Assembly (NCBI GenBank): GCA_003224235.1
Contig: QHYU01000148.1
Coordinates: 1-56,036 of the forward strand
Direction: 5' to 3'
DNA length: 56,036 bases
Source of the DNA: Acidobacteriota bacterium
GTDB taxonomy: Bacteria; Acidobacteriota; Terriglobia; Acidiferrales; UBA7541
Under the pieces are notes generated by a model, which did not search any database, had not been told where the DNA came from, and was given only the letters and a program-made list of their open reading frames with translations. Both the position numbers and the translations under genes were made by a program. Positions 1 to 56,036 of the stretch are shown piece by piece. Within the stretch, counting starts at the first letter, position 1, and each line of letters begins with the position of its first letter.

Positions 1-1
1 G

Positions 2-886
2 GATCGCGGCATCGGCCCCAAGCAGTTCCAGCGCTTCCTCCAAACCGACGCCGCGATTAACCCCGGAAACTCGGGTGGTCCGCTGGTGGACATGGCCGGG
101 CAGGTGATCGGCATCAACACCGCGATTATGACCGGCGGGCGGGGCTACGAGGGCGTGGGCTTTGCGTTGCCGTCAAATACCGCCATCAACGTTTACAATC
201 AGCTCATCACCAACGGCAAGGTGACGCGCGGGTCGATCGGTGTGCAATTCACCGAGGAGCGCGGCACCAATCCGGTTACTCTGAAGGAACTGGGCGCGCC
301 CTACGGCATCGCCATCGAAGGCGTCGCACCGGGGAGTCCGGCCGGGAAGGCCGGCCTGCAGCCGGGCGACGTCATCACCGCGGTAAACGGCAACCCAGTG
401 CACAAGGGCAACGACCTCGTCAACCCGATTGCGCAGACGCCCATCGGGGGCAAGGTACGCGTCACTTATATGCGCGACCGCCAACAGAAAGAAGTAACTC
501 TGACGGTCGAAGATCGCATCAAGGTTTTCCCCGAGCGCGCCGGGCGCAATGATGACCAACCCGGCGAGCCCGGTGCGATTGAGTTCGGCCTGCGCGTCGA
601 GGAATTGACTCCCGAGCGCGCCCGCCGCGTCGGCCTGGAAGGCCGTCGAGGCGTTTTGGTCACCGAAGTCGAGCCCGCGAGCTTTGCCGAGGATATTGGC
701 TTCACCCGTGGTGACGTCATCGGCGAGGTGAACCACGAGCCGGTTGCCAGCGTGGCCGATTACCGGCGCGCGGTTGTGAAACTCAAGCCCGGCCAGCCCG
801 TCATTTTCAAAGTGATGCGGCATGGCGATAACGATCAGGTGCTGACGCTCTTCTATTCCGGCGTGGTTCCCGCCGAGCAGCAGTGA
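2..886 (+). CDS. HtrA/DegQ-type periplasmic serine protease, C-terminal part
   Basis: Only the last 294 codons are present; the frame is open to the window edge. The first visible residues carry the trypsin-like active-site block GNSGGP, with the catalytic serine at visible residue 24 after QTDAAINPG, so the His and Asp of the triad lie upstream of the window. Two PDZ domains follow, at about visible residues 75-175 and 190-290, each with the usual GLQPGD or GFTRGD type loop. This is the DegP/DegQ layout of a protease-chaperone that removes misfolded envelope proteins. The identity as HtrA is firm; the exact paralogue (DegP, DegQ or a MucD-like form) cannot be told from this part. Confidence 0.93.
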
Positions 887-940
887 GAGCAGCGCGCGGA
901 AGCTATGAACCGTGAGACGTTTGAGGAGGACAGCACAACC

Positions 941-1432
941 ATGCAACCCCAGCCTGTGAAAGCTTTACCCTACTTGCTCGGGGCGGTGCTCCTGCTGGGC
1001 GCCGCCCCGATTTCCCTGCGCGCACAGAAGAAGTCACCGCGCCATGCCTCCCTCAAGCGCGCTGCGGCAACCCGGACGGCAGATGCCTCTGCGGCAAAGC
1101 GCGGCGCGAACCCTCGCGTCATAAAAGCATCGTCAAAGCACCGCAAGTCCCATCGCCGTGAGCCCACCCAGAAGGTTCCTACGCCGGACCGCATCCGGGA
1201 AATTCAGTCGGCCCTGGCGCGGGAAGGCGCTTACACTCGCGAACCCAACGGTAAGTGGGATGCCTCAAGTGCCGAAGCGATGAAGCAGTTCCAAGCTTCC
1301 CGCGGCTTGAGCCCGAGCGGGAAGCTCGACGCTCTCAGTTTGCAGAAACTCGGCCTGGGTTCTGAAGTCGCCGGTCGGGCCGCGCCGCGTGCACCCACGC
1401 AACCCCGGCCGGAAACTGCTGTCCAGCGGTGA
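941..1432 (+). CDS. secreted peptidoglycan-binding domain protein
   Basis: This 163-residue protein has an N-terminal signal peptide (hydrophobic LPYLLGAVLLLGAAPI, likely cleavage after LRAQ). A basic, low-complexity Ala/Lys/Arg linker follows, and then a single PG_binding_1-like domain at about residues 82-140 with the typical IQSAL...EPNGKWD...AMKQFQ...GLSPSGKLD pattern. The domain normally binds murein non-catalytically, and no enzymatic domain is present. I chose ATG 941 because GAGGAGG at 924-930 sits ten bases upstream; ATG 905 would add twelve residues before the signal peptide. It follows the HtrA gene closely and may share its transcript. Confidence 0.8.
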   Translation: MQPQPVKALPYLLGAVLLLGAAPISLRAQKKSPRHASLKRAAATRTADASAAKRGANPRVIKASSKHRKSHRREPTQKVPTPDRIREIQSALAREGAYTREPNGKWDASSAEAMKQFQASRGLSPSGKLDALSLQKLGLGSEVAGRAAPRAPTQPRPETAVQR

Positions 1433-1597
1433 TCACTTTCAACTAGCCAACTCCTTTGAGGCTCGCGCCGGGATAAATCTTTTTACTGAACGAACTCCTC
1501 CCGCGACGGATGAGGTTTGTTCTCGCCTGGAAGCGTTGTAGAATCCTCTTGCGCGTCGTTCGCAGTCGAATGCATTCCGTAAAGTCGAGGAGGACCT

Positions 1598-3121
1598 ATG
1601 GCCACGGCTGTCATTCCCAAGGTTTTCAAAAACTACATCAACGGCGAGTGGGTGGAGTCCCGCAGCAACAAGGCGTTTGAAAATCGCAACCCCGCCAACA
1701 CCGACGAGTTGATTGGAATGTTCCCCTCCGCGACCGAAGAGGACGTCAATGCGGCGGTCGATGCCGCCAAGGAGGCCTACAACAGGTGGCGGCTCATACC
1801 CGCTCCCAAGCGCGCGGAAATCTTGTTTCGCGCCGCCGAAATGCTGCTGGAGCGCAAGGAAGACCTCGCCCGGGACATGACCAGCGAGATGGGCAAAATC
1901 CTGGTCGAAACTCGCGGCGACGTCCAGGAAGCAATCGACATGACCTACTACATGGCCGGCGAGGGCCGCCGGCAATTCGGCCAGACCACACCTTCTGAAC
2001 TCCGCGATAAATTTGCCATGAGCGTCAGGCAGCCCATTGGCGTTTGCGCGATGATTACGCCGTGGAATTTTCCGATGGCCATCCCCTCGTGGAAGATTAT
2101 GCCGGCGCTGATTTGCGGCAACACCGTGGTGTTCAAGCCCGCCTCGGACACGCCGCTTTCCGCTTACAACCTGGTTCAGGTCCTCGCCGAGGCGGGAGTG
2201 CCGCGCGGGGTTGTGAATATTCTGACCGGCGGGGGCAGGGAAGTGGGGGCGCCACTGATGAGCCACCCGGACGTGTCGTTGGTGAGCTTCACTGGGTCCA
2301 CCGAGGTGGGCCGCCGTGTCAGCGAAGCCTGTGCCCCCAGCTTCAAGCACTGCCAACTCGAGATGGGGGGGAAAAACATCATTATCGTGATGGATGACGC
2401 GAACCTCGACCTCGCCATCGATGGCGCCATCTGGGGCGGCTTTGGGACCACCGGGCAGCGTTGCACTGCGGCCAGCCGCGTCACCGTGCACAAGAAGGTT
2501 TACAAAGAGTTTGTCGAGCGCTTCGCCGCCCGCGCCAAATCGCTGAAGGTCGGCGACGGTCTCGACCCCACCACCGAAATGGGACCCTGCATCAACGAGT
2601 CGCAACTTCAAACCGTGATGGAATACGTCCAGATCGGCATCAACGAAGGAGCCAAGCTCGTCGCCGGCGGTCACCGGCTGGAAAGCGGCCCCTATGCGCG
2701 CGGCTGGTTCCACGAACCCACCATCTTCGCCGACTGCGACCCGAAGATGCGCATCGCGCAGGAGGAAATCTTCGGCCCCGTGGTCTGTGTGATTCCTTGC
2801 AACGATCTCGAGCACGCTCTCGAAGTCGCCAACGACGTGGTCTACGGGCTTTCGGCTTCGATTTACACTCGCGACGTCAATAAGGCCTTTCAGGCCATGC
2901 GGGATATCTACACCGGCATCGTTTATGTTAACGCCCCAACCATCGGCGCCGAGACCCACCTGCCCTTTGGTGGCACCAAACAGACCGGCAACGGCCACCG
3001 CGAAGCCGGCGTCGCCGCCATCGACTTCTATTCCGAGTGGAAGACGCTTTACGTGGACTTCTCCGACCGGCTACAGCGCGCCCAGATTGACACCTCGAGC
3101 TTTGCCCGGCCGCAAGACTGA
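1598..3121 (+). CDS. NAD(P)-dependent aldehyde dehydrogenase
   Basis: This 507-residue protein has the full ALDH superfamily layout and oxidises an aldehyde to the carboxylate with NAD(P). Landmarks visible in the translation are the cofactor-domain ITPWNFP, the FTGSTEVG motif, the general base Glu255 in QLEMGGKN, the catalytic Cys289 in GQRCTAASR and the late EEIFGPV block. The best fit is the branch of succinate-semialdehyde and alpha-ketoglutarate-semialdehyde dehydrogenases, but the substrate cannot be fixed from motifs. ATG 1598 follows GAGGAGG at a good distance. The quinone oxidoreductase gene follows on the same strand after 79 bases. Confidence 0.93.
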
Positions 3122-3200
3122 CGGCCCCGCACAAGAGATAGCGAATTGAGCGCAGAAGGGCAGGGGAGACGCAACAGCTCGAACTCTTACTTGATCTGGC

Positions 3201-4169
3201 ATGAAAGCCATCCAGGTTCAAAAGCACGGGGGACCTGAAGTCCTTACGCTAGCCGACCTTCCTGTCCCCAAGCCCAAATCAAACGAAGTTGTCGTAAAGA
3301 TCTCGGCTGCCGGAATCAACTTCGTCGATGTTTATTTTCGGGAAGGCCGGTATCCCGCGCCTTTGCCATTTGTGGTTGGCCAGGAGGCGGCCGGGATTGT
3401 GAGCGAAGTCGGCAGTGAGGTGAAGTCCTGGAAACCGGGAGACCGCGTCGCCTACACAGGCATTCTCGGCAGCTACGCGGAATACGCTGCCGTGCCGGCT
3501 GACCGACTTGTCCGGATTCCCGAAACGATAACGTTTGAGCAGGCCGCTGCCGCTATGCTCCAAGGTATGACGGCGCACTACCTGGTGAACAGCACTTATT
3601 CGTTAAAGAAGGGTGAGACGGCGCTCATCCATGCGGCGGCCGGAGGTGTCGGGCTTCTTCTGGTTCAGATGGCGAAAAACATTGGCGCGCGAGTGATCGG
3701 TACGGTAGGCTCGCCGGACAAAGCCAAGCTGGCCCGCGAAGCTGGTGCGGACGAAGTCATCAATTATACCGAGCAGGATTTTGAGACAGAGACAAAACGT
3801 CTCACGGATGGAAAAGGAGTTCAGGTCGTCTACGACGGGGTCGGTCAGAGCACGTTTGAGAAGGATCTGAACGTCCTCCGTCCTCGCGGATACCTCGTTC
3901 TGTTCGGCGCCTCGAGCGGACCGGTACCGCCAGTCGATCCAATTAAACTTTTACAAAAGGGTTCCTTGTTCCTCACGCGTCCCACTATCGCTCATTACAT
4001 TGCCACTCGCGAAGAACTCGAGCAGCGTGCCACAGATGTTCTGAACATGGTCTCCAACGGCAAGCTGAAGTTGCGCATTGGACATGTTTATAAGCTGCAC
4101 GAGGCGCAGCAGGCGCATCGCGACCTGGAAGGCCGCAAGACAACGGGCAAGCTCTTGCTGATTCCGTAG
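3201..4169 (+). CDS. zinc-independent quinone oxidoreductase (MDR superfamily)
   Basis: This 322-residue medium-chain dehydrogenase/reductase looks like NADPH:quinone oxidoreductase (Qor type). It has the GroES-like N-terminal domain with GINFVDVYFREGRYP, and the nucleotide-binding motif AAAGGVGLLLVQMAK near residue 150. The zinc-ligand cysteines of alcohol dehydrogenases are absent. It probably reduces quinones or alpha,beta-unsaturated carbonyls with NADPH in the cytosol. No strong ribosome-binding site is visible before ATG 3201. Downstream, CGCGGC (4187-4192) and GCCGCG (4202-4207) can form a hairpin that may end the transcript, but no T-run follows. Confidence 0.9.
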   Translation: MKAIQVQKHGGPEVLTLADLPVPKPKSNEVVVKISAAGINFVDVYFREGRYPAPLPFVVGQEAAGIVSEVGSEVKSWKPGDRVAYTGILGSYAEYAAVPADRLVRIPETITFEQAAAAMLQGMTAHYLVNSTYSLKKGETALIHAAAGGVGLLLVQMAKNIGARVIGTVGSPDKAKLAREAGADEVINYTEQDFETETKRLTDGKGVQVVYDGVGQSTFEKDLNVLRPRGYLVLFGASSGPVPPVDPIKLLQKGSLFLTRPTIAHYIATREELEQRATDVLNMVSNGKLKLRIGHVYKLHEAQQAHRDLEGRKTTGKLLLIP

Positions 4170-4186
4170 CCTAAGCCGGATGCACT

Positions 4187-4207
4187 CGCGGCTTCGCCCC
4201 GGCCGCG
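4187..4207 (+). terminator. possible hairpin after the quinone oxidoreductase gene
   Basis: A perfect 6-bp inverted repeat with a 9-base loop lies 17 bases after the stop codon, between two convergent genes. A second hairpin, GGGCG-CGAA-CGCCC, lies at 4326-4339. Neither has a T-tract, so intrinsic termination is only a guess. Confidence 0.3.
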
Positions 4208-4389
4208 GAGCTGTTCGCGCCATGTCGTGAACTTCCCGCAGGCTTTTCGGCTCATGCGGGCGGGAGCTCCGAAAGCCGCGGAAATGCTTCTTCGAATCGA
4301 GGCAGATGTCGAAGAGCTTCTCAGCGGGCGCGAACGCCCCCGACTGCCGGCTGGCCTTCGTCACCCTGAAACTTGTTCTGAGCGGTTAG

Positions 4390-4896
4390 CTACTTCTTGC
4401 GCGCAAAGCGAAACGTTTCGGTCTGATCTTTGCCGTTCTCCCGCCAGATCCATTGTTCGGTGAAGTGATCGTCGTCAACGATCTGGAGGGTCATGTTTTG
4501 CATGTGCCCCGCCGCCGGGCTCTTCAGATTCGAGACACCAGTGAAGGAAAAGGCAAACTCCTTCTGCCCCGCCTTGACGGGAACCGTTTGCATCCGCGGC
4601 TGGTTGCCCGTGCTGCAATAGTGAGTTATCAGGAGGCGATCCCCATCTGGCGTGTAGAGCGTCACCATCTGATTGTCCTCTGAGTTCTGGAACGTTTCTT
4701 CGAGCGCAGTCCCGTTGGAAACAGGCCGGATGGTGCTCGTAAATACCTCGCCTTTCGGGCTTGTGCCCTGCCATTCGCCCACCAGGGTTTTCAGCCGGTC
4801 AAACCCGCTCGCCGTTTTCGATTGCGAACCCGCGCGCCCGGCAAACATTCCAACTGCAATGGCCCCGACCGCAATCATGCAAATTGCTTTTCTCAT
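4390..4896 (-). CDS. secreted beta-barrel-like protein of unknown function (DUF1579-like)
   Basis: This is a 168-residue protein with a signal peptide (AICMIAVGAIAVGMFAG, likely cut after AGS) and no lipobox cysteine. The mature part begins with FDRLKTLVGEWQGTS, an opening seen in small lipocalin-like or DUF1579-type proteins, and continues as alternating beta-strand-like segments. No catalytic motif is visible and I do not assign a function. The start at 4896 is supported by a GGAGGAG ribosome-binding site directly upstream; the open frame extends further 5' but only as noise over the neighbouring genes. It lies downstream of the ArsR and SRPBCC genes and could be a third gene of that operon. 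Confidence 0.72.
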   Translation of the reverse strand: MRKAICMIAVGAIAVGMFAGRAGSQSKTASGFDRLKTLVGEWQGTSPKGEVFTSTIRPVSNGTALEETFQNSEDNQMVTLYTPDGDRLLITHYCSTGNQPRMQTVPVKAGQKEFAFSFTGVSNLKSPAAGHMQNMTLQIVDDDHFTEQWIWRENGKDQTETFRFARKK

Positions 4897-4924
4897 TTTT
4901 CTCCTCCGAAGAGAGCTTGAAAAT

Positions 4925-5059
4925 CTACGCGTGCAAGTACCGTCCCAGAGTCTCGAAGCAAGCTGTCCAGCCGCGCTGGTGCATGTCGCGCACTTCCACC
5001 GTCGGAAAGAGCTCATGCGTTTGCGGCGAAGTGGTTGACCCGGGGATAGGGCCGGCCAT
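4925..5059 (-). pseudogene. 44-codon relic of a second SRPBCC (AHSA1-type) gene
   Basis: The small frame encodes a short N-terminus followed by THELFPTVEVRDMHQRGW and TACFETLGRYLHA. This closely parallels the last 35 residues of the preceding SRPBCC gene (THEFFRDAGQRDQHSKGW, then NGCFDVLAEYLG). The family domain is normally about 140-160 residues, so only the C-terminal helix survives. It is in the same frame as the upstream gene and separated from it by one TAG and 12 bases. The AAGGAGACGCG before the ATG could still drive translation. A remnant of a tandem duplication is the simplest reading. Confidence 0.6.
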
Positions 5060-5071
5060 CGCGTCTCCTTC

Positions 5072-5569
5072 CTATTTTCTCTCGCCGGCCTGCGATCCCA
5101 GATATTCTGCGAGCACATCGAAGCATCCGTTCCAGCCTTTGCTGTGCTGGTCGCGCTGCCCAGCGTCGCGGAAGAATTCATGCGTCAGAACCACCTCGGT
5201 GGAATTCCCCCGTTCATGGAATTCGACCGTGACCAGCGTTTCCTCCTGCTGCTCTTCCTTTTGACCGGAAGCGGAGAACCGCTCCCACGCCCACGTGAAG
5301 ACGAGCTTCTCGGGAACCTTTACCTCCCGGAAAACGACTCGCTGGCGGTAAACGCTGCCATCCGCAGTCCGGATCTCCATGAGGTTGGTGCCGCCCGGCC
5401 GCACATCATTGAACTCGATGTAGCGCGACGTATTGTTCGGATTGTCGCGGCACATCCACTTCTCTAATTTCTCCCGCTGTGTCCAGGCTTCGAAGACTTT
5501 CTTGCGCGGCGTCGCGAACGTCCGCCGGATCTGGAGCCTGGTCTCGGGGCTTTGCTGTGGCGTGGCCAT
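5072..5569 (-). CDS. SRPBCC / AHSA1-family protein
   Basis: This 165-residue protein has the START-like fold of the activator of Hsp90 ATPase homologue (AHSA1) group. It opens with RRTFATPRKKVFEAWTQRE, has the central EIRTADGSVYRQRVVFREV strands and ends in the helix HSKGWNGCFDVLAEYL. Members bind hydrophobic ligands in a helix-grip pocket; the ligand here is unknown. ATG 5569 follows GGGAGGAAG. The arsR reading frame runs 106 bases into this gene, so the two are probably translationally coupled, as is common for ArsR-SRPBCC pairs. Confidence 0.88.
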   Translation of the reverse strand: MATPQQSPETRLQIRRTFATPRKKVFEAWTQREKLEKWMCRDNPNNTSRYIEFNDVRPGGTNLMEIRTADGSVYRQRVVFREVKVPEKLVFTWAWERFSASGQKEEQQEETLVTVEFHERGNSTEVVLTHEFFRDAGQRDQHSKGWNGCFDVLAEYLGSQAGERK

Positions 5570-5913
5570 GCTTTTTCTTCCTCCCTTTGAGATTCTTCGA
5601 GAAACCGTGCCAGGGCCTCAAGCTGCCGTTCCCAGAACTGCCGATATTGCTCGATCCACGCCGCCGCATCCCTCATCGGCGCGGCAATCAGGCGGCACCG
5701 GTGCACTCGGCCGTCTTTCTGCCGCACCACCAAACCGGCGCTCTCGAGCACGCGCAGATGTTTAGAGACGGCAGGGAGGGAAATGTCATAGGGCGCGGCG
5801 AGTGCGCTCACCGAGGTTTCGCCTTGCGCCAGCCGGGCCAGGATGCCGCGGCGGGTGGGGTCTGAAAGAGCGGCGAACGTGGCGTCGAGCGCGGGATCTA
5901 AATACTTAACCAT
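5464..5913 (-). CDS. ArsR-family transcriptional repressor
   Basis: This is a 149-residue winged helix-turn-helix protein with FAALSDPTRRGILARLA, the recognition helix ISLPAVSKHLRVLESAGLV and the wing RQKDGRVHRCRL. It lacks the metal-binding cysteine motif of classical ArsR/SmtB, as is typical of the branch paired with SRPBCC proteins. The last 40 or so residues are Arg/Ser-rich and are read from DNA that also encodes the N-terminus of the SRPBCC gene in another frame. ATG 5913 sits inside a palindrome and just after a good promoter, which argues for autoregulation and a very short 5' leader. Confidence 0.9.
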   Translation of the reverse strand: MVKYLDPALDATFAALSDPTRRGILARLAQGETSVSALAAPYDISLPAVSKHLRVLESAGLVVRQKDGRVHRCRLIAAPMRDAAAWIEQYRQFWERQLEALARFLEESQREEEKAWPRHSKAPRPGSRSGGRSRRRARKSSKPGHSGRN

Positions 5914-5949
5914 ACGGTTTAGTATTGTGCGCCCCGCCACCTTTGTCAA
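5901..5949 (-). promoter_or_regulatory. arsR promoter and probable ArsR operator over the start codon
   Basis: On the minus strand TTGACA (5944-5949) is followed by exactly 17 bases and AATACT (5921-5926), a near-consensus housekeeping promoter. An inverted repeat, AATACTTAACC (5901-5911) and GGTTTAGTATT (5916-5926), matches at 10 of 11 positions around a 4-base centre. It covers the -10 box and the ATG (5911-5913). A dimeric ArsR bound here would block transcription start. The predicted start site lies about at the ATG, so the mRNA would be leaderless or nearly so. Confidence 0.75.
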
Positions 5950-6118
5950 GCAAAACTTGGAGAGGCCCTGAGATGGCAGCCCGGCGTGGAACGGAAATGC
6001 AGCAGCTGGCGAACCCACCTGCTGTAACAGGTCGTCCGGAATCTCTAGCCGCTACGGCGGCGGGCCTGGCCACGCGAAGTATATGAGGGTAACCCCGCGT
6101 GGCAACGGGAGTGAGCGC

Positions 6119-8800
6119 TCAAGAGGTCATCGGGTTCGGCTTCTGGACGTTGATGCCGAGTTCCTTGATCGCTTTTTCAACCACAGCCGCCTCGATCTTG
6201 CCTTCGCGCAAGAGTTCCGTCAGCGTGGCCAGGGTGATGAAGCGCGCGTCCACCTCAAAAAAGTCGCGCAGGGCCGCCCGGCCATCGCTGCGGCCGAATC
6301 CGTCCGTGCCCAGAGAGGCCAGACGCCGCGGCATCCACTTGGCGACCAGGTTGGGCAAAGCCTTCAGATAATCCGAGGCGGCCACAAGCACCCCCGGCGC
6401 ATCGGCAAGGCATTGTGTTACGTAGGGCAGACGCGGTTTTTCCGCCGCATGGAGCAAATTCCAGCGCTCGACTTCAAGACCCTCGCGGTAGAGTTCCTTG
6501 TAGCTGGTCACACTCCACACGTCGGCGGCGACATTGAATTTTTGTTCGAGGATTTCCTGAGCCCGCAGCGCCTCCCGCAGGATAGCCCCGCTGCCGAAGA
6601 GTTGCGCGCGCAGCTTGAGCTTCTTGTTCTCTGAGGCGCGGAAGCGATACATGCCTTTGAGGACGCCTTCTTTTACGCCCTCCGGCATGTGCGGCATCAC
6701 GTAGGGCTCATTCATCACCGTGATGTAGTAGAAGATGCTTTCATTCTCCTTGTACATCCGGCGGATGCCGTCCTGGATGATCACCGCAATCTCGTAAGCG
6801 AAAGCTGGATCATAGGCACGAAGTGTGGGGATGCCGAGCGCGAGGACGTGACTGTGTCCGTCCTGGTGTTGCAGGCCTTCACCGGCAAGTGTAGTGCGGC
6901 CGGACGTTCCGCCCAGCAGGAATCCGCGGCAACGCGTGTCCGCGGCGGCCCAGATCAGGTCGTTGATCCGCTGGAGACCGAACATGGAGTAGAAGATAAA
7001 GAAAGGAATCATGTTCAGCCCGTGCGTCGCATAGGCTGACCCGGCGGCCATGAATGACGACATGGAGCCCGCTTCCGTGATTCCTTCCTCGAGAATTTGC
7101 CCGTCTTTGGCTTCCTTGTAGTAAAGAAGGGTATGCACGTCGACCGGTTCGTAGAGTTGGCCGACGTGCGAGTAGATGCCGACCTGGCGGAAGAGCGACT
7201 CCATGCCGAACGTGCGGGCCTCGTCGGGAACGATGGGCACGACCAGTTTCCCGAACTCCGGGTCGCGCAGCATCTTGTTCAGCATCCTGACAAACGCCAT
7301 CGTGGTTGAAACCTCGCGGCCCTCGCTGCCCGCAAAGAATTCCTCGAACAAATCGTCGTGGTGAGCCAACTGAAGAGGCTTTGCCCGTACGGAGCGCTGG
7401 GGCACGTACCCGCCGAGCTCCCTCCGGAGGGCATGCAAGTATTGGATTTCCGGGCTGTTTTCGGGAGGGCGGTAAAAGGGCGCCTCGGCGACCTCGTGAT
7501 CGCTGAGAGGGATGCCGAAGCGCGACCGGAATTCACGCAACTCCTCTTCGTTCAGCTTCTTTTGCTGGTGCGAGATGTTCTTCCCCTCGCCGATTTCGCC
7601 GAGCCCGTAGCCCTTGATCGTTCGCGCCAGGATGACGGTCGGTGATCCCTTGTGCTCAACGGCGGCCCGGTACGCAGCGTAAACCTTGCGCGGGTCGTGC
7701 CCGCCCAACCGCAGCTTGCGAAGCTCCTCATCGGGAATGTCTTCCACCAGCTTCAACAAACGCGGATCGCTTCCGAAAAAGTGCTGGCGGATGTAGGAGC
7801 CGGGTTCGACGACGAACTTCTGGTATTCGCCGTCAACCATTTCTCCCATGCGCTTGACCAGCAGGCCCTCGGTATCCCGCTCGAGGATCGGATCCCAATC
7901 GCTGCCCCAGATGACCTTGATGACATTCCAGCCGGCGCCGCGAAAAACCGCCTCGAGTTCCTGAATAATCTTGCCGTTGCCGCGCACGGGGCCGTCCAGG
8001 CGCTGCAAGTTGCAGTTGACCACGAAGATCAGATTGTCGAGCTGTTCACGCGAAGCCAGGGTGATGGCACCCAGCGCTTCGGGCTCATCGGTTTCTCCGT
8101 CGCCGATGAACGCCCAGACCTTGGCGTCGCTTTCCGGCTTCAGGCCGCGGTCGGTCAGGTAGTGGTTGAAGCGCGCCTGATAGATCGCCATGATGGGGCT
8201 GAGACCCATCGAGACCGTGGGAAATTCCCAGAAGTCCGGCATCAGCCAGGGGTGGGGATAGGATGAGAGCCCGCCGCCGGGCCTCAGCTCGCGGCGGAAA
8301 TTTTCCATTTTTTCCACCGTAAGCCGGCCTTCGAGGAAGGCGCGTGCATAGACGCCGGGTGAGGCATGGCCCTGAAAATAAATCGTGTCTCCCTCGAACT
8401 GATCCGTGCGCGCGCGGAAGAAGTGATTGAATCCGACTTCGAACAGGGTCGCTGCCGAGGCATAGGTGGAGATGTGACCGCCGATGTTGTGCTCCACTCG
8501 ATTCGCGCGCACCACCATCGCCAGGGCGTTCCAGCGAATCAAGCTCTTGATCCTTCGTTCGAGTTCCTGATCTCCGGGAAACACAGGCTGCTGGTGGACA
8601 GGTATGGTGTTTGTGTAAGGCGTGTTGGCCGAAAACGGAGTTGGCACTCCGGCTGCCTGAGCGCGGGCGCGGAGCCGCTCGAGGATGTGGCTCGCGACTT
8701 CGGGGCCGCCGTCCTGAAGCACCGCATCGAGCGACTCGACCCACTCCTGGATTTCGTCCTGTTCCACGTCCGGAGATGTTGTGTACGCACCGTTGTTCAT
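6119..8800 (-). CDS. aceE: pyruvate dehydrogenase E1 component, homodimeric type
   Basis: This 893-residue protein has the length of the single-chain (E. coli-like, 887-residue) E1, which decarboxylates pyruvate with thiamine diphosphate and passes the acetyl group to E2 lipoyl domains. Visible marks are the early block EIQEWVESLDAVL, the substrate-side GGHISTYASAATLFEVGFNHFF, the thiamine-diphosphate motif GDGETDEPEA...NCNLQRLDGP and the C-terminal domain with LGTDGFGRSDGRAALRDFF. I placed the start at MNNGAY (8800); the in-frame ATG at 8821 is an alternative. No aceF or lpd gene is adjacent, so the other subunits must be encoded elsewhere. Confidence 0.95.
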   Translation of the reverse strand: MNNGAYTTSPDVEQDEIQEWVESLDAVLQDGGPEVASHILERLRARAQAAGVPTPFSANTPYTNTIPVHQQPVFPGDQELERRIKSLIRWNALAMVVRANRVEHNIGGHISTYASAATLFEVGFNHFFRARTDQFEGDTIYFQGHASPGVYARAFLEGRLTVEKMENFRRELRPGGGLSSYPHPWLMPDFWEFPTVSMGLSPIMAIYQARFNHYLTDRGLKPESDAKVWAFIGDGETDEPEALGAITLASREQLDNLIFVVNCNLQRLDGPVRGNGKIIQELEAVFRGAGWNVIKVIWGSDWDPILERDTEGLLVKRMGEMVDGEYQKFVVEPGSYIRQHFFGSDPRLLKLVEDIPDEELRKLRLGGHDPRKVYAAYRAAVEHKGSPTVILARTIKGYGLGEIGEGKNISHQQKKLNEEELREFRSRFGIPLSDHEVAEAPFYRPPENSPEIQYLHALRRELGGYVPQRSVRAKPLQLAHHDDLFEEFFAGSEGREVSTTMAFVRMLNKMLRDPEFGKLVVPIVPDEARTFGMESLFRQVGIYSHVGQLYEPVDVHTLLYYKEAKDGQILEEGITEAGSMSSFMAAGSAYATHGLNMIPFFIFYSMFGLQRINDLIWAAADTRCRGFLLGGTSGRTTLAGEGLQHQDGHSHVLALGIPTLRAYDPAFAYEIAVIIQDGIRRMYKENESIFYYITVMNEPYVMPHMPEGVKEGVLKGMYRFRASENKKLKLRAQLFGSGAILREALRAQEILEQKFNVAADVWSVTSYKELYREGLEVERWNLLHAAEKPRLPYVTQCLADAPGVLVAASDYLKALPNLVAKWMPRRLASLGTDGFGRSDGRAALRDFFEVDARFITLATLTELLREGKIEAAVVEKAIKELGINVQKPNPMTS

Positions 8801-9139
8801 AGTTTCTTCTTCATCCCTCATGTTCGATGCCCCCACGCTACAGTCGTTGCAAGGGGCGAAGCCCGGCAATCTTAAGAGAATAGAATATACCGCAGAGTGC
8901 CTCGCCCGCATATCGCGGAAAATTTTCCCCGTTCAGAATCCATACGTGGCCACGGGGGAGAAGGATCGGTGGTGGCCGGTTGGAGGCGGCAAACAGACGA
9001 AGCCAGTCAGCGGAACGGCCAAACGCGTCGCGCTTGCCACGCGGCCGCGCCCATGGCCATCCAAGATTGACAGGAGAGGGCGGCGGGGCGCCGGCTCCGG
9101 CAAGATTTCACAAGATTTAGTGCGAGCTGCCCGAAGCCC
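8801..9139. other. intergenic stretch between aceE and the methyltransferase gene
   Basis: About 340 bases without a supported gene. It must hold the aceE promoter on the minus strand. The only A+T-rich stretch, around 8880-8895, contains TATATT/TATTCT-like hexamers but no convincing -35 partner. I see no repeat or RNA gene here. Confidence 0.4.
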
Positions 9140-9994
9140 TCACTGTCTCGCGAACAGGCAGATACCTGACCAAGGGCGCGAACCCTGGGAACCCGTCGAC
9201 TCCGGCAACATAGCCAAGAGCCGCATCCAAAAGGGAAGCCGCTTGAGACGCGCAGCCGTTTTCAGCGGCGAACGCACGTCGGCAGGCTTCCAGCCGTAAG
9301 GCGTGAAGAATTCCGGCCCTTCCTTTGGACCGAACTTTAGTGAGGCGCCGCCTTGGCTCAGTTGCCGGCCCATGTTTTTTTGGAGCATGCGCAGAAGTCC
9401 TGGTGATGCCAGATCAAGTATCCAGCGCTGAAAGCTGGGAGGACTAGCCAGATCCTGACCAAGCGAACCGACTTCATCTGCGCTGAGATAGATGATGAGG
9501 CCCTCGGCAATAATCAGCGCCTTGCGTGCTTTGCCCCCCAGTTGCCCGAACAGCTCGCGACGCGCGCTAACATCGGACAAGTCCAAGCGGACGCGCTCCA
9601 GCGCACATACTGGTTTTTCGCCGCTGAGGATCTGTTCTTTGTAGGCAAGTATTTCGGGGAGGTCCACTTCAATCCACTGGAGTGAGGAAGGGAGCGCCAT
9701 CCGGTACGGCCTCGCATCGAGACCCGCCGCAAGATTGATGACCATATCAACGCCCTGCTGCACCTGCTCGATGATGAACTGGTCGAACAGGTACGTGCGT
9801 GTCACCCAGGCCCAGGTCGAGCGGTTTCCAAACGGCAAAGAGTCTGCGATCTGTTCGCCGCGCGCGCCCGCCAAACGCCGCGCGTAGGGATCTCGAAAAA
9901 GCGCGTCTCGCCGGTCGGTCTCACGCGCGCGGTACACCGCGGCCCAGTGCGCAGTGTCCGAGATGTTTCGGATGGGGGAGCCGCTTTGGCTCAC
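9140..9994 (-). CDS. SAM-dependent methyltransferase, LCMT/PPM1 family
   Basis: This 284-residue protein resembles the leucine carboxyl methyltransferase-like family (often annotated as putative S-adenosyl-L-methionine-dependent methyltransferase). It shows the entry motif ISDTAHWAAVYRARE, RRDALFRDPYARRLAG, the SAM loop VINLAAGLDARPYRM, the acidic IEVDLPEIL and IIAEGLIIYL. Actinobacterial and acidobacterial relatives often modify small molecules; the substrate is unknown. I chose GTG 9994 because GGAGGT precedes it by six bases; an ATG frame extends to 10210 but the added 72 residues do not resemble the family and no ribosome-binding site supports them. Confidence 0.85.
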   Translation of the reverse strand: MSQSGSPIRNISDTAHWAAVYRARETDRRDALFRDPYARRLAGARGEQIADSLPFGNRSTWAWVTRTYLFDQFIIEQVQQGVDMVINLAAGLDARPYRMALPSSLQWIEVDLPEILAYKEQILSGEKPVCALERVRLDLSDVSARRELFGQLGGKARKALIIAEGLIIYLSADEVGSLGQDLASPPSFQRWILDLASPGLLRMLQKNMGRQLSQGGASLKFGPKEGPEFFTPYGWKPADVRSPLKTAARLKRLPFWMRLLAMLPESTGSQGSRPWSGICLFARQ

Positions 9995-10281
9995 AGGTCT
10001 ACCTCCGCGCAGATTTGCGGAGCCGAAGTCGGGTCGGCACTTGACCAGAAACGCTTTCTTCCTCTCTTGCGCGACCCCCTCCATGTAGGCTTTGCGGCCA
10101 TCATCTTCTTCACTCTTGGATATGAACTGTCGAGGAGCCAAAAGGTTACGATGCAGCTCGCCCTGATGCCATCGAAATGCTCTCCCTTTGTGGCTGCAAA
10201 GTAGGGCCATACTGGCCGCGCGGCGCGGAAACTCTCCACGTAACTGGAGAGCCGCCGCCTGGGAGATAGACCTGGTCGCGT

Positions 10282-10653
10282 CTACCGGCCAGCCATCTTC
10301 TGAGCCATGTGCAACAGCAGCTTTCGGTCGCCTTCGTCCACGCGACCCAGCAACCTGCGGAACTTGACCAGAAAACGGGCGTCTTTGCCGGAGCTGCCCC
10401 AGGCAATGTCGTCCGCACTCTTGCGTTTCGGGAGATTGGGCAGCTCAGGCGGTTCCTCGCCATCGTAGAACAGTTGATAGAGTGGGACCTCTAGCGCCCG
10501 GGCCATTTTCTCCAGCGTCTCGATCGCCGGAACCGTGTGGCCGTTCTCGACGCGGGAGATGTAACAACGGAGAAGGCCAGTGCGCTTTTCGATGTCCCCT
10601 TGGGAAAACTTCTTTTCTTCTCGAAGCGCTCGCAGACGGTCGCCGATAATCAT
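10282..10653 (-). CDS. XRE-family helix-turn-helix regulator
   Basis: This 123-residue protein has an N-terminal Cro/CI-type helix-turn-helix (residues about 5-60: RLRALREEKKFSQGDIEKRT, YISRVENGHTVPAIETLEKMARAL). A short C-terminal part, HMAQKMAGR at the end, has no recognised ligand domain. ATG 10653 follows GGAGG at a suitable distance. The same arrangement is common in Acidobacteria, where such small XRE proteins stand alone. Targets cannot be inferred; the neighbouring methyltransferase gene lies downstream on the same strand with a gap of about 290 bases. Confidence 0.88.
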   Translation of the reverse strand: MIIGDRLRALREEKKFSQGDIEKRTGLLRCYISRVENGHTVPAIETLEKMARALEVPLYQLFYDGEEPPELPNLPKRKSADDIAWGSSGKDARFLVKFRRLLGRVDEGDRKLLLHMAQKMAGR

Positions 10654-10939
10654 GAGGCATTTTCCTCCGGATTAGAAATCGGAGCCACAGGCAATGCGCG
10701 AAGGGTATTTCACTCGCTGAAACAAGTCAACAGAGATCTGGTTTGCAGACAGAAAGCGTGCAGCTAATAAGTAGGATGGATTGCCGCGCAGTTCTGCCTT
10801 TGCTTCTGCTTCGCCCCTGCCGCTCTTAAGCACTCAGCCGGTGATCCACTGGGTGTATTTTGACTGCGTTCTGTTTAGCCATTTTGGGCTCCAGCGAGGT
10901 TGCAGGCCCCGACCAATCATGTGAACGACTACATCCTCC
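10654..10939. other. divergent intergenic stretch upstream of the XRE regulator
   Basis: No gene is supported here. The stretch is the shared upstream region of the XRE regulator (minus) and the dehydrogenase (plus). A pyrimidine-rich patch near 10795-10825 (TTCTGCCTTTGCTTCTGC) resembles the dispersed pyrimidine-rich repeats found upstream of other genes in the window. Confidence 0.4.
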
Positions 10940-10969
10940 TTGCTACCTCGGATGCATACGCCCTATACT
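10940..10969 (+). promoter_or_regulatory. probable promoter of the lactate/malate dehydrogenase-like gene
   Basis: TTGCTA (10940-10945) and TATACT (10964-10969) are separated by 18 bases. A predicted start near 10976 gives a leader of about 25 bases that contains the CGGAGG ribosome-binding site at 10985-10990. Confidence 0.55.
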
Positions 10970-11000
10970 CGCCCCAATCACAATCGGAGGAACGCCCCTC

Positions 11001-11978
11001 ATGAAAGTCGGCATCGTTGGCGCTGGCGGCGTAGGCTCCGCTTGTCTTCTCTCTCTCGTCATGCGGGGAACTGCGTGCCAGGTCGTTGTGTTGGATAAGA
11101 ATCAGGAGCGCGCGAAGGGCGTCGTAGCAGACCTCCAGTACGGCGCGACGCTCTCTCCGGCAGTGCAACTTCGCGCCGGCGACTATCCTGACCTTGCCGA
11201 CGCCGTGCTCGTGATCATCACCGCGGGCATCAACGAAAAGGCCGGTGGTGCCACGGACCGCAGCGACCCCGCCGGAAGGCTGAAGCTTCTCGACACCAAT
11301 GCCGGCATCTACCGAGACATTGTTCCCAAAGTCGTTGCCGTGGCGCCGCAGGCTCTGATGCTGGTGGTCACCGATCCGCCCGATCCCCTGGCCGACCTTG
11401 CTCGCCAACTTGCTGGCCATGAGTGCGTGCTGAGCACTGGAACGTTCCTGGACTCGCTGCGCTTCCGTTTACATATAGCCCGCCGGCTGAAGGTGAACCC
11501 GATGTATGTGGAGGCACAGGTGGTCGGAGAGCACGGCACGTCCCAGGTGTTCTTGTGGTCTTCGGCGCGTGTCGCGGGCACGCCCATATCTGGCTTGCTT
11601 GAGCGCACCGGCCAGACCGCCGACGAATTTCGCCGCAGCGTGGAGCAGGATGTCCGCTACGCAAATATCACGATTATCGAAGGAACCGGCGCGAGCCAGC
11701 TTGGGATTGGAATGGTCACGGCGCGCATCGCGGAGGCGATCTTGCGCGACGAGCAGGCGGTCATTCCCATTGGCTCCTACAATCCGAAATACGGAGTCAC
11801 CCTTTCTCTGCCCAGCGTCCTCGGCCGGCACGGCGTGAGCCAAATCTTCGAGCCGGAGATGTCTGAGGAGGAGCGACAGGGGCTTCAGCGCAGCGCCGAC
11901 GTCCTGCGCAACGCGGTGGCGCGAATGACTCAGGGATTGGGACAACGTCTGGCTCGTCAGGCCGGCCAAGATTCATGA
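11001..11978 (+). CDS. lactate/malate dehydrogenase-like NAD-dependent 2-hydroxyacid dehydrogenase
   Basis: This 325-residue protein has the LDH/MDH fold: the Rossmann motif GIVGAGGVGSA at the N-terminus, Asp151 and Arg154 in GTFLDSLRFR and the proton-relay His178 in GEHGTS. These are spaced as Asp168, Arg171 and His195 of classical L-LDH. The substrate-specificity loop is unusual: it reads NEKAGGATDRSDPAGRLKLL, longer than the LDH or MDH loop, with neither the LDH Gln nor the MDH Arg in the standard context. The substrate may therefore be a different 2-oxoacid. ATG 11001 has CGGAGG ten bases upstream. Its stop codon abuts the transposase relic. Confidence 0.85.
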   Translation: MKVGIVGAGGVGSACLLSLVMRGTACQVVVLDKNQERAKGVVADLQYGATLSPAVQLRAGDYPDLADAVLVIITAGINEKAGGATDRSDPAGRLKLLDTNAGIYRDIVPKVVAVAPQALMLVVTDPPDPLADLARQLAGHECVLSTGTFLDSLRFRLHIARRLKVNPMYVEAQVVGEHGTSQVFLWSSARVAGTPISGLLERTGQTADEFRRSVEQDVRYANITIIEGTGASQLGIGMVTARIAEAILRDEQAVIPIGSYNPKYGVTLSLPSVLGRHGVSQIFEPEMSEEERQGLQRSADVLRNAVARMTQGLGQRLARQAGQDS

Positions 11979-11984
11979 TTTGCA

Positions 11985-12456
11985 GAGCGACCGTCAAGAG
12001 ATTGTCATACCAACATTCGCGGGCCACCCCGCCCAGGGTCGCAAAAGCATGGAGCTGGCAACGGACGAAAGTTTCAAAGCTCTGACTGTGGGTGAACTCC
12101 ACATAGAGCGTGCGGCTGTGACCCTCGACCAGGCAGAAGGCATAGAGCTTCCGCTTGTCGCCTTGATAGTGGAGAGCGCCGAAGTGGCCCTAGTCAATCT
12201 CGAAGCGCTCGCCAGGAGCGGGCTCCATCCGCACGAAGGCGCGACGCGGGTGAACAGGGGTTCGCAGTTGGCTGACGTAAGCCCGCAGGAGGGTAATGCC
12301 ACCTTCGTAGCCAAGAGGTCGTAGACGCCGCAGGATGACCACGGCACTGGCGCTCGGGTCTTGCTCCAGCAGGCCGGCGACAGCCGACTTGAAAGGATCG
12401 AGCTTGCTGCTTCGCGGACGGCGAGCGGGAGCCTGCACCGGCGAGTGCAAGTACTT
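11985..12456 (-). pseudogene. istA: IS21-family transposase (IstA) fragment, with an amber codon
   Basis: A single minus-strand frame gives SSKLDPFKSAVAGLLEQD, then GYEGGITLLRAYVSQLR, RMEPAPGERFEID-stop-GHFGAL, YAFCLVEGHSRTLYVEF and HAFATLGGVARECWYDNL. This is the order of the middle of IS21 IstA, up to the conserved YDNL of the catalytic domain. A TAG at 12190-12192 stands where the family has the Trp of the VDWG motif. Both ends are missing: the helix-turn-helix N-terminus is replaced by VirB4 sequence, and the C-terminal half is lost at the dehydrogenase gene. No istB and no terminal repeats are visible. Confidence 0.82.
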
Positions 12457-12864
12457 CCGGTGGTAGCGGAACCCCTCGCAGAGAATGGCGTACTAGATGG
12501 TGAGAGAGTACAGATGGTCGGCTTGGCTTTCGAGGTATCCAATACGGGTCTGGATCGCCGCATTCACAACGGCGTTTTCGTAGCTCTCGTGCGGAATCGT
12601 TTGGCGATTGCGCTTGAAGAGGTACTGGTAGAGGCGGCAGCGATCATCAAAGAGCCGCATCGCGGATTCCAGGCGCTTTGTGTAGATGTCCACGGAGGCT
12701 GAGTCGAGGCTCTCGTAGTCGAGCCCTTGCACTTCCAGAAGAACCCCAACATCTCCGGTCTTGGTCAAAAAGGTGTGCTCGTCAATGAAGCCGTAGAGGT
12801 TGATCTGTTGGTTGAGTGCGCCTGCCTCCCGGAAATCCTTGGAGAGCCGGTCGAGCCTAAGCAT
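12457..12864 (-). pseudogene. VirB4/TrbE conjugation ATPase, N-terminal fragment
   Basis: The frame starts at ATG 12864 with MLRLDRLSKDFREAG, GALNQQINLYGFIDEHTFLT and GVLLEVQGLDYESLD, a good match to the N-terminal domain of VirB4/TrbE ATPases. A TAG at 12493-12495 interrupts it, but the family pattern continues in the same frame beyond the stop as YAILCEGFRYHR before switching to IstA sequence. Only about 135 of roughly 800 residues remain and the ATPase domain is absent. The ATG overlaps the virB3 stop by eight bases, the usual translational coupling in type IV secretion operons. Confidence 0.8.
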
Positions 12865-13150
12865 GGCGGACTCTCCGAATCGAAACGGTGTGGAGCTTTG
12901 CAGGGTCGTACTGGGAACGAAGGCGGCCTGCCTTGAAGATGAACCGCAGAATTTGGGGATCGGTCTTGGTTGCCCAGCGCGCAAGGAAATACAGGAATCC
13001 GGCCACAAGGAGGCCGCCCAGCAAGCTGTTCAGCATGTTAAAGACGGTCGCTCCCATGGTGACCGCGACAAAGAACAGCTTTCTCTCCGCGCCCAAGATA
13101 GTGAGTGGCCTGTTGAGGGCTCGGTAGATCGGGTTGGAGCGTTGCGCCAT
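12857..13150 (-). CDS. VirB3/TrbD-like type IV secretion membrane protein
   Basis: This 97-residue protein has the VirB3/TrbD pattern: a polar N-terminus with NPIYRALNRPLTILGAERK, two hydrophobic segments (FFVAVTMGATVFNML and LLGGLLVAGFLYFLARW), and DPQILRFIF at the C-terminal side. VirB3 sits in the inner membrane and works with VirB4. It is complete here, but the rest of the system is missing and its upstream neighbour has been replaced, so it is probably a non-functional leftover of an integrated conjugative element. No strong ribosome-binding site precedes ATG 13150. Confidence 0.78.
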   Translation of the reverse strand: MAQRSNPIYRALNRPLTILGAERKLFFVAVTMGATVFNMLNSLLGGLLVAGFLYFLARWATKTDPQILRFIFKAGRLRSQYDPAKLHTVSIRRVRHA

Positions 13151-13152
13151 GA

Positions 13153-13431
13153 GCTCTGCCGCAGTTGGTTCACACTCCGAACAGCCAGCTCGCCGGGCTG
13201 TTCACGATGATGGAGGACAACCTCCGGCTGCCGTTTGAAACCGAGATCTTCGGGCTCAAGGTGACAGTGGAACGCATAGACTTGACCGAGGGTGACGAAA
13301 TTGTTGCGGTTTGCAAGAGAAGCGGCAAGCGGCAGAAGGTCCCCATTCTGGATCTTTCGCTGCCGTCACCGCCGCCGGAGGGAGCCGAGTGGATTGCGGC
13401 CTACCGCTACTGGCGACGGGGTCTCCAATGA
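13153..13431 (+). pseudogene. 5'-truncated gene for a small CcbP-like conserved protein
   Basis: The plus frame encodes SQLAGLFTMMEDNLRLPFET, GLKVTVERIDLTEGDEIVAV, CKRSGKRQKVPILDL and PPPEGAEWIAAYRYW. This matches my recollection of a small bacterial family, sometimes annotated as calcium-binding, whose members are about 30-40 residues longer at the N-terminus. Here the frame is closed by a TGA at 13150-13152, right where virB3 starts on the other strand, so the N-terminus appears cut off. ATG 13207 or 13210 could still start a peptide of 73-74 residues. The family name is from memory and is only moderately sure. Confidence 0.6.
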
Positions 13432-14172
13432 GCGAATACCAGTATTGCGAGCCGCGAGCGGTGGACCGTCCTTCGACGAATCGGGCGCTGGGCTAAGCTG
13501 CCGTTCTTGCGGTCTGCTAGTGCTACTCACCAGGGGCTGTCATCCTGAGCCCCGATGGATCTTATCGGGCGCGGGATCTCTCCGAAAAAATTCCTCGCCG
13601 CCCTGTTTCCTCTGTGCGCAAGGAAATGCCTTCGCTCCGATCCGCTGTTGTGCCCTCGCATCATCCGGCGTCAGGATGGTGTGACTCTTGCGCGCCGCGG
13701 TATAATAGGCTGCAAGGCCCGCCAAGAGCTTTGCCAGCAGGAGCGAGTGTCACAGAGGGGGGTCGGCCCATGAGCAAATGCGCAACTCCTTTAGAATCCG
13801 CAGTTCCGAAAAATGCCCCCACAACTCCTTTGGAATTTGCACTTACACAATTGCAGGACTTAAAGTCCTTTATAATCAGCACTTACAAAAAAAGTGGGGT
13901 GCCCCCCGGTGCCTTCAGCCAACTTTGCGAAATGTCATCTTGGGCTTGGCGCGCTTGCGCACGGCCCACCACGCTGGGCCGGAGCGGCGCGCGAAGGATC
14001 TCTGCACTACTAGTCGGTCAAACTCTTTGCGTGGCGCGAAGAATCTTCTTTGGTTATGGCTCCGCCGCGCGGTGCTCATTTCGGGCTTGCGCCTGCGTGC
14101 CCGGCCGGGCCTGCGCACGTGTCACAGCGATTCGCCGCGGTCCTGCGCATGGCAAAACGCGCGGCGCGCAAG
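13432..14172. other. noncoding stretch with short direct repeats and a lone -10 box
   Basis: About 740 bases without a convincing gene separate the mobile-element scar from the heat-shock operon. CAACTCCTTTAGAAT (13783-13797) is repeated as CAACTCCTTTGGAAT (13823-13837), and GCACTTACA occurs twice nearby (about 13838 and 13879). The second copy is followed by a run of A and GTGGGGTGCCCCCC. TATAAT at 13701-13706 lacks a -35 partner. An ATG at 13770 behind AGAGGGGGG could open a short peptide that runs over the repeats, but nothing supports it as a real protein. The layout resembles a dispersed intergenic repeat. Confidence 0.45.
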
Positions 14173-14201
14173 TTGACGCTTCGGGAGACGCGAAATACAA
14201 T
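14173..14201 (+). promoter_or_regulatory. near-consensus promoter of the hrcA-grpE-dnaJ operon
   Basis: TTGACG (14173-14178), 17 bases, then TACAAT (14196-14201) is a strong housekeeping-type promoter. It would start transcription near 14208, 24 bases before hrcA. I find no CIRCE inverted repeat (TTAGCACTC-N9-GAGTGCTAA) in or around it. Confidence 0.75.
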
Positions 14202-14231
14202 AGAATTCAGTCGAGTGGGGCAACCTAAGCA

Positions 14232-15275
14232 ATGCGCAACCCAGCGTTGCACGAAAAGCGGAACCAGCAAATCCTGGCGGACATCGTCCGTGTCTACATC
14301 GAGACAGGCGAGCCGGTATCCTCACGCGCCATTTCTCGGCGTCAAGCCGAGGCGCTGAGTCCGGCCACAATCCGCAACGTCATGTCCGACCTCGAGGAAG
14401 ATGGCTACCTCTATCAACCGCATACCTCGGCGGGACGCTTGCCCACCCCGGCCGCCTATCGTTTCTTCGCGCAGGAAGTGGCCGCGCAGGCTACGCTGAG
14501 CCCGGAGGACAAGGAATGGATTCACCGGGAGCTAGCCTCGGCCGCATCGCCGGAGGAGATCACCGAGCGCGCCGGGCACGTTCTCGCGGAAGTCTCCCAT
14601 GGCCTGGGCATCATCGTTTCGCCGCCGCTGGGCAGGACGGTGCTCGAGCACGTGAGATTTCTTCTGCTGCCGGATGGGCGCGTATTGGTCGTGCTGATCT
14701 CCTCCGGCAGCAACACGCGCGACAAAGTGATACGCACCGAGCGTGCATTCACCCAGACCGAACTCGACCACACCGCGGACCACCTCAATCGTCACTATGC
14801 CGGACGCACGCTGGAGGACATCCGCGCCGACCTGCTGGCACGTCTGGCATCAGAGCGCGAGCGCTACGACCAATTAGTCTCCAATGCCATCGCGCTGTGC
14901 GACCCCACTGTTCTGGCGGACACTCCCAGCCAGCAACTGCACGTGGAGGGTGCCGCGCAAATCGCCGCCTCTCCGGAGTTCTATAACCAGGCACAATTGA
15001 GCGAGCTGCTGGCCGCGATCGAGGAGAAACACAAGCTCGTGGCATTGCTGACCGGCTGCATCGAGGCTCCGGAACCGGTGCACGTCCAGATCGGCATCAA
15101 GGAAATCAGCGCGGCGGGCGATAGCCTGGCTTTGATCACCGCCCCGTACAGCCGCCACGACCAGGTGCAGGGCTCCCTCGGGGTGCTGGGCCCCATGCGC
15201 ATGCAATACGAGCGCGCTATCACCGCCGTGGCTTATGTGGCCAGGCTTTTCAGTGAGACCCTGAGCAGGAGCTAG
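14232..15275 (+). CDS. hrcA: heat-inducible transcription repressor HrcA
   Basis: This 347-residue protein has the HrcA order: an N-terminal winged helix (KRNQQILADIVRVYIETGEP, VSSRAISRR, SPATIRNVMSDLEEDGYL, QPHTSAGRLPT), a GAF-like central region and the C-terminal GPMRMQYERAITAV signature. HrcA normally binds CIRCE operators and represses chaperone genes, with GroEL as its co-regulator. No CIRCE is visible at its own promoter, so autoregulation must work otherwise or not at all. It is the first gene of a tight operon; grpE follows after six bases. Confidence 0.95.
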   Translation: MRNPALHEKRNQQILADIVRVYIETGEPVSSRAISRRQAEALSPATIRNVMSDLEEDGYLYQPHTSAGRLPTPAAYRFFAQEVAAQATLSPEDKEWIHRELASAASPEEITERAGHVLAEVSHGLGIIVSPPLGRTVLEHVRFLLLPDGRVLVVLISSGSNTRDKVIRTERAFTQTELDHTADHLNRHYAGRTLEDIRADLLARLASERERYDQLVSNAIALCDPTVLADTPSQQLHVEGAAQIAASPEFYNQAQLSELLAAIEEKHKLVALLTGCIEAPEPVHVQIGIKEISAAGDSLALITAPYSRHDQVQGSLGVLGPMRMQYERAITAVAYVARLFSETLSRS

Positions 15276-15281
15276 AAACCC

Positions 15282-15932
15282 TTGTCCGACCCTCGAGATC
15301 CGAAAGACGCCAACGGCAACGTGGAGTACGAGCTGGACGCTGACGCCGCAGAATCCTCCGCGGCTGCGTCGCCGGAATCACCGCCCGAAGTCTCCAGTGC
15401 CGCTCCGCCGACCTCACTGGACGTTCCGGCACTGACCCAGCAGCTCGCCCGGGCGCTGGCAGAAAAAGACGAGCTACGGCAGAGCCTGATCCGCCTCCAG
15501 GCGGATTTTGCCAACTACCGCAAACGGATCGAGCGGGAGCGCCTCGAGGACGCGCAGCGCGCAGTGGCGCGGCTGATCGCAGAGCTGCTGCCGGTGCTGG
15601 ATGCCTTCGAGCGGGCCCTGGCGGCGCACGACGACGCCACGTATGAAGATTACCGCAAGGGTTTTGAGCTCATCTACCGCCAACTGTGGGACGCGCTCGC
15701 CCGCTTTGGCCTGGAGCGCATCGAGGCCGAAGGCAAACGCTTCGACCCCCACTACCATCAGGCTATTGAGCGGGTGGAATCGGTAGACCACGAAGACGGC
15801 ACTGTGCTGGAAGTCCTCCAGCATGGCTACAAGCTTCGCGAAAAAGTGCTGCGCCCGGCAACCGTGCGCGTCGCCGTGCATCCCGCTGGGGCGGCGCCGA
15901 AGCCACAGCGGCGCGCCAACGGTGGGAACTGA
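15282..15932 (+). CDS. grpE: nucleotide exchange factor GrpE
   Basis: This 216-residue protein releases ADP from DnaK. An acidic, Ala/Pro-rich N-terminal tail (to about residue 50) precedes the coiled-coil dimerisation region with LIRLQADFANYRKRIERER. The beta domain contains GLERIEAEGKRFDPHYHQAI and ends in VLRPATVRVAV. The start is a TTG at 15282 with AGGAG about ten bases upstream inside the end of hrcA, which supports translational coupling. dnaJ follows after eight bases. Confidence 0.94.
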   Translation: MSDPRDPKDANGNVEYELDADAAESSAAASPESPPEVSSAAPPTSLDVPALTQQLARALAEKDELRQSLIRLQADFANYRKRIERERLEDAQRAVARLIAELLPVLDAFERALAAHDDATYEDYRKGFELIYRQLWDALARFGLERIEAEGKRFDPHYHQAIERVESVDHEDGTVLEVLQHGYKLREKVLRPATVRVAVHPAGAAPKPQRRANGGN

Positions 15933-15940
15933 AGACGCCT

Positions 15941-17077
15941 ATGCCGCCAACCCAAAGACGTGATTACTACGAAGTGCTCGGCGTGGGCCGCACTTCCTCT
16001 GCCGACGAGATCAAATCGGCCTACCGCAAGGCCGCGCTCAAATGGCACCCCGACCGCAATCCCGAGAAGAAACAGCAGGCTGGCGAGCGCTTCCGGGAAG
16101 CCACCGAAGCCTACAGCGTGCTCTCCGACCCACAGAAGCGCGCTGCGTACGATAGCTTCGGTCATGCCGGCGTCTCTGGCGTGAGCTTCGACCCAGGTAT
16201 GGGGCGCACCATCTTTGAAGAGTTCCAGGACATTTTCGGGGACTTCTTCGGCTTCGAGGACATCTTCGGCGGGGGTCGTCGCGGGCGCGGCCGCACGAAG
16301 CGTGGCGCCGACCTGCGCTACGACATGACCCTTACGTTCGAGGAAGCCGCCAGCGGAGTCACCACCAAAATCAAAGTTCCGCGGCTGGAGTTCTGCGAGG
16401 TCTGCAACGGCACGGGCGCCAAGGCCGGCACCGGCGTGGTGGCCTGCCAGTCCTGCGGCGGACGAGGCCAGGTGCACTACCAGCAGGGCTTCTTCACCAT
16501 TACGCGCACTTGCCCCGCTTGCCAGGGGGCCGGGCAGGTGGTGCGCGAGCGGTGTCTCGAGTGCCGCGGCCAGGGGCGCCTCGAGCGGGAGCACACCATT
16601 GAGCTGCGCATCCCGCCGGGCGTAGACTCACAGACCCGGCTGCGTGTGCCCGGCGAAGGTGAAAAGGGAGGCAACGGCGGGCCGCCGGGCGATCTCTACG
16701 TGGTGCTGGAAGTCAAGGAGCACCCGTTCTTTGAGCGGCGCAATGCCGACCTCTTCTGCACGGTTCCGATCAGCCTCACGCAGGCGGCGCTTGGGGCGGA
16801 AATCATGGTGCCGGGTTTGAGCGGCGAAGAAAGGTTGAAGATCCCCGAGGGCACTCAGACCGGGACGACTTATCGCCAGAAGGGCAAAGGTTTGCCTGAT
16901 CCGCAAGGCGGTGGCAAAGGCGATCTCTACGTTACCGTGCGCGTGGTTACGCCCACCAAACTGACCCGCGAACAGCGGAAGCTTCTCGAGCAGCTCGGCG
17001 CGACCCTGCATGTCGAAAACCGCCCCGCTGAGCGCAACTCGTCCTTCTTCGAGAAGGTTAAAGACATCCTCGGCTGA
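15941..17077 (+). CDS. dnaJ: chaperone protein DnaJ
   Basis: This 378-residue type I J-protein stimulates the DnaK ATPase. It has the J domain (about residues 5-72) with the essential HPD in KWHPDRNP, a Gly/Phe-rich region with FGDFFGFEDIFGGG, and four zinc-finger repeats (CEVCNGTG, CQSCGGRG, CPACQGAG, CLECRGQG). The C-terminal substrate-binding domains include GDLYVVLEVKEHPFF. All zinc ligands are present. dnaK is not in this operon, unlike the common hrcA-grpE-dnaK-dnaJ order. The next gene downstream is rsmE, a frequent neighbour. Confidence 0.96.
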   Translation: MPPTQRRDYYEVLGVGRTSSADEIKSAYRKAALKWHPDRNPEKKQQAGERFREATEAYSVLSDPQKRAAYDSFGHAGVSGVSFDPGMGRTIFEEFQDIFGDFFGFEDIFGGGRRGRGRTKRGADLRYDMTLTFEEAASGVTTKIKVPRLEFCEVCNGTGAKAGTGVVACQSCGGRGQVHYQQGFFTITRTCPACQGAGQVVRERCLECRGQGRLEREHTIELRIPPGVDSQTRLRVPGEGEKGGNGGPPGDLYVVLEVKEHPFFERRNADLFCTVPISLTQAALGAEIMVPGLSGEERLKIPEGTQTGTTYRQKGKGLPDPQGGGKGDLYVTVRVVTPTKLTREQRKLLEQLGATLHVENRPAERNSSFFEKVKDILG

Positions 17078-17261
17078 GCCCGGATGGCGGAAACCTATTG
17101 GCGTAGAGCGGATTGCTTGCCACCGATAGTCAACGGTTCCAGAGCGTCAGTTGCATCCCGAGTCGCCGTACACCTTGGCTATATCAACACGAACTTCCTC
17201 TCCCCGGGTCGCCCGAAAGGAGAGAGCCCGCCAAGAATCGCCCGAGTTCACGCGCCAGCCA

Positions 17262-17983
17262 ATGCGACGTCGCTTCTTCGTCGAACGGTTTGACGGCACG
17301 ACCGCGGCCCTTCGCGGCGAGGCGGCCCACCACCTGGGCCGGGTGCTGCGCGCCCAGCCCGGCCAACTTTATGAGTTGAGTAATGGGGAGGCGCTTTGGC
17401 TCGCCCGCATCGAGCACGCCGGCCGGGATGCGGTTGAATTCGCACTGGTAGAACCGCTGCCGGCCCGCACGCCAAGCTTGCACGTGACTCTTCTGCTCGC
17501 CATCATAAAGTTCGATCGCTTCGAGTGGAGTCTTGAGAAGGCCACGGAACTCGGAGTCGCCGAGATCGTTCCACTGGCCGCGGCCCGCAGTGAAAAGTCA
17601 CTGGTCGCGGCGGCGGCGAAGCGCGCTGCGCGTTGGCAGAAGATTCTGCTCGAGTCGGCGCAGCACCGCCTCCGCATCCTGGAGATTCCTGCGCGCCATC
17701 GCCGGCGTCGCGGAGGGAAGTCCAAAATTGCCGGGTTCTGTCCGAGCGGCCCGAGGCGCCACCCCTTCGCTCCGCCCTGGAAGGAAAGAAAACGGCGCCT
17801 GAGCAGAAGGCCGCCGCATCGGCGCTGCTGGCCGTGGGCCCTGAAGGCGGCTGGACCGATGAGGAGCTTTCCGCGGCGCGCGCTGGAGGATTTCTGGAAA
17901 TCTCGCTTGGCCCGAACATCCTACGGACCGAAACCGCGGTCATCGCCGCACTGGCTGCCCTGACCTATGCGCTTGGCGATTAA
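17262..17983 (+). pseudogene. rsmE: 16S rRNA m3U1498 methyltransferase RsmE, disrupted
   Basis: The N-terminal half is normal: MRRRFFVERFDG, GEAAHHLGRVLRAQPGQLYE, IKFDRFEWSLEKATELGVAE and WQKILLESAQ. After ESAQ a 79-bp segment identical to the glycosyltransferase gene downstream replaces the native sequence. The frame then runs into unrelated residues until 17963. The native C-terminus resumes in another frame from about 17735: VLSERPEAPPLRSALEG, LLAVGPEGGWTDEEL and LGPNILRTETAVIAALAAL, which form the SAM-binding trefoil knot. As read, the product would lack the knot and be inactive. ATG 17262 is the start. A true mutation or an assembly artefact are both possible. Confidence 0.85.
17656..17734 (+). 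repeat. 79-bp inverted repeat, copy inside rsmE
   Basis: Every base is identical to the reverse complement of 19175-19253; the flanking bases 17655 and 17735 differ. It encodes in frame the peptide QHRLRILEIPARHRRRR, which belongs to the glycosyltransferase family and not to RsmE, so this is the recipient copy. Confidence 0.9.
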
Positions 17984-18140
17984 CCGGCAGGGCAGGACCA
18001 AGATTTCTTGCTTGCCCTGTGGAAGTTCTCTCTTGGCGAGGGAAGGGCATTCATTTAGGATAGCCACTGTTCCGCGCAAGAGCGCGGGGATTAACGCAGG
18101 CACTGAAACGGAAAAGCAAAGCACGAGTCGCGACGCGCTA

Positions 18141-19079
18141 ATGCATCCACCGAGCAGCTCCCTTCACGCAAGCCAGACGCATGCTCCTCGAGGCCTTTAC
18201 TTCCTTAGCCTCCTCGGCCTCCTCTCTTTCCTAGGCCTCCCCGCTGCCGCACAGACCCGCCCGCTGCGTACCACCGAGGCTGAAGTTCTGCCGCCGGGCA
18301 CGCTGCGCGCGCAGGTCGGCTTCGACTTCCTCCAAGAGGTAGACTTTCCGCTCAGCGGCCTCACGGGCGATCTCACCTCAGTCGGCGTGATTAACGTCCG
18401 GCTGGGCGTGGGCAAGATGGTCGAGGTGCAATTGGAAGGCGCGGTGCAGAATTTCCTGGACGCGAAGCGAAAGTCAGGCGGCTTCGTGCCGCTGGAGCTG
18501 GATGGCGCCTGCACCACGCCTTCGGGCGCCGGCCAACTCTCCGGCTGCTCGACGAACGATACCGGTGACTTTTCGCTCGCCACCAAGATTCGCATCTGGC
18601 GCGAGAGCGACCGCCGGCCGGCCCTAGCCATGCGCTTCGGATTCAAGATGCCCAACTCGAAGCAGAACCGGGGCATCGGGACCAATTCGACCGACGTATT
18701 CGCAGCATTCATCCTGCAAAAGCATTTCGGCCGATTGGACGTCTTCGGCAATGTCGGGCTAGCGATTCTCCAGGCGTCCAACACGAAATTTTCGCAGAAC
18801 GACGTGATCATCTACGGCGGAGCGTTCGCCTTTCCTTTGCATCCGCGGCTGAAGGTGGTGGGCGAGGTCGCCGGGCGGCAATCCACGCGCAAGATCACCG
18901 CGGACCTGACCGGCACCGAGAGCCGCTCGCAGGCCCGCTTCGGTCTTCAGATTTTCACCGGCGGATTCCAGTGGGATCTGGCCGGAATCGCCGGGCTAAC
19001 CAAAACCGACGCCCGCAGCGGGTTTACCTTCGGGATCAGCAAGGACATCCATCTCTTCGACTATGGCAGAGTCCAGTAG
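18141..19079 (+). CDS. secreted beta-barrel outer-membrane-like protein of unknown function
   Basis: This 312-residue protein has a signal peptide (LYFLSLLGLLSFLGLPAAAQ) and a mature part made of alternating amphipathic strands: LRAQVGFDFLQEVDFPLSG, VGVINVRLGVGKMVEVQLE, LAMRFGFKMPNSKQNRG, VFGNVGLAILQ and a final GFTFGISKDIHLFDYGRVQ. The pattern resembles transporter-like or MetA-pathway-type barrels of unknown substrate. An aromatic or hydrophobic C-terminal strand is present but the last residue is Gln. ATG 18141 fits the signal peptide; no clear ribosome-binding site is visible. It ends 22 bases from the convergent glycosyltransferase gene. Confidence 0.7.
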   Translation: MHPPSSSLHASQTHAPRGLYFLSLLGLLSFLGLPAAAQTRPLRTTEAEVLPPGTLRAQVGFDFLQEVDFPLSGLTGDLTSVGVINVRLGVGKMVEVQLEGAVQNFLDAKRKSGGFVPLELDGACTTPSGAGQLSGCSTNDTGDFSLATKIRIWRESDRRPALAMRFGFKMPNSKQNRGIGTNSTDVFAAFILQKHFGRLDVFGNVGLAILQASNTKFSQNDVIIYGGAFAFPLHPRLKVVGEVAGRQSTRKITADLTGTESRSQARFGLQIFTGGFQWDLAGIAGLTKTDARSGFTFGISKDIHLFDYGRVQ

Positions 19080-19101
19080 TTGTCAGTCTTTCCCTCGCCC
19101 C

Positions 19102-19821
19102 TTAGCTCGAGAAGCGGTAGCGCAGAATCGTCCAGATAATTTTTGCTGCTGCGAGAAGGCTGCCGCGAATGCTGCCGGCAATTTTGGACTTCCCTCCGCG
19201 ACGCCGGCGATGGCGCGCAGGAATCTCCAGGATGCGGAGGCGGTGCTGCGCCGCCTTGATCTGCATCTCGGTGGTCCAGCCGAAATTGGTGTCGCGCATT
19301 CCAATGCGGTCGAGGGCATCGCGGCGGATGGCGCGAAAGGGGCCGAGGTCGGTGAAGCGCGCCCCATAGAATACGCGCATCAGAAATGTAGCCAGCAAGT
19401 TGCCGAACTGCTGCTGCGGAGTGAGTGAGCCGGTCTCACGTTGGCCCAGCACGCGCGAACCGAGCACGAGATCCGCCTCGCCGCGCTCGATCGGGGCGAT
19501 CAGGCGCGACAACTCGGCGGGGTCGTCGCTGCCGTCGGCGTCCATGAAGGCGATGATGTCCGCCTGCGGTTCGACGGCCGCAATCCCCGCCAGACACGCC
19601 TGCCCATAGCCGCGCCGCGGCTCCAGGACAACCTGGGCGCCGCGCTCCCGCGCTACCGCGGCGGTCCGGTCGGTGGAGGCATTGTCCACAACGATGATCT
19701 GCGCGAGCGCCAGTCCCGGCAGGCCGTCTAGCTGGGTTGCGCGAGCGAGTTCGTCGAGCATGGCAGCAACGTTCTGCTCTTCGTCAAGCGCCGGGAGGAT
19801 TAAGGCAACGCGGGGCGCCAT
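19102..19821 (-). CDS. family 2 glycosyltransferase (polyprenyl-phosphate type)
   Basis: This 239-residue GT-A fold enzyme has LILPALDEEQNVAAMLDEL, the nucleotide-sugar region IIVVDNASTDRTAAVARERG, the metal-binding MDADGSDDP, and TDLGPFRAIRRDALDRIGM followed by NFGWTTEMQIKAA. The C-terminal LRILEIPARHRRRRGGKSK block is typical of dolichyl-phosphate-mannose or undecaprenyl-phosphate-glucose synthases. It probably transfers a sugar from a nucleotide to a lipid carrier at the inner membrane. ATG 19821 is the best start; no ribosome-binding site is evident. Its C-terminal coding DNA is the donor of the 79-bp segment in rsmE. Confidence 0.85.
   Translation of the reverse strand: MAPRVALILPALDEEQNVAAMLDELARATQLDGLPGLALAQIIVVDNASTDRTAAVARERGAQVVLEPRRGYGQACLAGIAAVEPQADIIAFMDADGSDDPAELSRLIAPIERGEADLVLGSRVLGQRETGSLTPQQQFGNLLATFLMRVFYGARFTDLGPFRAIRRDALDRIGMRDTNFGWTTEMQIKAAQHRLRILEIPARHRRRRGGKSKIAGSIRGSLLAAAKIIWTILRYRFSS
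19175..19253 (-). repeat. 79-bp inverted repeat, donor copy inside the glycosyltransferase gene
   Basis: Perfect reverse complement of 17656-17734, lying 1.44 kb away. It encodes a conserved family motif in its native frame here, which makes this the original copy. Confidence 0.9.
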
Positions 19822-19933
19822 AGCGATTGCATCGTACGATGCGGCGGGGACGGTTGTCGATTCCAGATTGGCGGCCCGGCGGAGTAATTCAGCCCAATTC
19901 ACGGTGGCGCGGGGGGCACGCGCATGATATAAA

Positions 19934-19939
19934 TATAAT
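19934..19939 (+). promoter_or_regulatory. -10 box of lepB, leaderless arrangement
   Basis: TATAAT ends six bases before ATG 19946, so transcription would start at or next to the start codon. No clear -35 box is visible in the G-rich stretch upstream. Confidence 0.5.
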
Positions 19940-19945
19940 TTGTGG

Positions 19946-20557
19946 ATGCAGATGGAAGAATCCCCTAACCTAACCCCACCGGCCACGACCGAGGGGGTGC
20001 CCGGTTCGTCTGCGGGCGCCTCGTTACGCCGCGAGGTGCGAGCTTGGGCGCGGGACCTTCTGCTGGCGCTGGCCTTGGCGATGGTGATCATCATCTTCCT
20101 CTACCGGCCAGTGAAGGTAGAAGGCACCAGCATGACCCCGCTGCTTTCAGACCAGGAGCGCATTTTCATCAACAAGTTCGTCTATCGTTTTGAGCCCATC
20201 GAACGCGGCGACGTGGTGGTCTTCTGGTATCCGCTCGACCGCTCGAAGTCATTCATCAAGCGCGTGGTGGCTCTCCCGGGCGAGATGGTGGAGATCCGCC
20301 AGGGTCGGGTGTACGTAAACGGCAAACGGCTCGAGGAGCCTTACGTGCCGCCGCAGTTCGCCGACTCGAACAGCTACAGCGCACTGCGTGTTCCGGCCGA
20401 TGAGTATTTTGTGATGGGCGACCATCGCTCGAGCTCGAACGACTCGCGCGTGTTCGGCCCCGTACCCAATCGCTACATCTACGGCAAGGCAGTTTTTGCC
20501 TACTGGCCGGTGGAACGCTTCGGCTCGATTCCGGCCTCCGCCCAGAACACGAAATGA
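19946..20557 (+). CDS. lepB: signal peptidase I
   Basis: This 203-residue type I signal peptidase removes signal peptides from exported proteins at the outer face of the inner membrane. A single N-terminal membrane segment (LLLALALAMVIIIFLY) precedes box B, VEGTSMTPLL, with the nucleophile Ser62. The general base is Lys105 in FIKRVVALPG, and the C-terminal boxes are YFVMGDHRSSSNDSR and FGPV. The 43-residue Ser-Lys spacing fits the short Gram-positive-like form. ATG 19946 lies right after a TATAAT box; ATG 19952 is an alternative. carA begins 30 bases downstream. Confidence 0.95.
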   Translation: MQMEESPNLTPPATTEGVPGSSAGASLRREVRAWARDLLLALALAMVIIIFLYRPVKVEGTSMTPLLSDQERIFINKFVYRFEPIERGDVVVFWYPLDRSKSFIKRVVALPGEMVEIRQGRVYVNGKRLEEPYVPPQFADSNSYSALRVPADEYFVMGDHRSSSNDSRVFGPVPNRYIYGKAVFAYWPVERFGSIPASAQNTK

Positions 20558-20587
20558 ACGCCACCGGAGGACCCACTGACCGAGGGA

Positions 20588-21772
20588 TTGGCACGGCCCG
20601 CGATTCTCGCGCTCGAGGACGGGCGCATATTTAACGGGCGCGCGGCGGGCGCTCGCGCCCGCCGCGGCGGCGAAGTCGTTTTCAATACCAGCCTCACCGG
20701 ATACCAGGAAGTCTTCACCGACCCCAGCTATGCCGGCCAGATCGTCTGCCTCACCTATCCGCATATCGGCAACGTGGGGGTCAATCTCGACGACGAGGAG
20801 TCCGCGCGGCCCTACATCGAGGCGCTCATCGTGCGCGAGTTTTCCGCGCTGGCCTCGAACTGGCGTTCGACCGAAACCGCGCAGATCTATCTGAGCCGCC
20901 ACAACATCCCGGCGATCTGGGACCTCGATACGCGCGCGCTGGTGCGCCACATTCGCAACGTTGGCGCGCTGCGCGGCCTGGTCGCCACCGACGGCACGCC
21001 AGCCGAAATGCTCATCCACGAAGCTCGCGCGCTGCCCACGATGGCGGGCCTGGAGCTCGCCAGCCGCGTCACCTGCGAAAAGTCCTACGCCTGGAAGAAG
21101 CACTCAATCGAGCTGACGGCGCCTCCCTGGCGCGAGGAGATGGGCGAAGCGGCCGCGCAGGCCGAAGCGCAGCCCTTCCGCGTGGTGGCTTACGATTTCG
21201 GCATCAAGCAAAACATCCTGCGCCTGCTGGTGGACCACAACTGCGACGTCACCGTCGTTCCAGCAAAGACTTCCGCCGAAGACGCCCTGGCGCTTGCTCC
21301 TGACGGCGTCTTTCTCTCGAACGGCCCGGGCGATCCCGAGCCGGTTACCTACGCTGTGGAGAATATCCGCAAGCTAATGGCGCGCGTGCCCATCTTCGGC
21401 ATCTGCCTGGGCCACCAGCTCTGCGGCCTGGCGCTCGGCGGGCGCACCTTCAAGCTGAAGTTTGGTCATCACGGCGCCAACCATCCGGTGAAGAACCTGC
21501 TGGCGAACCAGGTCGAGATTACCGCGCAGAACCACGGCTTTGCCGTGGACCCGGATTCGCTGCCCGCAAGCGAAGTCGAAATCACGCACGTCAACCTGAA
21601 CGATTACACGAACGAGGGCATGCGCCATCGATCGTTGCCGATGTTCAGCGTGCAATATCACCCGGAAGCCTCGCCCGGGCCGCACGACTCGCACTATTTG
21701 TTTCGCCAGTTCACCGAGATGATGAAAGAGCACAAACTCTCGCGCGCCCTTCGCCACGGCGCGACGCGATAA
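20588..21772 (+). CDS. carA: carbamoyl-phosphate synthase small (glutaminase) chain
   Basis: This 394-residue subunit hydrolyses glutamine and channels ammonia to CarB for arginine and pyrimidine synthesis. The N-terminal CarA domain has [20 protein letters not shown]. The class I glutaminase domain has the catalytic Cys in [16 protein letters not shown] and the His-Glu pair in YHPEASPGP. The start is a TTG at 20588; GGAGG at about 20566 is rather far, so the exact start is less sure. The stop codon abuts the carB ATG without any gap. Confidence 0.95.
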
Positions 21773-24700
21773 ATGCCGAAACGCACGGACATCAAGAAAA
21801 TCCTGATTATCGGCTCGGGGCCGATCATCATCGGCCAGGCTTGCGAGTTCGACTATTCGGGCACACAGGCATGCAAGGCGCTGCGCGCCGAGGGCTACCA
21901 GGTCGTGCTGGTGAACTCGAACCCGGCGACGATCATGACCGACCCGGAAGTCGCCGACCGCACCTACATCGAGCCGCTGACCAAGGATTACATCGAGCAG
22001 ATCATCGCGCAGGAAAGGCCCCAAGCGCTGCTGCCCACCGTCGGCGGCCAGACGGGCCTCAACCTCGCCGTCGAGCTGGCTGAGGGCGGCGTGCTGGAAA
22101 AGTATGGCGTCGAGCTCATCGGGGCGTCGCTGCGCGCCATCAAGGTGGCGGAAGATCGCCTGTGGTTCAAGGACGCCTGTCACAAGGTGGGCCTGGACGT
22201 TCCTGCCTCGGCCTTGGTCAACAACGTCCAAGACGCGCTGCGTTTGGCCGATCAGTTGGGCTACCCGGTAGTGATCCGCCCCTCGTTCACGCTGGGCGGC
22301 ACAGGCGGCTCGATCGCTTACAACCGCGAAGAGTTTGCCGAGTCCATCGCGCACGCGCTGGACACCAGCCCTGTGCACGAAGCCCTGGTGGAAGAATCGG
22401 TGCTGGGCTGGAAAGAGTTCGAGCTGGAAGTGATGCGCGACGTCCGCAACAACTTCGTAGTGGTCTGCCCGATTGAAAACTTCGACCCCATGGGCGTTCA
22501 CACCGGAGACTCCATCACCGTGGCTCCGGCGCAAACGCTGACCGACAAGGAATACCAGCGCATGCGCGACGCGGCGGCGGCGGTGATCCGCGAGGTGGGC
22601 GTCGAAACCGGCGGGTCAAACATCCAGTTTGCGGTCGAGCCGCAGACCGGCCGCATGGTGGTGATCGAAATGAACCCGCGCGTGTCGCGCAGTTCGGCGC
22701 TGGCGTCGAAGGCCACCGGCTTCCCGATTGCCAAGATTGCGGCGCGACTGGCCATCGGGATGACACTGGACGAGATCCCCAACGACATCACCCGGAAGAC
22801 GCCCTCGTGCTTCGAACCCACGATCGACTACGTCGTGGTTAAGATCCCGAAATGGCAGTTTGAGAAATTTGCCGGCGCGGATACAGCGCTCGGCACCCAG
22901 ATGAAGTCCGTCGGGGAAGTGATGGCCATCGGGCGCACGTTCAAGGAGGCTCTGCAGAAGGGGATCCGGTCGCTCGAGCCGCACGCGCCGTGGCGTCCCC
23001 TGGCCGATACGCCAGTGTCGGTGTTGCGCGAAAAGCTCGCCACACCGCGACCCGACCGCATTCACTGGCTGTTAACGGCGCTCGAGCGGGGCTTGCCGGC
23101 GGCCGAGGTGTGCGAGCTGACAAAAATCGATCCGTGGTTCATTCGCCAGATGGAGGAAATCGCCGTACTGACCCGGCGCATCGCCGGCGTGACAGTGGAA
23201 ACCGCGCCGCGCGACCTGCTGCACGAAGCGAAGCGCAGCGGCTTCGGCGACGAGCAACTGGCCCAGATCTGGAAGACCACGCCTGCGGCGGTGCGCCACC
23301 TGCGCGCCAAGTTACGAGTCTCACCTGTCTTCAAGCGCGTGGACACTTGCGCCGCCGAGTTCGAGTCCTTCACGCCCTACCTCTATTCGACCTACGAGGA
23401 CGAGGACGAAGCCGATTCGCAGGACCGCCCGAAGATCGCGATCCTGGGCAGCGGGCCGAACCGCATCGGGCAGGGCATCGAGTTCGACTACTGCTGCTGC
23501 CACGCCTCGTTTGCCCTGCGCGAAGACGGCTACGAAACGGTGATGATCAACTGCAACCCCGAGACCGTCTCCACCGATTACGACACTTCCGACCGGCTGT
23601 ACTTCGAGCCGCTCACGCTTGAAGACGTGCTGGCGGTGATCGAGCGCGAGAAGCCGCAGGGCGCGATCGTGCAGTTCGGCGGGCAAACGCCGCTTAACCT
23701 GGCGCTCGAGCTCAAGCGCAACGGCGTGCCCATCATCGGCACTGCGCCGGAATCGATCGACCTCGCCGAGGATCGCCGGCGATTCGGCCGGCTGCTCGAG
23801 GAACTAGGCATTCCGCAGCCGCGCAACGGCACGGCGTTGGTGCCGGAGGAAGCCGCGCGGGTCGCGGCCGAAATCGGCCTGCCGGTGCTGGTGCGGCCGA
23901 GCTACGTGCTGGGCGGCCGCGCGATGGTGATCGCCTACGACTTGAATACGGTGCAGGAGTACGTGGCGCAGGCGGCGCTGATGGGCCCGGCGCGGCCAGT
24001 GCTGATCGACCAGTTCCTCGAAGCCGCTACCGAGGTGGACGTGGACGCGCTGGCCGACGGCTCGGACGTAGTGATCGCCGGCATCATGGAGCATATCGAA
24101 GAGGCCGGCGTGCATTCGGGAGACTCCTCATGTGTGTTGCCGCCGGTGAGCCTGACGCCGGGCGTGCTCGAGCGCATCCGCGAATACACCAGGCACCTGG
24201 CGCAAGCGCTTCACGTCGTCGGGCTGATGAACGTGCAATACGCCATCCAGCGCGACACGGTGTACGTGCTCGAGGTCAACCCCCGCGCCTCCCGCACCGT
24301 GCCGTACGTGAGCAAGGCCACCGGCGTACCGCTCGCCAAGGTGGCAGCACGGCTGATGACCGGCAGCAAGCTCGCCGAAACGAATCTCCCGGTGATTCAA
24401 GCCGACGGCGTGGCTGAGCTCGCCGTGCGCGACTACTACTCGGTGAAGTCGCCTGTGTTCCCGTTCAACAAGTTCCGCGGCGTGGATACGATTCTCGGCC
24501 CCGAGATGCGCTCGACCGGCGAGGTCATGGCCATCTCGAAAAATTTCGGCCAGGCGTTTGCTAAGGCGCAGCTTGCCGCCGGCCAACGCCTGCCGCGCAA
24601 AGGAACGCTCTTCCTGAGCGTGAACGACCGCGATAAGCGCCAGGTTCTGCCACTGGCACAGGAGCTTGCGGCGCTCGGTTTCAGGCTGGTAGCGACGCGC

Positions 24701-25033
24701 GGCACCGCCGCGGCGCTCGAGCGCGCCGGCATTGAGGCCGAACCGGTTTACAAGGTCAACGAAGGCCGCCCGAATATCGTGGACCTGATCAAAACCGGTA
24801 AGGTGGACATCATCATCAATACGCCGCTCGGCCGCGAGTCGTTCTACGATGAGAAATCGATCCGCCGCGCCGCCATCCGCTACAACATCCCCTGCATCAC
24901 CACGCTCTCGGCCGCCTTCGCGGCGGCTCGCGGCATACGCGCGCTGCACGAGCAGGCATTCGAGGTGGCCGCCCTGCAGGACCTCCACGGCTACAGAGCC
25001 GCCGCGCACGGCCAGCCATCTTCCGCTGACTAG
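21773..25033 (+). CDS. carB: carbamoyl-phosphate synthase large chain
   Basis: This 1086-residue protein is of normal length and has two homologous ATP-grasp halves. The first starts with [23 protein letters not shown]; the second repeats it as [18 protein letters not shown]. Each half carries a VRPSF/VRPSY...GG ATP-binding loop and an [10 protein letters not shown] or [10 protein letters not shown] metal site. The C-terminal MGS-like regulatory domain includes INTPLGR. The enzyme makes carbamoyl phosphate from bicarbonate, ammonia and two ATP. It is translationally coupled to carA. Confidence 0.97.
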
Positions 25034-25140
25034 ATCTGTCGAATCCGTCGCTCCGCTCCGAACGACGCCGACGGGTGACAGCCAACGGCCCGCCGGCGGG
25101 TTCGGGATGACATCGCCATTCACTGCCCCGTGAAGGTTAG

Positions 25141-25200
25141 CGAAACAACTCCTTATCTTTGCCTCTGCGCCTGCGGTCTCTCTTTTCTCTCCGCTGCAGT
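25141..25200 (+). repeat. pyrimidine-rich dispersed intergenic repeat upstream of the DapA-like gene
   Basis: The stretch reads as repeated CTTTGCCTCTGCGCCTGCGG and TCTCTTTTCTCTCCGC type units. Similar pyrimidine-rich strings with CTCTGTG or GCCCTCT cores occur at about 40571-40632, 43661-43706 and 45461-45508, each shortly upstream of a plus-strand gene. Confidence 0.45.
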
Positions 25201-25252
25201 CTTTCTGATCTGCAGGGTATGTGTTGATCCGGGTCCCGAGCACGGGTTGCGG

Positions 25253-25258
25253 TACAAT
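25253..25258 (+). promoter_or_regulatory. -10 box of the DapA-like gene, leaderless arrangement
   Basis: TACAAT ends six bases before ATG 25265, placing the predicted transcription start at the start codon. A TTGATC at 25224-25229 is too far (23-base spacer) to be a standard -35. Confidence 0.45.
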
Positions 25259-25264
25259 GCCGCC

Positions 25265-26164
25265 ATGAAGCTTCATGGCATCTTTCCACCCCTGACCACT
25301 CCCTTCACAAGCGAGGGTGCTCTCGCGCTTGACCGCCTCCGCGAGAATATCGGCAAGTACAACCACACGCACCTCGCCGGCTACGTGGTCACTGGCTCGA
25401 CCGGCGAATCGGTGCTGCTCAGCCGAAAGGAAACCGAACAGGTTTGGGCGGCCGCGCGGGCTGCTGCGTCGTCCGAGAAAATCCTGATCGCCGGCACTGG
25501 CGTCGAATCCACTGCCGAGACCATCGAGCGCACCAACTGCGCAGCGGCTTTGGGCTACCACGCGGCCCTGGTCAAAACGCCCCATTACTTCAAGCCGCAG
25601 ATGGATCCCCAAGCCCAGCTCGAGCACTTCCTGCGTGTCGCTGACGCGGCTCGCATCCCGCTGCTGCTCTATTCGGTGCCGCAGTTCACCGGGATCGCGC
25701 TGGAGCCAAGCCTGGTGGTTCGCTTGGCCCAGCACCCCAACATAATTGGCATCAAGGAGAGCTCCGGCAACCTCCCGCGTGTCACCGAGATTATTCACCT
25801 CACGCCAGTGGCGTTTCAGACGCTGGTGGGTTCGGCAGCCACGCTTTACCCATCGCTGGCGGTGGGAGCCGTGGGCGGCATTCTGGCATTGGCGTGCGTT
25901 CTGCCAGAGGCGTGCATCGAGCTTTACGAAGCGGCAACCACGGGCAACGCGCAGCGAGCAAAGGACTTGCAGCACCGGTTGTTGCCGGCAGCCCAGAAGA
26001 TTGTCGCTGAGTTGGGCATCGCGGGAATCAAGCACGCGATGGACTGCACAGGATATTACGGTGGGACCCCGCGGCCGCCGTTGCTGCCGCTGACCGAGGC
26101 GCAGAGGCGCGAGGTGGAAGCGGTGCTTGCTGGCTTCACCTCAGCCGCGAGCGCAGGGAGCTGA
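25265..26164 (+). CDS. DapA/HOGA-type aldolase (dihydrodipicolinate synthase family)
   Basis: This 299-residue class I aldolase is a TIM barrel that forms a Schiff base with pyruvate-like substrates. The family marks are VTGSTGESVLL, the catalytic Tyr in LLLYSVPQFTG, the Schiff-base Lys in IIGIKESSGN and the late GSAATLYPSLAVGAVGG. DapA itself usually has YNVPxRTG; the YSVPxxTG form here is closer to 4-hydroxy-2-oxoglutarate aldolase and other NAL-family members, so a role other than lysine synthesis is possible. ATG 25265 fits the family start; the open frame extends upstream into the pyrimidine-rich repeat. Confidence 0.85.
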   Translation: MKLHGIFPPLTTPFTSEGALALDRLRENIGKYNHTHLAGYVVTGSTGESVLLSRKETEQVWAAARAAASSEKILIAGTGVESTAETIERTNCAAALGYHAALVKTPHYFKPQMDPQAQLEHFLRVADAARIPLLLYSVPQFTGIALEPSLVVRLAQHPNIIGIKESSGNLPRVTEIIHLTPVAFQTLVGSAATLYPSLAVGAVGGILALACVLPEACIELYEAATTGNAQRAKDLQHRLLPAAQKIVAELGIAGIKHAMDCTGYYGGTPRPPLLPLTEAQRREVEAVLAGFTSAASAGS

Positions 26165-26465
26165 CCTCGGTAGGGCAGCCCCGTCCTCTCCGAACTCCAG
26201 CTTAGCAGCCAAGTCAGTTACGGCCTTCATCCTGTCAGCTGGAAGCATGCGCTGTTTGGCGGCCCGCCCGTCCGCGTGTTTTGAGGACCGCCAGCGAGAC
26301 GCCAGCCCCCAGCTCGTGCCGCAACGCTCTGCGCGACCTCGGCTGCGCAGCACCCACTGATGCCTTCCAGCTTAGCGCGCCCCTATGATGCATCGGGCGA
26401 GGTTCGAGATCGGCTGTCCTCCTTCACTTCTCAGCCGTATGGCCAGCGCGGCTGGTAGAGCAAAT
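26165..26465. other. intergenic stretch between the aldolase gene and the first APH-fold gene
   Basis: About 300 bases with no supported gene; the two flanking genes are convergent. The last 50 bases (from about 26414) belong to the inverted duplication. They contain CAGCCG...CGGCTG, a possible 6-bp stem that has a counterpart after the second copy. Confidence 0.45.
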
Positions 26466-27479
26466 TCAATTTGCCTCTTGGTCCAGAATACGAAGGCCTT
26501 CGTCCAGCATAGCCTCAGCTCTCTCGCGCCGTTCGCGAGTCTGCTTAACAACATCACGTTTCGCACCCTCCAGGCAGATCGCTGCTTTCTGAAACGCCAG
26601 GTGCGCCGTAACATACGAGCGGCCTGTGGCGACATAGGTCTTCAGAAATACTTCGGCCGCCCCATCGAGGGCGTGGACTGAACCGAGGTGTTTCAACCCC
26701 ATCCGCTTAAGATAGACGAGCATCCTTGCCACGTCGTGGCTCGGGTCTGCCACTTTATAGGTGTCCCAATCGACCGTGACTGTGCGGCCTTCAGCCAGAA
26801 GAACCTGACCGCAAGTATACATGCCATGGCCAGCGCACATTTCGGTGGCGCCGAGTCCTAGTGCTGTGGCTTTCAGTTGGTCGAAAAGCCGACCGGCCTT
26901 GTCGGCAAACGGGAAGCCGTGATCCGCAAAGCAACGCCAATGTCCTTCCAAAGAAATTAGCTGATCGCTCAAGCGAAAGACCTGCCCCAAACGGGGTGCT
27001 ATAGAGTGAAAACGTGCCAGCCAGCGCGCACATCGCTCAGCTGCTAGGGCGCGATCGGATTCATTCGGACCCAGAAGAAACACTGTACATCGAGTGCCGG
27101 GCACTTTTTCGTAAAGCAGAAGGCGCAATGGCGCTAGAAACGCTACGGGTCGAGGAATCGCGAACTCATCCTCTGAGCCAAACCCAGCCCGTCTGATTTC
27201 CTCCATAGCTTGATAAACATCTAAGCGGTCCGCGGCGTAGACCTTGCCAATCAGGGAGTAGCAGCCTCTCGTAGTTCCCAACGTAACCTCAAACGTACAG
27301 CGCCCCTTCCCGGGCCGGTGCCTGAGAACTTGCACTCGAACATTTCGAATCGCCCCCCACTCCGAGGGCAACGCCTCAGGAAGGTACTCCCCCAACACAA
27401 TCGGGTCGCAGGCTTTCTGAAGCATCGGGATTGTTGGGTCGCTGACCAGGCATAATTCGGAAAAGTCTAGTTTAGACAT
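26466..27479 (-). CDS. APH-fold phosphotransferase-like protein, copy 1, catalytic Asp missing
   Basis: This 337-residue protein looks like the aminoglycoside/choline kinase fold. It has a lysine-bearing strand (GCYSLIGKVY), a hinge (RLLLYEKVPGT), the catalytic-loop region CAGHGMYTCGQVLL and the metal-binding TVDWDTYKVADPSHDVARML. In active members the loop reads HGD or HRD; here the Asp is Met. The DWD metal site and the Lys are kept. It may be a pseudokinase or use another residue. GGGGAGAG precedes ATG 27479. There is no evidence that it confers antibiotic resistance, and the substrate is unknown. Confidence 0.72.
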   Translation of the reverse strand: MSKLDFSELCLVSDPTIPMLQKACDPIVLGEYLPEALPSEWGAIRNVRVQVLRHRPGKGRCTFEVTLGTTRGCYSLIGKVYAADRLDVYQAMEEIRRAGFGSEDEFAIPRPVAFLAPLRLLLYEKVPGTRCTVFLLGPNESDRALAAERCARWLARFHSIAPRLGQVFRLSDQLISLEGHWRCFADHGFPFADKAGRLFDQLKATALGLGATEMCAGHGMYTCGQVLLAEGRTVTVDWDTYKVADPSHDVARMLVYLKRMGLKHLGSVHALDGAAEVFLKTYVATGRSYVTAHLAFQKAAICLEGAKRDVVKQTRERRERAEAMLDEGLRILDQEAN

Positions 27480-28163
27480 GGCTCTCCCCCTGTCCGGCTA
27501 CCGCAAAGTAACGGCCGTGAAAAACAAAAGCCGAAATCGCCACTGGTGGCTCTAACGCTGCCACTCGCGGCAACTCGGCCGTCTCCAAGTCCACTGGGGC
27601 CCGAACCGCTTGGAGACCCGTGGCTTTCCGCCCCCTGCTCACGCGGGGTTTGGCCTTATTCAGATGTCTGATCCTCGGCTACCACCTAGCCGACGAGGTC
27701 ATGGGTCGCACAGGCTGAGCAAGTGCTTTCGAACTTGAACGTGCCCGTATCTGTGGATTGAGGGTGAGAGAGAACATCGGAAAATATAGGCGCGGCAAAA
27801 AATATCGCGGGCGGAAGGGGGGCCGCCCACTTCTTTGGTCGCGGCCGAGTGGCCGTGCCACTGGAGACAGGCAGCTTAACAAGAACGGGTACGCGAGGGC
27901 TACACTGCCCCCGGCACCCTTTTTATAAGTACCATCAGTACTGTAGGCTGTCTAAATCTCCTTGCGAGACGAAGACTTCACTCCCGCCGGTTGTCGCCGC
28001 TGGCGGACTGAAAATTTTTCGCCGCCGCTATATTTTTTGGGCTCCTGCCGGACCCTACATATAAGTACGAGACCGTCCCCTTAGCGGCACTGCCAGGTCT
28101 GCCAGCCAAGTCCCCAGGCTCGACATTCTATGCGGGTCGTAATCTGCGAGAGGGTGAAAGACC
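27480..28163. other. hairpin-rich noncoding centre between the inverted APH-fold genes
   Basis: This divergent 684-bp stretch holds no plausible gene but many symmetric elements. GCCACTGGTGGC is at 27539-27550. GTCTCCAAG (27581-27589) pairs with CTTGGAGAC (27609-27617). CCCC and GGGG lie around 27632-27648. TCGGCTA-CCACC-TAGCCGA is at 27675-27693. CAAAAAATATCGCGG (27796-27810) pairs with 28025-28039 at 14 of 15 positions. TATAAGTAC occurs at 27924 and 28060, the first as half of an AGTAC-GTACT palindrome. The first four hairpins within 155 bases suggest a structured RNA or regulatory leader. Confidence 0.5.
27581..27617. other. perfect 9-bp stem-loop in the noncoding centre
   Basis: GTCTCCAAG and CTTGGAGAC are exact complements around a 19-base loop. 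It is the strongest of four hairpins in 27539-27693 and has no T-tract, so it is more likely part of an RNA structure than a terminator. Confidence 0.45.
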
Positions 28164-29180
28164 ATGTCTGAACTAGACTCTTCCGAATCATGCCTGGCGA
28201 GCGACCCAGGAATCCCAACCCTTCAGAAAGCCTGCGACCCGGTTGTGTTGGGGGAGTACCTTCCTGAGGTCTTGCCCTCGGAATGGGGGGCAATTCGAAA
28301 CGTTCGACTGCAAGTTCTCAGGCACTATCCCAGGACCCACCCCCGCTGTACCTTTGAAATCACGTTGGGAACTACGAGAGGCTGCTACTCCCTGATTGGC
28401 AAGGTCTACGCCGAGGACCGCTCAGATGTTTATCAAGCTATGGAGGAAATCAGACGAGCTGGGTTTGGCTCAGAGGACGAGTTCGCGATTCCTCGACCCG
28501 TAGCGTTTCTAGCGCCATTGCGCCTTCTGCTCTACGAAAAAGCTCCCGGCACTTCAACTAAAGTGCTTATTCTGAGTCCGAATGAATCTGTTCGCGTCCT
28601 GGCAGCTGAGCGGTGCGCGCGCTGGCTGGCACGTTTTCAGGCTATGGCACCCCGTTCGGGGCGGGTCGTTCGCCCGAGCGATCAACTGATTTCTTTGGAA
28701 GGATGGTGGCGGTGCCTTGCCGACCTCGGCGGTTCGCTTGCCGACAAGGCGAGCCGGCTTTTTGAACAGCTGAAAGCCACAGCACTGGGGCTCGGCAGCA
28801 TCGAAATGTGCGCTGGCCATGGCATGTATACTTGCAGTCAGGTTCTTCTGCTTGAAGGCCGCACAGTTACGGTCGATTGGGACAGCTTTAACGTGGCAGA
28901 CCCTAGCCACGACGTGGCAAGGATGCTCGTCTATCTTAAGCGGGTGGGGTTGAAACACCTCGGTTCAGTCCACGCCCTCGACGGGGCGGCCGAAGTATTT
29001 CTGAAGACCTATGTCGCCACAGGCCGCGCGTATGTTAGGACGCGCCTGGCGTTTCAGAAAGCAGCGATCTGCCTGGAGCGTGCGAAACGTGATGTTGCTA
29101 AGCAGGCTCACGGATGGCGCGAAGACGCCGAGATGATGCTGGACGAAGGCCTCCGTATGCTGGAGCAAGAGCTAAATTGA
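28164..29180 (+). CDS. APH-fold phosphotransferase-like protein, copy 2, catalytic Asp missing
   Basis: This 338-residue paralogue of the protein at 26466-27479 is in the opposite orientation. The same landmarks are kept: GCYSLIGKVYAEDR, RLLLYEKAPGT, CAGHGMYTCSQVLL and TVDWDSFNVADPSHDVARML. The HGM in place of HGD is conserved in both copies while much of the surface has diverged, so the change predates the duplication and is probably tolerated or selected. GAGGGTGAAAG precedes the ATG. Divergence is concentrated at residues about 130-200 and at the C-terminus, which might be where ligand or partner specificity differs. Confidence 0.72.
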   Translation: MSELDSSESCLASDPGIPTLQKACDPVVLGEYLPEVLPSEWGAIRNVRLQVLRHYPRTHPRCTFEITLGTTRGCYSLIGKVYAEDRSDVYQAMEEIRRAGFGSEDEFAIPRPVAFLAPLRLLLYEKAPGTSTKVLILSPNESVRVLAAERCARWLARFQAMAPRSGRVVRPSDQLISLEGWWRCLADLGGSLADKASRLFEQLKATALGLGSIEMCAGHGMYTCSQVLLLEGRTVTVDWDSFNVADPSHDVARMLVYLKRVGLKHLGSVHALDGAAEVFLKTYVATGRAYVRTRLAFQKAAICLERAKRDVAKQAHGWREDAEMMLDEGLRMLEQELN

Positions 29181-29238
29181 TATGCTCTACCAGCCGCGCC
29201 GGCTTACCGGCTGAGAAGGGAAGGAGGACAGAACAGCA

Positions 29239-31002
29239 CTAGCCGCCGCTGGACGGAATAAGCTTCGTGAGGGGGATGGTGAGCGAGCCAATCGAGCCGG
29301 AGCCAACGTCCCGCACGACCACACGGAGTTGGGCCGCGCCCGGCGCCGGCGGCAGATTGCGGGTTAGCCCCAAACCTTTCTTCATGATCTCGTCGTAGGT
29401 TCCTCGCACCAAATTCAGATTGAGTGTCTTAAGTTCGCCGGCGAGCTCTTTTCCGTCAGTGCCCCGCTGAACGAAAAGTACGTCCACGGCACCGGCCCAG
29501 CGATCGCCCTGCGCCACCAGCGTAAGGTCACGCGAGTAAACCAACAGCTCGATTTTTAGGGTCATGGCACCCGGGACATCCACCACGTGAAGGTGGGCCT
29601 CCAGGCCAAGGCTGGTGTCATCGAGCGGGCTATCGACCGCGGCACGCATCAACACCTCGCGCTTCTTGGAATCGAACGTCGCCTCGGGGAGGGCCAAGTA
29701 CCCGCGGCGATACCGGAGATGCAAGCCCGGGCGCTTCACCTGTACTTTGATTTCACGGAACTTGGCATCCCAGTTGCCATGTGTGGGGTAGAAGCCCAGC
29801 ACGTAAGTCACTCGCGAATCTTCAATCGCGCGGCGGACCGACCCCTGGATGTCATTGGTGTTGTAAAAGGCTCGGCCGCCGGTGCGGTCGGCGAGGATGT
29901 TCATGGTGTCGATGTTGGCGCGGTCAGGCGAGAGCCCGATGGGGCCCACGGGGTTCCGCCGCAGGCCCGGACCCTGCTGCCCAGCCCTAAACGCCGGCGC
30001 CCGAGTTGTGAAGGAGGGGCCTGTCAGCCCGCGCGCATCCACCGGATAGATCGCCATATTGGCGTTGTTCAGAGCACGCGCCGCGCGCTCGATTTCTTCG
30101 CTGAACGTGCGCCGTTCCTGCGACGTAGTCTCTGGGGTGAAGGGGGTGTCGAGCCCGATGGAGAATGGAAAGCTCCCGGAGACCCAGACCAGGTTTTTTC
30201 GTCCTGGCAACCGCGCTAGGTGGTTGGCAATGTCTTCGATAGTGCCTGCGGTTCTCCCCACACGGTTTATTGTGTAAAAGTCGGCCATGCGCTGGTTGGC
30301 GGCCTTCAGGAATTCATCCAGCGCATCGATGCCCATTGGATTAGCCGGCTCAGGTTCGGAGGCGGCGAGCTCACGTTCGGAGGCGGCGAGCTCCGCCGAG
30401 ACGTGGCCCTTCGAGCGCTCGAGCGCGCGGAGAAGCGAGGTTGCGTCGCTCGTGAAGTCGTGCAGCACTGTCAATCGAGTGGTGAGCGTATAGAGCGCTA
30501 CGCGGTCCTGCGGCTGAAGTTGTCCGAGAAATTTGATGATCTGCGCCCGCGCATAGGCCATGTCCTCGAACCGCGTGTTGAGACCGTCGAGGAGGATCAC
30601 CGTCACGCTGGTGGGCGTGTGAGTTTTCTGCTCGAAGCGGTTGGAGAAGACGTTCGGGGGCGCGGGCTGTGCCGCAGGCAGCGTATGCAGTGATTCCACC
30701 GAAAAAGTGCTGACAATCTGCGGCTGGCCTTGGTCGAGCAGGGTGAAGTCGTCGCGGGTCAGGTCAGTCACCGGCTCGCCCTTCCTGTCCTGCACGATGA
30801 CGTTGACCTGGACCAGCCGCGTGGTGACGCGAACGACGGGGGGCTCCTGCTTGGCTTGCGGCTGCGCTTGGGTTGGGGCGCCAGAGGAAGGGTGCCCCGC
30901 GGCTTGATTAGGGGGCTGCGACGGCGCTTGGCCGAAGCTGCTCGCTGAAAGCAGTGCGGCAAAGAGCCCAGCGGTCATACGAACTGAACCCGCCCGAATC
31001 AT
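29239..31002 (-). CDS. secreted VWFA-related acidobacterial-type protein
   Basis: This 587-residue exported protein has a signal peptide (MTAGLFAALLSASSFGQ), a Pro/Gln-rich linker and the acidobacterial VWFA-related domain. That domain begins with VRVTTRLVQVNVIVQDRKG and DLTRDDFTLLDQGQPQ, followed by a von Willebrand factor A fold with VTVILLDGLNTRFEDM. This family is abundant in Acidobacteria and its function is unknown. A 21-bp tandem repeat encodes ELAASERELAASE near residue 205. The start is ATG 31002; TAAACT eight bases upstream could be a -10 box. It ends seven bases from the inverted duplication. Confidence 0.88.
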   Translation of the reverse strand: MIRAGSVRMTAGLFAALLSASSFGQAPSQPPNQAAGHPSSGAPTQAQPQAKQEPPVVRVTTRLVQVNVIVQDRKGEPVTDLTRDDFTLLDQGQPQIVSTFSVESLHTLPAAQPAPPNVFSNRFEQKTHTPTSVTVILLDGLNTRFEDMAYARAQIIKFLGQLQPQDRVALYTLTTRLTVLHDFTSDATSLLRALERSKGHVSAELAASERELAASEPEPANPMGIDALDEFLKAANQRMADFYTINRVGRTAGTIEDIANHLARLPGRKNLVWVSGSFPFSIGLDTPFTPETTSQERRTFSEEIERAARALNNANMAIYPVDARGLTGPSFTTRAPAFRAGQQGPGLRRNPVGPIGLSPDRANIDTMNILADRTGGRAFYNTNDIQGSVRRAIEDSRVTYVLGFYPTHGNWDAKFREIKVQVKRPGLHLRYRRGYLALPEATFDSKKREVLMRAAVDSPLDDTSLGLEAHLHVVDVPGAMTLKIELLVYSRDLTLVAQGDRWAGAVDVLFVQRGTDGKELAGELKTLNLNLVRGTYDEIMKKGLGLTRNLPPAPGAAQLRVVVRDVGSGSIGSLTIPLTKLIPSSGG

Positions 31003-31091
31003 GGTGGCTTAGTTTACTTCAAAATTAACATTCCGCCGACCGTTTCTTCGGCTGAGCCCTTGCGGCATCTATCGAGAACAACTCGGCGCGA

Positions 31092-31120
31092 TTGCCGGGG
31101 TTGCATGCCCCATGTATGAT
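31092..31120 (+). promoter_or_regulatory. bshC promoter, near-leaderless
   Basis: TTGCCG (31092-31097), 17 bases, TATGAT (31115-31120). The predicted start at about 31127-31130 coincides with ATG 31130. Confidence 0.6.
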
Positions 31121-31129
31121 GGCGATTCC

Positions 31130-32749
31130 ATGGAGTGCCACTGTATCCGCCTGACCGAGCTTCCGCAAACCACCCGGCTTTTTGCCACGTTTCTAGATGA
31201 TTTCAGCCGCGTGGCCGAGTTTTATTCCCACCCGCCCACCATGGAAGGCATCGTCCACGCCGCCGAGGAAGTAAAGAGCGATCCCAGGTATGAGCCGGGC
31301 GCACGCACTGTCATTGTCGAGATGCTCCACGATCAGAACCGCAGCTTCGGCACTGACAGTTCAACCGAGCGCAATCTCGAGCGCTTGGCCGCCGGCGCCG
31401 TGGCCATCGTCACCGGCCAGCAGGTGGGCCTGTTCACTGGTCCCAGCTACACGATTTACAAGGCAGTCAGCGCGCTGCGGGTGGCCCAACAACTGACGGA
31501 GCGCGGCATCGACGCCGTGCCAATCTTCTGGCTGGCCACCGAGGATCATGACCTTGCCGAGATCAACCACTGCTGGTGGCCCGGTCCAGACGGCCCGCAG
31601 CGCATCGAAGTTGCTGCCGCAGGCGCTGCCGGGCGGAGCGTGGGCAGGGTTCCGCTGGGCGAGGAGGTTCGCGCCGCGGTTCGCACGGCCTCGGCACTGC
31701 TCGATGGCCCGGCAGCCGAAGAAATCAGCCGGGCACTCGACGAGTCTTACCGGCCGGAGGAGACGTTCGGCTCGGCTTTTGGCCGACTGATGGCGCGGCT
31801 GTTTGCGGGGCAGGGAGTCATTTTGGTCGATCCGCTCGACGCCCGGCTGCACCGGCTTGCCGCGCCGCTCTATCGCCGGGCGGTGGAAGAGAGCGAGTCG
31901 CTGGTGCGTGATCTGCTGGCGCGCAGCAAGGCGTTGGACCGCAACGGGTACCACGCCCAGGTGAAGGTCGCCGAGCGCAGCACGCTGCTTTTCTGGAACG
32001 ACGACGGCCAGCGCTTGCCGCTGCGGCGCCGCGGGGAAAAGTTTGTGGCGGGTAGCGCGGAATTCTCCTCGGCAGATCTACTCCGCGCCCTTGAGGGCGC
32101 GCCCGAAGCCTTTAGCGCCAACGTTTTGTTGCGCCCGGTGGTGCAGGACGCGCTCCTGCCCACCGCGGCCTACGTTGCAGGCCCCGCTGAGATCGCCTAC
32201 TTCGCGCAAGCCGAGGCGGTGTATCGACGTCTGCTGGGGCGGATGCCGGCGGTGCTGCCCCGCGCGGGCTTCACGCTTGTGGAGCCACACGTTGCCAGGC
32301 TGCTGAAGAGATATGGCCTGGAGTTTCGCGATCTCCTCGGTGGCCGCCAGCACTTGCGCGCGAAAATGGAACGGGAATTTCTGTCTAGAGAGCTGGCAAG
32401 GCAGTTTGTGGCGGGTGAAAAGACCATCCGGAAGCTGCTTGGCAGGCTGCGGCTTCCGCTGGAAAAGCTCGACAAGACGCTCCTCGGCGCGCTGGAAACC
32501 TCGCAGCGCAAGATGCTGTACCATTTGGACCGCCTGAGAGGGAAGGCTGCGCGCGCGCAGAACTTTCGAACTGGCGTGCTTGACACGCACGAACGGCAAC
32601 TCACCGGCGCGCTCTATCCGCACCACAGCTTGCAAGAGCGCACACTCTGTTTTCTGCCGCTGCTGGCGCGTCATGGTCCTGGCCTGCTCGCCGAGCTCGC
32701 TAAGCGCGCCGGAATCGGCGCGACGCAGCATCAAGTTTTGTTTCTATAA
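31130..32749 (+). CDS. bshC: bacillithiol biosynthesis cysteine-adding enzyme
   Basis: This 539-residue protein of the BshC/YllA family adds cysteine to glucosaminyl-malate, the last step of bacillithiol synthesis. Family marks are AIVTGQQVGLFTGPSYTIYK, VPIFWLATEDHDLAEI, LLRPVVQDALLPTAAYVAGP and EIAYFAQAEAVY, then the C-terminal helical part ending in LYPHHSLQERTLCFLPLLARHG. Bacillithiol is a low-molecular-weight thiol used for redox and metal homeostasis in Firmicutes, Deinococcus, Bacteroidetes and Acidobacteria. bshA and bshB are not in the window. ATG 31130 is chosen from the promoter position. Confidence 0.93.
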   Translation: MECHCIRLTELPQTTRLFATFLDDFSRVAEFYSHPPTMEGIVHAAEEVKSDPRYEPGARTVIVEMLHDQNRSFGTDSSTERNLERLAAGAVAIVTGQQVGLFTGPSYTIYKAVSALRVAQQLTERGIDAVPIFWLATEDHDLAEINHCWWPGPDGPQRIEVAAAGAAGRSVGRVPLGEEVRAAVRTASALLDGPAAEEISRALDESYRPEETFGSAFGRLMARLFAGQGVILVDPLDARLHRLAAPLYRRAVEESESLVRDLLARSKALDRNGYHAQVKVAERSTLLFWNDDGQRLPLRRRGEKFVAGSAEFSSADLLRALEGAPEAFSANVLLRPVVQDALLPTAAYVAGPAEIAYFAQAEAVYRRLLGRMPAVLPRAGFTLVEPHVARLLKRYGLEFRDLLGGRQHLRAKMEREFLSRELARQFVAGEKTIRKLLGRLRLPLEKLDKTLLGALETSQRKMLYHLDRLRGKAARAQNFRTGVLDTHERQLTGALYPHHSLQERTLCFLPLLARHGPGLLAELAKRAGIGATQHQVLFL

Positions 32750-32866
32750 TCTGCGGTATCGCGCCTGAGTAAACAGCGGCGAGACACTCTTACGGTTGTC
32801 GCTTCCTCCGTGGTAGTATTTTCAAGTTGTGCGCATTTGGGCCCAAAATCTTTTGGAGGGAACGTG

Positions 32867-33883
32867 ATGAAGTTTACCCCGGGTAAACAAAGAGGCTTGC
32901 AGGCAGTCTCGGACCCGCGCGGCGTAATCGCCGCGGCGGCGATGGACCAGCGCGGCTCGCTCCAGAGCGCAATCGCCAAGGAGAAAGGCATTGATAAGAA
33001 GGCAGTGACCCGCGAGATGATGGCAGAGTTCAAAGAAGCCGTGGTGCGCATCCTCACCCCGCATGCCAGCGCGATCCTGCTGGACCCGGAGTACGGGCTG
33101 TCCGCGGCCAAGCAGCGCGCCAAGAACGCTGGCCTGCTGCTCGCCTACGAGAAGAGCGGATATGACAATACGCAGCCCGGCCGGTTGCCCGACCTGCTGG
33201 ACAATTACTCGGTGGTGCGCCTCAAGGCCGCTGGAGCGGACTGCATCAAGATCCTCCTTTACTACAGCCCGCTCGATGCGCCCGCAATCAACGAGACCAA
33301 GCACGCCTGGGTGGAGCGAATCGGGGGCGAGTGCGCCGGTGTGGACATTCCCTTCTTCCTGGAATTCGTCGGCTACCAAGAAGGTCTCGACGACAAGAGC
33401 ATCGACTTCGCGCGCAAAAAGCCCCAGGTGGTAATCAAGAGCATGGAGGAATTCTCCAAACCCCAGTACGGCGTTGACGTGATGAAGGTTGAGGTCCCCG
33501 TGAACATGGCGTTCGTCAAAGGGGCGCGCGCCTGCAAGGGGGAATCGGTCTATAGCCGTGAAGAGGCCAAGGAGTATTTCCGCAAAGCCGCTGCCGTAGC
33601 GAAGAAGCCCTTCATCTACCTCTCGGCCGGCGTGAGTAACGAGACGTTCACCGAGACGCTCGAGCTCGTCGCCGAATCAGGGGTCAACTTCTCCGGTGTA
33701 CTCTGCGGCCGCGCCACATGGAAAGACGCCATTCCGGTCTATGGCAAGCAGGGCATCAAAGCACTGGAGGACTGGCTGGCCGACCAAGGCGTAAAGAACA
33801 TCAAGAACGTGAACGATCGCCTGAGCGCGGCTAAGCCTTGGTTCGAGTTCTACGGCGCGGCATCCGCCATGGCCCTAAGCTAG
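32867..33883 (+). CDS. class I aldolase, tagatose-1,6-bisphosphate aldolase-like
   Basis: This 338-residue protein resembles LacD-type Schiff-base aldolases that split tagatose- or fructose-1,6-bisphosphate into two triose phosphates. Marks are VIAAAAMDQRGSLQSAI near the start, ILLDPEYGLSAA, the Lys-bearing ADCIKILLYYSP, DIPFFLEFVGYQE, the VMKVEVPVNMAFV strand and the phosphate-binding FSGVLCGRATWK. ATG 32867 follows GGAGGG by six bases. It stands alone without other tagatose-pathway genes, so it may work in central sugar metabolism. Confidence 0.88.
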   Translation: MKFTPGKQRGLQAVSDPRGVIAAAAMDQRGSLQSAIAKEKGIDKKAVTREMMAEFKEAVVRILTPHASAILLDPEYGLSAAKQRAKNAGLLLAYEKSGYDNTQPGRLPDLLDNYSVVRLKAAGADCIKILLYYSPLDAPAINETKHAWVERIGGECAGVDIPFFLEFVGYQEGLDDKSIDFARKKPQVVIKSMEEFSKPQYGVDVMKVEVPVNMAFVKGARACKGESVYSREEAKEYFRKAAAVAKKPFIYLSAGVSNETFTETLELVAESGVNFSGVLCGRATWKDAIPVYGKQGIKALEDWLADQGVKNIKNVNDRLSAAKPWFEFYGAASAMALS

Positions 33884-33995
33884 AGGGGTTAGGATAGGCA
33901 CTAGACAGGCGGAGTGGTTGGACGAAATCGTTCCGAGCGCTGGAGGAATTGCCAAAGCGAGACGCTCTGCGCCGGGCCATGACAATTGCTGACAG

Positions 33996-34445
33996 ATGAG
34001 CACACCTAGCCCATCCGCCAAGCCATCTGCCCGCGAGCTCACGCACACGCTGGAGGTGAAGACTACTCGCCGCACCGAACTGGTGGACATCACCGCCGAG
34101 GTTGCAAGGCTTGTGGCTGCGGCCGGCGTCGATCACGGCGTGTGCCACCTGTCTGTGCCACATACCACCGCCGGACTGACCATCAATGAAAACGATGACC
34201 CCGACGTTGCGAGGGATCTCGAAGCGGCGTTCGACCGGTTGGCGCCTCGCGACGCATCTTACCGTCACACTGAAAGAAACGCCGATTCGCACGTCAAGTC
34301 CACACTGGCGGGTGTCTCGCAAACGGTTTTCATCGAGGATGGCCGGCTCGGCCTGGGCCGCTGGCAGGGCATTTTCTTTTGCGAGTTCGACGGCCCGCGC
34401 CGGCGGCAGCTCCGCGTGAAAATCGTTCCTGACAGATCTGAATAG
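33996..34445 (+). CDS. YjbQ family protein (UPF0047)
   Basis: This 149-residue protein has the compact YjbQ fold, with [19 protein letters not shown], the His/Asp-rich [17 protein letters not shown] and [18 protein letters not shown]. Members were reported to have weak thiamine-phosphate synthase activity when overproduced; the physiological role is unclear. It is about ten residues longer at the N-terminus than typical. hemW starts 46 bases downstream on the same strand. Confidence 0.9.
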
Positions 34446-34491
34446 ACTCTGCGTGCGCAGATGGGGGCCACCGCCTGAATTCGCGGCCACA

Positions 34492-35745
34492 ATGAATCTC
34501 GGCATCTACGTTCAAGTTCCGTTCTGCCAGACCAAATGCACCTACTGCAACTTTCACACCGGTGTGTTTGCAAAGAGCCTGTACGAGCCTTATGTGGATG
34601 CTATCTGCCGTGAACTGGCCGACCGAGGCGCCCTCCATCGTACAGCGGGGCTCGTATGTCCCGATTCACCCAAGTCAGGGCACGGCTTCAGGCCTGCCGA
34701 TGAATCGGCCCACCCAACGCGGCCTTTAGCACGTCAGGGAGCATGCGAGGATGCTTGGTCATCGGCAGTCGTGGACACGGTTTACATCGGCGGTGGAACA
34801 CCGAGCCTGCTCGACTCCGCGGAGATAGCTCGGATTCTCGACAGGCTCCGCGCCGAGTTTACCTGCCGCTTCGAGGAAGTGACGCTGGAGGCTGACCCGG
34901 AAACCATTAGCGCGGAGAAAGCCGCCGCTTGGTTCGCCGCTGGCGTTAATCGCATCAGCATGGGAGTGCAGTCGTTTAATGACACGGAACTCGCCGCCGC
35001 CGGCCGGGCGCATCGTCGCGCCGACGTTTTCAACGCTTCGCGCCTGCTGCGCGAGGCAGGCTTCGCGAAGATCAGTTTCGACTTGATCGCCGGCCTGCCG
35101 CACCAGACCGCGGCTAGCTGGGCTGATTCACTCGAGCATCTGCTCCGCTTGCGGCCCGAGCATGCCTCCGTCTACTTGATGGAGATTGACGAAGGCAGCC
35201 GCCTGGGCAGGGAAGTACTCACCGGGGGAAGCCGCTACAGCGCCTCCGCGTTGCCCGATGACGACGCCATGGCATCCTTCTACGAGAGTGGCTGCGCGCG
35301 TCTGGCGGCCGAGGGCTACGAGCATTATGAAATCTCGAACTGGGGCCTGCCTGGCTTCCGCTCTCGGCATAACCTAAAATATTGGCGCCGCGAGCCGTAT
35401 CTGGGAATCGGCGCGGGCGCGCATTCCTATGACGGCCGGGAGCGCTGGGCCAACGCGCATGACCCTGCGGCGTACGTCGCCGCGATCAAAAAAGGCGTTT
35501 CGCCTGCTGAGCAGCGCGAGGTGGTAACTCCGCAGCAAGCACTCGAAGAGGAGCTATTCCTCGGCCTGCGTCAACTGGAAGGAATTGACCTCGCGCGCAT
35601 CGAGAAGCAGTACAATGCCGGCCTCAGGAGCCGAGTTGAAGCTTTGCGGCAGGCTGGCCTGGTGGAGTTCGACGGCACGCGGCTGCGTCTGAGCCCCGCG
35701 CGCCTCACCGTCGCGAACGAAGTTTTCGTCGAGCTGCTCGGCTAG
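34492..35745 (+). CDS. hemW: HemW-type radical SAM protein (heme chaperone family)
   Basis: This 417-residue protein starts as the family does, with LGIYVQVPFCQTKCTYCNFH; the CxxxCxxC cysteines bind the 4Fe-4S cluster. DTVYIGGGTPSLL, MGVQSFNDTELAAAGRAHRRAD, DLIAGLPHQTAASW and the HemN C-terminal region with ELFLGLRQLEGIDL follow. HemW delivers heme to respiratory proteins; older annotations call it oxygen-independent coproporphyrinogen oxidase. Unusual here is a stretch of roughly 25-40 extra residues between the first helix and DTVYIGGG (DNA about 34650-34770), encoded by a palindrome-containing insertion that keeps the frame. Confidence 0.9.
   Translation: MNLGIYVQVPFCQTKCTYCNFHTGVFAKSLYEPYVDAICRELADRGALHRTAGLVCPDSPKSGHGFRPADESAHPTRPLARQGACEDAWSSAVVDTVYIGGGTPSLLDSAEIARILDRLRAEFTCRFEEVTLEADPETISAEKAAAWFAAGVNRISMGVQSFNDTELAAAGRAHRRADVFNASRLLREAGFAKISFDLIAGLPHQTAASWADSLEHLLRLRPEHASVYLMEIDEGSRLGREVLTGGSRYSASALPDDDAMASFYESGCARLAAEGYEHYEISNWGLPGFRSRHNLKYWRREPYLGIGAGAHSYDGRERWANAHDPAAYVAAIKKGVSPAEQREVVTPQQALEEELFLGLRQLEGIDLARIEKQYNAGLRSRVEALRQAGLVEFDGTRLRLSPARLTVANEVFVELLG
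34661..34708. repeat. palindromic REP-like insert inside hemW
   Basis: CCGATTCA (34661-34668) and TGAATCGG (34701-34708) are perfect inverted repeats flanking 32 bases. Within these, GGCACGGC-TTCA-GGCCTGCC is a decayed second palindrome. The insert keeps the hemW frame open. Confidence 0.6.
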
Positions 35746-35846
35746 GTTCGTAACTCCTGGAGGTCGCAGGGCGCGGTATCCCTCAACCTTCGAGAAGCCC
35801 GGAGCCAAGTTTTTGCTGGGGACAAGTGCCGATCAGGGAGCGAAAC

Positions 35847-36932
35847 ATGCAGGGAGTCTCAGCAACGAAGTCCGCGAACGAACCGGATCCGGCGTCGAAA
35901 CCCGATGTCGCGGTGGATCTGCGCAGCGACACGGTCACCAAGCCTACGCCCGAAATGCGTCGCGCCATGGCCGAGGCTGAAGTGGGCGATGACGTTTATG
36001 GCGAAGACCCCACGGTCAATAAGCTCCAGGCCAGGGCGGCGGAGATCTTCGGGCGCGAAGCGGCTCTGTTTGTGCCCTCCGGCTCGATGGGCAATCTGAT
36101 CGCGATCAAGGTCTGGACGCATCACGGCAACGAAGTGATCTGCGAGGAGCGCGGCCACATCAATCAGTATGAGATGGCTTCCATGTCGGCCATCGCCGGA
36201 TGCATGCCGCGCACTACCCGCGCACCCGAAGGCATCCTCACCTGGGATCTGATCGCGCCCTTGATCCGCCCCAAGATCTACTACCGGGCGCAGACGGCGC
36301 TGATCTCGCTCGAAAATACGCACAACATGGCCGGCGGCACGGTCTATCCGCTCGAGGTGACGGAAGATATTTGCGACCACGCGCATGCGTCCGGACTACG
36401 TGTGCATCTGGATGGCGCACGGATCTTCAACGCGGCGGTGGCGCTGGGGCGCAGCGTCGCCGAGCTCACACGCAAATCCGACTCGGTGATGTTTTGTCTC
36501 TCGAAGGGTCTAGGAGCGCCGGTCGGCTCAATGCTCGTAGGCTCGCGCGAGTTCATCGAGAAGGCCCACATTCTCAGGAAACTCTTGGGCGGGGGGATGC
36601 GTCAGGTCGGCGTGCTGGCCGCGGCGGGCCTGGTGGCACTCGAGAGGTCGCCGCAAAACCTACACCGCGACCACCAAAACGCGCGATATCTCGCCGAAGG
36701 ACTCGCGCAGATTCCAGGCATTGGGATCGATCCGAAAAAGGTGCAGACCAACATCGTCATCTTCGACGTGCGCGGCACGGGCCGCATCGCCGGGGAAATC
36801 AGCGCCGCGTTGGGCCAACGCAAGGTCCTGGCGGGCGCCACCGACCAGTATGCCATCCGCATGGTCACGCACTACGATGTAGATCGCTCCGGCATCGACC
36901 GCGCTCTCGCCACTCTCCGCTCAATCGTTTGA
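35847..36932 (+). CDS. ltaE: low-specificity L-threonine aldolase
   Basis: This 361-residue PLP enzyme cleaves threonine or allo-threonine to glycine and acetaldehyde. It has [81 protein letters not shown] and the PLP lysine in [17 protein letters not shown], all in family order. ATG 35847 has AGGGAG seven bases upstream; a GTG 21 bases earlier is possible. It lies alone, between hemW and a peptidase gene. Confidence 0.94.
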
Positions 36933-37079
36933 GCATTTTTAGAACCGAGCCTGGCCCGTGGCTCTCTCGGTTCAACACTCCCCCCAAAAAAGTTGCGTGG
37001 CGACTGTGTATACTTGGCGGGCCATCAAGTCCTCTTCAGCGGTCGATGGATTAGGAATCGCCACGAAGGAGAGCTGCTG

Positions 37080-38960
<1,881 letters not shown>

Positions 38961-39259
38961 GAGAGGCATTCTGCCTGTTCACCTGCCAGCAAGCTGGGCC
39001 GCGCGCCTCTTAACACATCAGAATAATAAGGCCGCCATTTCCGCAACGGTTTGCCGGAACCTCAGCGCCAATTGGATCTCCGGATAGCTCGCAACAGGCG
39101 ACTGGAACCGATCGGCGCGAGTGTCGAACCCAGGCGGAGTGGGAATACTCGACCCCTAATCCATACGCACGAGCCGTTTCCGTCGTTTTCGGCCGCGCTG
39201 CGCGGCTGTGGTATAAGTTTATGTTTGACGGTGAATAATCCGCTTCACCCGAGGTCGCA

Positions 39260-40408
39260 TTGGACTTCTCCCTAACTGACGAACAGCAACAGCTCCGCCG
39301 CACGGTTCGAGAATTTGCCGAAACCGAAATTGCCCCGCACGTGATGGAGTGGGACGAAGCGTCCCATTTTCCCTCGGAGATCATTCCCAAGCTGGGCGAA
39401 ATGGGCCTGCTGGGGGTCATCTTTCCAGAGAAATATGGTGGCGCAGGCCTGGGCTACATCGAGTACGTCATCGCCATCGAAGAGCTATCGCGCGTGGATG
39501 GCTCGGCCGGCATCATTGTCGCCGCGCACAATTCGCTGTGCACCAACCATATCTACAGATTCGGTAGTGAGGAACAGCGGCAGAAGTACGTGGTGCCGCT
39601 GGCGCAGGGGAAGAAGCTCGGCTGCTGGTCGCTCACCGAACCCCAGGCCGGTTCCGACGCTGGGGGAACGCGTTCGGTCGCCGTGAAGCGCGGCAACTGC
39701 TGGGTACTCAACGGCGCCAAGACATTCACCACCAACGGCCACTACGCCGATGTCTGCGTGGCGATGGCCGTCACGGAGAAATCGAAAGGCTCGCACGGAA
39801 TCTCGGCATTCATCCTCGAGAAGGGTATGCCCGGCTTCCGGCCCGGGAAGAAGGAAAACAAGCTCGGCCTTCGCGCCAGTGACACTTCCGAAGTGGTCTT
39901 CAGCGATTGTTGCATCCCGGTCGCAAATCTGCTCGGCCAGGAGGGCGAAGGATTCATCAACAGCCTGCAAGTGCTGGACGGCGGGCGCATTTCGATCGCT
40001 GCCCTCGGTCTGGGAATGGCGCAGGGCGCCTACGAAGCGGCGGTGAAATACGCCAAAGAGCGCAAGCAGTTCGGCAAAAGCATCAGCGAGTTTCAGGCCA
40101 TCCAATTCAAGCTTGCCGATATGGCCACGCAGATTGAAGCGGCGCGCTTGCTGGTGTATCACGCCGCGTGGCTTGCCGACCGCAAAGACGTCCGCTTCAC
40201 CAAGGAATCGAGCATGGCCAAGCTCTACACCAGCGAGGTGGCGGTACGCGTGGCCAACGAGGCGGTCCAGGTCTTCGGCGGCTACGGCTTCGTGAAAGAC
40301 TACCCGGCCGAGAAGTACTATCGGGACGTCAAGCTGTGCACCATCGGCGAAGGCACCAGCGAAATCCAGCGACTGGTCATCGCCCGGCAAATCCTCGGCA
40401 AGAAATAG
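39260..40408 (+). CDS. acyl-CoA dehydrogenase
   Basis: This 382-residue FAD enzyme oxidises acyl-CoA to the 2-enoyl-CoA and feeds electrons to ETF. It has [35 protein letters not shown]-type FAD/substrate block (here [15 protein letters not shown]), [40 protein letters not shown], and the catalytic Glu near [19 protein letters not shown]. It fits short- or branched-chain types. The start is a TTG at 39260 with GAGG just upstream. A CCCGC-CAG-GCGGG hairpin at 40452-40464 follows the stop codon. Confidence 0.93.
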
Positions 40409-40570
40409 GGAAAAGATGTTCGGGGGCCCGTCCTTAGGTGTCGAGCTTGATCCCGCCAGGCGGGGCCGAACTTTGACGTCATGTTTGGTTCGTTCTGCTG
40501 ATTCCGCCCCTCGACTTGCCGCTTATGCGATAGCAGGATAGCATTCAGGCGGTGGCGCTTTGTTTTCCGT

Positions 40571-40632
40571 GCTCACTTTCCGATTTGTGTTTCCATCTGG
40601 GTCCATCTGTGTTTATCTGTGGCTCTAAGCTT
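40571..40632 (+). repeat. pyrimidine-rich dispersed intergenic repeat upstream of meaB
   Basis: The stretch contains TTTCCATCTGGGTCCATCTG and TGTTTATCTGTGGCTCTAAG, a CATCTGTG-type repeat ending close to the meaB ATG. It is related in composition and position to the repeats at 25141, 43661 and 45461. Confidence 0.45.
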
Positions 40633-40639
40633 CTCCTTT

Positions 40640-41596
40640 ATGGGCGTCGCTGTTGACAACTGGGCCGACCAGGTTCGCGCCGGTGACGTCCGCGCGATCT
40701 CGCGCGCCATTACCGCCATCGAAAACCGCGACCCGCGAGCCGTCGAGATCCTGCGAAGCCTTTTTCCTTCGACCGGACAAGCCTATTTGACCGGCATCAC
40801 TGGGGCTCCCGGTACGGGCAAAAGCACGCTGGTGGATCGTTTGGCCGCCTTCTACCGGAAGCAGCAGCAGACTGTCGGCATCATCGCCGTCGATCCCACC
40901 AGCCCGTTCACCGGCGGCGCGATTTTGGGTGACCGCATCCGGATGCAGAGTCACGCCACCGATGCTGGCATCTACATCCGTTCGATGGCCACGCGCGGCT
41001 TCCTGGGTGGCCTGGCGAGCGCCACGGGCGACGTCGCGCTGCTGCTGGATGCAGCGGGCAAGCAAATCGTGCTCATCGAAACGGTCGGAGTCGGGCAGGA
41101 TGAAATTGACATCGTGCGGCTGGCCGACTGCACGGTGGTGGTGCTGGTGCCGGGGCTCGGCGACGACGTGCAGAATATGAAGGCCGGCCTGATGGAAATC
41201 GCAGACATCTTCGTGCTGAATAAGTCTGACCGCGAGGGCGTGGATCGCCTCGAACAACAGCTCCAGGCCATGCTGCAAATTGTGCCCGTGCGCGATGGGT
41301 GGAAACCTCCTGTGGTTCGCACCGTAGCCAGCGAGAATAAGGGCATCGAAGCGCTGGCGGCGGCGATTGCTGATTTCCGCGGCCATTTCCAGCACACCCG
41401 CGAACGCCACTCCAAGAAGATTGAGCACTGGAAGCAGCGACTGGTCGAGCTGCTCGAAGCGCGCTTGCTCGAGCGCGTGCTGGGTAGCCCGCAAGGGGAG
41501 AAGACGCTACACGCCCTGGCCCAGGAAGTAGCCGAGCGTAAGAAAGATCCATATGCAGCGGTCAGCGAATTGCTGGCCCGCGCAGGTCTCGAGTGA
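40640..41596 (+). CDS. meaB: MeaB/ArgK-type G3E GTPase
   Basis: This 318-residue GTPase protects and reloads methylmalonyl-CoA mutase with its B12 cofactor. The P-loop is GAPGTGKST, then VDPTSPFTGGAILGDRIRM, IRSMATRGFLGGLA, LIETVGVGQDEIDI and the base-specificity motif NKSD. The mutase genes are not adjacent; an acyl-CoA dehydrogenase lies upstream, which fits propionate or branched-chain catabolism. I prefer ATG 40640; an in-frame GTG 21 bases earlier lies inside the pyrimidine-rich repeat. Confidence 0.93.
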   Translation: MGVAVDNWADQVRAGDVRAISRAITAIENRDPRAVEILRSLFPSTGQAYLTGITGAPGTGKSTLVDRLAAFYRKQQQTVGIIAVDPTSPFTGGAILGDRIRMQSHATDAGIYIRSMATRGFLGGLASATGDVALLLDAAGKQIVLIETVGVGQDEIDIVRLADCTVVVLVPGLGDDVQNMKAGLMEIADIFVLNKSDREGVDRLEQQLQAMLQIVPVRDGWKPPVVRTVASENKGIEALAAAIADFRGHFQHTRERHSKKIEHWKQRLVELLEARLLERVLGSPQGEKTLHALAQEVAERKKDPYAAVSELLARAGLE

Positions 41597-41807
41597 AAAA
41601 TGGGCCAGGGCCTTTGGGTGGTTCCGAGCCTGCCGCCGCGGGCTCGGGATGACAGCTCGCCAGGTGAACACGCTGGAGATGAATTGGAGTTGAGGGGCGC
41701 CGCACACCGAGATCGTAGGGGCATGGCATGCCAGGCCCAACAACCTTGTTACCCTTCGCCGAGAAAGCGAGGGACAGATAAGTCCGGCCGTTGAGGGGAA
41801 GCCGAAG

Positions 41808-42716
41808 ATGGCGCGAGCGAAATCGAGCGCGAGAAGGACCGCGAATAAGGCCAAGCATCCCATCCGCATCGGCATCATCGGCGGCAGCGGGCTCTATGCG
41901 ATGCCCGGCCTGGCCGAGGCGCGCGAGGTGCGCATCAAGACACCGTTTGGTGACCCCTCAGACGCTTTCGCGGTGGGCACCCTGGAAGGGTGGCGCGTGG
42001 CGTTTCTCGCGCGGCACGGGCGCGGCCACCGATTCCTGCCCAGCGAAATCAACTATCGCGCCAACATCTACGCCATGAAGCTGCTGGGTGTGGAGCGCAT
42101 CATCTCAGTCAGCGCGGTCGGCTCGCTCAAAGAAGAGTTGGCTCCGATGGATTTCCTCATCCCCGACCAGTTCTACGACCGCACCAAGCTGCGCGTGTCC
42201 ACTTTTTTCGGCGGGGGCGTAGCGGCCCACGTGACCTTTGACAAGCCCACCTGCGCCGAGCTCTCAAGCCTGCTGGCCGAAGCCTGCGACCGCGCCGGTG
42301 TCAAGGTCCACCGCAACGGCACGTACGTCTGCATGGAAGGGCCGCAGTTCTCAACCCTCGCCGAAGCGCACGTGCACCGGCAACTGCGCTTCGACGTCAT
42401 CGGCATGACCAACGTCACTGAGGCCAAGCTCGCGCGCGAGGCCGAGATCTGTTACGCCACCGTCGCCATGATCACCGATTACGACTGCTGGTATCCCGGA
42501 CATGATTCGGTCACTGTAGCCGAGGTCATGAACAACTTGAACCGCAATACCGAAAACGCGCAAAACGTTATTCGCGAGGCCTTGCGCGCCATGCCTGCCG
42601 CGCGGGCCTGCAAATGCGGCTCGGCCCTGGCGCACGCCATCATCACCGATCGCGCCCGCATCCCTGCCCCGGCCCGCAAGCGCCTGGCGGCTATCGCGGG
42701 CAAGTATCTGGCCTGA
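41808..42716 (+). CDS. mtnP: S-methyl-5'-thioadenosine phosphorylase
   Basis: This 302-residue purine phosphorylase splits methylthioadenosine into adenine and methylthioribose-1-phosphate. Marks are RIGIIGGSGLYAM, FLARHGRGHRFLPSEINYRA, ISVSAVGSLKEELAPMDFL, GTYVCMEGPQFSTLAEA and GMTNVTEAKLAREAEICYA. The N-terminal twenty residues are basic and extra. ATG 41808 follows GAGGGGAA. A PfkB-family kinase gene starts 11 bases after the stop, so both are probably one transcript in purine or methylthioadenosine salvage. Confidence 0.93.
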   Translation: MARAKSSARRTANKAKHPIRIGIIGGSGLYAMPGLAEAREVRIKTPFGDPSDAFAVGTLEGWRVAFLARHGRGHRFLPSEINYRANIYAMKLLGVERIISVSAVGSLKEELAPMDFLIPDQFYDRTKLRVSTFFGGGVAAHVTFDKPTCAELSSLLAEACDRAGVKVHRNGTYVCMEGPQFSTLAEAHVHRQLRFDVIGMTNVTEAKLAREAEICYATVAMITDYDCWYPGHDSVTVAEVMNNLNRNTENAQNVIREALRAMPAARACKCGSALAHAIITDRARIPAPARKRLAAIAGKYLA

Positions 42717-42727
42717 GGGATCCCGGC

Positions 42728-43636
42728 ATGTCTCTCCTCGTCGTTGGGTCGGTCGCGTTCGACGCGCTCGAAACTCCATTTGGCAAAGTTGCGCGGGCGC
42801 TCGGAGGCGCAGCAACGTACTGCTCGGTCGCGGCCAGCTTCTTCACCGGCGTGAACCTGGTCGGCGTAGTGGGTGACGACTTCACCGAGAAAGACGCGTC
42901 CATCTTTCGCGGCCGGCACATCGACCTCACCGGGCTGGAGCGCGCGCGGGGGAAAACTTTCTTCTGGGCGGGCCGCTACACCGACAACCTGAACGACCGC
43001 GTGACGCTGGCTACGGAGTTGAACGTCTTCGCCACGTTCAATCCCAAGCTGCCCCCGGCGTACCGCCATTCTCCTTACATTTTTCTCGCCAACATCGACC
43101 CCAAGCTGCAGCGCTCGGTCCTCTCACAGGTAAGCCGCCGGCCGAAACTCGTGGCGCTCGATACCATGAATTACTGGATCGAGCGGACGCCGGCCGAGTT
43201 GCGCGAAACCCTTCGGCACACCCAAGTGCTGATGATCAACGACGCCGAGACTCGCCAACTCTCGAGCCAGCACAACCTGCTCCGCGCCGCCAAGCACATT
43301 TTCAAGCTTGGCCCGCGCACGCTGGTGATCAAGCGCGGCGAGCACGGGGCCATGATGGTGCATGACAACTCCGTTTTCTCCGTGCCTGGGTATCCGCTCG
43401 AGGAGGTTCACGATCCCACCGGCGCGGGCGATAGCTTCGCCGGTGGTTTCATGGGCTGCCTGGCCAGCGCAGGCAGCACCAGCGACGCAGCGCTGCGCCG
43501 CGCCATCGTCTATGGATCGGTGATGGGCAGCTTCACGGTCGAGCGGTTTGGGCTGGACCGCTTGCGCACGCTCACCCGGCGCGAAATCACCGCCCGCGCG
43601 CGCCATTTCCGGCGCCTGACCCAGTTTCGCCTTTAG
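42728..43636 (+). CDS. PfkB-family sugar or nucleoside kinase
   Basis: This 302-residue ribokinase-like kinase has an opening LLVVGSVAFDALETPFGK, the di-glycine hinge ALGGAATYCSVAASFF, and the anion-hole motif HDPTGAGDSFAGGFMGCLAS with the catalytic Asp. The substrate is unknown. Its position directly behind mtnP suggests a nucleoside, such as adenosine, or a ribose derivative. ATG 42728 follows the GAGGGAT that overlaps the mtnP stop. Confidence 0.88.
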   Translation: MSLLVVGSVAFDALETPFGKVARALGGAATYCSVAASFFTGVNLVGVVGDDFTEKDASIFRGRHIDLTGLERARGKTFFWAGRYTDNLNDRVTLATELNVFATFNPKLPPAYRHSPYIFLANIDPKLQRSVLSQVSRRPKLVALDTMNYWIERTPAELRETLRHTQVLMINDAETRQLSSQHNLLRAAKHIFKLGPRTLVIKRGEHGAMMVHDNSVFSVPGYPLEEVHDPTGAGDSFAGGFMGCLASAGSTSDAALRRAIVYGSVMGSFTVERFGLDRLRTLTRREITARARHFRRLTQFRL

Positions 43637-43738
43637 TGTCGCAGCGCCCCGGGGCAGTCTCTCGCTTCTATGTGCCCTCCGGGGTCTCTGTGCTCTCCGT
43701 CTTGGGAGGGCTAGATCTTCGCTGTAGTAGAATCCGTT

Positions 43739-44431
43739 ATGGTTCACCGCGAGGGCTTTATGCATCTCGATCCGATGATGAAAAGCGTCCTGCTGAAGCT
43801 TCTGCTCGCCGCCGTGCTGGGGGGACTGGTAGGGTTCGAGCGCCTAATCCGTCGCAAGCCCGCTGGCCTGCGCACCAGCATGTTCATTTGTCTGGGTTCG
43901 GCGCTGTTCACTATATTGTCGGACGAAATTGCTCAACGCTTCCACGACACTGGTGGCTCCCGCATCGTCTCCAACCTCATCCCGGGGATCGGTTTTCTGG
44001 GCGCCGGGGCCATTATCCGCGAGCGTGGCTCAGTGACGGGTCTGACCACCGCCGCCACGATATTCATTTTGGCTGGCGTGGGCATGGCCGTGGGCGGAGG
44101 GCTCTACTGGATGGCGATTTTCACCGTCGTGCTGGTTCTGATGGCGCTAGTCGGGCTCGGGTGGCTTGAAGGCCGGTTGGGGATCTTGACCCGGATGATG
44201 ACCTTCCGCTTGACCACAGCGCGACTTGACGAGGTGCTGGCGCGCACGCAAGCGGTTCTATCGGAGATGAAAGTCGCCATGCAGCACCTCCAGGTCCTCC
44301 CGGTCGGCACCCAGTTCGTCCTGGAGTTCGATGCCGCGGTCAGTCGTACGCTGCAGCAACAGATCATGGAGAAGTTGAGCGGGCTCGATGCACGCTGCGA
44401 AGTCCTGCCGCTCGACAGCCAGCGTGAATAG
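43739..44431 (+). CDS. MgtC/SapB-family membrane protein
   Basis: This 230-residue protein has four or five N-terminal membrane segments with the family motif LGGLVGFERLIRRKPAGLRT, FICLGSALFTILS and GIGFLGAGAIIRERGSVTGL followed by TTAATIFILAGVGMAVG. A C-terminal soluble ACT-like domain starts at about residue 150. MgtC proteins help growth at low magnesium and modulate F1Fo ATPase; the role of other members is less clear. TAGAAT at 43728-43733 ends five bases before ATG 43739, a leaderless-type start; a later in-frame ATG (residue 8) is an alternative. Confidence 0.9.
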   Translation: MVHREGFMHLDPMMKSVLLKLLLAAVLGGLVGFERLIRRKPAGLRTSMFICLGSALFTILSDEIAQRFHDTGGSRIVSNLIPGIGFLGAGAIIRERGSVTGLTTAATIFILAGVGMAVGGGLYWMAIFTVVLVLMALVGLGWLEGRLGILTRMMTFRLTTARLDEVLARTQAVLSEMKVAMQHLQVLPVGTQFVLEFDAAVSRTLQQQIMEKLSGLDARCEVLPLDSQRE

Positions 44432-44479
44432 CTGTCTGAACACCCGGGCTGCTTGCACAATGTATACTCGCCCCCACTG

Positions 44480-45418
44480 ATGCGCAAACCCACCAAGCCG
44501 CCCGCCCTTTTTCCGGGCTGCAAGGTCATCGTGGTTTCGCCGGCCTCACCAGCGGATCCCGCGCGGCTCGAGCGCGGCTGCCATGAGCTCATCCGGCTGG
44601 GCTATAAGCCGCGGCTCGAGACATCGGGGACAGACCCAGTCGGCTATTTCTCAGGATCGATCGATAACCGCCGGACAGAGCTGGTCGAAGCTCTGCAGGT
44701 CGAGGATGGTGGCGCGGCCTTCTGCGCTCGTGGCGGGTACGGCTCGAATTATCTTTTGGACGTTCTCGACCTCCGGCGGCTGTCCCGCCCTCGAATCCTG
44801 CTAGGTTACAGCGACATCACTTCGCTCGAAATCTTGCTTTGGCAGAAGCTGGGCTGGGTGACATTCTATGGTCCGATGGTTGCGGCGGGGTTTGATGCGG
44901 GCGCCGATGTTGCCGGCGGCTACGACGCGCAATCCTTTTCGCGGGCGATGACACAGGCGGAGAGCGGCTGGATGCTCGATTTGCGGGGCGCAAGCTTCAA
45001 TGCGGGAGTCGCGGAGGGTGTGCTGCTTGGCGGCTGCATGACATTGGTCGAAACCTCCCTCGGCACCCCGTGGGAACTGGACACAAGCGGCGCCATCTTG
45101 CTCCTAGAGGACCGGGGGATGAAGCCCTATCAAGTCGACCGGGCGCTGATGCACCTCAAGCAAGCAGGAAAATTGAAAAACGTGCGCGGAATAATCCTTG
45201 GGGAATTCCCTGAAAGCGAGCCGCCTATCGCCGGCGGGCCAACCGTGCGGGAAGTTTGCCAGCGCATCCTGGGCGAGCTTGGCGTGCCGCTGGTCTGGGG
45301 CGCCCCCGTCGGCCACACGTCTCGGCCTGTGTTGACGCTGCCCCTGGGGGTACGTGCGCGCCTCCGCGCCTCCGGCGCGGGCCAACTCGAGATCCTGGAG
45401 CCTGCCGTCACCCCATGA
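44480..45418 (+). CDS. ldcA: LD-carboxypeptidase (peptidase S66)
   Basis: This 312-residue cytosolic serine peptidase removes the terminal D-Ala from recycled murein tetrapeptides. The nucleophile Ser lies in CARGGYGSNYLLDVLD. The N-terminal VIVVSPASPADPARLERG, LLGYSDITSLEILLW and the C-terminal GAPVGHTSRPVLTLPLGV are family marks. The mpl gene downstream uses the tripeptide product, so the two form a recycling pair. TATACT at 44463-44468 ends 11 bases before ATG 44480. Confidence 0.92.
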   Translation: MRKPTKPPALFPGCKVIVVSPASPADPARLERGCHELIRLGYKPRLETSGTDPVGYFSGSIDNRRTELVEALQVEDGGAAFCARGGYGSNYLLDVLDLRRLSRPRILLGYSDITSLEILLWQKLGWVTFYGPMVAAGFDAGADVAGGYDAQSFSRAMTQAESGWMLDLRGASFNAGVAEGVLLGGCMTLVETSLGTPWELDTSGAILLLEDRGMKPYQVDRALMHLKQAGKLKNVRGIILGEFPESEPPIAGGPTVREVCQRILGELGVPLVWGAPVGHTSRPVLTLPLGVRARLRASGAGQLEILEPAVTP

Positions 45419-45460
45419 TCCACTCCGCGTGCCCCCCATTCGATTCCGGAACTCGTCTTT

Positions 45461-45508
45461 CTCTACGCCCTTTCTGCCTTTGTGCCCTCTACGTTAAGCT
45501 TTTTCCCC
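45461..45508 (+). repeat. pyrimidine-rich dispersed intergenic repeat upstream of mpl
   Basis: Contains TTTCTCTACGCCCTTTCTGC and CTTTGTGCCCTCTACGTTAA, of the same type as the strings upstream of the DapA-like, meaB and mgtC genes. Confidence 0.45.
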
Positions 45509-45551
45509 TTAATCCCGATCAACAGCGGAGCGTAAAATTGGAAAAACAACC

Positions 45552-46985
45552 ATGATGCTCCTGGAACGAATTCACCTAATCGGGATCGGCGGCGCGGCAA
45601 TGGCTCCGCTAGCCGGGATGCTCAAAGAGCGCGGCTATCACGTCACCGGCTCTGACGCAAATGTGTATCCGCCCGCTTCAACTCTCCTGGAAGGGCTCTC
45701 CATTCCGTGGAAAGAAGGTTTCAGCGAGGATAATCTGAAGCCACCGCCCGACCTGGTCGTCGTTGGCAACGCTATCTCGCGCGGCAACCCAGAAGTGGAG
45801 TACGTGCTCGACCAAAAGATCGCGTATCGTTCGCTGCCCGAGGTGCTCAAAGAGTTTTTCCTGCCCGGCCACACCTCAATCGTCATTGCCGGCACGCACG
45901 GCAAGACAACGACCACCGCGATGCTCGCCTGGCTTTTCCAGGTCGCCGGACGCCGGCCGAATTTTCTGGTCGGGGGCGTGGCGGAGAATTTCGGCCGCAG
46001 CTATGCGCTGGGTGGCGGCGACGATTTCATCCTGGAAGGCGATGAGTACGATTCCGCGTTCTTCGACAAACAGCCAAAGTTTCTTCACTACCGCCCGGAC
46101 GAGCTAATCATCACCTCGCTCGAATTCGATCACGCCGACATTTATCCCGACCTAGCTGCCATCGACCTGCAATTTCGTCGCCTGGTCAATCTGATCCCGC
46201 GGCGCGGCCGCGTCGTCGCCTGGGGCGAGAGCCCCACGGTGGCTGGAGCAGTGGCCAAAGCCTTCTGCCCGGTGGAGACCTACGGCCTGGGCGGCGATGC
46301 GGACTGGGTAGCAGGCGATCTAGAGTTTCTCGAAGGGGCAATGCACTTCCGGGCGGCGCGACGCGGCGAGGAGATCGTCCGAGTTCGGTTACCCCTGTGC
46401 GGCCGCCACAACGTCATGAACGCGCTTGGAGCCATCGCCATCGCCCATGGGCACGGCATTGAGCGAGAAGCGATCGAAGAGGCGCTGCGGACTTTTCGCA
46501 GCGTGCGCCGACGGATGGAAGTCAGGGGCGAGGCCGGCGGGGTGATCGTGGTAGATGATTTCGCTCACCACCCCACGGCCATCCGCATGACCCTTGACGC
46601 CGCTCGAAGCCGCTGGCCCCGGCGGCGCCTGGTGGCCGCCTTCGAGCCGCGGTCGAACACGATGCGACGGAAAGTCTTCGAGTCTGAGCTGAGTGAGGCT
46701 CTTGCCGCGGCCGATGTGGCAGCAATCGGCCCGGTCAACCGCGCGCAGCTACTCTCCGACGCCGAGCGCCTTTCGCCGGAACGTGTCGCCCAGCAATTAC
46801 GGGCATGGGGCCGGCTCGCTGAGGCGTTTGCCTCAGCTGCAGAGATTGCCGAGTTCCTTGCTGCAGAGCTCAAGCCTGGGGATGTCGTCCTGGTGATGTC
46901 CAACGGCAGCTTTGACGGCCTGTGCGAGAAGCTGCTGGAGCGGCTCGGGGCAGCCCAAAACACGCCCGCGCGCGCCAATCCGTAG
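45552..46985 (+). CDS. mpl: UDP-N-acetylmuramate:L-alanyl-gamma-D-glutamyl-meso-diaminopimelate ligase
   Basis: This 477-residue Mur ligase attaches recycled murein tripeptide to UDP-MurNAc with ATP. It has IHLIGIGGAAMAPLAGMLKE, the P-loop VIAGTHGKTTTTAMLAWLF, ILEGDEYDSAFFDKQPKF (a distinguishing Mpl block), TSLEFDHADIYPDLAAI and VVDDFAHHPTAIRMTL. The EGDEYDSAFFDK sequence separates Mpl from MurC. It follows ldcA and precedes an M61 peptidase gene by nine bases. TAAAAT at 45533-45538 may be a -10 box. Confidence 0.95.
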   Translation: MMLLERIHLIGIGGAAMAPLAGMLKERGYHVTGSDANVYPPASTLLEGLSIPWKEGFSEDNLKPPPDLVVVGNAISRGNPEVEYVLDQKIAYRSLPEVLKEFFLPGHTSIVIAGTHGKTTTTAMLAWLFQVAGRRPNFLVGGVAENFGRSYALGGGDDFILEGDEYDSAFFDKQPKFLHYRPDELIITSLEFDHADIYPDLAAIDLQFRRLVNLIPRRGRVVAWGESPTVAGAVAKAFCPVETYGLGGDADWVAGDLEFLEGAMHFRAARRGEEIVRVRLPLCGRHNVMNALGAIAIAHGHGIEREAIEEALRTFRSVRRRMEVRGEAGGVIVVDDFAHHPTAIRMTLDAARSRWPRRRLVAAFEPRSNTMRRKVFESELSEALAAADVAAIGPVNRAQLLSDAERLSPERVAQQLRAWGRLAEAFASAAEIAEFLAAELKPGDVVLVMSNGSFDGLCEKLLERLGAAQNTPARANP

Positions 46986-46994
46986 GGCGTCGCG

Positions 46995-48794
46995 ATGAGG
47001 CACCTCCACCGCTTACGGGCAGGTGAGCGCGTCGGCCGAAGCGCTCGCCCCTTCATCCTGCTGGCCTTCTCATTCGGGTTCGCGCTGCCCGCGCGCGCCA
47101 CAATTGACTACCGCGTCGGGGTTTCTGAGCCGGAACGACATCTGTTCCGAGTCGTGATGGTGATTCCCGAGGTGCGCCGGGAAGTCACCGTACGGCTTCC
47201 AGCCTGGAATGCGCTCTATCAGGTGCACAAGCAGTCGTGGCGGATCACTGGAGCCGGGACGGTGGTGGTTCAGTACTCGACCTACTGGGACGAACCAGGC
47301 CCTTTCAGCTCACAGTTGAATTCGACGCACTGCTTTGTGAACCTGGCCACCATCCTTTTCTACGTGCAAGAGCGCCGGAGCGAAGACATACGAATCCTTT
47401 TCCATCACCTGCTTGATACTTGGCGTGTCGCTCTGGCCCTGAAGCTACAAGATCCGGGCGCCGAGCGCGCAGGCGCTCCGATGGCGGCTAAGCCCACGAC
47501 GGCCATGCGCGAAAGCGGGCCGTACCTCGCGCCAAACTACGACGCCCTGGTGGACGCCCCGGTCGAAATGGGCGTGTTCGAAGAATTCTCCCTCAATGGA
47601 ATCAGCCCACCGGTTCGAGTGGTGGTTCACGGCGAGCGGTCGTCCGACTCAACTCGAGACCACATCCTAAGCACCTTGCGGCCCATCATCGCTTACGAAA
47701 CCCAACTGATGGGCGGCGCCCCCTATGAGGAGTATCTGTTCATTTATCACATTGGCGCGCCGGCTGAAGGAGCGGGTGGCGGCATGGAGCATGCCAACTC
47801 GACGGCGATTTCCATCGATTCAATTGGTGCGCTCTCCGGCGTCACGGCCCACGAATTCTTTCACCTGTGGAACGTCAAGCGCATCCGGCCGGCCTCGCTC
47901 GAGCCGGTGGACTACGCGCGCGAGCAGTGGACACGCGCCTTGTGGTTCGCCGAGGGAGTCACCAGCACCTACGGCTCCTACACTTTGGTGCGCAGCGGCC
48001 TGTGGACCCGAAAGCAGTTTTATGAGGATTTGGCTGGCCAAATTACCGAGCTCGAATTGCGGCCCGCGCGCCGCTGGAAAAGCGTCGAGGAGGCCAGCCT
48101 CGATGCGTGGCTCGAGAAATACTCGCTCTACCGCGGACCGGAATTCAGCGTCTCCTACTACAACAAAGGCCAGCTCATCGGCGTGCTGCTCGATATCCTG
48201 ATTCGCGATGCCACCGACAACCGCGCGAGCCTCGACAACGTCTTGCGCGCGCTCAATGAGAACTTCGCCCGGCGCGGCCGCTTTTATCGAGATAGCGCCG
48301 ACATCCGCGCCGCGGCTGAAGAAGTCGCAGGGCGCAACCTCCAGGAGTTTTTCGCGCGGTACGTTGCCGGCACAGATGAGCTCCCCAGCGCCGAATATCT
48401 GGCCCGCGCCGGCCTGGTATTGAAGTCGCTCGGGCGGTCGCGGGCGGAGTTTGGTTTCTGGGTAGGGCGCGGTCCCGACGGCGCCAGTGTCGCCACAGCG
48501 ATCGATCCGGGCAGCCCCGCCGAGCGCGCCGGCGTGCGCGAAGGCGACGTCCTGGTCGAGCTCAATGGCGCCGCTTTTCCTCGACATCCGGACCGCTGGT
48601 TGCGTGAACACCGTCCCGGCGAGACCGTGCGACTGCGCATCCGCCGCGATGGCCTGGAAAGGGAAGTGTCCTTTGGGCTTGGCGAGCGCCAGGAACACAT
48701 GTACCAGATCGAAGAAGAGGCCAAGCCCACGGCCAAGCAGCGCCGCATCCTCGAAGGCCTGCTCCGCGGCACGACCGACGCGCGGCAGCCCTAG
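46995..48794 (+). CDS. M61-family aminopeptidase with PDZ domain
   Basis: This 599-residue exported protein (signal peptide FILLAFSFGFALPARA) has the M61 (glycyl aminopeptidase) N-terminal beta domain. A zinc peptidase domain follows, with GMEHANSTAISID, the HExxH site His286-Glu287-His290 in AHEFFHLWNVKRIRP, and the third ligand in WFAEGVTSTYGSYT. The C-terminal PDZ domain (about residues 490-575) has AIDPGSPAERAGVREGDVLV. It probably degrades peptides in the periplasm. It is likely cotranscribed with mpl. Confidence 0.92.
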   Translation: MRHLHRLRAGERVGRSARPFILLAFSFGFALPARATIDYRVGVSEPERHLFRVVMVIPEVRREVTVRLPAWNALYQVHKQSWRITGAGTVVVQYSTYWDEPGPFSSQLNSTHCFVNLATILFYVQERRSEDIRILFHHLLDTWRVALALKLQDPGAERAGAPMAAKPTTAMRESGPYLAPNYDALVDAPVEMGVFEEFSLNGISPPVRVVVHGERSSDSTRDHILSTLRPIIAYETQLMGGAPYEEYLFIYHIGAPAEGAGGGMEHANSTAISIDSIGALSGVTAHEFFHLWNVKRIRPASLEPVDYAREQWTRALWFAEGVTSTYGSYTLVRSGLWTRKQFYEDLAGQITELELRPARRWKSVEEASLDAWLEKYSLYRGPEFSVSYYNKGQLIGVLLDILIRDATDNRASLDNVLRALNENFARRGRFYRDSADIRAAAEEVAGRNLQEFFARYVAGTDELPSAEYLARAGLVLKSLGRSRAEFGFWVGRGPDGASVATAIDPGSPAERAGVREGDVLVELNGAAFPRHPDRWLREHRPGETVRLRIRRDGLEREVSFGLGERQEHMYQIEEEAKPTAKQRRILEGLLRGTTDARQP

Positions 48795-49034
48795 AAACAG
48801 AAAAGAGAGCGAAACTAAAGCCAGCTCATTAGTCGTTTCATACCTGACCTGCATGCCGCTTCCGTCAGCGCACGGCATGCAATGTCTCGGCTCAAGCCGC
48901 GCTGCGCTTGGCCGCGGCTACGTTAGCGACGCGGAACGCCGGAGGATCTTAGGACGGAAGGTGGTTCATCTTCCCTTTCGCATTTTCTATTTTAGTTTTT
49001 AATCGCTCACGAACTGTGGTTTGATTCTGGCCGC

Positions 49035-49751
49035 ATGATTCGCGCGACGATCGTCACCATCTTCCTTGCGCTTTACACCTTGGTGCTCGGCTTGCCATTG
49101 ATCCTATGCTCGTTTCTGACCGGTTCGGTGGACTTACTCTATCGTGTCAGCCTGGCCGCGGTTTTGTTCATCATGCGCGCGGTCGGCGTGCGCGTGCGCG
49201 TCGAGGGCCTGGAGAATATCCCGCCCGCGGTATGTCTTTTCGTGGCTAACCACTCCAGTAACGCCGACCCTCCCGCCGTTGTTGGCGCCATTCCCCGGCG
49301 TATTTCCATTCTGGCGAAAGACTCGCTGTTCCGGATTCCCTTTGTTTCCTGGGCATTCCGCTTGGCGCGTTTCGTTCCAGTGAACCGCACCAACCGCGAG
49401 GCGGCCGTCGCCAGCGTGGACAGAGCTACCGAGTACCTGGAGCAGGGCGTCTCATTCCTGGTTTATCCGGAAGGCACGCGCAGTGCGGACGGGCGTCTGC
49501 TTCCCTTTAAGAAGGGTTCGTTTGTGATGGCCATCAAGGCGGGGGTTCCGGTGGTGCCGATTTCAGTTGTGGGAGCGCATCACATCCTGCGCAAAAATGA
49601 GTTCGCCATCCACCCCGGCGAGATCCTAGTGAAATTTAGTCCGGCGATTGATGCCTCAGCCTACAAGCTAGCGCAACGCGACGCGCTCGCCGCGCATGTC
49701 CACGCCGCGGTGGCCGCGGGCCTGCCCCCGGACCAGCAGCCGAAAGCGTAA
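49035..49751 (+). CDS. plsC: 1-acyl-sn-glycerol-3-phosphate acyltransferase
   Basis: This 238-residue membrane enzyme adds the second acyl chain to make phosphatidic acid. An N-terminal membrane segment (IFLALYTLVLGLPLIL) is followed by the HX4D catalytic motif NHSSNADPP, the substrate block FVPVNRTNREAAV and the acceptor-binding FLVYPEGTRSADG, then KKGSFVMAIKAGVPVVPISV. The gene is preceded by a 240-base gap and converges with the NtrC-type regulator. Confidence 0.92.
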   Translation: MIRATIVTIFLALYTLVLGLPLILCSFLTGSVDLLYRVSLAAVLFIMRAVGVRVRVEGLENIPPAVCLFVANHSSNADPPAVVGAIPRRISILAKDSLFRIPFVSWAFRLARFVPVNRTNREAAVASVDRATEYLEQGVSFLVYPEGTRSADGRLLPFKKGSFVMAIKAGVPVVPISVVGAHHILRKNEFAIHPGEILVKFSPAIDASAYKLAQRDALAAHVHAAVAAGLPPDQQPKA

Positions 49752-49856
49752 GCCAGCGAGTGTGTAGAGGCACGCGCCAACAAGCTCGCCCCGGCGACTC
49801 CCCCGAAGCGCGGAAATGGCGGGCCGTTGTCCGAACGAGGGGGGAATATTGACCGC

Positions 49857-51245
49857 TTAATTCTCAAGGCCGAGCGAGCGAATCTTGTTCAGCAGGGTCT
49901 TATAGGAGACACCCAGCTTTTCCGCGGCGCGGGTTTTGTTCCATTTAGATTCGCGCAGCGCGGCCCCGATCTTGAATCGCTCGACGTGCTCGATCGCTCG
50001 CTGACTCACTACTTGCAGCGTTCCTTCCCACTGAAAGCTTTCGTCCAGCATGTCGCTGGGTAACTGGCCATTGACGGGACGCGGGGAGGGAAGTTGAAAG
50101 GCGGCGGCATTAATCGCGCCGCTGTCGGAGAGAATGGCGGCGCGCTCGATGGCGTTCTGCAATTCACGGACGTTTCCCGGCCAGGGATACGTGGTGAGGC
50201 GAGCCTTTGCGTCGGCAGTCAATTCCAGCGCCGGCTTGCGGAACTCCCGCCGGAAACGCTCGAGGAAGTATTCCGCCAGCAGCAGCACGTCTTCGCCGCG
50301 CGCGCGGAGCGGCGGAATGGTGATGGGCACGGCGGAAATGCGGAAGTAAAGGTCCTCACGAAAGCCTTTGCCTTCCACTGCGGCGCGGAGATCTTTGTTG
50401 GTGGCCGCCAGGATGCGGACGTCCACGTCCACCGGCTGCGTGCCGCCGACCCGATCGAACCGCCTCTCCTCGAGTACGCGCAGCAGCTTGGACTGGATGG
50501 CGAGCGGCAGCTCGCCGATCTCATCGAGAAAAATGGTGCCGCGGTGCGCCAACTCCATTTTGCCGATCTTGCGCGCGCCGGCGCCCGTGTAGGCCCCGCG
50601 CTCGTGGCCGAAGAGTTCGTTCTCCACCAGCCCCTCAGGAATTGCGGCGCAATTCAAAGCCACAAATGGCTGTTCGCGCCGCGGCGAAAGATGATGAATA
50701 GCGCGGGCAAAGAGTTCTTTGCCCGTGCCGCTTTCGCCCAGCAGCAAGACGGTGGAATCGGTTGCGGCCACGCGCTGGATCTGGTTGCTGGTTTCCTTCA
50801 TGGAAGCGTGTTCGCCGAGGATGCGCGGGAAGCCATAGCGCGCGGCATACTCCTCGCGGAGCAGGAGGTTTTCGCGCAGCAGTTCCTGCTGCTGCGCGGC
50901 GCGCTCGACCAGCAGCTTCAGGTGGTCCAGGTCCACCGGCTTCTGGATGAAGTCGAAGGCTCCGCCCTTCATCGCAGTTACGGCCTCTTCCACGGAGCCG
51001 AACGCGGTAATTAGGATGACCGGGATGGCCGGGTCGGCCTGCTTGGTTTCGCGCAGGATGTCCAGACCAGAGCAGCCAGGTAGCTTCAGGTCGGTGAGCA
51101 CCACCAGGTAGCGCCGCGCGCGAATTTTGTTGACCGCGGTTGAGCCATCGGCGGCGTCGTCCACAGTGTAGCCCGCGCGCTCGAGTGCCTTGCGCAGCAT
51201 GGTGCGTAGCTCATTTTTGTCCTCGACCAGAAGCAAAGGTTCCAT
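49857..51245 (-). CDS. sigma-54-dependent response regulator (NtrC family)
   Basis: This 462-residue regulator has a receiver domain (residues 1-115) with phospho-acceptor Asp52 in VLTDLKLPGCSG. The AAA+ sigma-54 domain has Walker A GESGTGKE, the RNA-polymerase-contacting GAYTGA (in RGAYTGAGARKIG) and GTIFLDEIGELPLAIQSKLL. The Fis-type helix-turn-helix at the C-terminus ends in RAAEKLGVSYKTLLNKIRS. It activates sigma-54 promoters when phosphorylated, most likely by the histidine kinase encoded two genes upstream. I chose ATG 51245 because it opens directly with the receiver strand. Confidence 0.94.
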   Translation of the reverse strand: MEPLLLVEDKNELRTMLRKALERAGYTVDDAADGSTAVNKIRARRYLVVLTDLKLPGCSGLDILRETKQADPAIPVILITAFGSVEEAVTAMKGGAFDFIQKPVDLDHLKLLVERAAQQQELLRENLLLREEYAARYGFPRILGEHASMKETSNQIQRVAATDSTVLLLGESGTGKELFARAIHHLSPRREQPFVALNCAAIPEGLVENELFGHERGAYTGAGARKIGKMELAHRGTIFLDEIGELPLAIQSKLLRVLEERRFDRVGGTQPVDVDVRILAATNKDLRAAVEGKGFREDLYFRISAVPITIPPLRARGEDVLLLAEYFLERFRREFRKPALELTADAKARLTTYPWPGNVRELQNAIERAAILSDSGAINAAAFQLPSPRPVNGQLPSDMLDESFQWEGTLQVVSQRAIEHVERFKIGAALRESKWNKTRAAEKLGVSYKTLLNKIRSLGLEN

Positions 51246-51522
51246 CGTTCTCTGAGGCCTATTTCTTTCTATCACGATCCCCGGGCGCTCCGATAAACTG
51301 CGGGGAGTTGATGTGTGCTGTCTGGTAGGGGGGTAAACCTTAGAGTCTTTTCCACAGCCACAGCCAATTGCCTGGAACTCAATTCGGCAAGATGAGCTTT
51401 TGGAAGGAATGACTCAACGGAGAGTGCTTGCGCCCTCAAGCCTGTACACTGACCGTGGACATTTCTGAGTTTTGCCTTTTGCCTTGACCCTTACTTGCTA
51501 CGGCCTATTCCGAGTTTCCCCG

Positions 51523-52110
51523 CTACTCTCGCCCCCAGCCAGGGTCGCCCCCGGCGCGGCGCAATTCGTCTTCGAGATCGGAGAGTGCTTGTTTGAGCCG
51601 GGCCACTTCCTGTTTCTTGTCGTTGATGGCCTTAAGATGGTTGTTGAGGTCGCTGCGGTCGTACTGCTCGCGAAGCGCCTTGTTGGGGTCGCTATAGTAC
51701 TGTTGTTGCATCAGGTTGTACTCGCGCTGGAGGATGTCGAGTTCCTTTTCCGCAGTGCGAAGCTTTCCCCGCGCTTCGGCGAAGCGCTTGCGCCAGTAGG
51801 CCTCGCCTTTGGTTTCTTCTGGCTGAGCTTCTTTCTCCTGGGCAGCCGGCGCTTTGCCCTCTGCGGCGTCGGGTGCCGCTGCCTTCGCCTGCGTCTCGGT
51901 AGACGGCGGAGCACTACCTACCACATTGACGCGGCCGGGCACGGTTGGAATGTTGTCGTTAGTGAAGACCTTGGCAGACTTGGGCTGGGTTTTCTTCTGC
52001 TCGCGCGCTTTCCGCGCCGCTTCCGCCACCGAGTCCTGCTGGGGTGAACCGTAGCAGAAAGGGAAAGCGAGTAGCAGAACGCTCAGCGACGAAAGAATCG
52101 GCTTCCGCAT
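51523..52110 (-). CDS. exported coiled-coil protein of unknown function
   Basis: This 195-residue protein has a signal peptide (ILSSLSVLLLAFPFCYGS) and a Pro/Ala-rich linker. A predicted coiled coil at about residues 105-190 (RKRFAEARGKLRTAEKELDI, ARLKQALSDLEDELRRAGG) follows. I do not recognise a named family. Its place between a histidine kinase and its presumed NtrC-type regulator suggests a part in the same envelope pathway, but this is inference. ATG 52110 follows GGCGGAGG closely, and the gene starts 40 bases after the kinase gene ends. Confidence 0.75.
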   Translation of the reverse strand: MRKPILSSLSVLLLAFPFCYGSPQQDSVAEAARKAREQKKTQPKSAKVFTNDNIPTVPGRVNVVGSAPPSTETQAKAAAPDAAEGKAPAAQEKEAQPEETKGEAYWRKRFAEARGKLRTAEKELDILQREYNLMQQQYYSDPNKALREQYDRSDLNNHLKAINDKKQEVARLKQALSDLEDELRRAGGDPGWGRE

Positions 52111-52150
52111 GGCCTCCGCCTTTCCTGCGCCTGCGAGCGCATTGCCGGCG

Positions 52151-53542
52151 TTACGGCCGGAGAGTACTCCCTTGAGTGTAGATGCCTGCGGGGGCCGAAT
52201 CAACTGCCTGGGGGTTTGCACGCTGCAAGGGTAGCCAAAGTATAAACTCAGCGCCGCCTTCGGGCTGGTTCCGTGCCTCGATCCCGCCTCCGTGCTGTAC
52301 GACGATCTTTAGGACCACGGCGAGGCCCAAGCCCGTGCCGTTGGCCTTGGTGGTATAGAACGGCAGAAAAATCTTGGGCAGGTCTTGGGCAGGTATCCCC
52401 GGGCCGTTATCGAAGATAGAAATGCGCTGCACGCCGTGCCCTGCGCTGCGATCCACCGCGCCGCGCAGCGTGACCCGCCCGCCAAACGGCTGCCCGGAAG
52501 CGGCCTCGGCAGCGTTGCGCGCCAGGTTGAGAATGGCCTGTCGCAGCAGGCCTTCGTCCCCGGAGACCTCGGCGAACTCGCCCTCGGTGGTCACCTCGAC
52601 TTGCGGAATGGCCTCGCGCACCTCCGCCACCACTCGCTCCACCACCGCCCGCACCGGAACTTCCTCATCCGCCAGTTCGAGCGGCCGGGCAAATTTCAAG
52701 AACTCGGTGACGACGTGCGTCAGTGCGCGTGTCTGATCGAGGATGCGCTCGGCGTGCTCGCCCAACTCCCCGCGGGCTTCGCTGCGGATCATCTGCGCGT
52801 AGCCGGAGATCGTTGCCAGAGCGTTTTTGAACTCGTGCGCGATGCCGGCGGAGAGCTCGCCCAATGCCGCGAGGTTTTCCTTCATGTGGATCTGCTTTTG
52901 CAGCAGGGTCAGTTCGGTCAGATCGCTGAGCAGGCAAAGCGCGCCGGCTACCTCGCGCGAGCCGCGGAGAATGGGGGAGATGGTCATACCCAATTGCCGG
53001 AGCTCGCTGGACGGGGTGGTGTACTCGATCTCTTCACGACGGAAGGTGCGGCCTTCGGCCAGGCAACAGGCCAGCATCCGCGATAGCGCCGAGTCCGGAC
53101 CTAACGCCTCCGTGTAGCGACGGTAGGCCAGCGACTGCACCCCCAGCGCGGTTTCTGCGGCGGGGTTGGCGCTGATGATCAAGCCGCTGGAATTCAGCAG
53201 CAGCAGGCCGGCGGGCATGTTGCGCGTTACCGCTTCACTCAAGCGTTCCGTCTGTTCGGCGCGCTCCTTGTCGAGCCGGTGCAGCCTTTCCAGTTCTTTT
53301 TCCTGCTCGCGCAGCTTCTGGATCACGGCCTGCATCGAGGCGGCCATGAACGCAGTGGGGCTATCTCCGCTCGGCTTAAGCGTACCTAGTTCATCGCTCG
53401 GCCCTTGCTCGCCACGACGCAGGTATCGCCGCAGCGCGTACGAAAACAAGAAGGCCCCGCCGATGACGAACAGGACGAACAGAATCGCTCCGCTCTTTAA
53501 CCACAGCGACTCGGAGCCCGGCACTTGTATTGCCACCATCAT
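52151..53542 (-). CDS. membrane-bound sensor histidine kinase (NtrB-like)
   Basis: This 463-residue kinase has one membrane segment (about 17-36), a helical linker, a PAS domain (about 104-215), and the HisKA helix with phospho-acceptor His236 in GIAHEFKNALATI. The HATPase domain has N-box LNLARNAAEAA, G1 IFDNGPGIPAQDL and G2 GTGLGLAVVLKIV. The single membrane pass with almost no periplasmic loop means it senses in the membrane or cytosol, as PilS- and NtrB-type kinases do. It lies 42 bases behind the prepilin peptidase gene, hinting at type IV pilus control. Confidence 0.93.
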   Translation of the reverse strand: MMVAIQVPGSESLWLKSGAILFVLFVIGGAFLFSYALRRYLRRGEQGPSDELGTLKPSGDSPTAFMAASMQAVIQKLREQEKELERLHRLDKERAEQTERLSEAVTRNMPAGLLLLNSSGLIISANPAAETALGVQSLAYRRYTEALGPDSALSRMLACCLAEGRTFRREEIEYTTPSSELRQLGMTISPILRGSREVAGALCLLSDLTELTLLQKQIHMKENLAALGELSAGIAHEFKNALATISGYAQMIRSEARGELGEHAERILDQTRALTHVVTEFLKFARPLELADEEVPVRAVVERVVAEVREAIPQVEVTTEGEFAEVSGDEGLLRQAILNLARNAAEAASGQPFGGRVTLRGAVDRSAGHGVQRISIFDNGPGIPAQDLPKIFLPFYTTKANGTGLGLAVVLKIVVQHGGGIEARNQPEGGAEFILWLPLQRANPQAVDSAPAGIYTQGSTLRP

Positions 53543-53584
53543 GCGCTTGCCTGTTCCTTATCGGCCATTTTCTTCTGGGTCCTC

Positions 53585-54415
53585 TCAACGGATTGCGAAG
53601 AAGGACTGGTACCATGCCAAGGCCGGCGTTCCGAAGAAAACCGTCAGCAGCGCGCCCGCGCCGAGAAATGTACCGAAGGGCAGCTCGTAATCCCGGCCCT
53701 TGCCTGCGAGCACGATCACTACCAATCCGATCACACTGCCCAGAAGCGACCCAACTAGAATCGTCAGCAATGTTCTCTTTACCCCCAGAAACGCCCCTGC
53801 CATGAACATCATCTTAACGTCGCCCAGGCCCATTCCTTCGCGCCCGCGCAGCCGGAAGTAGCCTTCCCCCACCAGCCAGAGCAGTCCGCCGCCGACAGCG
53901 GCGCCCAACAACGCATCGACGAGGGAAAGAACCGGGTCGGGCGGAGGAAAAGCAAACAGGCGATGCGACAGCCACAGCGCGGCGCCGTCCATCGGGCGCG
54001 CAAATAAACTGAGCGCGATGCCGAGGCCGAATCCCATGAAGTTGACCTTGTCGGGCAGGATGCGCCCGAGCACATCTGTAATCGTGAGCACAATGAGCAG
54101 GGAAGAGAACACAGCCCACTTTAAGGCTTCGACGCTAGCACCGAATGCGAGATAACACGCCACGAACAACAGAGCCGTCAGGAGCTCAACCGCTGGGTAC
54201 AGAACAGAAATCCGATTCTTGCAGTTGCGGCACTTACCTCCCAGCAACAGCCAGCTCAGCACCGGAATATTATCGTAGGGCTTGATCGGCGCGCGACATG
54301 CGGGACACCGCGACCCGGGGGACACCACCGACTCCTCCGCGGGGATGCGCCGGATGCAGACATTCAGGAAACTGCCAATCAGCAATCCCAAGATGAAAAC
54401 TGCGAAGGAAATCAC
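53585..54415 (-). CDS. pilD: type IV prepilin peptidase / N-methyltransferase
   Basis: This 276-residue polytopic enzyme cuts and methylates prepilins. The N-terminal methyltransferase part has GLLIGSFLNVCIRRIP and the zinc cysteines CPAC and CRNC. The peptidase part has the two catalytic aspartates in TITDVLGRILPD and GLGDVKMMFMAGAFLG. I chose GTG 54415 (VISFAVFILG) since the family starts right before the first membrane segment; a TTG eight codons upstream is possible. It heads the minus-strand cluster with the kinase and sigma-54 regulator. Confidence 0.92.
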   Translation of the reverse strand: MISFAVFILGLLIGSFLNVCIRRIPAEESVVSPGSRCPACRAPIKPYDNIPVLSWLLLGGKCRNCKNRISVLYPAVELLTALLFVACYLAFGASVEALKWAVFSSLLIVLTITDVLGRILPDKVNFMGFGLGIALSLFARPMDGAALWLSHRLFAFPPPDPVLSLVDALLGAAVGGGLLWLVGEGYFRLRGREGMGLGDVKMMFMAGAFLGVKRTLLTILVGSLLGSVIGLVVIVLAGKGRDYELPFGTFLGAGALLTVFFGTPALAWYQSFFAIR

Positions 54416-54541
54416 GGCTTCACTTTGCCACAAGCACAAATCAGCCTCAAGCGGCCACCGACCGCCCGTGCCCCATGCCTAACTCAAGAAGTTGTTTTAT
54501 CACTATCGCGGCTCACCCTGGGCCGGCCCCGTCGCACCGAT

Positions 54542-54570
54542 TTGACACTCCTGTGCCGCATCCCTATATT
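54542..54570 (+). promoter_or_regulatory. consensus promoter of the alpha/beta hydrolase gene
   Basis: TTGACA (54542-54547), 17 bases, TATATT (54565-54570). Transcription would start near 54577, ten bases before ATG 54587. Confidence 0.75.
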
Positions 54571-54586
54571 CGATGGTTCGATTCCT

Positions 54587-55600
54587 ATGGGTTGGCTCGA
54601 GCAGACAATCCGTCGCTATGAACACCGCCGCTGGACGAAGGACGATAACCGCCGCGTCCTCCCGTTTGAGTGGGGCCTCGAGCATATCGGTGGGCAGGCC
54701 GATGAACCTGACCCACGTGGATTCCTGAACCGATGGGCCGAAAGCACTCTCGCGCGCAGCGACGAATGGTTTGCCACTACACCGGCAGACGACTACCGCC
54801 TTGCCGACGGCGTGCTCAATTTCTCGAGCGCCATCGAGTCGCCTTGGCCAGCGAACAACCTGGTGCACGCGCGATTCTTTCCGGCCAGGAACTCCGGACC
54901 GGCAGTGGTCCTGCTGCCCAACTGGAACGCCAAGTGGGACGGTCAGTTGGACCTCTGCCGCTGGTTGAACCGTCTCGGGATTACCGTGTTGCGTCTGAGC
55001 CTGCCCTATCACGACCGGCGCGCCGTCCCCGGCCACGAGCGCGCCGACTACTTGGTGGGCCCCAACATCGGACTCACGCTCCAGGCTAACCGCCAGGCGG
55101 TCACGGACGCCCGGCGCTGCCTGCAGTGGCTCGACGAGCGTGGCTACACGCGCCTCGGCATTCTAGGGACCAGCATCGGCTCTTCGATCAGCTTCATCAC
55201 GCTGGCCCACGAACCGGCTTTGCGCGCGGGGGCGTTTCTGCACGTTTCCACCTACTTCGGAGACGTGGTGCGCACCGGCATGACGACGATGCACGTCTGG
55301 GAAAGCCTGCGCACCAAGGTTAGCCCCGATGAGTTGCGGCGCTTCTGGGCGCCGATCAGCCCATTCCCCTACATCGAGCGCGTCAAGCACAGCAGAAAAC
55401 GCTGCCTGATGGTCAGCGGGCGTTACGACCCAACGTTCTGGCCCGAGTTCTCTGAGCAGATTCTGGAAACACTGCGCACAAACGGCGTCCAACACGAGAC
55501 CCTGGTGCTGCCCTGCGGCCACTACTCGCTCGAATTGCCCCCGTTCAGCTATCTCGCCGGCTACCGCCTCGGCACGTTCTTCTTCCAATCCCTGGCGTAG
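54587..55600 (+). CDS. alpha/beta hydrolase
   Basis: This 337-residue protein has an alpha/beta hydrolase core. A strand with AVVLLPNWNAKWDG gives the oxyanion region, the nucleophile Ser sits in LGILGTSIGSSIS (GxSxG), an Asp candidate is in MVSGRYDPTFWPE, and the His is probably in VLPCGHYSLELPPF. There is no signal peptide and the substrate is unknown. The N-terminal 100 residues before the core are unusual and rich in aromatic and charged residues. The strong promoter at 54542 supports ATG 54587 over the longer upstream frame. Confidence 0.82.
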   Translation: MGWLEQTIRRYEHRRWTKDDNRRVLPFEWGLEHIGGQADEPDPRGFLNRWAESTLARSDEWFATTPADDYRLADGVLNFSSAIESPWPANNLVHARFFPARNSGPAVVLLPNWNAKWDGQLDLCRWLNRLGITVLRLSLPYHDRRAVPGHERADYLVGPNIGLTLQANRQAVTDARRCLQWLDERGYTRLGILGTSIGSSISFITLAHEPALRAGAFLHVSTYFGDVVRTGMTTMHVWESLRTKVSPDELRRFWAPISPFPYIERVKHSRKRCLMVSGRYDPTFWPEFSEQILETLRTNGVQHETLVLPCGHYSLELPPFSYLAGYRLGTFFFQSLA

Positions 55601-55743
55601 ATCCTTTGCCGCTTGGAGACGCCGAAATAGGTCGTGGTTCGCCTGCTCTCGTTGTCTGAACTCGATGACAATGCCGCGAGAGATGATCGCTTCGATCAAC
55701 TAGGGCGGTGGCAGGGTGTGAGCTTTTTTTCAAACGCAAAGCC

Positions 55744-55766
55744 GGCGCGAGGGCATGCCCTGCGCC
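55744..55766. terminator. hairpin between convergent genes
   Basis: GGCGC (55744-55748) and GCGCC (55762-55766) enclose the perfect palindrome AGGGCATGCCCT (55750-55761) with one bulged base. It sits between the hydrolase gene and the end of hutH and could act on both strands; T-tracts are weak. Confidence 0.4.
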
Positions 55767-55799
55767 CCGCAACAAGCAGGGCGCGACAGCGGCGTAAGT

Positions 55800-56036
55800 C
55801 TAGTTCAGAAGTTTCTGGAAGGCAGCTTCAGAGATGACGTGTGCTATTGCGCCGATGTCGGAAGCGAGTGCGCGGTCCGCGTTCACTCTTGGCGACACCG
55901 ACCGCACTATCTCGTAAGCCTTCTGGGCCTCGGCGCCAGTGCGCAGCGGGGCCAGCAAATCGATGCCCTGGCATGCGGCAAGCAGCTCGATGGCGAGAAT
56001 GTTGCGCAGGTTATCGAGCATGGGCCGCAGCCGCCG
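55800..56036 (-). CDS. hutH: histidine ammonia-lyase, C-terminal end
   Basis: The last 78 codons of a gene that continues beyond the window. MLDNLRNILAIELLAACQGI, DLLAPLRTG and DRALASDIGAIAHVISEAAF match the C-terminal helices of HutH, which deaminates histidine to urocanate. The MIO-forming Ala-Ser-Gly lies outside the window, so a related aromatic lyase cannot be excluded, though histidine ammonia-lyase is the best fit. Confidence 0.8.
   Translation of the reverse strand, partial: RRLRPMLDNLRNILAIELLAACQGIDLLAPLRTGAEAQKAYEIVRSVSPRVNADRALASDIGAIAHVISEAAFQKLLN

Follow-up and report, generated by a model that had tools for sequence, protein, structure and literature searches.

A 79-bp inverted copy of a glycosyltransferase gene segment within rsmE of an Acidobacteriota draft genome

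The locus lies in a window of 56,036 nucleotides (the window being the whole stretch of DNA that was analysed) from an Acidobacteriota draft genome. It comprises rsmE, whose product is an enzyme methylating ribosomal RNA, a gene for an outer-membrane-type protein, and a gene for a family 2 glycosyltransferase (GT2) on the opposite strand. The coordinates of these features, together with those of a pair of paralogous genes further downstream, are listed in Table 1. Six of eight relatives have a homologue of the outer-membrane-type protein gene in the same position.

Table 1. Coordinates in the window of the rsmE-GT2 locus and of the paralogous gene pair
Feature	Position	Strand	Evidence
rsmE, native N-terminal part, 134 aa, with the PUA domain and the beginning of the SPOUT methyltransferase domain	17262..17663	+	PF20260 (PUA_4); PF04452 profile positions 4-66
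Patch in rsmE from the GT2 gene, 79 bp	17656..17734	+	79/79 match to the reverse complement of 19175-19253; relatives differ here
rsmE, native C-terminal part, out of frame relative to the N-terminal part	17735..17983	+	PF04452 positions 113-164, in another frame
Outer-membrane-type protein gene between the arms, untouched	18141..19079	+	Open reading frame; weak PF13557 match
GT2 gene, intact donor	19102..19821	-	PF00535, E 7.5e-25
Donor arm, native C-terminal part of the GT2 gene	19175..19253	-	Alignable counterpart in GT2 of seven relatives
Paralogous gene pair	26466-27479 / 28164-29180	- / +	Diverged inverted repeat

The patch in rsmE and the donor arm in the GT2 gene form an inverted repeat that is identical at all 79 positions, with mismatches directly outside and a spacer of 1440 nt between the two arms. 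In the 60-nt flanks of the arms, identity was 18/60 and 16/60, which is the background level. The longest inverted matches in three order-2 Markov surrogates of the window measured 17, 18, and 20 nt, and the 79-nt match is therefore far above chance. No third copy of the 79-nt sequence was found in the 4.57-Mb assembly, where it occurs at two places only. The perfect repeat with mismatched edges that had been reported in the preliminary description of this DNA was thus recovered unchanged.

The direction of copying was judged from the gene neighborhoods of the eight relatives, which belong to the same family. They keep the order grpE, dnaJ, rsmE, the membrane protein gene, the GT2 gene in reversed orientation, and lepB; the exceptions were one neighborhood in which no GT2 gene was found at this place (L055), two without a match to the membrane protein, and one on a short contig that begins inside dnaJ (L056). 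The GT2 gene of the window is colinear with those of seven relatives along its whole length, and this arm is native, because no break interrupts the alignment of the seven GT2 proteins across the donor segment. The GT2 protein of the same-genus genome carries an equivalent stretch, e.g., AAQRRLRVREIPVRHRRRRGGKSKVS. In the relatives, RsmE has the sequence A/SAQQ(S/A)RR... as far as LSE, and between the SAQ and LSE(R) codons the eight genes contain 90, 96, 96, 96, 96, 99, 117, and 132 native nucleotides, the same-genus genome having 117. In the window, 74 nt separate the SAQ and LSER codons, and nearly all of them, bar the last few, are patch. Nucleotide homology to the rsmE genes of the relatives stops in most hits at query position 426, corresponding to window position 17665, the last base of the left-edge microhomology described below, and it resumes from ~17735, right after the right edge of the patch.

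Read against these relatives, the copying went one way, from the GT2 gene into rsmE, and a native rsmE stretch of about 90 to 130 nt was probably replaced by ~70 nt of GT2 sequence, the lost segment probably being longer than the patch. The assignment of donor and recipient and the replacement of native rsmE had already been proposed, as had the GT2-type nature of the encoded peptide and its foreignness to RsmE. The relatives bear out both proposals, since the stretch is found in their GT2 proteins and absent from their RsmE proteins. That the replaced segment was of similar length is only roughly correct, with 90 to 132 nt in the eight relatives compared to 74 nt in the window and a shifted frame.

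The N-terminal part of the window's rsmE shares 73 to 78% amino acid identity with the eight relatives, and the C-terminal part, in which stop codons are absent, shares 50 to 70%. Positions 67 to 112 of the PF04452 profile are missing from rsmE of this genome. The left junction keeps the codon phase, as SAQ and AAQ coincide there; the right junction shifts the frame of the C-terminal third. Both halves are otherwise without damage. A further rsmE copy, which would render the break harmless, was looked for in the same genome and not found, PF04452 matching the two halves only. As assembled, the sole rsmE of this genome is thus broken, carrying the patch and a frame shift and lacking its middle; neither the loss of frame nor the breakage of the only rsmE had formed part of the preliminary description. 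Among the 37 genomes of the family, rsmE was matched in 33 (the present genome included), and only the present genome showed two pieces without the middle. The RsmE match in genome G027 (L016) was also split. It was considered as a second patch and rejected, as it reflects an in-frame loop insertion of ~40 aa before the last third of the protein, downstream of the patch site.

At the left edge the donor reads GGCGGCGCAGCACCGC, and the rsmE genes of the relatives read, e.g., TCGGCGCAGCAA. The first 10 nt of the patch (17656-17665) represent a shared microhomology, CGGCGCAGCA, so that the strictly foreign part measures ~69 nt. This 10-nt sequence was very probably common to the donor and rsmE before the event, as judged from the SAQQ codons of the relatives, which support the short left-edge homology suggested earlier. 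A microhomology of at least 10 nt arises at 2.65e-5 of random junctions in the window. At the right edge, the sequence common to the donor and the continuing rsmE is no longer than CCGG (≤4 nt). With no differences at 79 sites, the upper 95% bound of the divergence since copying is ~3.8% (3/79), compared to 22% nucleotide divergence between rsmE of the window and that of the same-genus genome. Because of this difference the event is read as recent, and both rsmE halves are otherwise undamaged; it is young, or else absent from the organism altogether.

To place the repeat in context, isolated perfect repeats were searched for in ~1.13 Mb of the same genome and 0.8 Mb of three relatives (the same-genus genome not among them). 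Neither set contained another isolated inverted patch of like size. In the ~1.13 Mb there was no other inverted duplication of at least 30 nt with a kilobase spacer, paralogous genes aside, and in the 0.8 Mb of the three relatives there were no isolated repeats longer than 23 nt. The only other isolated repeats of at least 30 nt in the ~1.13 Mb were a 50-bp direct repeat on C15 and a 33-bp hairpin on C61, neither of which is a patch of the rsmE type. The perfect direct repeat (C15:24235-24284 and 25244-25293; L104 4235-4284 and 5244-5293) has copies 959 bp apart with unrelated flanks and consists of the end of a lipoprotein-like gene (209 aa, minus strand) copied into a non-coding stretch; it may be a counterpart of the rsmE patch in direct orientation. 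The C61 repeat, GGGTGCCCCATCCTCGCCTTGTGAGGGTGGGGC, is a perfect inverted repeat with a 101-nt loop (L174 5249-5281 and 5383-5415). Each of its arms is itself hairpin-like, and it looks like an intergenic palindromic repeat.

The window contains a further inverted repeat, 26414-27481 / 28162-29231, which is 82 to 89% identical and is formed by a pair of diverged paralogues (337 and 338 aa) that are transcribed away from one another. A third relative of this family lies on C15 of the same genome (L104 3108-4079). The one paralogue of the pair that was tested had no NCBIfam match; presumably, these proteins are phosphotransferase-like.

We interpret the patch as the product of a recent template switch during replication. 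This switch, of the "four-point" kind, would have led to an inverted template 1.4 kb away and back to the original one, and we give this reading a probability of roughly 60%. In rsmE, the 3′ end of a growing DNA strand would have left its template and annealed, inverted, ~1.4 kb away in the GT2 gene via the 10-nt CGGCGCAGCA. After copying of ~70 to 79 nt of GT2 sequence, the strand would have returned to the rsmE template roughly 90 to 130 nt further on, with the skipped stretch lost, the patch in its place, and rsmE frame-shifted. Copying may also have run in the opposite direction, with entry at the right edge and return through CGGCGCAGCA. A distance of 1.4 kb is comparable to the length of lagging-strand template that is single-stranded at a bacterial fork, and this spacing would make a switch from the leading to the lagging strand the natural geometry. 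A stalled 3′ end meeting an exposed lagging-strand template in a living cell would explain both inversion and distance, and the blocked template stretch would have been skipped. The preliminary description had left the choice between a template switch and a conversion over 1.4 kb. The former is the best available reading, and homologous conversion finds no support in flanks with 18 and 16 matches in 60 positions. We regard the patch as a mutation and propose no function for it. The fuller scenario, in which a natural population lost RsmE through a 1.4-kb inverted switch at the fork that was primed by 10 nt and skipped ~100 nt of template, is a tentative one that we consider rather improbable in all its parts.

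Several points weigh against a template switch. The junctions are known from one scaffolded draft assembly, a broken rsmE is unusual within the family, and template-switching inverted repeats tend to have short spacers, far below 1.4 kb (PMC8604942). The main and strongest competing explanation is a draft-assembly artefact, in which the GT2 piece entered rsmE through a chimeric molecule or an erroneous local closure of a gap and the rsmE of the organism is intact; we consider it a serious possibility, although not the favored one. The assembly is a fragmented, scaffolded draft of 237 contigs with N gaps (35 N at C141:56037 and others of 184 and 171 N). The 35 N occupy positions 56037-56071 of C141, directly after the last base of the window, and represent a scaffold gap or a masked stretch. 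Some scaffold-closing programs join sequences on overlaps down to 10 bp. An artefact and a very recent event would explain equally well why the arms are identical and the two rsmE parts undamaged. Moreover, chimeras formed during multiple displacement amplification (MDA) are inverted in 85% of cases, mostly join sequences less than 10 kb apart, and show 2 to 21 bp of microhomology at the junction (PMC1855051), and the repeat described here has the same signature.

An artefact would, however, require two separate junctions and a return to rsmE at nearly the right place, whereas a single MDA chimera provides one junction, and the donor is still intact. Ordinary library chimeras would be confined to fragments a few hundred bases long and not reach across 1.4 kb. 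A 10-nt overlap is smaller than the usual k-mer of assemblers, so that an error in the assembly graph alone would not create the junction and molecules bearing it would have to have existed. In addition, MDA-type data might have left several inverted duplications, but no other was present in the ~1.13 Mb of this genome, paralogous genes and the short hairpin aside. These points lean towards a real event without settling the question.

A second alternative, which we consider highly improbable, is a double-strand break in rsmE followed by end joining with templated filler, either of the Ku type or assisted by a reverse transcriptase. A resected end would anneal by microhomology to the nearby GT2 gene, copy ~70 nt, and join the other end. 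The net loss of native sequence together with a templated insert with microhomology fits this course, and the genome encodes two Ku proteins, but the sequence bears no mark that separates break repair from a replicative switch. When the genome was searched for a repair reverse transcriptase of the G2L4 type, the only reverse transcriptase that came up was a group II intron maturase of the canonical kind (TIGR04416), encoded on a small contig. Finally, although a perfect 79-bp inverted repeat is a potential substrate for inversion, homologous conversion of paralogous stretches or a functional repeat, such as mobile-element ends or regulatory or phase-variation arms, deserves hardly any credence, as rsmE and the GT2 gene share no homology beyond the patch, the right arm is the coding end of a conserved GT2 gene, the interval holds a conserved neighbor gene, the arrangement is missing from all relatives examined, and the host gene is broken.

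If real, the locus represents a clean natural two-switch inverted copying event in a bacterium, in which donor, recipient, likely ancestral state, and microhomology can all be read and by which a conserved rRNA methyltransferase was knocked out in a single step. As a fossil of a leading-to-lagging switch, it would indicate that, in wild bacteria, switches of this type can span distances of Okazaki-fragment size. In draft genomes, events of this kind look exactly like frameshifts or assembly errors; if the patch is an artefact, its signature is useful for checking drafts.

Inverted MDA chimeras (PMC1855051) resemble the rsmE patch in their orientation, in a distance of less than 10 kb, and in the microhomology at the junction, but they have one junction each with an intervening deletion, whereas the present sequence is back in rsmE after 79 nt. 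In Escherichia coli, template switching between inverted sequences is established from quasipalindromes and thyA and lacZ reporters (PMC7202029; reviewed in PMC10710837). As in these quasipalindrome mutations, a nascent strand would have copied an inverted nearby template and left a perfect inverted repeat. The E. coli mutations arise only where an imperfect palindrome with a short spacer already exists, and they change few bases, in contrast to the ~10-nt prior match and the ~70 nt copied across 1.4 kb proposed here. Correction of a quasipalindrome was therefore rejected for rsmE, which shared just ~10 nt with the GT2 gene beforehand, at 1.4 kb. That the known bacterial template switches mostly concern close quasipalindromes counts against a switch over this distance.

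The closest likeness is to the four-point template switches of great apes, whose tracts have a median of 12 and a maximum of 128 nt in the gold-standard set (PMC7954356), a range that includes the 79-nt tract described here. Shared features are the inverted copy of a nearby sequence, the resulting perfect inverted repeat, the unrelated flanks, the two switch points with return to the original template, and the change in target length. The tract in rsmE is likewise a perfect reverse complement of a nearby segment kept in place in an intact GT2 gene, and the ancestral state without the tract is represented by the intact rsmE genes of the eight relatives with their 90 to 132 native nucleotides. 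Switch points of this class often, though not necessarily, show short homology; in rsmE it amounts to 10 nt on the left and at most 4 nt on the right. The great ape events are local, whereas the present one concerns a bacterium, has its donor 1.4 kb away, and replaced a longer native stretch. The rsmE patch is thus a new instance of an already known mutational kind, long for its type and of modest interest.
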